41,996 nucleotides of DNA from an uncultured Saprospiraceae bacterium (GTDB taxonomy: Bacteria > Bacteroidota > Bacteroidia > Chitinophagales > Saprospiraceae): positions 1-41,996 of the forward strand of contig CALEAC010000038.1 in the NCBI GenBank assembly GCA_937944095.1. The letters run 5' to 3'. Below are positions 1 to 41,996 of this stretch, piece after piece (positions within the stretch are counted from its first letter, which is position 1; every line of letters starts with the position of its first letter). A program made the translations under genes and the position numbers. The notes under the pieces are model-generated. The model saw only the letters and a program-made list of their open reading frames with translations, did no database searches and was not told where the DNA came from.

Positions 1-2565
1 ATAATCTGGAAACGCCCTTTTCAGTTTCTCTTCACTCGTCGTGGTAATAATTTCAGTCAGCGTATTATTCAGCACATCGATACTCTTCTTAAATGCGGGT
101 GTCGGATTACGATCATATCTCTTAGTGACTTCCTGCAAGAGCATATTTATAAGGTTCGTACTAGAGTACTTCTTGAAGTAACTATTGCTCTCTTCTATTG
201 CCAGCTTTTTTAGAACTCCAGAAGTTTCGATAACCCTTTCCGGGTCCGCCAACTTAGCCAGCTTTCCATAGTGTCCCATGAAATTAAAAAATGTAAACAT
301 GCCTACCTTGTTCACATTCTCTTCGAAATATGTCAGATATTTTATCTGTTGTGATGAAGCAAAAATGTTTGCTATGGTTCCTATAAGAGGCTTATGATAA
401 GACTGTGATAACTTTTCTGCCTGCTTGAGACCCTCTTTAAAATTAGCATTATTGACGATATCTAGCGCTGCGCCTATCACCATGAATGATTGGTCCTTAC
501 CTAGTAATTTCAGGGCGAGGTCGTAATCGTTAAGTTTCTTGAGGCAAAAAGTACGGATCCCAGGATCTGAATCATTCTCAGCTAGCTGCTTCAGTTGCTT
601 CTTATTCGCATCAGCATCTAGACTACTAAGTGCCAATTGTCTAATATCAGAAGAAGGATCCTTCAGTGCTTTCTCTACGAATTGTTCTGATATTTTGCTC
701 CCTTCTAATTTATAGAGAGCCGTATACTTATCTTCATACTCATCTGATAATCTAAATAGAGTTGCATATTCCTCCTCACTACGATTTTCTCTATTGACAG
801 AAAGTATGTCATGCTTCCCATCTAATACGACGACACTTGGCATCTCATCTCCGATGATATCTATCTGAATGCGCTGTTCTCTTCTCTCTACCCAGTTGGT
901 GACATATTCCACCTTCCCAGATGGATAATACAAGGCGGTCTCCATCGGTAGCCTGAATACTTCTTCATGATATTCTGGATCTTGTAATTGTGACACTGAT
1001 ATATTTACTGATCTCGATGCTTCATCGATGTTGTAATCTATACCCAAGATAGGATGTCCCTTCCCATAGAACCACTGATCAAAAAACCAATTAAGATCTT
1101 CTCCGACCATGTCTTCGAATGACAATCTCAATTCGTGAGCCTCCACATCTGTGTACTCGTTATCTACTAGGTATTTATTTAGCGCAGCAAAGAAAGCCTC
1201 ATCACCAACATACTTTCTCAACATATGAACAATCAGAGATCCCTTATTGTAACTATGGCCATCGAACATATCCTCTTTGTCATCGTAATGAAAGTCTATG
1301 AGGTCATGTGTTATACTGTTTGCACTGGAGAGGTATCCATACAAGTCTTGCATTCTCTTTCGCTCTGCAGCGGCGTTTCCATACTTATATTCTTGCCACA
1401 GAAACTCACCGTATACTGCAAATCCCTCATTCATCGTGAGGTTAGCCCAACTCTCACAAGTCACAAGGTCACCAAACCAATGGTGGAACATCTCATGCGC
1501 TACGATATCATCATTATTAGAGTCTGCTAATTCACGGTCAGTTTTCTGTATAAAGTCTCCGAATACGACAGCACCTGTATTTTCCATCGCGCCTGACACG
1601 TAGTCTTTACAGATGATTTGTGCATACTTCTCCCATGGATATGGGTAATCCAGAATATCAGAGAAGAAACTCAACATCTCAGGTGTATGGTTGAAGATTT
1701 CTTTAGCGTACGCCTCATACTCCGGCTCTACATAGTAAAGGAGATCAATGTCATTCCACTTGTCCTTGACAACAGCATAATCACCTACCCCAATCATGAA
1801 TAAATATGGTGCGTGAGGCTTATCCTGCTTCCAATGGTCTGTCCGCGTTCCATCAGCGTTTTTCTCTGAATTAATCAAGAGACCGTTAGACAAGGTTTTG
1901 AACTTATCGTCTACTGTAATAATGAGCTCCTGAGTACACCTCTCATTCGGCTTATCAATCGTCGGAAACCACTTACTATTATTTTCCGTCTCGCCTTGAG
2001 TCCATATCTGCTGTGGCTTGAACTTATTTTTGCTTTCTGGATTTATGAAAAAAAGGCCTTTGTCTGAACTGATGGCTTTACTACCGCCGCGAGGTCCTTC
2101 GTTGGGCTTAGCAGTATAATCTATCTCGATCACAAATTGCTCCTGTCTGGTATAAGTCCGATCTAACTTACAAATCAACTTCTCGCTGTCGTACTCATAT
2201 TGTATTTCCTTACCACCTACCTTGACAGAATGTATATCAAAGGTCTTTGCATCAAGCGCAAATTCATCTATCTCATAGAAAAGTGGCTTTAGTGTCAACT
2301 CCGCCTGACCTAAGACCTGTTGCTTACTCCAATCAAAACGGACATCCACCTTGGTATGGATTAAGTCTACAACTCTAGTGGCACTTGCTCTATAGCCGCC
2401 TACATCAGTATCCGTGTATGTAGAATCGACCTTGGGTGCGTATACGTATAAAGTATCTAATACCTCTTTTTCGAATGGTGCATATTCCACGAGCCCCTTA
2501 GAACTCTTACATCCAATAAAAAGAGAAACGGTAAAAAGAAAAAACAGAGGAAGGACTTGACGCAT
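1..2565 (-). CDS. M1 family metallopeptidase (aminopeptidase N-like), lipoprotein signal; 3' end truncated by window start
   Basis: Reverse-complement translation from ATG at 2565 (MRQVLPLFFLFTVSLFIGCKSSKG...) stays open to position 1. It contains SGAMENTGAVVF (GAMEN motif) and VAHEMFHHWFGDLVTCESWANLTMNEGFA (HExxH...E). It is absent from the ORF track because no stop lies inside the window. Confidence 0.93.
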   Translation of the reverse strand, partial: MRQVLPLFFLFTVSLFIGCKSSKGLVEYAPFEKEVLDTLYVYAPKVDSTYTDTDVGGYRASATRVVDLIHTKVDVRFDWSKQQVLGQAELTLKPLFYEIDEFALDAKTFDIHSVKVGGKEIQYEYDSEKLICKLDRTYTRQEQFVIEIDYTAKPNEGPRGGSKAISSDKGLFFINPESKNKFKPQQIWTQGETENNSKWFPTIDKPNERCTQELIITVDDKFKTLSNGLLINSEKNADGTRTDHWKQDKPHAPYLFMIGVGDYAVVKDKWNDIDLLYYVEPEYEAYAKEIFNHTPEMLSFFSDILDYPYPWEKYAQIICKDYVSGAMENTGAVVFGDFIQKTDRELADSNNDDIVAHEMFHHWFGDLVTCESWANLTMNEGFAVYGEFLWQEYKYGNAAAERKRMQDLYGYLSSANSITHDLIDFHYDDKEDMFDGHSYNKGSLIVHMLRKYVGDEAFFAALNKYLVDNEYTDVEAHELRLSFEDMVGEDLNWFFDQWFYGKGHPILGIDYNIDEASRSVNISVSQLQDPEYHEEVFRLPMETALYYPSGKVEYVTNWVERREQRIQIDIIGDEMPSVVVLDGKHDILSVNRENRSEEEYATLFRLSDEYEDKYTALYKLEGSKISEQFVEKALKDPSSDIRQLALSSLDADANKKQLKQLAENDSDPGIRTFCLKKLNDYDLALKLLGKDQSFMVIGAALDIVNNANFKEGLKQAEKLSQSYHKPLIGTIANIFASSQQIKYLTYFEENVNKVGMFTFFNFMGHYGKLAKLADPERVIETSGVLKKLAIEESNSYFKKYSSTNLINMLLQEVTKRYDRNPTPAFKKSIDVLNNTLTEIITTTSEEKLKRAFPDY

Positions 2566-2586
2566 AACTTTCCAGAATTGAAGCCA

Positions 2587-2594
2587 CAAATATA
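2587..2594 (-). promoter_or_regulatory. Candidate Bacteroidota -7 box TATATTTG upstream of the M1 peptidase
   Basis: Plus strand CAAATATA = minus TATATTTG, an exact match to TAnnTTTG, 22 nt upstream of the ATG; no clear -33 element. Confidence 0.35.
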
Positions 2595-2679
2595 GGTTTA
2601 GTTGAAAATTATTATGAGATCTTAGCCGTATGGGTAAGAATTCATTACCCTAATTATCTTTATACCTCAATATCTTCTG

Positions 2680-4302
2680 ATGCGCATAGGTTTTATTCTG
2701 ATTTCCATCTTTATCTTAGTTCTTGCTGTTGTAGCAGGTCTTATTTGGAGCCCTCTTTATTGGTTGGCTCTAATTGTAATAGTGCCATTATTTATTTTGG
2801 GATGGATAGACCTACTCCAAAAGAAATCAGCCATTAGGAGAAACTTCCCCGTATTAGGTCGATCGCGATTCGTAGCAGAATGGCTGCGGCCGAAATTATA
2901 TCAGTATTTCGTCGAACCAGACACTGACGGTAGACCATTTTCTCGAATCAATCGAAACATCGTCTATCAGCGCGCTAAAGGTGTCAATGATACCGCACCT
3001 TTTGGGACGCAACTCAATGTCTATGATGAAGGCTACGAGTGGATGAACCATAGTATCAATCCGATAGACGCCCATAAACTAGAAGAACATCCGCGTGTCA
3101 CCATCGGTGGCAAGAATTGCCAGCAACCGTATAGCTGTAGCATCTTCAATGTCTCCGCCATGAGTTTCGGTTCATTAAGTAAGAATGCGGTTATGGCACT
3201 TAATGGAGGTGCTGCTATCGGGCATTTCGCTCATAACACCGGAGAAGGTGGTATTGCACCCTATCATGACAAGTATGCGGGTGACCTTATCTATCAAGTC
3301 GGCACAGGGTACTTCGGCTGCAGAACGTCTGACGGTAATTTCTCACCCGAGTTATTTGCTGAAAGGACCAAGGCCTCAAATGTCAAAATGATAGAGATCA
3401 AGCTATCTCAAGGTGCAAAACCAGGTCATGGTGGTATCCTACCTGCAAAGAAGGCAACACCAGAAATTGCAGCAATCCGGAATATCGAACCTTATAAAGC
3501 TGTCCTATCTCCGCCTTTCCATAAGGCATTTGATTCACCTATTGGACTGCTCAGATTTATCAAAAAATGTCAAGATTTGTCGGGAGGCAAGCCTGTCGGC
3601 TTTAAATTATGTATCGGGCATAAGAGCGAATTCTTAGCCATATGCAAGGCCATGATCGAATCTGGTATTCGCCCAGATTTTATCTCAGTTGATGGTGGTG
3701 AGGGTGGTACAGGAGCGGCACCCTTAGAATTTAGCAACTCGGTCGGCACCCCAGCTAAAGAAGGATTAGCTTTCGTATATAATGCCTTAGTGGGCTTCAA
3801 TCTCAAAAAAGAAATCACTTTGATCGCAGCAGGTAAGATTGTCTCCGGCTTTGATATTTTCAAAGCAATTTCCCTAGGTGCTGATGCTTGCTACAGTGCT
3901 AGAGCGATGATGATGGCTGTTGGTTGCATCCAAGCCCTAGAATGCAATCATAATACCTGCCCGACTGGTGTTGCCACACAAGACCCTAATCTGATAAAGG
4001 GACTGGATGTCGCAGATAAAAAAGTAAGGGTCGCAAGATATCACAAAGAAACTGTCAAAGCTTTTGTGGAACTGATGGCTGCTGCTGGCTTAGATAACCC
4101 TGATAAGATTAATAGACTGCACGTCTATCAACGTGTCGATCAGCATCTTTCTCGGAGTTATTACAAGCTCTATCCCTATATACCTGAGGGCAGTTTACTT
4201 ACCCAAGAATCTATCCCTAGAGGATGGATGCAATACATGTCACAGGCTGTTATGGATAGCTTTACGCCAAGATTTGAGATGATCTATGTAGAAGATGATT
4301 GA
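2680..4302 (+). CDS. FMN-binding glutamate synthase family protein (stand-alone synthase domain with N-terminal TM helices)
   Basis: ORF 540 aa; FNVSAMSFGSLSKNAVMALNGGAAIGHFAHNTGEGGIAPYH, SVDGGEGGTGAAPLEF and CNHNTCPTGVATQDP are typical of the GltB synthase domain; hydrophobic N-terminus. Confidence 0.93.
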   Translation: MRIGFILISIFILVLAVVAGLIWSPLYWLALIVIVPLFILGWIDLLQKKSAIRRNFPVLGRSRFVAEWLRPKLYQYFVEPDTDGRPFSRINRNIVYQRAKGVNDTAPFGTQLNVYDEGYEWMNHSINPIDAHKLEEHPRVTIGGKNCQQPYSCSIFNVSAMSFGSLSKNAVMALNGGAAIGHFAHNTGEGGIAPYHDKYAGDLIYQVGTGYFGCRTSDGNFSPELFAERTKASNVKMIEIKLSQGAKPGHGGILPAKKATPEIAAIRNIEPYKAVLSPPFHKAFDSPIGLLRFIKKCQDLSGGKPVGFKLCIGHKSEFLAICKAMIESGIRPDFISVDGGEGGTGAAPLEFSNSVGTPAKEGLAFVYNALVGFNLKKEITLIAAGKIVSGFDIFKAISLGADACYSARAMMMAVGCIQALECNHNTCPTGVATQDPNLIKGLDVADKKVRVARYHKETVKAFVELMAAAGLDNPDKINRLHVYQRVDQHLSRSYYKLYPYIPEGSLLTQESIPRGWMQYMSQAVMDSFTPRFEMIYVEDD

Positions 4303-4395
4303 TTGTATCTAATTCTATATGAAAGAGATACGTATAAGATAAATATTTCATTTGTTTATATTATACAGTAACTTCGTGCCCGAAAGAAGAAGAGC

Positions 4396-4989
4396 ATGAT
4401 CGCTTATTTAGCAGGGAAAATTGTAGCAAAATCACCGACTCAGGTACAGTTAGACATAGGAGGCATTGCCTATGAACTGAATATTTCGCTTAACACCTAT
4501 GAAAGGATAGAAGAACTAGATAAAGCAAGGTTGTTCACTAAGCTTATTATCAGGGAAAATGAGCATACCCTATATGGTTTCTATGAGGAAGATGAGAAAA
4601 AGCTTTTTACTAAGCTCATCTCTGTCAAAGGTGTCGGCCCTAATACAGCAAGGGTCATACTCTCATATATGAGCCCCAAAGAGACCGTTTCTGCGATACT
4701 ACATGACAATGTGGCTGCCTTCAAAAAGGTCAAAGGCGTCGGCCCAAAAACAGCACAGCAGATCATTCTAGACCTCAAAAACAAAGTAGCGAAGGAAAAT
4801 TTGGCGTTAAATAATGATAAAGTACCCAATCAAAACGATAATAATATACGAGAGGAAGCTATTTCAGCGTTATTGGCCTTGGGATTCCAAAGAACCCAAG
4901 TCGTAAAAATAGTAGATAAGACTTTAGCTCAGGATGTGACATACGACCAAGTCGAAGTTCTTATTAAAGCCATCCTAAAGCAATTATAA
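4396..4989 (+). CDS. ruvA: Holliday junction branch migration protein RuvA
   Basis: 197 aa; MIAYLAGKIVAKSPTQVQLDIGGIAYEL, LISVKGVGPNTARVILS and VKGVGPKTAQQIILDLKNK (HhH motifs), C-terminal UBA-like region EAISALLALGF. Confidence 0.97.
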   Translation: MIAYLAGKIVAKSPTQVQLDIGGIAYELNISLNTYERIEELDKARLFTKLIIRENEHTLYGFYEEDEKKLFTKLISVKGVGPNTARVILSYMSPKETVSAILHDNVAAFKKVKGVGPKTAQQIILDLKNKVAKENLALNNDKVPNQNDNNIREEAISALLALGFQRTQVVKIVDKTLAQDVTYDQVEVLIKAILKQL

Positions 4990-4990
4990 C

Positions 4991-5041
4991 TTATCAATCA
5001 ACTAATTGATAATCAGCATTTTATATAGAATAGTGCTGATT
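4991..5041 (+). other. Two adjacent hairpins downstream of ruvA
   Basis: TTATCAAT-caacta-ATTGATAA (4991-5012) and AATCAGCA-N15-TGCTGATT (5011-5041); 8-bp perfect arms that share bases 5011-5012; no U-run follows. Confidence 0.45.
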
Positions 5042-5223
5042 TAGAATACAACTACTGACCAAAAACCAGCTGAACACTTCATTGACTAAATCGCTGTCTA
5101 TAGTATTCCTTGGCGACTTTAGATTGAAACTTCCTGTATTTCCGACATAAAATGATAATAAATACGTTTAAACCCTGTGCTGAAAAAACCTAAGTACAGG
5201 CAAGCATATTTACGAAGAAGACA

Positions 5224-8200
5224 ATGGCATCTAAGAGAAAACTAGCATTTCATATATTCATATCTATAACCCTGATATTCAGCATATTAGCTGATGTCTC
5301 TGGTTATGACATCCATGGCCCAGAGGACGATCTCATAGAACGCGTCGCTGCTATAGTACAGGATACCTTCCCGATTTTAGATAGGAGCGGTGATTTTATT
5401 AACGATAATCAGTACAATCCATTCGATGTATATCCCTCTGAAATAGAGCAATCGGTAGAATATGATGCCGAAACTGATACGTATATCATCACCGAAATGA
5501 TAGGTGACGAGTATTTCAGGTCGCCATCCTACCTCACCTTTGATGAATACCTTGATTGGCGATCCAAAGAACAAGAACGCAAATACTTCGAAAAATTAGC
5601 CGGCTATGGCTCACAATACAAGAGCGCAAGTGGTCGTCTAGATCCCATGTCCAAAATTGATATCGAAAAGAACTTGATAGATCGGCTTTTCGGTGGCAAC
5701 GAAATTACAATAGAACCACAGGGAAGCATCGATCTCAACTTCGGTGCGAGCTACAATCGCTCCGATAATCCACAAATCGATCAGAGCCAACAACGACAAT
5801 TCAACATCCCAGATTTCGGTATGGATATCAAGATGAATGTCGACGGCAAGATAGGTGACAAGATGGACTTAGGGTTCAACTATGATACCAATGCCAGCTT
5901 CGATTTTGATCGTAAGATTAAGCTTGCTTATGATTCAGAAAAATGGACAGAAGATGACATCGTCAAGAAAATAGAAGCTGGTAATGTCAGTTTCCCGCTT
6001 AGAAGTAATTTGATTAAGGGTGCTCAGGAGCTATTCGGTCTCAAAACAGAATTGCAATTCGGTCACCTGCGCCTAACTGGTGTTGTCTCACAACAGCGGT
6101 CTAAGCAGCAATCCATACAAGTTCAGAATGGTGCGACTGTCCAGGAATTCCAAATCAGACCAGAAGAATATGATGAGAATAGACACTTCTTTTTGTCTCA
6201 TTATCATAGAGCAACCTATGAGACTTCTCTAGAGAACCTGCCTTATATCAATAATAGCTTTAGAATCACAAACATAGAGGTTTGGATATCAGAAGATAGG
6301 CCTAATTTCCAACCAGATCAGACCATGATTGCTGCTATCGCAGACATAGGCGAGACTGATCCGACTAAGTTCTCTAACCAGGACTCTGCTAATGGTATAA
6401 GCAATGACCCCATGGTCATCAACATAACTACTGATGCTAACGGTATTAGACTACCTGACAATAGGGTCAATGACTTGTATGAGGAAATTGTCTCTAATGA
6501 GATGGCTAACAGGATAGAATTTACTAACTCTGAACTGACAAATAATTATGGTCTAAAAGAATCTGTAGATTTTGAGACCTTCAGAGGAAGAAAGCTAAGA
6601 CAGAATGAATATTTCTATAACCCTGAACTGGGGTTTATCTCACTCAATGTAAGAATGCGTCCTAACCAGGTACTAGCCGTATCTTACGAATATTTCTATA
6701 CAAATAATTGCGAAGATGTCTACAAAGTAGGTAGTACTTCTGATGAAGGCTCCGTATCGAATACCGACAGGGAAGGTGAAGTCGTTTCCGAAGGCGTCCT
6801 CTTTACGAAATTGCTCAAAGGATCCAGCCCTCGAGTCGATCACCCTACTTGGGATTTGATGATGAAAAACGTCTATCCACTAAGAGCAAATCAGTTGGAT
6901 GCAACAGATTTCGAATTTGATGTTTTCTATGAAGATGACAAGAATGGATCTCTGAAGAAGTTCTTGCCAGAGCGGGGTTTCGAATTGATTCCGCTACTTA
7001 ATCTATTCGGATTAGATAATCTGAATTCTAGGAATGACCCGCAGCCTGATGGTGTATTTGATTTTGTGCCAGGCATCACAGTGGTTCCTCAGAACAGTAG
7101 TATCTTCTTTCCTGTGCTAGAACCTTTCGGGGATGCCCTGAATAATATACTCCAAGAAGTCCTAGAAGATACGGAACCGCAATCCACAATAGATTCACTA
7201 ATAGATTTTTATGCTTTCCATGAGTTGTATGATACCTCAGTAGTGGCGGCACAATTAAACCTAGAAAAGAATAAGTTCGTCATGGCAGGAAAGGTCAAAT
7301 CTTCCTCCTCCTCAGAGTACTCTCTAGGTGCCTGGAATATTCCTCAGGGGTCAGTAAGGGTGACTGCTGGTAGTTTTGAGATGGTAGAAGGTATTCATTA
7401 CGAAGTAGATTACGGTATCGGCCGCGTCAGAATACTAGACCAATCAATTATCCAACAAGGTGTACCTGTGAATATTTCATTTGAGGATAATTCTGTTTTT
7501 AGTCTCCAGCAGCGTAACATGATGGGACTCAGAGCGGACTATGAGATTAATGATAATTTCGTCGTAGGTGGCACCTTCTTGAGACTGGCAGAACGGCCCT
7601 TTACTCAAAAAGTAAATATCGGTGATGACCCTATCAAAAATCGGGTCTTCGGTCTAGATTTAGATTATAGCAAAGAAGCCCCCTGGGTAACTTCTGTTGT
7701 AGACAAACTACCATTCTACAGTACTAATGCTAAGTCCAATATCAGTCTAACAGCAGAAGGTGCAGCACTCAAGCCGGGTCACTCACGAGCAATCAACGTG
7801 CCTAATGAAGAAGACAACGGCGGTGTTGTCAGTATAGATGATTTCGAAGGCGCAGTCAGTGGATTCCCTCTCAGTTCTCAGCCAAATAGATGGCAGCTTG
7901 CTAGTATCCCTAGATATGATGACATGAGGCCAGAATTCCAAGAAGCGCACTTACTTAATGATGTAACTTCTGGGGCTAATAGAGCACGTCTGAGTTGGTA
8001 TGTTATCGATCGATTCGTCAATGTCAGTGAAACAACCAAGAACCTTAATTCCTATACAAGGCGTATCAATCAAACAGAACTATTCAATAGACAGATTCCG
8101 CAAGGGCAACTACCAGACCTCCTCACCTTTGACTTAAGTTACTTCCCGACGGAGAGAGGCCCTTATAATTTCGATGTGCCAAATGGCCTTGGAGAATTCA

Positions 8201-11200
8201 CCAAAGGTGTCGAATTTAATCAAGCTGAAAACAGGGTCGAACTGAAAGAACCAGAAACTAGGTGGGCTGGTATCATGAGGTATCTCAATAATAATGATTT
8301 CGAAGCAGCTAACTATGAATTTATAGAATTCTGGATGCTCAATCCATTTAAGACAAAACCCGATGGTTCCGGACATGTTGTAGATGAAGAAGGTTTCTTG
8401 ACTTTCCAACTAGGAAATGTATCTGAAGATATCCTCTACGATAATTTACAGTTTTATGAAAATGCACTACCTAGGGATAGTAGTGTGGTCCCAGAAAGAA
8501 CTACCAACTGGGGTAAGGTGCCTCTGAACACACCGATTAACGATGCCTTTCCAGGCGTCGATTATACAGACCAAGATCTCGGGCTCGATGGGCTCGATAA
8601 CGAAGAAGAAAAATCAGCTCATGCTGATTATATAGACCAAATCCAAGTTGTCACTGGACCAGCACCTCAAAGCCTATTAGATGATGTAGCTGCTGATGAT
8701 TTTGTCTTCTTCAACGACCCTGTTTTCGAAGGGAGTAATGATCTCATAGAGAGATATAAGAATAATAATAATCCACAAGGTAACTCACCAGATGTCTCTA
8801 ATGCAACTTCCTTCCAGAGGGGTAACCCTATCCCTGACAAGGAGGATATGAATAATAACCGAGATCTAGATTCAGGTGAAAGTTTCTATGAGTACAAAAT
8901 CAAAATCGCTAATGCCAATGGTGAAATAGACGAAAATGCAACTGAATTTATTAGAGAAACCAAAATCATCAATTCTCAAAACGCAGGCCCTGAAAAATGG
9001 TATAGATTCAGGATTCCGCTTAACGAAGGAGAATCAGTAAATGGCATACAAGGTTTCAGATCGATTCAATTCATCAGAATCCTCGTCAATGGTTATAAAA
9101 CTGCAAAGACGTTTAGACTAGCCGATTTCGAGCTGATTCGAAACCAATGGAGGAAACTACCTTCGCTATGTGCAAAGGATGGTGGAGAGATTACAGTCAA
9201 CTTCAATACTGATGTGGTTGGTGTAGAAGAAAACGGTGCCAAAGTCCCATTTGGATATGAAATCCCACAAGGGATCAAACAAGAACAACTTTTCAGTTCC
9301 TTCTCAGCAGTCAATCAAGATGAGAACTCTCTGGTTATGAAATTCGAAGATCTACCAGCAAACTGTGAAGTAGCCATCGCTAAACTAAATGAGCTCGACC
9401 TAAGAGTCTTTGAGCGAATGCAGATGTTTGTCCATGCAGAACGTACCCTAACAGATATAGGAGCAGAAGATGATATATTACAGGATGGTGACCTATCTAT
9501 ATTCCTTAGAGTCGGAAAAGATTTCCAGCGGCATTATTACGAATATGAGATACCACTGACCTTATCTAATGATTCGATTGCTTTTACATCGCAGTCAGAT
9601 CGTATTTGGCCTAAAGCAAACATGTTCGATTTTCCACTCGACATGCTAATCCAGGCTAAAAAATTAAGGAACGTAACTGGTGCAGCACTAACAGAAGAAT
9701 TTATAATCACTTCAGAAAATCTATCTCAATATAGAGGTCTAGAAACTGAATACGAAAGCATATCACTGGACACCCTGCCCGAAGGGCATAAAATCAGAAT
9801 CAAAGGAAATCCGAATATTGGCTTGATAAAAGGTGTAAGTGTCGGAATCAGAAATATTGATGATAGGATCCCAATCAGAGATCATAGTGGCGAAATATGG
9901 ATTAACGAATTACGTCTTACTGGCCTCCAAGAAAGAGGTGGTGTCGCAGGCCTCGCACGTATGGAAGTGCAGATGGCCGACCTCGGTAATCTCACGGCTT
10001 CTGCAAGTTACTCAAGTATCGGTTGGGGACAGATAGAGCAGAAAGTCCAAGAAAGAGCTTTAGAAGAAGTTATAGAATATGATGTTGCAACCAATTTAGA
10101 ACTAGGTAAACTATTACCCAAAAATTGGGGTATAAGACTGCCATTCTATGGCCAATATGCAAAGTCAATTATCAATCCTGAATTCGATGCCTACGACTTT
10201 GATATCACAGTAGAGGATGAATACGACCTATTCAAGAATGAACCACCAGAAGTAATCGATGAAATAAGTCAGCGTAATCAAAGAGTCAACACGATTAAGA
10301 CCTTTAACCTGACTAATGTCCGTAAGGAAAGAAGTGCCGGAAAAAATTCAGATAAAACCAAAGCACAAAAAGCTAGAAATTCAACCAATGCCTCTGTCCA
10401 AAAACCAGACAAAAAGGCTAAGAAGAAGAAACCGATGCCTTGGAATATAGAGAATTTCAGTGCGAGTTATTCTTATACAGAATCAACCTATAGAGATCCT
10501 ATCCTCAAAGCAGATAACTCGATAGAACAAAGATTGGGTCTAGATTATAGCTACTCTAGAAAAGGTGGATATATACAACCTTTCAAAAAACTAAAGATTA
10601 ATAATCTGGATTTCATCAAGGAACTAAATCTAAATCCCTTACCTAATAGCTTCTCATTCAATACTAATCTGAATAGATTCTTTGGTACCCGTATATATAG
10701 AATTCCAGAGACACCAGAATTTCATTTCGATGATAGACGATTTGATTGGGAGAGAAGATATGATCTCAATTGGAATCTGACAAAAGCGCTGAAGATAAAC
10801 TTCACCGCCTTCAATGAGTCTTATATAGATGAAGCCCGCCAAACAGGCATAGCAGAAACTGCAGAAGACAGAGAATGGTTTGCATTTACTGATAATGGTA
10901 GCGGAAATCTTATAAAAAGCAATGTCACTGCTGAAGTCGCTGCAGATCCGTTATACCCTAGTCGCTATTGGAAGGATAACCTGAAGAGTGGTGGACGTAA
11001 TACAAATTATGATCACTCACTCAATGTCAATTATACACTTCCAATGAAGTATATACCGTATATGGATTGGGTAGATGTAAAAGCGCAATACAAATCCAGT
11101 TATAATTGGTCTGCAGGAGCCCTGATCGAAGATGCATCTGGCTTTCCACTTGCTGGTGTTATACAAAATGGTCAGACCAGAACGGTCACCGCCAATTTGA

Positions 11201-12879
11201 ATTTTGACAAACTATACAATAAGTCTAAATATCTAAAGAACCTCGATAGAGTCGGCAAACCTAGAACACGAAGTCGAGTAGATGATAGTAAGGGTGATAA
11301 AGTAACCATCGCAAAAGACAAAGACGGTAAGCGCGTCACTAAAAAAGCTGCTCGGCTACCTGGCACTGCTGAGAAGCTACTACTGAGACCCATATTTATG
11401 CTTAGGTCAGTAAGGGTTAACTATAAAGAGGACTTCTCAACAGTGATTCCTGGCTATACCGGGACACCAGAATATTTCGGTCTAGATAATGCATTCACTA
11501 ATCCTGGTGTCGATTTTGTAATTGGTCTACAGCCTAATATCGATCCTGATAATCCATCTAATTTCTTATCGAGGGCAGCCAATAATGGATGGATAACAGA
11601 AAGTCCTGGTCTCAACCAAGAAGTCATCCAGACATCTAACCAGAATTTCGATGCTAAAGTCAAAATCGAACCATGGAAGGATTTCAAGATAGATGTCGAC
11701 TTCAAAAAGAATTATAGAACCACTCATTCTGAGGTATACAAAAATGTAGACAAAGGTGGCGCAACCCAATTCTTAGGTCTAGCCGCTAGAGACCTTGGTA
11801 GCTTCGACGTCACTTACTTTAATATGCAAACGCTGTTCGGAAGAAGCATCGATGAGCTATTCGATCAGTTCGAAAGCTATCGACCTATTATATCTGCTAG
11901 ACTACCTAACGTGGACAACGCGGGTGAGCATACAGAAGATGGTTCTAACTATACTATAGGTTACGGTAAGCAAAGTTCGTCAGTATTAGTACCAGCCTTC
12001 TTAGCTGCCTACACAGATACAGATCCGACAACTATAGATTTAGATCTAGAAAACAGGGTGAGCTCCAGAAAATTCATTCCTAGACCAAACTGGACACTGA
12101 GATATGACGGACTAAGCAAGTTACCATGGTTCAAGGATAAATTCTCAAGCTTCACCCTAGAACATGGTTATTCCTCCTTACTGAAGGTCAGCAACTTTAA
12201 TACAGATATAGAATACGATAGAGTGAGGCCATTTCTAGATGATGATGGTAATCCTAATATCCGACTGAATGGTAATTATTACACGAGAATAGAAATACCA
12301 GCACTTCAGATTTCTGAAAACTTCAATCCAATCATCGGGCTGAAGATGAAGACAAAAAATGACTTCACCATGGAATTCGAATATGCCAAAAGTCGAGACC
12401 TAAATCTTAAGATTAATACGTCTAGTCAGTTGGAAGAGGATAGAAAAACCAGTTTCGTATTCGGCTTAGGATATACGATTAAGGATTCTAATTTCTTGAA
12501 GAAAAAGAAAAAAAGAACTCGGTCGAGCAGAACAAAATCGGATGATGAGGATGAAGACGAGACAAAAGATTCTAGAAATGTACTCAGAAGAAATAGTGTC
12601 GAATCATCGAGAGGCAGTGATATGACTTTTATGCTTAACCTAGCATTTAATGATAATGCCTTCTACGTACACGAACTGGATAAGGATATCTCACAAGAGG
12701 ACAACCAAACCAGAGGATCTAAAGGGTTCCAGATAAATCCATCAGTGGATTATATTCTCAATGACAATGTGACCCTGAGGACTTTCTTTGACTACAATAC
12801 TAATACGCCATACGGAAGTAATAACTTCAAGAGAACCAATATGGCCTTTGGACTCACTATGCGATTGAGTCTGAACTAG
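5224..12879 (+). CDS. sprA: Gliding motility/T9SS outer-membrane translocon protein SprA (Sov)
   Basis: 2551 aa with signal peptide; giant beta-barrel-like protein, IDLNFGASYNRSDNPQIDQSQQRQFNIPDFGMDIKMNVDGKIGDKM, FDRKIKLAYDSEKWTEDDIVKKIEAGNVSFPL, SVDYILNDNVTLRTFFDYNTNTPYGSNNFKRTNMAFGLTMRLSLN C-terminus; next to ruvA, as often seen in Bacteroidota. Confidence 0.95.
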   Translation: MASKRKLAFHIFISITLIFSILADVSGYDIHGPEDDLIERVAAIVQDTFPILDRSGDFINDNQYNPFDVYPSEIEQSVEYDAETDTYIITEMIGDEYFRSPSYLTFDEYLDWRSKEQERKYFEKLAGYGSQYKSASGRLDPMSKIDIEKNLIDRLFGGNEITIEPQGSIDLNFGASYNRSDNPQIDQSQQRQFNIPDFGMDIKMNVDGKIGDKMDLGFNYDTNASFDFDRKIKLAYDSEKWTEDDIVKKIEAGNVSFPLRSNLIKGAQELFGLKTELQFGHLRLTGVVSQQRSKQQSIQVQNGATVQEFQIRPEEYDENRHFFLSHYHRATYETSLENLPYINNSFRITNIEVWISEDRPNFQPDQTMIAAIADIGETDPTKFSNQDSANGISNDPMVINITTDANGIRLPDNRVNDLYEEIVSNEMANRIEFTNSELTNNYGLKESVDFETFRGRKLRQNEYFYNPELGFISLNVRMRPNQVLAVSYEYFYTNNCEDVYKVGSTSDEGSVSNTDREGEVVSEGVLFTKLLKGSSPRVDHPTWDLMMKNVYPLRANQLDATDFEFDVFYEDDKNGSLKKFLPERGFELIPLLNLFGLDNLNSRNDPQPDGVFDFVPGITVVPQNSSIFFPVLEPFGDALNNILQEVLEDTEPQSTIDSLIDFYAFHELYDTSVVAAQLNLEKNKFVMAGKVKSSSSSEYSLGAWNIPQGSVRVTAGSFEMVEGIHYEVDYGIGRVRILDQSIIQQGVPVNISFEDNSVFSLQQRNMMGLRADYEINDNFVVGGTFLRLAERPFTQKVNIGDDPIKNRVFGLDLDYSKEAPWVTSVVDKLPFYSTNAKSNISLTAEGAALKPGHSRAINVPNEEDNGGVVSIDDFEGAVSGFPLSSQPNRWQLASIPRYDDMRPEFQEAHLLNDVTSGANRARLSWYVIDRFVNVSETTKNLNSYTRRINQTELFNRQIPQGQLPDLLTFDLSYFPTERGPYNFDVPNGLGEFTKGVEFNQAENRVELKEPETRWAGIMRYLNNNDFEAANYEFIEFWMLNPFKTKPDGSGHVVDEEGFLTFQLGNVSEDILYDNLQFYENALPRDSSVVPERTTNWGKVPLNTPINDAFPGVDYTDQDLGLDGLDNEEEKSAHADYIDQIQVVTGPAPQSLLDDVAADDFVFFNDPVFEGSNDLIERYKNNNNPQGNSPDVSNATSFQRGNPIPDKEDMNNNRDLDSGESFYEYKIKIANANGEIDENATEFIRETKIINSQNAGPEKWYRFRIPLNEGESVNGIQGFRSIQFIRILVNGYKTAKTFRLADFELIRNQWRKLPSLCAKDGGEITVNFNTDVVGVEENGAKVPFGYEIPQGIKQEQLFSSFSAVNQDENSLVMKFEDLPANCEVAIAKLNELDLRVFERMQMFVHAERTLTDIGAEDDILQDGDLSIFLRVGKDFQRHYYEYEIPLTLSNDSIAFTSQSDRIWPKANMFDFPLDMLIQAKKLRNVTGAALTEEFIITSENLSQYRGLETEYESISLDTLPEGHKIRIKGNPNIGLIKGVSVGIRNIDDRIPIRDHSGEIWINELRLTGLQERGGVAGLARMEVQMADLGNLTASASYSSIGWGQIEQKVQERALEEVIEYDVATNLELGKLLPKNWGIRLPFYGQYAKSIINPEFDAYDFDITVEDEYDLFKNEPPEVIDEISQRNQRVNTIKTFNLTNVRKERSAGKNSDKTKAQKARNSTNASVQKPDKKAKKKKPMPWNIENFSASYSYTESTYRDPILKADNSIEQRLGLDYSYSRKGGYIQPFKKLKINNLDFIKELNLNPLPNSFSFNTNLNRFFGTRIYRIPETPEFHFDDRRFDWERRYDLNWNLTKALKINFTAFNESYIDEARQTGIAETAEDREWFAFTDNGSGNLIKSNVTAEVAADPLYPSRYWKDNLKSGGRNTNYDHSLNVNYTLPMKYIPYMDWVDVKAQYKSSYNWSAGALIEDASGFPLAGVIQNGQTRTVTANLNFDKLYNKSKYLKNLDRVGKPRTRSRVDDSKGDKVTIAKDKDGKRVTKKAARLPGTAEKLLLRPIFMLRSVRVNYKEDFSTVIPGYTGTPEYFGLDNAFTNPGVDFVIGLQPNIDPDNPSNFLSRAANNGWITESPGLNQEVIQTSNQNFDAKVKIEPWKDFKIDVDFKKNYRTTHSEVYKNVDKGGATQFLGLAARDLGSFDVTYFNMQTLFGRSIDELFDQFESYRPIISARLPNVDNAGEHTEDGSNYTIGYGKQSSSVLVPAFLAAYTDTDPTTIDLDLENRVSSRKFIPRPNWTLRYDGLSKLPWFKDKFSSFTLEHGYSSLLKVSNFNTDIEYDRVRPFLDDDGNPNIRLNGNYYTRIEIPALQISENFNPIIGLKMKTKNDFTMEFEYAKSRDLNLKINTSSQLEEDRKTSFVFGLGYTIKDSNFLKKKKKRTRSSRTKSDDEDEDETKDSRNVLRRNSVESSRGSDMTFMLNLAFNDNAFYVHELDKDISQEDNQTRGSKGFQINPSVDYILNDNVTLRTFFDYNTNTPYGSNNFKRTNMAFGLTMRLSLN

Positions 12880-12892
12880 ATATAGATATAAC

Positions 12893-12925
12893 ATAGGAGA
12901 AAGGCAACTTAGCACTTTCTCCTAT
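12893..12925 (+). terminator. Hairpin terminator-like structure after sprA
   Basis: Perfect 11-bp stem ATAGGAGAAAG (12893-12903) / CTTTCTCCTAT (12915-12925), 11-nt loop, followed by a pyrimidine-rich CTTCGTCTTCATCTT tract. Confidence 0.5.
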
Positions 12926-12938
12926 CTTCGTCTTCATC

Positions 12939-13571
12939 TTGATACTTCCACAATATATTCTTAATCTTCGGGCTGCTCTAGAGTCTCCGTTACCAGGCTG
13001 GAATGGCCAGAAACGTATGTCCTCCACTGGATATGACAATCACCGAATAGCGCCTACGGATCACAAAGTAGCTGGTGTTGTCCTATTATTATTCCAAGAT
13101 CACAATGCTGTATGGAATCTAACTTTTATTAAAAGATCAAGCCGAGAACCTAGAGATAAGCATGCTGGTCAGATCAGCTTTCCTGGTGGCAGGGCGGAAC
13201 ATTCCGATATCTCGATCGAGCAGACTGCACTAAGAGAATTAGAAGAGGAATTAGGTATAAGTAGTGAGGCAGTGACAGTCATAGGAAAGCTGACAACACT
13301 ATATGTATTCGTCAGTAATTTTCTTGTACATCCTTATATCGCTTTTCATGCCGGTGTGCCTACATTTATTCCACAAGAATCAGAGGTGGACCATGTTATC
13401 ACAGTGCCCATAGATAAACTGAGCTTCCCCGATCACATACATATTAATGATCTACAAATAAGAAATCATTTAATAAAAAATGTACCGTATTATGATCTGG
13501 AAGGAGAAATACTTTGGGGAGCGACAGCAATGATAACCAGTGAACTAATTCAGATATTGGATACACTCTAG
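12939..13571 (+). CDS. NUDIX hydrolase, CoA pyrophosphatase-like
   Basis: 210 aa; Nudix box GGRAEHSDISIEQTALRELEEELGI with upstream SSREPRDKHAGQISFPGG typical of the NudL/CoAse subfamily. TTG start at 12939 is uncertain. Confidence 0.88.
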   Translation: MILPQYILNLRAALESPLPGWNGQKRMSSTGYDNHRIAPTDHKVAGVVLLLFQDHNAVWNLTFIKRSSREPRDKHAGQISFPGGRAEHSDISIEQTALRELEEELGISSEAVTVIGKLTTLYVFVSNFLVHPYIAFHAGVPTFIPQESEVDHVITVPIDKLSFPDHIHINDLQIRNHLIKNVPYYDLEGEILWGATAMITSELIQILDTL

Positions 13572-13726
13572 CGTGCAGTAAGGAGCTTACTTTTCGACTA
13601 AGTGAATATATATATTGCTATTATATGTAGAAATAGAATATTTTGACTTTATTTACTTAGCATTAGGAGCGTTTTCCTACTAAGGTCATTTCATAAATAA
13701 AATATACAGTATTTCATAATTGGTGC

Positions 13727-14005
13727 ATGAGCAAACCTAAAGTCATAACAGAATTCGAAAAACTAAACGAAGACATTCAGAATCGGGTCAAGCTCTACTA
13801 TCCCTCAGGTTTTGAAAAACATCTAATCACTTTCAAGAATCATAAGAAGCATCTTATAAGCGCACTACCTTATGAGACAGATGACAAGATGTACCTTATT
13901 AAGATGTCTAGAGAAAAAGCCAATTCAATTATCCTAGATGATGATGACTACAATCATAATGGCATACTAAAGGAATCCTTCAAGGCGTCTTTTGGCAGCA
14001 ATTAG
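13727..14005 (+). CDS. Hypothetical protein (92 aa)
   Basis: Clean intergenic ORF with ATG, charged composition, no internal conflict with neighbours; family not recognised. Confidence 0.7.
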   Translation: MSKPKVITEFEKLNEDIQNRVKLYYPSGFEKHLITFKNHKKHLISALPYETDDKMYLIKMSREKANSIILDDDDYNHNGILKESFKASFGSN

Positions 14006-14114
14006 GCTTAACTTCTCTTCTGTACGCCCGCTACTATTTTGGACAAAGTTACCTATAATCATCATATGATGAATTGTATTAATACATAAGCACTTATTTA
14101 CAAAATAATTAGCC

Positions 14115-14122
14115 TAATTTTG
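14115..14122 (+). promoter_or_regulatory. Candidate -7 box TAATTTTG upstream of the rhomboid gene
   Basis: Exact TAnnTTTG match 38 nt upstream of the ATG at 14160; -33 element unclear. Confidence 0.3.
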
Positions 14123-14159
14123 CCTCTTCTATTAGATACTTAGACAGCGTCCTGAATTT

Positions 14160-15071
14160 ATGGTTGATTCCATTATTAATGACATAAAGAGTACATTTTC
14201 TAGTGGCAATATGATCTCAAAGATCATTCTTGTTAATGTCGCTCTATTTGTATTGATTAACCTCATCTATGTATTCAATTTTGGAATTGGTGATGAGGGT
14301 AATTCATTATTTGCGATAGTCCGGGATGGTCTAGCGATTCCATCAGACCCTCTACAATTCATCAAGCAACCATGGAGCCTGATTACACACTTCTTCTTGC
14401 ATGTCGGTTTCTGGCATCTGGTTTGGAATATGTTGATGTTATACTGGTTCGGGCGGATTGTGGGAGACTTGATAGGTGACGAACGTGTGCTCCCTATCTA
14501 CCTTATGAGTGGCATCTTCGGCGGGCTTGTATTTATGTGTCATGATTTATTTCTTCCAGGCGGCACTGCTGGTATGGCGACTGCCCTAGGTGCATCAGCT
14601 GCTGTCATGGCCATCGTATGGAGCTCAGCTATGATCTCACCTGATTACACCATACATCTCTTGTTCCTAGGACCAGTTAAGCTTAAGTATATCGCTCTTG
14701 CTCTGTTATTCATGGATATTATAGGTTCTGCAGGCGACATGAATAAAGGGGGCCACTTTGCACATCTAGGAGGCGCTGCTTGGGGTATGGCTTTCGTCTA
14801 CTTCTTACGAAAAGGAACAGATATCACAGAACCTCTAGTTAAACTTTTTGCTAGCACTAAAAACCAAAAACCTAAGATCAAAAAAACACCTAGAAATAAA
14901 TTTAAAGTCGTACACAGGACGAGTCAGACGGATTCGGACAGACCACCAGGTGAGGCCTACAGCCAGCAAGATAGACTAGACAAAATACTCGACAAGATTA
15001 ACGAGCTAGGCTTTGACAAATTGGACGATGAGGAGAAGGACTTCTTGTACAAAGCCAGCAAGGAGAAATAG
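14160..15071 (+). CDS. Rhomboid family intramembrane serine protease
   Basis: 303 aa; multiple TM helices, FFLHVGFWHLVWNMLMLYWFG, ALGASAAVMAI (GxSA-type motif), GGHFAHLGGAAWG. Confidence 0.92.
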   Translation: MVDSIINDIKSTFSSGNMISKIILVNVALFVLINLIYVFNFGIGDEGNSLFAIVRDGLAIPSDPLQFIKQPWSLITHFFLHVGFWHLVWNMLMLYWFGRIVGDLIGDERVLPIYLMSGIFGGLVFMCHDLFLPGGTAGMATALGASAAVMAIVWSSAMISPDYTIHLLFLGPVKLKYIALALLFMDIIGSAGDMNKGGHFAHLGGAAWGMAFVYFLRKGTDITEPLVKLFASTKNQKPKIKKTPRNKFKVVHRTSQTDSDRPPGEAYSQQDRLDKILDKINELGFDKLDDEEKDFLYKASKEK

Positions 15072-16082
15072 ATGAAGAATATTCTATATGCAATCAACTG
15101 CTTATTCGCAGTTGCTTTGATATTCAGTTATATATCACCCTTTATTGATCCAAATATTACTTGGTTCTTCTCCTTCTTTGGACTTGGCTTTCCCTTCCTT
15201 CTGATTGCCAATCTGCTATTCATCCTCATTTGGTTACTAATCTATCCCAGGTATGCAATCATGTCCTGTCTATTATTAGTCATGGGATTCTCAGCTATTA
15301 CAAAAACAGTTGGTCTGAATAGTCAGAAGAAAGACAAAGGTCTATCAGTAATGACCTACAACATAGGCAACTCCAGATTCGAATTATGGAAGAAAAAGAA
15401 TACCTCAGCTATCAATCGATTCCGAAAGTTCATACTAGACAATAATCCAGATATCATCTGCATACAAGAACGTCACTCGAAGCTTCTACCCCAATACGAA
15501 AAGATTTTCGAAGGTTACAGTCTATATCCAGATTCTCAACTAGGCACAGCGATCTACAGCAAGTATCCCATCATCAACCAAGGTAACATTCCATTCAACA
15601 CCAGTTTCCACAATGCGACCTGGGCTGATATCAAGGTAGGCAACAAAACGATTCGCATCTACAGCACCCATCTTAGTTCTAATCAGGTCCCAAACTTAAC
15701 AGACAATGTCAGGGAGATCTGGGATGAAACTAAATTCATATTAGAAAAGTACAATCATCATGCGATTAAGAGAGTCCATCAGCTTAGGTTGCTGTTAGCC
15801 CATGCTAAGACATCTCCCTATCCAGTCGTTATCTGCGGAGATTTCAATGATGTACCCCAATCATATATCTATGCAGTGGTTGCTAAAGAATATAAGGACG
15901 CTTTCTGTGAATCAGGGACAGGCCTCGTACAGACTCTCAAAGGAAACTTTATAGGTCTGAGGATAGACTACACCTTTACCAGCGATGTGCTGGAAATATT
16001 ATCCCATAAAGTCATAGAAACAGACATATCAGACCATTATCCAGTGATGACAACCCTAGGGCTCGACAATATTCAGCTATAG
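15072..16082 (+). CDS. Endonuclease/exonuclease/phosphatase family protein with N-terminal TM helices
   Basis: 336 aa; MTYNIGNSRFE..., NPDIICIQE, YSTHLSSNQ, VICGDFNDVPQS, IDYTFTSD, ISDHYPVM. Starts directly after the rhomboid stop. Confidence 0.9.
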   Translation: MKNILYAINCLFAVALIFSYISPFIDPNITWFFSFFGLGFPFLLIANLLFILIWLLIYPRYAIMSCLLLVMGFSAITKTVGLNSQKKDKGLSVMTYNIGNSRFELWKKKNTSAINRFRKFILDNNPDIICIQERHSKLLPQYEKIFEGYSLYPDSQLGTAIYSKYPIINQGNIPFNTSFHNATWADIKVGNKTIRIYSTHLSSNQVPNLTDNVREIWDETKFILEKYNHHAIKRVHQLRLLLAHAKTSPYPVVICGDFNDVPQSYIYAVVAKEYKDAFCESGTGLVQTLKGNFIGLRIDYTFTSDVLEILSHKVIETDISDHYPVMTTLGLDNIQL

Positions 16083-16086
16083 ACCC

Positions 16087-16094
16087 TATTTTTG
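16087..16094 (+). promoter_or_regulatory. Candidate -7 box TATTTTTG just upstream of cysS
   Basis: Exact TAnnTTTG match ending 10 nt before the cysS ATG (16105). Confidence 0.35.
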
Positions 16095-16104
16095 CAAATT
16101 CATA

Positions 16105-17598
16105 ATGAGCAACATGAACATAAAGGATTTACACCTAAGTAATAGCCTGACTAAGAATAAAGAGACTTTTAAGCCTATCACACCAGGGTTTATAGGCATG
16201 TATGTCTGTGGGCCAACTGTATACAGCGATGTCCATCTAGGTAACGTTCGGACTTTTATCAGTTTTGATATCATCTATAGGACGCTATTACAGTTAGGGT
16301 ACAAGGTACGATATGTAAGAAATATCACAGATGTCGGGCATCTATTAGATGATGGAGAGGATCGAATATCGAAAGGTGCAAGACTCAATAAGCTAGAGCC
16401 AATGGAGGTGGTACAGAAATACACGAATGGCTTCCAAGAGATGATGAGAATATTCAATAACAAGAAACCATCTATAGAACCGAGAGCAACACAACATATA
16501 ATAGAACAAATAGAAATGGTGCAGCAGATCCTGGATAATGGATATGCCTACATCGCTAATGGTTCTGTCTACTTCGATACACTTAAATTCCATGAAGAAA
16601 AAAAGTGTTATGGCCAATTATCTGGTAGAGTCATAGAAGATCTTATCTCTGAATCCAGAGACAATCTGAAGAATCAGAGTGAGAAGAAACATCCATCTGA
16701 CTTTGCGATCTGGATGAAAGCCGCGCCTGATCATCTCATGAAGTGGAATTCTCCATGGTCAGTTGGGTTTCCTGGTTGGCATCTCGAGTGTTCGGTCATG
16801 AGTACGAAATATCTCGGAGAAACCTTTGACATACATGGTGGTGGTAATGACCTCAAATTTCCCCATCACGAAAATGAAGTGGCACAGAATGTAGGCTCCT
16901 GTGGTTGCCAACCCTGTAACTATTGGTTACATACGAATATGTTACTCATGAATGGCAAGAAAATGTCAAAAAGTGACGGTAACACCATCACGCCTGATCA
17001 GTTATTTACAGGCGATAGTCCACATATTTCCAAGGCCTATACACCGATGGTCATCCGCTTCTTTATGCTACAGTCGCATTACAGCTCTACTAATGATCTC
17101 ACTGATGATGGCTTGCTAGCAGCTGAAAAAGGATATAAAAGAATCTGCGAAGCACTGAAGACCCTAGAAAGCTTAGAAAATAATAGCACCAGCGACCAAT
17201 TGGATAAGGAACTTCTGCAGCCATTAGATCAGTTTATGACTGAGATGTGTGATGATTTCAACACGCCTAGAGCCATAGCCCAAGTCTTCGAACTAGTCAC
17301 TAAGATTAATAGTCTCAAAGAAGGCCATCTCGATATAAACAAAATCTCTACTGCTGCGCTTAATAGAGTGAAAACTGAATTGCCTGGCTATATACAGGAT
17401 GTCCTAGGTCTAGAAAATGAACAAGGTGCAGGTAATAATGACGCGCTAGATAAGGTCATGGCACTGGTACTAGACCTAAGACAAGGTGCTAGAACTGACA
17501 AGAACTGGGCCGTTGCAGATAAGATACGTGATGCACTCGCAGGTGCAAATATTGTAGTGAAAGATGGTAAAGAAGGTAGCGCCTGGACGGTCAATTAA
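16105..17598 (+). CDS. cysS: Cysteine--tRNA ligase
   Basis: 497 aa; MYVCGPTVYSDVHLGNVRTFISFDI (HIGH-like), GWHLECSVMS, HGGGNDLKFPHHENEVAQ, KKMSKSDGNTIT (KMSKS). Confidence 0.98.
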   Translation: MSNMNIKDLHLSNSLTKNKETFKPITPGFIGMYVCGPTVYSDVHLGNVRTFISFDIIYRTLLQLGYKVRYVRNITDVGHLLDDGEDRISKGARLNKLEPMEVVQKYTNGFQEMMRIFNNKKPSIEPRATQHIIEQIEMVQQILDNGYAYIANGSVYFDTLKFHEEKKCYGQLSGRVIEDLISESRDNLKNQSEKKHPSDFAIWMKAAPDHLMKWNSPWSVGFPGWHLECSVMSTKYLGETFDIHGGGNDLKFPHHENEVAQNVGSCGCQPCNYWLHTNMLLMNGKKMSKSDGNTITPDQLFTGDSPHISKAYTPMVIRFFMLQSHYSSTNDLTDDGLLAAEKGYKRICEALKTLESLENNSTSDQLDKELLQPLDQFMTEMCDDFNTPRAIAQVFELVTKINSLKEGHLDINKISTAALNRVKTELPGYIQDVLGLENEQGAGNNDALDKVMALVLDLRQGARTDKNWAVADKIRDALAGANIVVKDGKEGSAWTVN

Positions 17599-17612
17599 AA
17601 AAAATTGAATTA

Positions 17613-18596
17613 ATGAAAAATCTATACTCTATACTTTTTCTTTCTCTGCTCTTGGCCCTAGGTTGTAAGGATCCCAAACCCGTAACGACCACTGTCCCTA
17701 AACCGGCAGTGAAGATTCCAGCCTTCAATCAAGACCTAGCCTATGGCTATATAGAAAAACAACTCTCATTTGGTCCACGGAATCCTGGATCACCTGGTCA
17801 TGTGGCTTGTAAAGATTGGTTCGTAGAAAAATTCGAAAGCCAAGGGGCAACTGTTATCGCTCAAGAGTTTACCGCAAATATATATACTGGAGATAGTTAC
17901 CCTGCTTGGAATATCATCGCCCAGTTTAATCCAGACCATAAGAGAAGAGTAATACTCTCAGCACATTGGGATACAAGATTTATCGGTGAGGAAGATAGCA
18001 ATAAGAGTATGAGGGATAAGCCGATTCCAGGCGCAGATGACGGTGGTTCTGGTTGTGGTATTCTCGTCGAAATAGGTCGTATCCTAAATGAAAATCCTAT
18101 AGACTTAGGTGTCGATATCATTCTATGGGATGCTGAGGACCAAGGAAAAAGAGGTGACGAAAATTACACCACGACCTGGTGTCTAGGATCTCAGCACTGG
18201 TCTAAAAACAAACATGTAAAAGGATATAATGCGCGTTTCGGTATTAACCTAGATATGGTCGGCGGAAAAAATCCTAGTTTCGGAAAAGATCTTGTTTCTA
18301 AACGATACGCTCAGCAAATTCAGGATAAGGTCTGGCAGCTCGCTCAGAATATGGGCTACTCAGATATGTTCCAAAATAAAGAAACTGGGCTTCTCACTGA
18401 TGACCACCTGATGGTCAATCAGATTGCTAAGATTCCAATGATAGATATTATTAATCAACCGGATACACCTAAGAAATTCATCCATGAGTGGCACACCCAT
18501 GATGATGACATCGCCGCAATAGACAAACGAACGCTTCGTGTCGTCGGTCAAGTAATAACGGCTGTCATCTATAAGGAGTCTGATGGTAGCTTTTAG
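17613..18596 (+). CDS. M28 family peptidase / glutaminyl-peptide cyclotransferase-like lipoprotein
   Basis: 327 aa; lipobox-like LLLALGCKD, FGPRNPGSPGH, VILSAHWDTRF, GADDGGSGCGILVEIGR, ILWDAEDQG, INLDMVGGK, EWHTHDDD. Confidence 0.9.
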   Translation: MKNLYSILFLSLLLALGCKDPKPVTTTVPKPAVKIPAFNQDLAYGYIEKQLSFGPRNPGSPGHVACKDWFVEKFESQGATVIAQEFTANIYTGDSYPAWNIIAQFNPDHKRRVILSAHWDTRFIGEEDSNKSMRDKPIPGADDGGSGCGILVEIGRILNENPIDLGVDIILWDAEDQGKRGDENYTTTWCLGSQHWSKNKHVKGYNARFGINLDMVGGKNPSFGKDLVSKRYAQQIQDKVWQLAQNMGYSDMFQNKETGLLTDDHLMVNQIAKIPMIDIINQPDTPKKFIHEWHTHDDDIAAIDKRTLRVVGQVITAVIYKESDGSF

Positions 18597-18622
18597 AAAA
18601 AATTTATAATCAAAAATCAAAT

Positions 18623-19585
18623 ATGAAAAGTTTTCAATTAGTTCTGTTTTTATTTATTTCAACATTTGCATTCGGGCAGAATACGCCTGTCTTATCTAAG
18701 GTTACAGCAACTTGGTGCCCCAACTGTGGTGCATGGGGCTGGAGTTATATGGAATCCATGAAAGACGAATTCCAAGATGGAAATGCCGTTGTCCTAGGTG
18801 TCCACTTCAGTGGCGATCTACAGAACGAAACAGCTATATGGTATGCAGAAAATCTAGATGCAATCGGTCAGCCTAGGTTCTATGTCAATAATACCAATGT
18901 ATCAGTAAGGTCATCAAATTGGTCTGAAAAGATACAAGAAACAAAAGACCTAGTAGAAGAAACAAGAACGACAACGCATGACATCTTAGGCCTAAGTCAG
19001 GTGAGTATCGATAATGGCAGTATAGCTGCGCAAGTTAACTTAAGTGCACTCCCTGTTACAGATGCCTACTTGGCCGTATATATCTATGAGGACAATGTCA
19101 TGAATAATCAAGCAGGTAATGCAGCTGATGGCATCCACCCTAACGTTCTTAGAAAATCTATGTCCATAGATCCCCAAGGTATATCTATCAATGCTGCTGG
19201 TAATTATGACTTTAGCACAGAACTAGATCCTTCTTGGAATACAGATGAGATAGGTCTATTAATGGTCGTCTGGAGAAAGGACGGTGACAAATATACGATT
19301 AGAAGTTCTCAAGCAGTCCACAACGTGGGCCTGAAACTGAATACAGAAGAAAGTCTAAGTGATGCGGATGTTTCTATAACTCAGACTGTCGGTAATATCT
19401 CTATATCCATAGAAGATGATAGAGCATATCAATTAACACTCTATGATATGACTGGTAGAACGTTAGAAACGACTCAGCTGATCAGAACTAAAGAATTAGC
19501 AACTGACCAGTGGGTGCCCGGAGCATACTTAATCAGTCTACAACGAGAAGGACAGATTTATAACAAACAAATCGTTCTTCATTAG
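18623..19585 (+). CDS. Omp28-like thioredoxin-fold protein with T9SS C-terminal sorting domain
   Basis: 320 aa; signal peptide, TATWCPNCGAWGW (CxxC); C-terminal LTLYDMTGRTLETTQL...WVPGAYLISLQREGQIYNKQIVLH is a type A T9SS CTD-like end. Confidence 0.85.
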   Translation: MKSFQLVLFLFISTFAFGQNTPVLSKVTATWCPNCGAWGWSYMESMKDEFQDGNAVVLGVHFSGDLQNETAIWYAENLDAIGQPRFYVNNTNVSVRSSNWSEKIQETKDLVEETRTTTHDILGLSQVSIDNGSIAAQVNLSALPVTDAYLAVYIYEDNVMNNQAGNAADGIHPNVLRKSMSIDPQGISINAAGNYDFSTELDPSWNTDEIGLLMVVWRKDGDKYTIRSSQAVHNVGLKLNTEESLSDADVSITQTVGNISISIEDDRAYQLTLYDMTGRTLETTQLIRTKELATDQWVPGAYLISLQREGQIYNKQIVLH

Positions 19586-19610
19586 AGAAGGCTATTACTC
19601 AAATATATAG

Positions 19611-19652
19611 AAAAGGGCCTCTCCACTACGGAAAGGCCCTTTTTCTTTTTTT
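19611..19652. terminator. Bidirectional intrinsic terminator between convergent genes
   Basis: AAGGGCCT...AGGCCCTT stem with an A-run 5' and TTTTTCTTTTTTTCTT 3', between the convergent stops at 19585 and 19657. Confidence 0.85.
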
Positions 19653-19656
19653 CTTA

Positions 19657-21888
19657 TCACCGCTTTCTAGGTTGTTCTCCCAACTTATTTGTCTCGCGTC
19701 CAGCTCGTTGAATCTTTGGTTTTTTCTTTAATCTAATTTTAGGTCTAACCAGTTTCATCTCATCGATAAGATGCCCTGCTCCAGCATATTTATCCACTAC
19801 AAATAAGATATACCTGACATCTACCATGATGTTACGACAGATGGTCGGATCATAATTGAGATCACTCATCGTGCCTTCCCATGCTCGATCAAAATTAAGG
19901 CCTATTAGGTTGCCGTATGCATCTATTGCTGGGCTACCTGAGTTACCACCTGTTGTATGATTAGTCCCGATAAAGCAGACGGGTAACTTCCCATTCTTCT
20001 TATCGACATAATCACCGTAATCTTTCTTGTGATATAGCTCTAGTAGTTTAGCGTCTACATCGAACTCATAGTCACCCGGCTTATATTTTTCTATAACACC
20101 ATCTAAGTAGGTCACAGGGCTATAGTTAACAGCATCGGTTGGCTGATAACCCTTGACCTGACCATAAGTTACCCTAAGCGTGCTATTGGCATCAGGATAG
20201 AATCGACGCTCTGGGAATGTCTCCATAAGTGCCGCCATATATATGCGTTGTAACGAGTCCATCTTATGGTTGATTGCATTATACGGTTCCTGCACTTCCT
20301 TATCATATATCGCTTTCCACTCCGCACCTAATTTATAAGCAGGATCGGCTTTTATCCTAGCTATCACTTCTTCTGGGCTTCCTTCTAACATAGCCATCAT
20401 CTTCTCACGAGAAGTCATACTAGTCGCTCCATAGATATCTTCTGCTAGCATACTATAGTTCTTAGGTACATGACTGCCTAGACTCTTAAGTTCTGAGGGG
20501 ACATATCGGTCACTAACATTCTGAGCATAATGGTCAGTTAGTGCAGCAAATATTTCTTGATCAATTGCTGGATCATAATCTTTATAGAAGTTCTCTAGGA
20601 AACCCAACACACGGGACTTATAGCCTTCATAAGCCTCTGCACCATTATTCTCAAAAGTGCTTGCAAGCCTAACGGAGATACCCACCAGCCTCATCAATTC
20701 TATATTACGTCCTGCAATTTCATTATAATTGTCTCGGACTATAGCATACGGTGCCCTTTCTTTATAGAGCTGGTCAAATTCTGGAAGAATATGGCGATAT
20801 GAGCTGTTCTTAGGAAGTAAGTCTGTAAATTCTTTCTCGAATTGCTTTTTCTTATCGATCGCTTTGGACTTGACTAAGCCTTGGCTTTCTCCGATCCATT
20901 TCTTCCAATAGTTAGCTATCCTAGCAAATTTAGAAGCATACTTGATACGTGTCGCTTCATCTTTTCGCATATACTTATCGAGGATATTAAGTGCTTTTTC
21001 CCTGATATTAATCTTAGTAGGATTGAGGTCACTAACGATTTCTTCTAGTGCTTGTGACGGCAAATATTCCTGAGTTCTTCCTGGAAAACCGAACACCATC
21101 GTAAAATCATCCGTATCGACACCGTCTAACGAAATCGGTAAGAAGTGCTTAGGCTTATATGGAATGTTTTCGTCAGCAGGGTCAGCTGGCATATTATCAG
21201 GACCAGCATAGATTCTGAATAATGAAAAATCACCTGTATGCCTTGGCCACACCCAGTTATCTGTGTCCGCTCCGAATTTACCGATGCTTTCTGGTGGTGC
21301 GCCGACTAGACGTACATCTCTATATGTAGTCGTCAGAAAAGCAAAGTATTGATTACCATGAAAGAAAGGCCTTATGGCAATGTCTTGATGATCAGCTCTG
21401 ATTAGACTGTTCTTAATGGCTTCTAAGTTCTTATCGATCTGAGCTTGTCTCTCCTTAAGATTCATCTTGTCTGTGACGCCCTCTAGAGCTTGTATAGTGA
21501 CATCCACAATCTCATTAATCATGGTTGCGGTGAGACCTTCGTTACGTAATTCATCTTGTCTTGTCTTAGCCCAAAATCCATCTTTCAGATAATTATTAGT
21601 CAATGAGCTATGAGACTGTATCTGCCCATACCCACAATGGTGATTAGTCAGCATAAGGCCATCAGGACTGATCAACTCTGAAGTACAGAAGCCACCAAAA
21701 TGCACGATCGCATCCTTGAGTGAACCTCTATTTACACTATATATATCTTCTGCTGATAACTTCATTCCCAACTCCTGCATCTCTGCTTCATTTAGGCTTT
21801 TCAGGAATAAAGGCAACCACATACCTTCTCCAGCGTAACTCTTAATGAGGAATGAACTTATCACAACTAGTAGAACCGTCTTTTTCAT
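19657..21888 (-). CDS. S46 family dipeptidyl-peptidase (DPP7/DPP11 family, DPP11-like)
   Basis: 743 aa; GGFCTSELISPDGLMLTNHHCGYGQIQSHSS, GADTDNWVWPRHTGDFSLFR, GGNSGSPAIDAYGNLIGLNFDRAWEG. Confidence 0.93.
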   Translation of the reverse strand: MKKTVLLVVISSFLIKSYAGEGMWLPLFLKSLNEAEMQELGMKLSAEDIYSVNRGSLKDAIVHFGGFCTSELISPDGLMLTNHHCGYGQIQSHSSLTNNYLKDGFWAKTRQDELRNEGLTATMINEIVDVTIQALEGVTDKMNLKERQAQIDKNLEAIKNSLIRADHQDIAIRPFFHGNQYFAFLTTTYRDVRLVGAPPESIGKFGADTDNWVWPRHTGDFSLFRIYAGPDNMPADPADENIPYKPKHFLPISLDGVDTDDFTMVFGFPGRTQEYLPSQALEEIVSDLNPTKINIREKALNILDKYMRKDEATRIKYASKFARIANYWKKWIGESQGLVKSKAIDKKKQFEKEFTDLLPKNSSYRHILPEFDQLYKERAPYAIVRDNYNEIAGRNIELMRLVGISVRLASTFENNGAEAYEGYKSRVLGFLENFYKDYDPAIDQEIFAALTDHYAQNVSDRYVPSELKSLGSHVPKNYSMLAEDIYGATSMTSREKMMAMLEGSPEEVIARIKADPAYKLGAEWKAIYDKEVQEPYNAINHKMDSLQRIYMAALMETFPERRFYPDANSTLRVTYGQVKGYQPTDAVNYSPVTYLDGVIEKYKPGDYEFDVDAKLLELYHKKDYGDYVDKKNGKLPVCFIGTNHTTGGNSGSPAIDAYGNLIGLNFDRAWEGTMSDLNYDPTICRNIMVDVRYILFVVDKYAGAGHLIDEMKLVRPKIRLKKKPKIQRAGRETNKLGEQPRKR

Positions 21889-21978
21889 ATTGTATATTTT
21901 GTCTCAAACAAAGTATTAAGAATATCTAAGATTCAATTTTAAAATTCTTTTAAATCCCTTTTTTTCTCATATTTAGAA

Positions 21979-22680
21979 ATGGAATCGACAGGTTTCTTTA
22001 CTGAAGTGCCGTTTAGAGCATGGTCCATGGAGCACCTTAGTCCCGTTATCATAGCAATTGTTATAGGTGGGGTAGCTATAACATGGAACAAAAAAAAGCC
22101 GAGAGCCTATCAGAAAAAGAGTTTATTGATACTCTCGATTGTTCCAGCCATCGCACTAATCATTTACACCCTTATGAAAATTGTCACTGGGGCATTTACA
22201 ATAGAAAATGATCTTCCTATCCACTTATGCAGACTGCTCGCTCTAGCTGCACCCATCGTTTACTTTGTGGATAACAAATTCTGGACAGGTATTTTTTACT
22301 TTTGGATCACAGTAGGCACTTTCAATGCAGTCATCACACCTGATGTAAAATTCGGATTTCCACACTGGGAATACTTGGTCTATTTCATCATGCATGTTGG
22401 GCTCGTGGTATTACCCTTCTACTATATTTTCGTGATGAATCACCGCATTACTAGATCTGATCTATGGAACGCCTTCTGGATGTCTAATGCTTTTTTAGTC
22501 CTGACCTTAGCGCTAAACTATCTCATCGATTCCAACTATATGTTTACGAGACACAAACCCGAAGTGGCTACTTTATTAGACGTTCTTGGACCCTGGCCTT
22601 GGTATCTTCTCAGTGTACAATTTATCGGTCTCATTCTATTCCATTTGGTTTATCTTCCATTTGCAATCACCAAGAAATAA
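21979..22680 (+). CDS. TIGR02206/YwaF-like integral membrane protein
   Basis: 233 aa; about 6-7 hydrophobic segments, LPIHLCRLLALAAPI, GTFNAVITPD, HWEYLVYFIMHVGLVVLPFYY. Confidence 0.75.
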   Translation: MESTGFFTEVPFRAWSMEHLSPVIIAIVIGGVAITWNKKKPRAYQKKSLLILSIVPAIALIIYTLMKIVTGAFTIENDLPIHLCRLLALAAPIVYFVDNKFWTGIFYFWITVGTFNAVITPDVKFGFPHWEYLVYFIMHVGLVVLPFYYIFVMNHRITRSDLWNAFWMSNAFLVLTLALNYLIDSNYMFTRHKPEVATLLDVLGPWPWYLLSVQFIGLILFHLVYLPFAITKK

Positions 22681-22690
22681 AATTTGAATT

Positions 22691-23413
22691 ATGTGTGGCA
22701 GATCCTCTATAACTAAGACCGAGAAAGAACTAGAAGAAAGATTCAATGCCACTTTCTACTCTGACGACATAGAACTATATAATCCCTTACCTAATTATAA
22801 TGTTGCACCTTCTCATGTCATGCCGGTAATCACTAATGAAGACAGGGCCCATTTCAGCGCAATGCGCTGGGGCTTTATACCTAACTGGGCTACTGATTCT
22901 AAGATTGGCTATAAGATGATCAATGCAAGGATAGAGACGCTCTTCGAAAAAAGCAGTTTCAAAAAAGCAATCACAACCAGGCGCTGTATTATTCCTGCAG
23001 ATGGTTTCTACGAATGGAAAAAGTCTACAGCCACAGACGGAAAACAAACCAAACAACCCTATCGGATACAAGCTAAAGACCAATCCATCTTCTCTATGGC
23101 AGGCATATGGGATAGATGGCAAGACCCTCAGGGTCAGACGGTCCTCTCATTTGCAGTAATTACTCAGCCAGCGAATCTAGCCATGCAGGATATACATGAT
23201 CGGATGCCCGCTATCCTCACGACAAAACAAGAAGAACTATGGTTATCCAATGAGTTACCTGCTAAAGACTTAGTTGACATGATTAGTCCTTATCCAGATG
23301 AGCTCACACAGGTCTATCCGGTATCTGATCGAATTGGTAATGTCAAGAATAATGATCCTCAACTCATCGATGAAAAAGAAAATCCTACTGATAAAATCTG
23401 GACTTTGTTTTAG
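22691..23413 (+). CDS. SOS response-associated peptidase (SRAP, YedK/HMCES family)
   Basis: 240 aa; catalytic MCGRSS N-terminus, NYNVAPSHVMPVI, MRWGFIPNWA, INARIETLFEKSSFK, RCIIPADGFYEWKK, HDRMPAIL. Confidence 0.97.
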   Translation: MCGRSSITKTEKELEERFNATFYSDDIELYNPLPNYNVAPSHVMPVITNEDRAHFSAMRWGFIPNWATDSKIGYKMINARIETLFEKSSFKKAITTRRCIIPADGFYEWKKSTATDGKQTKQPYRIQAKDQSIFSMAGIWDRWQDPQGQTVLSFAVITQPANLAMQDIHDRMPAILTTKQEELWLSNELPAKDLVDMISPYPDELTQVYPVSDRIGNVKNNDPQLIDEKENPTDKIWTLF

Positions 23414-23487
23414 CAGCTAGCCGTCATTTATAATTTATATGTCGCTAATCCATAGGTTGACAGTTGGCGAGTTATTGTCTTATAAGT

Positions 23488-23607
23488 ATGATAATATTTT
23501 GCATACTTCTCGTGATTTCTTCATTAGGCTACAGCTTCAGAAAAAAAGAAGGTGGACCAAACGCCAACAGTAATTCGTTCAGAATAGAGACTTACAAAAT
23601 AAAATAG
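23488..23607 (+). CDS. Candidate small membrane peptide (39 aa), below the ORF-track size cutoff
   Basis: ATG at 23488 to TAG at 23605-23607: MIIFCILLVISSLGYSFRKKEGGPNANSNSFRIETYKIK; hydrophobic N-terminus followed by a basic/polar tail. Confidence 0.3.
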   Translation: MIIFCILLVISSLGYSFRKKEGGPNANSNSFRIETYKIK

Positions 23608-23653
23608 TCGATATATTCAACCAAATGTCTCCGTGTATATCGACAATATGATG

Positions 23654-23690
23654 TAACTTTGTCCTAAACCACGATTATGTTAGGGACAAA
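23654..23690 (+). promoter_or_regulatory. Candidate promoter/operator: -7 box TAACTTTG plus dyad spanning the start codon of the XRE-S24 gene
   Basis: TAACTTTG at 23654-23661 (exact TAnnTTTG); TTTGTCCTAA (23658-23667) and TTAGGGACAAA (23680-23690) are inverted repeats with one extra G, separated by 12 nt that include the ATG (23677). Confidence 0.5.
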
Positions 23691-24432
23691 TCTGAAATTC
23701 CTCAGGACTAAGCATAAAATCTCACAGCAGAGCTTAGCTGACTTATTCGAGGTACCTCGGACCACCTTTGGGGACTATGAGCGTGGCAAAACCGAACCCA
23801 GCATCGCCATGTTGCTCAAGCTCGCAAAATACTTCTCCATTACTGTAGACCAACTGATCTCAAAAGATCTCAACGATCAAGAATTCGAACTCCTCAAGAC
23901 TAAATCGATAAAGGTCTTAGCCGTCACTGTCGATACTGACAATAGTAGCCACATCGATCTAGTCGATACCAAAGCAGAAGCGGGTTATCTAGATAGTTAT
24001 CAGGACCCACAATACTTTAAGGAATTACCTAAAATCAATCTACCCGATCTCCCTGCAGGAACTTACAGAGCTTTTGAGATACAAGGCGATTCGATGTTGC
24101 CTATAGAATCTGGAAGCCTCATCATCGCTGCTTATGTAGAAAGTATAGCTGAACTGAAGGATAATCATACTTACATCGTGATTAGTAAGCACGAAGGCCT
24201 CGTCTATAAAAGGATCAAGAAAGATCCAGAACTAAATCGTATACATCTCATTTCTGATAATGATAATTATCTACCTTATACCTTAGAATTAGCTGAAATA
24301 GATGAAGTCTGGAAATATTATGCCCATATCAGTTTTTCGGATTCGAAGCTGGAACTGAATACACAAATAGAAAAAACACTACACGAACTGCATAGTAAAG
24401 TCAATGATATCCATGCTCAGATTATCACTTGA
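23677..24432 (+). CDS. XRE-family HTH regulator with C-terminal S24 (LexA/CI-like) peptidase domain
   Basis: 251 aa; HTH LRTKHKISQQSLADLFEVPRTTFGDYERGKTEPS; Ala-Gly in DTKAEAGYLDSY; Ser in FEIQGDSMLPIESG; Lys in GLVYKRI. Confidence 0.92.
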   Translation: MLGTNLKFLRTKHKISQQSLADLFEVPRTTFGDYERGKTEPSIAMLLKLAKYFSITVDQLISKDLNDQEFELLKTKSIKVLAVTVDTDNSSHIDLVDTKAEAGYLDSYQDPQYFKELPKINLPDLPAGTYRAFEIQGDSMLPIESGSLIIAAYVESIAELKDNHTYIVISKHEGLVYKRIKKDPELNRIHLISDNDNYLPYTLELAEIDEVWKYYAHISFSDSKLELNTQIEKTLHELHSKVNDIHAQIIT

Positions 24433-25003
24433 CCAACTCAACCATTCCCGCTTCCAATAAGATATAACTTTCTCCAGTAACTTGGCAGAGGGCTCTGCCT
24501 TCGTGGTTGAACTCTAGTCTGTGACCTTGTCGGCTCATCCACCCTACTTGTCTTCCTGGGTTTCCGATGACCAAGCCATAATCAGGTACATCCTTCGTCA
24601 CAACTGTACCCGCACCGACGAACGCATATGCGCCGAGTGTAATACCACATAGTATCGTAGCGTTAGCACCTATAGTTGCCCCCTTCCCCAGATGGGTTTT
24701 CTTATACTCGTTTCGGCGATTGACCGCACTACGAGGATTGATTACATTAGTGAATACAGCTGAGGGGCCGATAAATACCTCATCAGCACAGACCACGCCT
24801 TCATATAGAGAAACATTATTCTGTACTTTGACGCGATCGCCTAAGACAACTCGTGACGCGATATAGACGTTCTGTCCTATGTTACAGTCGATACCCAAGA
24901 CAGCTTCTGGCATGATATGGCTATAATGCCACACCTTAGTCCCTGCGCCTAGTTGGCTACCCTCATCGATCGTCGCCGTATGATGACAATATATTTCTGA
25001 CAT
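24425..25003 (-). CDS. Left-handed beta-helix (hexapeptide repeat) acyltransferase, WbpD-like N-acetyltransferase
   Basis: 192 aa; hexapeptide repeats IGQNVYIASRVVLGDRVKVQNNVSLYEGV, GATIGANATILCGITLGAYAFVGAGTVVTKDVPDYGLVIGNPGRQVGWMS. Confidence 0.88.
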   Translation of the reverse strand: MSEIYCHHTATIDEGSQLGAGTKVWHYSHIMPEAVLGIDCNIGQNVYIASRVVLGDRVKVQNNVSLYEGVVCADEVFIGPSAVFTNVINPRSAVNRRNEYKKTHLGKGATIGANATILCGITLGAYAFVGAGTVVTKDVPDYGLVIGNPGRQVGWMSRQGHRLEFNHEGRALCQVTGESYILLEAGMVELVK

Positions 25004-26211
25004 TACTTCGTATATTTTTGTGCCGCCTCATCCATCGCTTCCAATATAAGGTTCATTGCTAATTCTAATTCCTTCATTGTATATATAAGCGGTGGTGCTA
25101 GCCGGAAAGACCGATCATTGAATAAGAAATAATCCACTAATGCGCCTTTCTGGAATGCCAGCGAAACGACATGCTTGAGAAACTTCCTTTTTGTCAATTC
25201 TACAGCCATCATAAGTCCTGAACTTCTGACCTCCTTGATAATCGGATGGACTAACCGACGACGGATGTAAGTTTCTTTCTCTAGGACTTGATCGATTATA
25301 TCCCCAGCGGTCAATACGTCTAGCGTCGCTGTCGCAGCAGCACAAGTCACAGGATGCCCGCCGAAAGTGGTAATATGACCTAGAGCTGGATTCTTAGTAA
25401 AGAGACGCATCAACTGTTTGTCTGCGATTAGTCCGCCTATAGGCATGCCTCCTCCCATTGCTTTACCGATACAAAGCATATCAGGTAGGACTTTATATTT
25501 CTGATGGGCAAAAAGTTGCCCAGTCCGACCGAAACCAGTCTGAATCTCATCAAGAATCAACAGCGCACCGACCTCATCACATCTATCTCGCAGCGCCTGC
25601 AAATAGCCTTCCTCTGGCAGAATAACACCAGCCTCAGCCTGGATCGGTTCTATAATAACGGCAGCTGTCCTACAGCTTATTTTTTCTAAATCAGGTGTAG
25701 CATTAAAAGTAATATGCTTAATCCCTGGCAATAAGGGCAAAAAGGCAGAAGAATAAGCATAGTCTGACCGTAAGGACTCTGATCCTTGGCTGCTGCCATG
25801 ATAAGCTCTAGCTGCTGATATTAATTCATAACGCCCAGTTGCTCGTTTGGCCAGTTTCATGGCGGTCTCGACGACTTCAGAACCAGAATTGAGTAAATAG
25901 ATATTATTAAGTGAAGAATCTAGCAGCGGCAGCAATAATTCTGCATAGGCAATCTGCGGTGTTTGTACATGCTCTCCATAGACCATGGTGTGCATATGCT
26001 TACTTGCCTGAGTCGTAATGGCCTCTATCACCTTAGGATGCGTATGACCTATAGAACTGACAGAAATGCCCGAATTAAGGTCATAATATCGTTTTCCGTT
26101 AGTGTCATAGATATAGATGCCCTCAGCCCGATCCACTTCTAGAAGTAAGGGAAAATTGCTCGTCTGAGCCAGATGATCCAAGTATAATTGTCGAGTACTT
26201 AGCTGCGCCAC
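25003..26211 (-). CDS. Class III pyridoxal-phosphate aminotransferase (aspartate/acetylornithine aminotransferase family)
   Basis: 402 aa; LNSGSEVVETAMKLAKRATGR, AYHGSSQGSESL, ILDEIQTGFGRTGQLFAHQ, CIGKAMGGGMPIGGLIA (PLP Lys), TTFGGHPVTCAAATATLDV. GTG start; overlaps the acyltransferase start by 1 nt. Confidence 0.92.
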   Translation of the reverse strand: MAQLSTRQLYLDHLAQTSNFPLLLEVDRAEGIYIYDTNGKRYYDLNSGISVSSIGHTHPKVIEAITTQASKHMHTMVYGEHVQTPQIAYAELLLPLLDSSLNNIYLLNSGSEVVETAMKLAKRATGRYELISAARAYHGSSQGSESLRSDYAYSSAFLPLLPGIKHITFNATPDLEKISCRTAAVIIEPIQAEAGVILPEEGYLQALRDRCDEVGALLILDEIQTGFGRTGQLFAHQKYKVLPDMLCIGKAMGGGMPIGGLIADKQLMRLFTKNPALGHITTFGGHPVTCAAATATLDVLTAGDIIDQVLEKETYIRRRLVHPIIKEVRSSGLMMAVELTKRKFLKHVVSLAFQKGALVDYFLFNDRSFRLAPPLIYTMKELELAMNLILEAMDEAAQKYTK

Positions 26212-26321
26212 AATATATTTGTTACACTGAAGTTAAAAAGGCGTAATAACTTAAGAAATAGCAAGATAATAAGGAATGGAAATGCCTTTTTATCCATTTT
26301 TGTTACTAAACTAGGTTCTAA

Positions 26322-27485
26322 ATGAGATACACAGGATTCATCGCTCTACTATTCTTCTTTTACAACACGCATGCCCAAGGTATAGAATTCTTCCATGGTG
26401 AATGGAAATCTGCACTAGAAGAGGCTAAGAAGCATGATAAGCTCTTATTTGTAGATGCTTATGCCCAATGGTGTGGCCCATGCAAACGAATGGCTAAAAA
26501 TGTCTTCACTAAGGCAGAAGTCGGTGATTATTACAACACTAACTTCGTCAATCTAAAGTTGGATATGGAGACCGCTGACGGGCGGACTTTTGGTGCCAAA
26601 TACCCTGTATCTGCTTTCCCTACTTTATTCTTCCTAAATGGTGACGGTGAGATTGTCAAGAAAGTCACTGGAGGCCAGCAGGTCGAACAACTCTTAGCCC
26701 TAGGTGAAGTCGCGATTAAAAGTTATGATCGCTCAGCTGAATATGCCATCAAATATGAAGCTGGAGATAGAGATTATGATCTCATGATCAATTACATCAA
26801 AGAACTGAATAAGGTCGGCAAACCCAGCATGAAGATTTCCAATGACTACCTTCGTTCTAATCCAAAAATAACGGTAGAGCAAAAAGCTGGCTTTCTATTA
26901 GAAGCCGTTACTGAATCGGACTCTAAGCTATATGAACAACTCATCGATGCTAAAACTGCGGCAGTCAAGGTGAGCACCCTAGAGCACTTCACAGCTAAGG
27001 TCAGAACTGCAAGCTTTGTCACGATAGAAAAAGCCGTAGAATACGATTACCCTGATCTCCTATCAGAAGCAATTGCCAATTACAAACGTGCTGACCTCGG
27101 TGATGATAAGAAATTCGAGATGGAGGCCAATATGAAATACCAATCACTAAGTGGCAACTTTATGGTATGGAAAGAACTCAGCGATAAGTACCTCAAGAAA
27201 TATGGTAAGAAAGATCCCCTGCTCTATAAGCAACAATTAACAACAATCAAAAAGGATTTCTCGCATGATACTACAGCCAAAACCTATGCTTGTGAGGTAT
27301 GCAAAGGTCTTGTCAAAAAATTAGATTCTGCAGATAATTATACCGGTTATATACAATCGCTCATAGATTGTAAAAAATATGAGGAAGCACGTAAGATCAC
27401 TAATGAGGCAATCGAGAAAAGTATATCTAGAGAAGAAGATGTGAAACAATTCGAGAAAGTCCTTAAGTACCTAGACACAATTTGA
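26322..27485 (+). CDS. Thioredoxin family protein (secreted, WCGPC)
   Basis: 387 aa; signal peptide, LLFVDAYAQWCGPCKRMAKNVFTKAEVGDYYNTNFVNLKLDME, PVSAFPTLFFL. Confidence 0.9.
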   Translation: MRYTGFIALLFFFYNTHAQGIEFFHGEWKSALEEAKKHDKLLFVDAYAQWCGPCKRMAKNVFTKAEVGDYYNTNFVNLKLDMETADGRTFGAKYPVSAFPTLFFLNGDGEIVKKVTGGQQVEQLLALGEVAIKSYDRSAEYAIKYEAGDRDYDLMINYIKELNKVGKPSMKISNDYLRSNPKITVEQKAGFLLEAVTESDSKLYEQLIDAKTAAVKVSTLEHFTAKVRTASFVTIEKAVEYDYPDLLSEAIANYKRADLGDDKKFEMEANMKYQSLSGNFMVWKELSDKYLKKYGKKDPLLYKQQLTTIKKDFSHDTTAKTYACEVCKGLVKKLDSADNYTGYIQSLIDCKKYEEARKITNEAIEKSISREEDVKQFEKVLKYLDTI

Positions 27486-28819
27486 TAATAAGACGATTTA
27501 TTATTTGCTTTCTGTGCACTGCATCTCTAGCAGCACAGAACTCCATCAGCTTCTATCAGTCTGATCTGAGTACAGCCTTAGCCATTGCTGAAAGGGAAGG
27601 TAAGGGTCTCTTCATAGATACTTATACGCACTATTGCCAACCATGTAAGATTCTCGAAAAGGAATTAAGGGATCCTGAATTAGCTCGATACTTCAATGAT
27701 AACTTCATCAATGTCCGAGTCGATATGGAAAGTGATAAGGCTCAGGCTTATCAGGATAAATATCAAGTCGTCTTTCTTCCGACGATACTTTTTCTTGGTG
27801 CCAAGGGCAATCTCAGAATGAAGATCGATCATCTCATCAGTGCCAAGGACTTACTAAGAATTGCACAAAGACTTAATGGCCAAAAGCCTATGTTGGCAAC
27901 GACCACCAAAAAAATCGCAGCGAAGACCGCTCCAACAACAATTAAGAAAGCAAACAAAGAGGTCGCTACCCAAGCCAGCCCCCAAAAATCTAAACCTAGG
28001 AATACATCACCAACAACAAATGCACCATTCCGAAAATCTGCAAACAGCGCATCCAATAATGACGATGATGGAAAAATCATCTATGTGATGGGTCAGGATG
28101 AACAAGATCTACCTCCAGAGATCCTAAGGAAGGAAGCCTACTTCAGAATGCAATTAATGGATGGCAGTCACAAGGAATCAGCTAAGAAATATCTGAATTC
28201 TCAATCTGACTGGTCCACAGAAACCAATATGAAATTCCTACATGACTTCGTAGACGATGCACGGAGTCCTGAGTTCGAGTATATCATAAGCAATAGATCC
28301 GCTTTCGAGAAGATTCTGAATAAAGAATTAATCAATCAGACTATTTCTATCCTAGTCAACAAGGAACTCAGTCGTGCATTCCCTCGACCAGATCAAGCTC
28401 GTGCAAGTAAACTATACAGTTATCTCGGTGTGGCCAATCACCATATTCAAGCCAAGCAATATGTATTACATGGCCTATTTGACTCCGGACGATATCAGCA
28501 GTTTTCTTCTGAGACTGAGGCTTTCTTAGACAAAAATGATACAGACGATCACCTACTCTTACATAGGTTTGCTTTCATACAGACAGATCGAAAAGGTCTC
28601 AAAAAGAAACAACTCAGAAAAGCCTTATCGGCCGCTGAGCGCTCCGTGGCACAGAACGATACTGACCTAAGCTATTATATCACTCTGGCGCAGATAGCTA
28701 TTCGTATGGGCAAAAAAGATATTGCAGAATCTGTAATAACGAAGGCCAACCATCTGATCTCTACTGAGAAAGAGAAAGCCATAATCTCTAACCTCCAAAA
28801 AGGAATCGATAAGCTATAG
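27482..28819 (+). CDS. Thioredoxin family protein (secreted, divergent YCQPC), tandem paralogue
   Basis: 445 aa; TTG start overlapping the preceding TGA; signal peptide, GLFIDTYTHYCQPCKILEKELRDPELARYFNDNFINVRVDME; shares the N-terminal layout of the upstream gene. Confidence 0.85.
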   Translation: MIIRRFIICFLCTASLAAQNSISFYQSDLSTALAIAEREGKGLFIDTYTHYCQPCKILEKELRDPELARYFNDNFINVRVDMESDKAQAYQDKYQVVFLPTILFLGAKGNLRMKIDHLISAKDLLRIAQRLNGQKPMLATTTKKIAAKTAPTTIKKANKEVATQASPQKSKPRNTSPTTNAPFRKSANSASNNDDDGKIIYVMGQDEQDLPPEILRKEAYFRMQLMDGSHKESAKKYLNSQSDWSTETNMKFLHDFVDDARSPEFEYIISNRSAFEKILNKELINQTISILVNKELSRAFPRPDQARASKLYSYLGVANHHIQAKQYVLHGLFDSGRYQQFSSETEAFLDKNDTDDHLLLHRFAFIQTDRKGLKKKQLRKALSAAERSVAQNDTDLSYYITLAQIAIRMGKKDIAESVITKANHLISTEKEKAIISNLQKGIDKL

Positions 28820-29581
28820 GTCCAGCTCCACAATGACTGGAGCATGATCAGAATGGACCGCTTCGTATCCATGACGAGCTGACTTAAGTACACTAGTCAA
28901 TATATCTGAAATCGATACATAATCTATACGCCATCCCTTATTGTTTTTTCTTGCTCCTGCTCTGTAACTCCACCAACTAAATTGGTCCTCAGTATCTGGA
29001 TGCAGTTCTCTGTACGAATCGGCAAAACCTGACTCAAACCAGGCCTGTAACCAAGCCCTCTCTTCAGGTCTGAAACCAGGCGGCTTATCCTTTCTAGTCG
29101 GGTTATGAATATCAATATCAAGTCTCACGATATTATAGTCTCCTACAATAATGAGTTGCTTTCTTTGCTTCAACAGTTTCTTTGCCCATTGACCAAAATC
29201 GTCTAAGAAGCCCATTTTGAAATCATGTCGTTCTTCTCCACTAGAACTAGAAGGCAGATATAGGTTCACGAGTGTCCAATCTCCGAAATCAGTTCTGAGC
29301 ACACGACCTTCCTTGTCATATTTATCCATTCCCATTCCATATACAACCTTGGACGGCGCTACCTTAGTACAAGTAAGAACGCCTGAGTAACCTTTCTTCT
29401 CTGCACTATGCCAATGTGCTGTATACCCTAGATCCGTAAATAACTCTGCTGGGACTTGGTCCTCTTGTGACTTCGTCTCTTGGATACAGAAGATATCTGG
29501 ATCTTCTGTCTGTATCCAATCAAGTAGACCTTTCTTCATCGCAGCACGTATGCCATTAACGTTATAACTTATTAATTTCAT
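28814..29581 (-). CDS. xth: Exodeoxyribonuclease III
   Basis: 255 aa; MKLISYNVNGIRAAMKKGLLDWIQTEDPDIFCIQETKSQ, VGDYNIVRLDIDIHNP, GWRIDYVSISD, HSDHAPVIVEL. Confidence 0.95.
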   Translation of the reverse strand: MKLISYNVNGIRAAMKKGLLDWIQTEDPDIFCIQETKSQEDQVPAELFTDLGYTAHWHSAEKKGYSGVLTCTKVAPSKVVYGMGMDKYDKEGRVLRTDFGDWTLVNLYLPSSSSGEERHDFKMGFLDDFGQWAKKLLKQRKQLIIVGDYNIVRLDIDIHNPTRKDKPPGFRPEERAWLQAWFESGFADSYRELHPDTEDQFSWWSYRAGARKNNKGWRIDYVSISDILTSVLKSARHGYEAVHSDHAPVIVELDL

Positions 29582-30315
29582 TTGTTGAGTGTAAATGGAT
29601 TTTTCTTATAACCGAATTCTGACCAATGTTGACCAGCTTTGACCTCCTTCATTAGCATTTCTTTACCTGCTATCGTATGTGCTGTAGACAACATCGCACC
29701 ACCATGGTCTTCCCAATTAGCCCAACTGGTATAGAGTCCATCTATAGGTAATATCTGAGTCCACATCTTCCAGCCTGTTGGCCTATAGTTTTCGTCATAC
29801 GACCATAGGTAACTATCACCTGGTGTCACGCCTCCTGACACATAAGTAACCTTAAGGCCCTGACCTTTGTCAGTTGTTACTAACTCTCTGGTCGTGCCAG
29901 TATCGAATAACTTGAAAGGGGCAATCATCCAGAAAGAATCATTACACCAATTAGACCATGCCTTTTGCTTAAGCTTATCATGGGACGCCCCTGTCTGGAC
30001 CTCCCCATTAGCTAAGCATCTTGCTTGCTGTGTATTCAGATCCATGTGGACTTCATTTTCTGCCCACTTGATGATTACATCATTATTTTCCTTATCCCAA
30101 AAGTACTTCTGACCTGGTCTGAAGAACTCCCAACGTAAATAATTAATAGAATCAAAGGCGGGCTTATTAACAGCTGTTAGAATTAGATTAGCCACTTTAT
30201 CTGCCTCAGTACCAGACTGCCCTTGTGGTAGCTCTTCACTAAAGTATTTCATAGCGATGAAGCCTATCAGAATTAGCAATAACGTTATAATGAGGAAGAT
30301 TTTAATGTATTTCAT
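29578..30315 (-). CDS. Hypothetical membrane-anchored protein
   Basis: 245 aa; N-terminal TM segment YIKIFLIITLLLILIGFIAMKYF; conserved-looking globular domain; overlaps the xth start by 4 nt. Family not recognised. Confidence 0.75.
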   Translation of the reverse strand: MKYIKIFLIITLLLILIGFIAMKYFSEELPQGQSGTEADKVANLILTAVNKPAFDSINYLRWEFFRPGQKYFWDKENNDVIIKWAENEVHMDLNTQQARCLANGEVQTGASHDKLKQKAWSNWCNDSFWMIAPFKLFDTGTTRELVTTDKGQGLKVTYVSGGVTPGDSYLWSYDENYRPTGWKMWTQILPIDGLYTSWANWEDHGGAMLSTAHTIAGKEMLMKEVKAGQHWSEFGYKKNPFTLNK

Positions 30316-30447
30316 GTTCTTTTGCGTTTCTCAGTGACGTAAAATACTGACTCTCCAGCAGGCATAACCTATATTCTGAGATATTACTACATGACACTAG
30401 AATGATTAGAATGGTAATTGTCGAGCTATTCCTATTTTTAGGGTCCT

Positions 30448-31194
30448 ATGTATAAGGATCAAAAAGTCGTCGTTGTCATGCCAGCATACAATGCTGCCGC
30501 CACTCTGGAACAAACCTATGTCGAGATACCAAAGGATCTCGTAGACGCTTTGATTCTATGTGATGATGCGTCTAAGGATGATACTGTTGTCATAGCAGAG
30601 CAATTGGGCATAGATCATATCATAAGCCATAGAACAAATAAAGGCTATGGTGGCAACCAGAAATCGCTCTATAACAAAGCACTGGAAATAGATGCTGATA
30701 TAATTATCATGCTTCATCCTGATTACCAATATACACCTAAGCTTATTCCATCTATGGTCAATATCTTAGGAGAAGGCTTATATCCCGTCGTCCTAGGTTC
30801 CAGAATATTAGGCAAAGGTGCCTTAAAGGGTGGCATGCCCGTCTATAAGTACTTAGCTAATCGCTTTCTGACCTTTGCCCAGAATCTCCTTATCAGCTAT
30901 AAGCTATCAGAGTATCATACTGGTTATAGAGCATTTAGGAAAGAGGTCCTAGAGGAAATTGACTTTAATCAGAATTCTGATGATTTCGTCTTCGATAATG
31001 AGCTGTTGTCACAGATTGTATACGCTGGATATGATATAGCTGAAGTGACCTGTCCTACAAAATACTTTGAAGAAGCCTCTTCTATTAATCTAACAAGGAG
31101 TATCCGCTACGGGTTAGGTGTGCTTCGTGTATCTATAGTGCACAGGCTTAACTTACTTGGCCTTATGAAATCTAAGATGTACAAGAAGTCATAG
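30448..31194 (+). CDS. Glycosyltransferase family 2 (dolichol-phosphate mannosyltransferase-like)
   Basis: 248 aa; VVVMPAYNAAATLEQTYVEIP, LILCDDASKDDTV, RTNKGYGGNQKSLYNKAL, IIIMLHPDYQYTP, YHTGYRAF. Confidence 0.93.
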   Translation: MYKDQKVVVVMPAYNAAATLEQTYVEIPKDLVDALILCDDASKDDTVVIAEQLGIDHIISHRTNKGYGGNQKSLYNKALEIDADIIIMLHPDYQYTPKLIPSMVNILGEGLYPVVLGSRILGKGALKGGMPVYKYLANRFLTFAQNLLISYKLSEYHTGYRAFRKEVLEEIDFNQNSDDFVFDNELLSQIVYAGYDIAEVTCPTKYFEEASSINLTRSIRYGLGVLRVSIVHRLNLLGLMKSKMYKKS

Positions 31195-31195
31195 A

Positions 31196-31267
31196 ATAAG
31201 AACAGGGCACAACGATAAATCGATGCACCCTGTATAACCCCAAAAAACAATTGAAAACAATCATCTT
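31196..31267 (-). ncRNA. Candidate sRNA unit D (weaker terminator)
   Basis: Minus strand: core 31267-31234 (lacks one C and one T relative to the other units), outer stem ACAGGG/CCCTGT (31233-31202), then TTCTTATTCT. Confidence 0.35.
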
Positions 31268-31287
31268 AATGTCAGCCAATTGGACAT

Positions 31288-31352
31288 AAAAAAAGGTGCT
31301 ATAAAGAACAGCACCTATAACCCCAAAAAACCAATTGAAAACAATCTATCTT
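31288..31352 (-). ncRNA. Candidate sRNA unit C with intrinsic terminator
   Basis: Minus strand: core 31352-31317, stem AGGTGCT/AGCACCT (31316-31294), followed by T6 (31293-31288). Confidence 0.45.
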
Positions 31353-31371
31353 TTATTTTCATCGGAAAAGG

Positions 31372-31439
31372 AAAAAAACAGAGTGTGACATAAACCACAC
31401 TCTATAACCCCAAAAAACCAATTGAAAACAATCTATCTT
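31372..31439 (-). ncRNA. Candidate sRNA unit B with intrinsic terminator
   Basis: Minus strand: core 31439-31404, stem AGAGTGTG/CACACTCT (31403-31380), G, then T7 (31378-31372). Confidence 0.45.
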
Positions 31440-31457
31440 CTATTTTCATCGGAAAGG

Positions 31458-31527
31458 AAAAAAACAGAGTGTGATTTGAAAAGCACACTCTGTAACCCCA
31501 AAAAACCAATTGAAAACAATCTATCTT
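31458..31527 (-). ncRNA. Candidate sRNA unit A with intrinsic terminator
   Basis: Minus strand: core 31527-31493, stem CAGAGTGTG/CACACTCTG (31492-31465), then T7 (31464-31458). Confidence 0.45.
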
Positions 31528-31683
31528 GAAATTCTCACCTTTGAGAATTGATACTTCATTTGCGTTGAACGAGAGTCAAAACAACCCTAGTTCCATATTA
31601 AGACACGACAGGGACATGAAAGTCACAAAAAAATTCCAATAAAATTTAAAATAAAACATAAAACCCTGTTAATCAGTGCTTTA

Positions 31684-33045
31684 ATGAAAGATAAAAAAAT
31701 ATTTTTATGCTCTAATTGTGGCAACGAAGCCTATAAATGGGAAGGAAAGTGCCCTTCTTGCCAAGAATGGAACACCTATATAGAGCAAATAGTCAGCAAA
31801 CAGACTAATACGAAAGCTACAGCATGGCAAGATTCCAAGTCAGAAATGAATCTGCCCATCCCTATTTTAGACATCAAAGCGGGTCAGACACCCCGTATTC
31901 CTATCAAGGATAATGAGTTAGCTCGTGTCTTAGGGGGTGGAATAGTACCTGGTTCATTGACACTTATCGGTGGTGACCCTGGCATAGGAAAGTCCACACT
32001 CATGTTGCAACTAGCCCTTACTTGTCCGCTAGACATACTATATGTATCTGGAGAAGAAAGTCCACACCAGATCAAGATGAGAGCGGATCGCATCGGTATT
32101 AAGAATCAAAAGTGCCAAATACTATCTGAGACAGACCTTAAGAAAATTTTCGGAACCATCAAGAAGACTGAGCCTCAGTTACTTATCATCGATTCTATCC
32201 AAACGATTTCCTCTCCACAGGTCGATTCCATCTCGGGGTCCGTAACTCAAGTCAGACAGTGTACTGCTGATCTGCAGACCTTTGCTAAAGAGAGTAATAT
32301 TCCTGTCATCATTATAGGCCACATCAATAAGGAGGGCTCTATTGCAGGACCTAAACTACTAGAACACATCGTCGATACTGTGTTACAGTTCGAAGGAGAC
32401 CGAAATCATATCTATAGGATACTCAGATCCAAAAAGAATCGCTTCGGATCCACAGATGAAATAGGCATCTATGCCATGGAAGCGGCAGGACTCAGAGAAG
32501 TCGAGAACCCCTCTGAACTCTTCCTTTCGCAAAGTGATGAAAACCTCAGTGGCAGCGCAGTGGCGACCACAATCGAAGGACTTAGACCCATGCTCATCGA
32601 AACACAAGCGCTGGTCAGCCAAGCTATCTATGGCAACCCACAAAGGTCTGCAACTGGTTTTGACCTCAGAAGAATGAATATGCTGCTGGCAGTGCTCGAG
32701 AAGAGAGCTGGCCTCTACTTCGGCCAGAACGATGCTTTTCTAAATATCGCAGGCGGGATCAAAGTTGCTGACACTGCTATAGACCTAGCCGTTATCTCTG
32801 CACTGGTATCATCGCTTCACGACATTCCAGTCAATAGAAAAATCTGTTTTGCTGGAGAGGTCGGTCTGACTGGCGAAGTCCGAGCTGTGAATCGGATAGA
32901 ACAAAGGATAGAAGAAGCAGCCAGATTAGGTTTCGAAAAAATTGTCATCTCTAAGTATAATAACAAAGCGATTATGACTAAACCCAAAATCGAACTCTCC
33001 TATATTTCTAAGGTAGAAGATTTGATAACGTTGTTATTTGCTTGA
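31684..33045 (+). CDS. radA: DNA repair protein RadA/Sms
   Basis: 453 aa; zinc finger CSNCGNEAYKWEGKCPSCQEWNTY, Walker A LIGGDPGIGKSTLMLQ, KNRFG motif (RSKKNRFGSTDEIGIY), Lon-like C-terminal domain. Confidence 0.98.
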   Translation: MKDKKIFLCSNCGNEAYKWEGKCPSCQEWNTYIEQIVSKQTNTKATAWQDSKSEMNLPIPILDIKAGQTPRIPIKDNELARVLGGGIVPGSLTLIGGDPGIGKSTLMLQLALTCPLDILYVSGEESPHQIKMRADRIGIKNQKCQILSETDLKKIFGTIKKTEPQLLIIDSIQTISSPQVDSISGSVTQVRQCTADLQTFAKESNIPVIIIGHINKEGSIAGPKLLEHIVDTVLQFEGDRNHIYRILRSKKNRFGSTDEIGIYAMEAAGLREVENPSELFLSQSDENLSGSAVATTIEGLRPMLIETQALVSQAIYGNPQRSATGFDLRRMNMLLAVLEKRAGLYFGQNDAFLNIAGGIKVADTAIDLAVISALVSSLHDIPVNRKICFAGEVGLTGEVRAVNRIEQRIEEAARLGFEKIVISKYNNKAIMTKPKIELSYISKVEDLITLLFA

Positions 33046-34779
33046 TTAGAGGAAGACCTTTTGAGCACTGGTCTTGCCGTCTATTGTTATATGGGCGACG
33101 TAGATACCAGATAAATCGGCAATATCCAGGGTATAAGAAGAGGCAGAACCAGTCACTGACCGAAGTCGTCTACCATTAAGGTTGTATAAATCTATCTGTG
33201 TTTCTGAGCTAGCGCCTAGATTAATTCGCAAAATATGACCCGCTCTTATAAGAGCAATCGAAGTGTCATCTAGCTCAGTCGTAGAAACAGCTGCACTAGG
33301 ACAGAGTTCTATGTGCCACGTCAAAACACTTTTATCTTCTATGGTCACTAGACGTCTTATGGTATCATAGCCAGCCGCAACGACCATCACCTCATACTCG
33401 CCTGCTGCTAAGTACCTATAGTAATCACCCTTAGTAGAATCAGAAAAGACACTAGAATTATCAACATCATGATCCGCAATTAGGACTTCTGCCATAAGCG
33501 GAAGTCCAGTCTCACAGTCTATAACCACACCTTGTAGACCATACATCGCCTCTTGCATATAATGTATAAGTGAGCGTCTATTAGCTTCCCATAAGGTAGG
33601 AAGCTTATCTGAACCGACCAGCTTTGTATCACTTAATTCTATAGTACATTCTCTTCCCCTTAGGACATAGGAGGTGTTATCTTGTCTACCTCCTTTGACT
33701 TCATACCAATCATATCCATTGGTGACCCCGTCATCAAATTCATTCATATATCTAACATCAGAATGTGCCTGACAGGTATCAGCATAACTATGACACACCT
33801 TACGCCACCAATTCACATCAGCTGGTAATTGCTGGAAAGTATCCCATGGATAATTTACAACTTCGGCACCACCATGAAAATTTGCTGCCATATCTATTCC
33901 ATAGTCTTCTCCAAATTTTAAAAAAGCGACCGTCTCGTCTTGATATGGCTTATTATCCGGATGTGGCCCTGCTTCTGGGTCAGGAAAATTTCGATTGAGA
34001 TCTACAAAATTCGCGTTACGTCTGCTGGCTCCAGCAACTGTAGAATTATCATTCCTATATGTCCCATCTGGATTTGCTAATGGATTGATATAGATATCTA
34101 TCTCATTAACCAATTGAGTGATCTTATCATCTGTGTTATAATTACATAATAGATGATCTATTAACTGTAGCATCATCGGAAATCCTGCTGTCTCATCTCC
34201 GTGCATGGTAGAGGTATAAAGAAAATCCGGTTCTAAGTCATCTTCCGTGAGGTCGTCTCCTATATGTGCCATAAGCAGCTTTCGTCCACTGTCTAATGTT
34301 TCTAGAACTATAATTTCACATAGGTCTGGATACCTGTCTTGAAAGCTATACATCATTTCTTCATAAGCCTCATAAGTTGGATAGTAGTCTATGACTGGAA
34401 GGCAATCATTGCCATACTTAAGATTAGGTAGATCCTTCTTACCCTTCATTGCGATGGTGACAGTAGGTCTGGGCTGGTACGAAAATTTTATATCATTTAG
34501 TACAAGAAAGTCATAACCACTCTGAGTAACATAGAGCTTCGCAGCATGTGCTGTACAGCCATGATCTAGTGTTATCCCCTCCTCAGTGAGCAACATCGGC
34601 AATAAATCTAATTCTGTTAACTCTACTTCTATACCGCCATGTAATTCGAATATCTCTGGGGATACCGCTTGTGCTCTCAGCGCTGAAGAAAAAGAAAATT
34701 CAAATAAAAGAACGCAGGCTAAGGCAATGGTTTTCCTTATCCCGCATTTTGTTTTTTGCTGCTTCATTCTTATCGTCAT
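33046..34779 (-). CDS. M14 zinc carboxypeptidase with C-terminal T9SS sorting domain
   Basis: 577 aa; STMHGDETAGFPMM (HxxE), YINPLANPDGTYR, NFHGGAEVVNYPWD, RECTIELSD (catalytic Glu); C-terminal IDLYNLNGRRLRSVTG...SGIYVAHITIDGKTSAQKVFL. The start may be the downstream ATG at 34767. Confidence 0.92.
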   Translation of the reverse strand: MTIRMKQQKTKCGIRKTIALACVLLFEFSFSSALRAQAVSPEIFELHGGIEVELTELDLLPMLLTEEGITLDHGCTAHAAKLYVTQSGYDFLVLNDIKFSYQPRPTVTIAMKGKKDLPNLKYGNDCLPVIDYYPTYEAYEEMMYSFQDRYPDLCEIIVLETLDSGRKLLMAHIGDDLTEDDLEPDFLYTSTMHGDETAGFPMMLQLIDHLLCNYNTDDKITQLVNEIDIYINPLANPDGTYRNDNSTVAGASRRNANFVDLNRNFPDPEAGPHPDNKPYQDETVAFLKFGEDYGIDMAANFHGGAEVVNYPWDTFQQLPADVNWWRKVCHSYADTCQAHSDVRYMNEFDDGVTNGYDWYEVKGGRQDNTSYVLRGRECTIELSDTKLVGSDKLPTLWEANRRSLIHYMQEAMYGLQGVVIDCETGLPLMAEVLIADHDVDNSSVFSDSTKGDYYRYLAAGEYEVMVVAAGYDTIRRLVTIEDKSVLTWHIELCPSAAVSTTELDDTSIALIRAGHILRINLGASSETQIDLYNLNGRRLRSVTGSASSYTLDIADLSGIYVAHITIDGKTSAQKVFL

Positions 34780-35140
34780 AACCTATAAGATGTAATAAGC
34801 CATGGACCATGACTCGGTGTAATTCGTCAATGAAAACTGTATCATAGGTCTGTGCATTCTCCCTGACACGGTCGACACTGATAAAGATAGTCGCTTCTAT
34901 GGGACTCTCTTCTATCGGGAAGGTGATTATGTCGGTATAATAGTCGTGATCTAGATATTCCTTATTAACCTCTAGAATATGCTTGTCACTGGTTAGGATA
35001 TATTCGATGAGTGCTATTTTTCTGAAATGAGCTTCAGATATTGTAATCAACCAATCGATAATATGGCGCTGATTGTCTAGTTCATAGGCCGGTATCTCTA
35101 CATTGAATATGATGGACGATTCTCCATTCTGTTCTTCCAA
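34700..35140 (-). CDS. ybeY: Endoribonuclease YbeY (rRNA maturation)
   Basis: 146 aa; LHRVMVHGLLHLIGYDDKNEAAKNKMRDKENHCLSLR, the HGxLHLxGYDH-type zinc motif region. Confidence 0.93.
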   Translation of the reverse strand: MEEQNGESSIIFNVEIPAYELDNQRHIIDWLITISEAHFRKIALIEYILTSDKHILEVNKEYLDHDYYTDIITFPIEESPIEATIFISVDRVRENAQTYDTVFIDELHRVMVHGLLHLIGYDDKNEAAKNKMRDKENHCLSLRSFI

Positions 35141-35151
35141 GTCAGAGAGTC

Positions 35152-35556
35152 TTAGGCTATTTTGAAATGCATTTCGACTGTTCGGCCACTATCTAAAAAC
35201 ATGATCTTATCAGACAACTCTTTCATGATATGGACACCTCTACCTCCGCAGCATTCTAGATTCTGTGGCAGTGTGGGATCTGCTACCTCATGTGGGTCGA
35301 AACCTCGACCTTCGTCTGAGATTCGTATAACGACCTCTTTACTTTTCTCTACACACTTGACGCTGACGAATTTGCTTTCATCTTTTTCGTTCCCATGGAT
35401 GATCGCGTTATTAACTGCTTCTGTGAGTGTGATCAGGATGTTATCGTAGACCTCTTGGCTGAATTTGCAGCATTTCATGAGATTGTGAACATATCGTTCT
35501 ATGTACTTGACCTGGTTAGGGGTCGACTTGATCTTAAGCTTAAGCTCAGGTTGCAT
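35152..35556 (-). CDS. ATP-binding protein, RsbW-like anti-sigma regulatory factor (HATPase_c)
   Basis: 134 aa; ITLTEAVNNAIIHGNE (N box), ISDEGRGFDP (G1), GRGVHIMKELSDK (G2). Confidence 0.9.
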   Translation of the reverse strand: MQPELKLKIKSTPNQVKYIERYVHNLMKCCKFSQEVYDNILITLTEAVNNAIIHGNEKDESKFVSVKCVEKSKEVVIRISDEGRGFDPHEVADPTLPQNLECCGGRGVHIMKELSDKIMFLDSGRTVEMHFKIA

Positions 35557-35609
35557 AATGCGATGGTTAGATAGAATATGTAAAAAATGGTTCTTATAAA
35601 TTCAGAATA

Positions 35610-38600
35610 CTACTGGCTCTTAAGGGCCTTGTAATATTCGTCAACTAACTGCTTATAAAAAGGTCTCAATGCCGGAGAAACCTTCTTATACATTTCTATT
35701 TCTGCTTCTCTTTCCTTCAAGTATTCTTTGAGTGCTGGTGGCAATTCTTTCTTATAGTCCTTGCCTTTCTCAGCCTTACGTTTATTATCCTTGTCCCTCT
35801 GCTTATCAGCTTTCTCTGCTTCTAATAATCTGGTCAAAATATCTGATTGTCTCATAAGAAGCTGATTGTCTAACTTCTTGTTAACCAAGTCAGTTTCTAC
35901 CTTATCCATCTCCTCTATCATCTTCTGTAGCTCCTCTGATTTTTTGCCTTGTTCGGATTTCTCTTTTTGTAATCCCTCTAGTGCTCTTCTAAGAGCAGCC
36001 TGTCTTGCTGCAGCCTTAGCAAAGTCTTTAGAGCTAGGTCCACCTTGTTTTCCTTGCTGCCCATCTTTGGCCATCTTTTGCATCTGTCCATTGAGGTCTT
36101 TCTGCCCTTCACTGATCTTATCGATTGGGATATTTCCAGGCTTACCTCCAGCTCCTCCAGGCTTATTGCACATCTGACTGCCAGACATCATACCTGACAT
36201 CTGTTGTTGCATCTGCTCCATAGACTCACTCAACATCAGTGCCAAATCATTGACATTCTTCATGGTGTGTCGCTGATTAGCGCCTGCATCTGCTTTTTTT
36301 CTTGCTTCCAGTTGATCTATACTCTTAGCGATATTACCCTTGATTTCTACAATCTTCTCATTGACAAAGCTTTCGATTTTATCATTTCTTTTGGCGAGTG
36401 CGATAAGACTATCTTGGATTAATTGAAAGTCATCCTTGAGCTTGAATTGTTCTTGGATGTGACCAACATAAGTTGGTGTATTGATATTTGTTTTCTTAAT
36501 CGCAGCTATCAGATCTTCTTGGTCAAAAGACATATCGACTAGATTTTCGAGCAACTGCCTGAGGGCCTTTATGTCTTCTTCGGCTTGTTCCATTTCTGCA
36601 CCTTCCATCGCTGCGCCCATATCGCCAGCCATCTTTTTCATTTTCTGAGCCGCTTTCTTCTGCTGCGCTGCTGCGCCTTTATTATCTTTTTGGTCTAACT
36701 TCTCTTGACTCTCCTCCATGTCTTCCTGGATGTCATCCATCTTCTCTTCATTATCCTCACCGAGATCCTTAGGTCGCTCTAGTTCTTCGTTCTTCTTCTT
36801 GGTCTCTTCCATCTCCTTCTCTAACTTCTCCATTTCCTTATTAAGCTCTTCTTGCTCTTTTTTCAGTTCTTCTGGAGAGCTCTTTTCTTCTTCTGTTTTC
36901 TTAGCTAACTCTTCTTGCTTCTCAGCTAGCTCCTCTAATTTCTCTATCGCATCCTGCATTTCTTTCTCTACCTCTAGATTCTTGAACAGCTCCAGCAATC
37001 GATCTGTTTCTGTTTCCCGCTCCATATCATTCATCTTCATCTCCTCCATCTGCTCCAGCATCTGGTCCTTATTCAGTTCCTCCATGAGCTCCTCGATTTT
37101 GTCCATCAGCTCTTGGGTTTCATCACTTACTGTCTCTTCGAAAAGCTCCTCCAGTTTTTCTTGTTTCTCTAGTAACTCCTCTTGTCGCTCTGTGAACTCC
37201 TCTTGGTTTTTCAGATTCTCTTCGAATTTCTCTTTAGCTTCTTTCAGCTTATCTTCTAATTCTTTCTGACGTTCGAGTAACTTCTCTAGTTCCTTCTTAT
37301 CCTCCCAGCTCGGTTCTTGCTTTTGCAGCATTTTCTCTCTGAGCCTTTTCAGATCCTCCTGAATCTTTTTCGACTCTTCTAGCGCTTCCTTTAGTTTTTC
37401 CTTTATCTCTTCCTCATTAGCATTCTCTTGTTCTTCGAATTCTTCCACTGATGGCTTCTCGAAAAGCATGACCTCTGTCTTAGCGCTTTTCGCACCATTA
37501 ACACCATCATTATCTTTCACTTCGAAATAATAGCTCACCTTTTCTCCTGGATTCAATTCTAATTCTCTAATATCAAAAGTGTGATCATACTGTACCTCTC
37601 TAGCCTTAGGTTTGGTCAGCGCAAGTCGCTCTGTTTTCTGGCTGCCTCGCTGATCAGTAATTGTATATACAAATGCCAAGGCTGTCAATCCATGATCATC
37701 AGCAGCATTCCCTATAAAGTATAGCACCGATTTCTCTAGACTATCTACAAAGGTCTCCACACTGATTGTCGGGTGATTATCTGGTGTTACATTCAGACTA
37801 TAGCTAATAGAATCTGGTAGAGGAATATTCTTGTTGGATATGAAGACTTTGTAACTATCACTCTTCATAATCGATTTCGTGTACCTATATCTTTCATCTG
37901 AACGACGTTCTGCATCTCTCACTATCCCATCAGACTGGAACTGCACCATGACGTCATCAGTATTCTTAGAATAGAAGTTCCATGTCACTTTTGTCCCCTG
38001 AGGAATAACAACATCACCGATGTTAGTAAGTCTCTCATCCTTTCGCCCTATATAACTAGGGTAATCTAGGAACAGATCGAATTCTGTCAAATCAGGCTTC
38101 AACAAAACATTGAGATCATGACCAGTTGATTTTACTGGACCAGAAAAAAAGTGAAAGGGCAAACTCTTCTTGACATCCTTGAAAGTGTAACTGAAAGTAT
38201 GATCACTATTCTTCTTCATTCGATATTGGAAGTTATCCACATCGATATATACCTCAGCTGGCAATGCCTCACCATCCACGTCCACAGTAACCGTTAGGTC
38301 TTCGTATTGGATGACGTCAAGCTCTGAATTATTGAGATAAAAATGAAAAGGGGCATCTCGCTCAAACTCCCGGTCATTATTAATTAATCGGTGCGTCGGT
38401 TCTGTAATCAGACTCGGCGCGGCAAATAGCATCACTAATAATAATAGAGCTGGAGGTAAGGCGTATTTGAGATATTTTCGATTATTCCCTAAATCTATTG
38501 CAGATCTAAATGGGACTAACTTAATATTCTCTGTTTTCTGATTGATGCTTGCATGTATCAGGTCTGTCTTGTCTGCAACTTCGCTTTGCTTCTTAAGTTG

Positions 38601-38936
38601 AAGCACATTTAGCAATTTATCCTTGATGGATCCGAAATGATCACCTATGATATCTGCAGCTTGCTCATGACTGATAGAGCTCCCCAGTTTAAAGTATTTA
38701 GATAGTGGGGTGAGCACCCAGTAGAACATACTAAGAGCAGAAGTGCCTATAAAACTGAAAAACAACAGCTTTCTGACACCAGTACCAAAGTAGAAAAAGT
38801 GTTCTAATAGGGTCATCAAGATAAAGAGTGCCAGAATAACAGCAGCACTGTAAAGAAATCCCCTTATCAGTTGATTGAGATAGTATTTTCTTATGAATCG
38901 ATCGAGCTTTTGAATCAGGAGATCGTAATTGCTCAT
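35610..38936 (-). CDS. DUF4175-like membrane protein with very long Glu/Lys-rich coiled coil
   Basis: 1108 aa; two N-terminal TM segments, a third near residue 160, then a long E/K/Q-rich helix-forming region (EEQENANEEEIKEKLKEALEESKKIQEDLKRLREK...), resembling Bacteroidota DUF4175 proteins. Confidence 0.8.
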   Translation of the reverse strand: MSNYDLLIQKLDRFIRKYYLNQLIRGFLYSAAVILALFILMTLLEHFFYFGTGVRKLLFFSFIGTSALSMFYWVLTPLSKYFKLGSSISHEQAADIIGDHFGSIKDKLLNVLQLKKQSEVADKTDLIHASINQKTENIKLVPFRSAIDLGNNRKYLKYALPPALLLLVMLFAAPSLITEPTHRLINNDREFERDAPFHFYLNNSELDVIQYEDLTVTVDVDGEALPAEVYIDVDNFQYRMKKNSDHTFSYTFKDVKKSLPFHFFSGPVKSTGHDLNVLLKPDLTEFDLFLDYPSYIGRKDERLTNIGDVVIPQGTKVTWNFYSKNTDDVMVQFQSDGIVRDAERRSDERYRYTKSIMKSDSYKVFISNKNIPLPDSISYSLNVTPDNHPTISVETFVDSLEKSVLYFIGNAADDHGLTALAFVYTITDQRGSQKTERLALTKPKAREVQYDHTFDIRELELNPGEKVSYYFEVKDNDGVNGAKSAKTEVMLFEKPSVEEFEEQENANEEEIKEKLKEALEESKKIQEDLKRLREKMLQKQEPSWEDKKELEKLLERQKELEDKLKEAKEKFEENLKNQEEFTERQEELLEKQEKLEELFEETVSDETQELMDKIEELMEELNKDQMLEQMEEMKMNDMERETETDRLLELFKNLEVEKEMQDAIEKLEELAEKQEELAKKTEEEKSSPEELKKEQEELNKEMEKLEKEMEETKKKNEELERPKDLGEDNEEKMDDIQEDMEESQEKLDQKDNKGAAAQQKKAAQKMKKMAGDMGAAMEGAEMEQAEEDIKALRQLLENLVDMSFDQEDLIAAIKKTNINTPTYVGHIQEQFKLKDDFQLIQDSLIALAKRNDKIESFVNEKIVEIKGNIAKSIDQLEARKKADAGANQRHTMKNVNDLALMLSESMEQMQQQMSGMMSGSQMCNKPGGAGGKPGNIPIDKISEGQKDLNGQMQKMAKDGQQGKQGGPSSKDFAKAAARQAALRRALEGLQKEKSEQGKKSEELQKMIEEMDKVETDLVNKKLDNQLLMRQSDILTRLLEAEKADKQRDKDNKRKAEKGKDYKKELPPALKEYLKEREAEIEMYKKVSPALRPFYKQLVDEYYKALKSQ

Positions 38937-39119
38937 ATTTTCTCAAAAATTAACCATTATCACGGGCAAAATAGCCTTTGAAAGTTGGATTTCAACACTC
39001 TAGAACTTTATTAAAACGCCAAAATAAACTAAATAATTCCCTAGCATTTAAATAAAGAATCAATTTATATAATAAAGGGCCTTAAATCAATTAACAGCAT
39101 ACATTTTTCGACCTAAGTC

Positions 39120-39140
39120 GCTAATTGGCAATGAATTAGC
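39120..39140 (-). terminator. Weak hairpin downstream of the S37-like gene
   Basis: GCTAATT/AATTAGC 7-bp stem with 7-nt loop, followed on the minus strand by CGACTTAGGTCGAAAAAT. Confidence 0.35.
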
Positions 39141-39154
39141 TATTAGTCCTTGCT

Positions 39155-40459
39155 TTAGGGTTGATTAAGAGATTCGGGCATGATTACGGTCTGATCTAGC
39201 CATTCTGACATTTTACTTACCAACTTAACTTTGTCAGCTGGGGGGAGGTTCTTTATTCGGGCATCACCATGGGATCGATCTTTCATATTGAACCATAAAG
39301 AACCGCTCTTTTTATTCTCAGGAACGGCAGTCGCTGACCAAGTATCATTAGCCCCATTGATATATACAAAAGGTAGCTGAGTCGTCTGTGTCCAAGCATA
39401 AACCTTATTAGTCAAGGTCGGATCAAATTTGACAGGTAATTGCCCGGGTGTAAATATCGCAGACGGATTCTTGTCTGTTTTTAGATGCTTAATTAATCCC
39501 TTAAACGCTGCTATTTCGAAGCCATAATAACCCATTTCCTCAGCCGATTGGTAGTAGTGTGAAGCATAAGCTTCCATACTTTTGTCAGCATAGAAATCTA
39601 AGCCAATAATGTCCACAAAATGCTGTAATAAAGTATCCGTCGGTGCCTCAGCGTCTGGGATTAGCTCACAGTCATGACCCCATTGCCAGAAGGAAAATGG
39701 GTATTCCAAAATAGCGTATTCGTAGGCTTCATCAAGGTCTAAATAGCTAAATTCCAACCCCTGTCCGATAGCAAACCATTTCAGATATGATTTCATAAGT
39801 TCGGCGTCTTTCAGCATTCGTGTCTGATAGGCCTTAATATCCTGCCTACATGATTCTGTGCCGACTTTATCTAAGAATTCGTAGATCCGTGTATCCTCGT
39901 CACTATGATTAACCGGTGCGACATAAGGGATCGAAACATCGACATCATCGGGGTAGAAATATCTATAGAAGATGGTTGTCGTCCCACCCTTACTGATTCC
40001 TGAGCTAATCCACTTTCCAGAGTATATCTGCCTGAATAATTGATTTAGATTGTGTAAATCTGCTGTGACTTGCTCGAAATTCAAATAGTCATAATCCAAA
40101 CTATCTGGACTCGATTCGAGGAAGTATCTATGCTCTACTTGGATCTGATTTGCCTCGCAGAGTTGAGCGACCTCCGTAATGGTATTGGATGGCCTACCAT
40201 AGCCATTTGTGATGATGACTGTAGGCGCATCATAGCCACGATGACTGAGAAAAACCCGCTGATAGAAGTGGCCTTTACTGTGGTCCTGGTGGTCTATGGG
40301 TTGCCTGACCTTAAGTTGATAAGCAGCTTCGAAGCCTTCTGGTGTCTTGATCTCTTGGAATATGACATCTGGTAGTTCGAATAATTTCATCTCCAGATCA
40401 GTCTGACTATACGCTGATACTGTGATTAGAATCGCAGTGACTAAGGTTAAACATTTCAT
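39155..40459 (-). CDS. S37 family-like (PS-10) aminopeptidase, secreted
   Basis: 434 aa; signal peptide, LKVRQPIDHQDHSKGHFYQRVFLSHRGYDAPTVIITNGYG, QVEHRYFLESSP, WISSGISKGGTTTIFYRYFYPDDVDVSIPYVAPV (GxSxGG nucleophile), NGANDTWSATAV. Confidence 0.82.
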   Translation of the reverse strand: MKCLTLVTAILITVSAYSQTDLEMKLFELPDVIFQEIKTPEGFEAAYQLKVRQPIDHQDHSKGHFYQRVFLSHRGYDAPTVIITNGYGRPSNTITEVAQLCEANQIQVEHRYFLESSPDSLDYDYLNFEQVTADLHNLNQLFRQIYSGKWISSGISKGGTTTIFYRYFYPDDVDVSIPYVAPVNHSDEDTRIYEFLDKVGTESCRQDIKAYQTRMLKDAELMKSYLKWFAIGQGLEFSYLDLDEAYEYAILEYPFSFWQWGHDCELIPDAEAPTDTLLQHFVDIIGLDFYADKSMEAYASHYYQSAEEMGYYGFEIAAFKGLIKHLKTDKNPSAIFTPGQLPVKFDPTLTNKVYAWTQTTQLPFVYINGANDTWSATAVPENKKSGSLWFNMKDRSHGDARIKNLPPADKVKLVSKMSEWLDQTVIMPESLNQP

Positions 40460-40541
40460 AGTTGGGTCGATTTGTGATTCAATGTTATGAAAATATCAGT
40501 AGAAGATCGTTAATGAGAATTCTAATTTCCTAGCACCGTCT

Positions 40542-41504
40542 CTAATGCCGAAACTTAGTATCCCTATCTCCAATATCACTCATCAGGTTCTGTCTAGATC
40601 GATCGACATAAAGCTTAGTGACATCGGGTCGTGCATAATGTCCAGAAACATCGAAATTTTGGCGCTCTTCATACACGAGATCTAGATTAAGCTCTGCTAC
40701 GAAAATACCTTCTTTGTCGATAACTGGTTCGATAAGATAAGTTCCTGTCGGATCCATCAAACAAGACCCCCCGTTAGCTATTCCTGGAGGAATTGCTTGC
40801 CTGATAAGTGCCGCATGTGGTATATTATCTGGGATACAATCAGGGGTCATCAATCCAGAAACTGAGGCGACATAAGATCGACTTTCCTTAGCAATAAATT
40901 CTGTGATGTCTGTGGTGTTCCTGAGGCAGCCCGGCCATACCGCAACATGAAAATTTTCTCCTTGTGCATACAGCGCAGTTCTAGATAGAGGCATCCAGTT
41001 TTCCCAACAGTTAAGCCCACCAACTCTGAACCCTGCTAAGTCATGGACCTGTAAGCCATGACCGTCACCAGGTGCCCAGACCAGTCGCTCCTCATAGGTC
41101 GGTGTTAGTTTCCGGTGGACAGACTCTAGTTTTCCTGCTTTAGATATATATATCAGTGAGCAATAGACGCTATGGCCTCCTCTATCCATGGCGCGTTCTA
41201 TTGTACCTAGATATATCGCTATTTGCCGCGCCTTAGCCATAGCACATAATTCATCTAGGTCTCCTGCTGGAATATCAACAGACTGCTTGAGATAATGAGC
41301 GTAAATTTCTTTTTGCAATTTAGAATTGAAGGCTGCACCATCTGTAAATGCCACCCAGAAGGGATAGCCTGGCAGAACACCTTCTCCAAAAATGACCAAA
41401 TCTGATTCTTGATCAGCGGCTTCGGAAACATAATGTAAGATCTTAGCAGTGGTCTTTTTCTTATCTAGCCAGACAGGTGCGATTTGGGCTAAGGCAATCT
41501 TCAT
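40542..41504 (-). CDS. Carbon-nitrogen hydrolase, nitrilase-like
   Basis: 320 aa; DLVIFGEGVLPGYPFW (Glu), HRKLTPTYEERLVWAPGDG (Lys), VGGLNCWENWMPLSRTALYAQGENFHVAVWPG (Cys). Confidence 0.92.
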   Translation of the reverse strand: MKIALAQIAPVWLDKKKTTAKILHYVSEAADQESDLVIFGEGVLPGYPFWVAFTDGAAFNSKLQKEIYAHYLKQSVDIPAGDLDELCAMAKARQIAIYLGTIERAMDRGGHSVYCSLIYISKAGKLESVHRKLTPTYEERLVWAPGDGHGLQVHDLAGFRVGGLNCWENWMPLSRTALYAQGENFHVAVWPGCLRNTTDITEFIAKESRSYVASVSGLMTPDCIPDNIPHAALIRQAIPPGIANGGSCLMDPTGTYLIEPVIDKEGIFVAELNLDLVYEERQNFDVSGHYARPDVTKLYVDRSRQNLMSDIGDRDTKFRH

Positions 41505-41518
41505 GGATTCTAGCTTAA

Positions 41519-41996
41519 TCAGCGCATGACTTTTACAAAAGCATTGAGTAGGAGATTAGAGTCTGAAGAGATTAACCTGTCGAGTGATCTATCTGCTGCT
41601 TTGGATATCATTCCTAGATCGCCGATAACCTTCTTGAGTTCATCAGAATGAGGACAGGCTGCATTAATTTTCGAAATCTCCTTAATCATTTCTAGCATTG
41701 GATTAAGCTCTTTTTCTTTTCTCTTCTTGAGGGTTTTCTTGAAGACTGTCCAGAAGTCCTTTTCTGCTTCATAGAAATCTCTTCTCTCCCCTGGCTTAGA
41801 TCGCCGGTATATGAGTCCCCAATCCATGAGCGCTCGTAGATTCATATTGGCATTTCCCCTCGAAATCTGAAGATCCTCCATAATATCTTCAGCACTAAGT
41901 AGTGCCGGGTCTATTAATAACAAGGCGTGGATGTGACCCATGGTCCTACATATTCCCCAGTTACAGCCTAACTCTCCCCAGGTGGATATAAATTGT
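41519..41996 (-). CDS. GbsR/MarR family transcriptional regulator; N-terminus truncated by window end
   Basis: The frame stays open upstream of the listed ATG (41941) to the window edge: QFISTWGELGCNWGICRTMGHIHALLLIDPALLSAEDIMEDLQISRGNANMNLRALMDWGLI, matching a GbsR-like N-terminus. The true start therefore lies outside the window. Confidence 0.88.
   Translation of the reverse strand, partial: QFISTWGELGCNWGICRTMGHIHALLLIDPALLSAEDIMEDLQISRGNANMNLRALMDWGLIYRRSKPGERRDFYEAEKDFWTVFKKTLKKRKEKELNPMLEMIKEISKINAACPHSDELKKVIGDLGMISKAADRSLDRLISSDSNLLLNAFVKVMR

Follow-up and report, generated by a model that had tools for sequence, protein, structure and literature searches.

The sigma-E-dependent small RNAs (sRNAs) RybB and MicA of enterobacteria are short intergenic RNAs that possess an ECF-type promoter, an unpaired conserved segment and an intrinsic terminator. 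Saprospiraceae, the family from which the DNA studied here originates, occur in large numbers in activated sludge and in marine systems. The FopS/GibS sRNA family of Bacteroides is conserved in Bacteroidaceae, has sigma-A-type promoters and represses susC mRNAs; its members are recognised by the R1' seed and homology (deposited in Rfam), by pairing at susC-type starts and by binding of RbpB (PMC11697453). In Flavobacterium psychrophilum, a -10 CGT box has been attributed to ECF sigmas and also drives the sRNA Rfp11, whose ECF-type (SM6) promoter was experimentally mapped (PMC9723704). Flavo-1 (RF01705) is a structured RNA motif of Bacteroidota (PMC2864571).

Here we analysed a stretch of 41,996 nucleotides from an uncultured Saprospiraceae bacterium (assembly GCA_937944095.1, contig CALEAC010000038.1), referred to as the window, which carries a tandem array between a GT2 glycosyltransferase gene and the DNA-repair gene radA. 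The putative RNA appears to be undescribed. At the gathering threshold, neither the window nor any of 15 homologous loci matched an Rfam 15 family in the scan that a first-pass annotation of the window had proposed, and when the window array and one homologue were scanned permissively, nothing meaningful emerged. In a literature search, which covered few subscription journals or preprints, we found no regulatory RNA described in Saprospiraceae. The same annotation had considered a relation to Flavo-1. Both are structured RNAs of Bacteroidota, but there was no cmscan match at any reported threshold and Flavo-1 was not listed in the permissive scans, so that this relation was not borne out.

In its mode of working the RNA may be analogous to the ECF-dependent sRNAs, and either RybB/MicA or FopS can serve as the analogy for an ECF-induced, trans-acting sRNA. 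It shares with RybB and MicA the ECF-type promoter, the conserved unpaired segment, the intrinsic terminator and likely an envelope or stress logic. Unlike them it belongs to another phylum, shows no sequence relation and occurs in tandem modules, and its core is located just before the terminator, whereas the conserved segment of RybB and MicA lies at the 5' end. The RNA resembles FopS (PMC11697453), but we did not file it in the FopS family, as ECF promoters dominate, an Rfam match is lacking and no pairing signal was found at the susC-type starts, where the core ranked 47 of 200 against shuffles in a test of low power on 48 starts of TonB-dependent transporters. The likeness to Rfp11, compared by description, lies in a conserved Bacteroidota sRNA with an SM6 promoter and its -10 CGT box (PMC9723704).

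The array between GT2 and radA

Using the sequence and a repeat search, we located the core on the plus strand at positions 31234, 31317, 31404 and 31492 of the window, with spacings of 83, 87 and 88. The first three positions agree with the first-pass annotation, while the fourth had been placed at 31493, and the last spacing is 88 instead of 89. The four-copy array itself is real and far above chance; its units score 62-71 bits with a covariance model (genome-wide E-values of 1e-14 to 4e-12) and have homologues elsewhere. Within the window's own genome the core is present at this single locus.

Read on the minus strand, the array spans 31529-31195 and each of its four units consists of a core of ~25 nt and a subsequent hairpin (Table 1). 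The units read ...GATTGTTTTCAATTGGTTTTTTGGGGTTA, then the hairpin, then seven T's in units 1-3, in line with the T-runs noticed earlier after three of the four hairpins. Unit 4 deviates in that its core is one G shorter and its 3' tail, TTCTTATT, is weaker and U-rich. The hairpin sequences differ from unit to unit, and each is self-complementary. The strand on which the hairpins are followed by T's and the direction of the promoter both support the proposed minus-strand polarity. GT2 and radA were confirmed on the expected sides, both on the plus strand, so that there is no adjacent minus-strand gene that the array could terminate.

Table 1. Features of the array and its neighbours, in window coordinates.
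Feature	Position	Strand	Basis
-35 element TGTGAC of an ECF-type promoter	31622..31627	-	motif (85/148 lead units, 0/80 opposite strand)
-10 element TGTCTTAA of the same ECF-type promoter, 16-bp spacer	31598..31605	-	motif
5' leader hairpin 1 (GAACTAGGG...TTC), predicted	31567..31593	-	single-sequence fold, inference only
5' leader hairpin 2, AATTCTC-AAAGGT-GAGAATT, directly before the first core	31530..31549	-	single-sequence fold
Unit 1 core GTTTTCAATTGGTTTTTTGGGGTTA	31493..31517	-	sequence, alignment
Unit 1 terminator hairpin CAGAGTGTG/CACACTCTG + 7 T	31458..31492	-	sequence, covariation
Unit 2 core	31405..31429	-	
Unit 2 terminator hairpin AGAGTGTG/CACACTCT + T run	31372..31403	-	sequence, covariation
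Unit 3 core	31318..31342	-	
Unit 3 terminator hairpin AGGTGCT/AGCACCT + 7 T	31288..31316	-	sequence, covariation
Unit 4 core, one G fewer	31235..31258	-	
Unit 4 hairpin ACAGGG.../...CCCTGT + U-rich tail TTCTTATT; end adjoins GT2 stop codon	31196..31233	-	
radA, divergent neighbour, kept in most homologous loci	31684..33045	+	
GT2 glycosyltransferase, the convergent gene at some of the loci (family F7)	30448..31194	+	

Conservation and structure of the unit

The core, UUUUCA[A/U]UUGGUUUUUUGGGGUUA, is near invariant and mostly unpaired in 118 units from many genera, where its variation consists of the A/U in CA[A/U]TTGG and of rare changes in the G run. In the 3' hairpin, 88.9% of the cells pair in alignment A1, compared with 37-53% in slid controls, and both-sided changes occur in nine of the ten pairs. 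Alignment A3, which leans towards these pairs because it was fitted to a model sharing six of them, gave 90.2% (37-57% when slid) and again both-sided changes in nine of ten pairs; such changes affected 143 cells, compared with 30 in shuffles. The maintenance of pairing between differing stem sequences, first noticed in the window, was thus confirmed as compensatory change in both alignments. In all units examined, hairpin and T-rich tail follow each other on one strand, and a GC-rich hairpin with a U-tract, kept by compensatory change, resembles an intrinsic terminator. The hairpin covariation and the presence throughout the family (see below) make it highly probable that the units represent a real RNA family.

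The core had also been suggested to form a mini-hairpin of its own, ATTG-TTTT-CAAT. It can pair in 84.7% of A1 cells, but only two both-sided changes were seen, and one pair is broken in a whole clade with GATTGTTTTCATTTGG, which speaks against this structure. RNAalifold pairs the U's of the core with GGGG; all six pairs are virtually invariant and hence neutral as evidence. The leader upstream of the core is variable, and hairpins are frequent in it, with z < -2 at 26 of 83 loci.

Translation across the core, as a short leader or a small protein, would be compatible with the finding that some frames through it are open. In the 118 units, however, the three codon positions do not differ in their invariance and synonymous variation is absent, and the frame enters a terminator stem of changing sequence. 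As every codon position is equally fixed, the core should not be coding, and we regard translation as the least probable of the explanations considered here.

Unlinked paralogues in one genome carry the same core variant (CAATTGG or CATTTGG) and differing stems, with one exception (G013). This agreement fits coevolution with a trans partner, but it also fits simple descent.

Distribution and genomic context

The exact 20-mer of the core matched 83 stretches among the GTDB species genomes, nearly all of them in Saprospirales. One cultured outlier, from Mangrovimonas, was listed without a hairpin and was treated as a chance match. Because selection by the exact core had shaped this first sample, we built covariance models from 90 (R1) and 118 units (R2), following the model search that had been proposed for the window. 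With R2 at E <= 0.001, matches were found throughout the family, namely in 321 of 398 sampled Saprospiraceae genomes (81%) and in 102 of 114 genera. Copy numbers ranged from one to eight per genome, and most genomes hold a single module. In a sample of the order, R1 detected the unit in 112 of 399 genomes, all but two of them within the family, and among 395 genomes of a class sample no score outside the family was better than 2.4e-5. The unit is essentially confined to Saprospiraceae, with almost none elsewhere in the order or class.

Several individual loci deserve mention. Portibacter lacus and P. marinus, both cultured hosts, have three units each. On a contig of SS_bin_77, the model found a third unit with a core variant (L038 270-341, 61.7 bits) that the exact pattern had missed. 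Genus g22 (L172-L176) has a genus-wide, single-copy variant with the hairpin GGGAGGCAAC/GTTGCCTC, and no radA was found within the ~2 kb searched on each side of it.

At the majority of the loci in the first set, radA lies divergently beside the RNA; the radA cluster counts 59 members over 83 loci, some of which are broken off at contig ends. Neither core nor promoter was present in the radA upstream regions of 29 Bacteroidia genomes from outside the family. The close, conserved linkage in most radA-spanning loci might hint at a cis-acting role, with the unit serving radA or the convergent gene as a terminator or as a 5'/3' UTR element. We consider this very improbable, since radA and the RNA are divergently oriented, with the polarity of the RNA pointing away from the gene, and since the convergent neighbour varies between a DksA/TraR-like zinc-finger protein, GT2, ScpB and others (the DksA/TraR-like and ScpB proteins having been named from sequence by eye). 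Moreover, unlinked copies with promoters of their own exist.

The tandem arrangement and the presence of several loci in a genome could also indicate an element acting at the DNA level, such as a mobile REP-like repeat, an attC-like site or a protein-binding array. Against this, the orthologous position by radA is retained across many genera, and promoter, core, hairpin and U-tract follow each other in fixed polarity. A mobile repeat would be scattered without fixed context, whereas the copy number is low and the window's own genome has a single, radA-linked locus. The probability of such an element appears slightly lower still than that of a cis-acting role.

Promoters, probable transcript shape and possible function

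Most loci contain an ECF-sigma-type promoter, TGTGAC-N15/16-CGTCTTA, 80-140 nt upstream of the first core. With at most two mismatches of 12, the consensus was found in 55 of 80 upstream regions compared with 6 of 1600 dinucleotide shuffles, and in 0/80 on the opposite strand. Among unique lead units it is present in 85 of 148 (shuffle mean 5.5, max 11). A second promoter class is formed by the Bacteroidota housekeeping box TAnnTTTG, which occurs in 30 of the 63 non-ECF copies (shuffle mean 5.9, max 11) and in 6/85 ECF-class copies. Genomes G285, G222, G230, G326 and G361 have one copy of each class, and so do the HKST-UBA24 and Bin_11_1 genomes. The RNA thus seems to have its own promoter at a fixed distance upstream, with -35 and -10 elements of ECF type separated by 15-17 bp. 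The form of the motif suggests that it is read by an ECF sigma, and ECF-type control of the window array is very probable.

A candidate for this sigma was sought among self-regulated ECF genes of Portibacter and rejected, the best one having another, TGTAAC-type promoter. An abundant Saprospiraceae ECF sigma gene (L209 1186-1683; L233-L255) carries its own promoter, TGTAAC-N16/17-CGTC, directly upstream in most genomes. This -35 is one base off the TGTGAC of the RNA, and the gene is apparently autoregulated, with a distinct regulon. Strict TGTGAC-N-CGTCTTA proved unsuitable as a genome-wide regulon marker, being near chance outside the RNA loci. Elsewhere in the genome of the window, TGTGAC-N-CGTCTAA has a single strict match (L087 1480-1530; G000:C221:4903-4931), upstream of a short gene whose start may be DUF937-like.

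Tandem arrays were found in the window and at L009, L010, L012, L022, L027, L034 and L085. The repeated piece comprises core and hairpin, the leader stays single, and within three mismatches the ECF consensus was absent from all 20 inter-unit segments. Since the duplications include core and hairpin alone and no inter-unit promoter, core plus hairpin is likely the functional module. The first-pass annotation had envisaged four separate RNAs of 65-75 nt, but the one promoter found lies 5' of unit 1, which in the window is preceded by a leader with a predicted hairpin. As the units have one promoter in common, the array probably gives rise to one transcript of ~135-395 nt, its members being co-transcribed with read-through or processing.

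A trans-acting sRNA fits these observations best because the RNA has its own promoter, an unpaired conserved segment, a terminator, multiple copies and a consistent core within each genome. We therefore favour, with some reserve, a family of trans-acting small regulatory RNAs of Saprospiraceae, induced by an ECF sigma and intrinsically terminated. In the window, an ECF-type sigma would transcribe the minus strand from a start near 31592, divergently from radA; the transcript would begin with a variable leader, in which one or two hairpins form, and continue with the almost invariant, mostly unpaired 25-nt core and the terminator. The core-plus-hairpin module has here been duplicated in tandem to four copies behind one promoter, and partial read-through or processing would yield RNAs that carry between one and four cores and measure from ~135 to ~395 nt. 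The core would most likely act as a seed and base-pair with mRNAs while the ECF pathway is active; such pairing seems to us a reasonably probable mode of action. Such an sRNA, near-ubiquitous in the family and having an invariant core and an ECF promoter that can be recognised, would offer a direct entry into post-transcriptional control in Saprospiraceae, with the core as a ready probe and the promoter as a ready reporter for a putative stress sigma.

Perfect 12-mer complements of the core outside the RNA loci were near chance and not common between genomes, and at gene starts the duplex energies were no better than those of shuffled cores; these target tests were weak, as they were run without comparative prediction across whole genomes. 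Searching five genomes for rRNA genes as a possible partner of the core, we found none. Furthermore, the near-invariant stretch of 25 nt exceeds usual sRNA seeds, and a protein site would fit it too.

The main rival is a protein-binding or titrating decoy RNA, comparable to CsrB or 6S, in which a dedicated RNA-binding protein would recognise core and hairpin, and the amount titrated would depend on the number of copies, both in tandem and across the genome. The long, invariant and modular unit, the duplication of core and hairpin without the leader, the one to eight copies per genome and the missing mRNA signal (12-mer complements, gene starts and TonB transporter starts) would all agree with it. 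Nevertheless, most genomes have a single module, the putative partner protein has no known candidate, base-pairing sRNAs normally have an intrinsic terminator directly behind an unpaired core, and the missing signal comes from the weak tests described above. Titration thus appears possible but doubtful. Rather unlikely is a family-wide RNA device whose invariant 25-nt core binds one conserved trans partner, either an RNA-binding protein or an essential, conserved RNA; the dose would follow from the copies in tandem and at dispersed sites, and the input would be split between ECF stress and housekeeping sigmas.

Further observations concern a subfamily and the window itself. In the subfamily of L012, L027 and L034, located away from radA, GGGGTTAATTATT stands before the hairpin, and as many as five units are arrayed behind one GTGAC..CGTC promoter. 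The genomes of L012/L015 and L034/L051 have a second, TAnnTTTG-driven copy besides the subfamily array. In the window, a 2551-aa open reading frame extends over 5224-12879, and positions 33046-34779 encode a zinc carboxypeptidase of the M14 type, in which the C-terminal domain is a weak Por_Secre_tail (type IX secretion).
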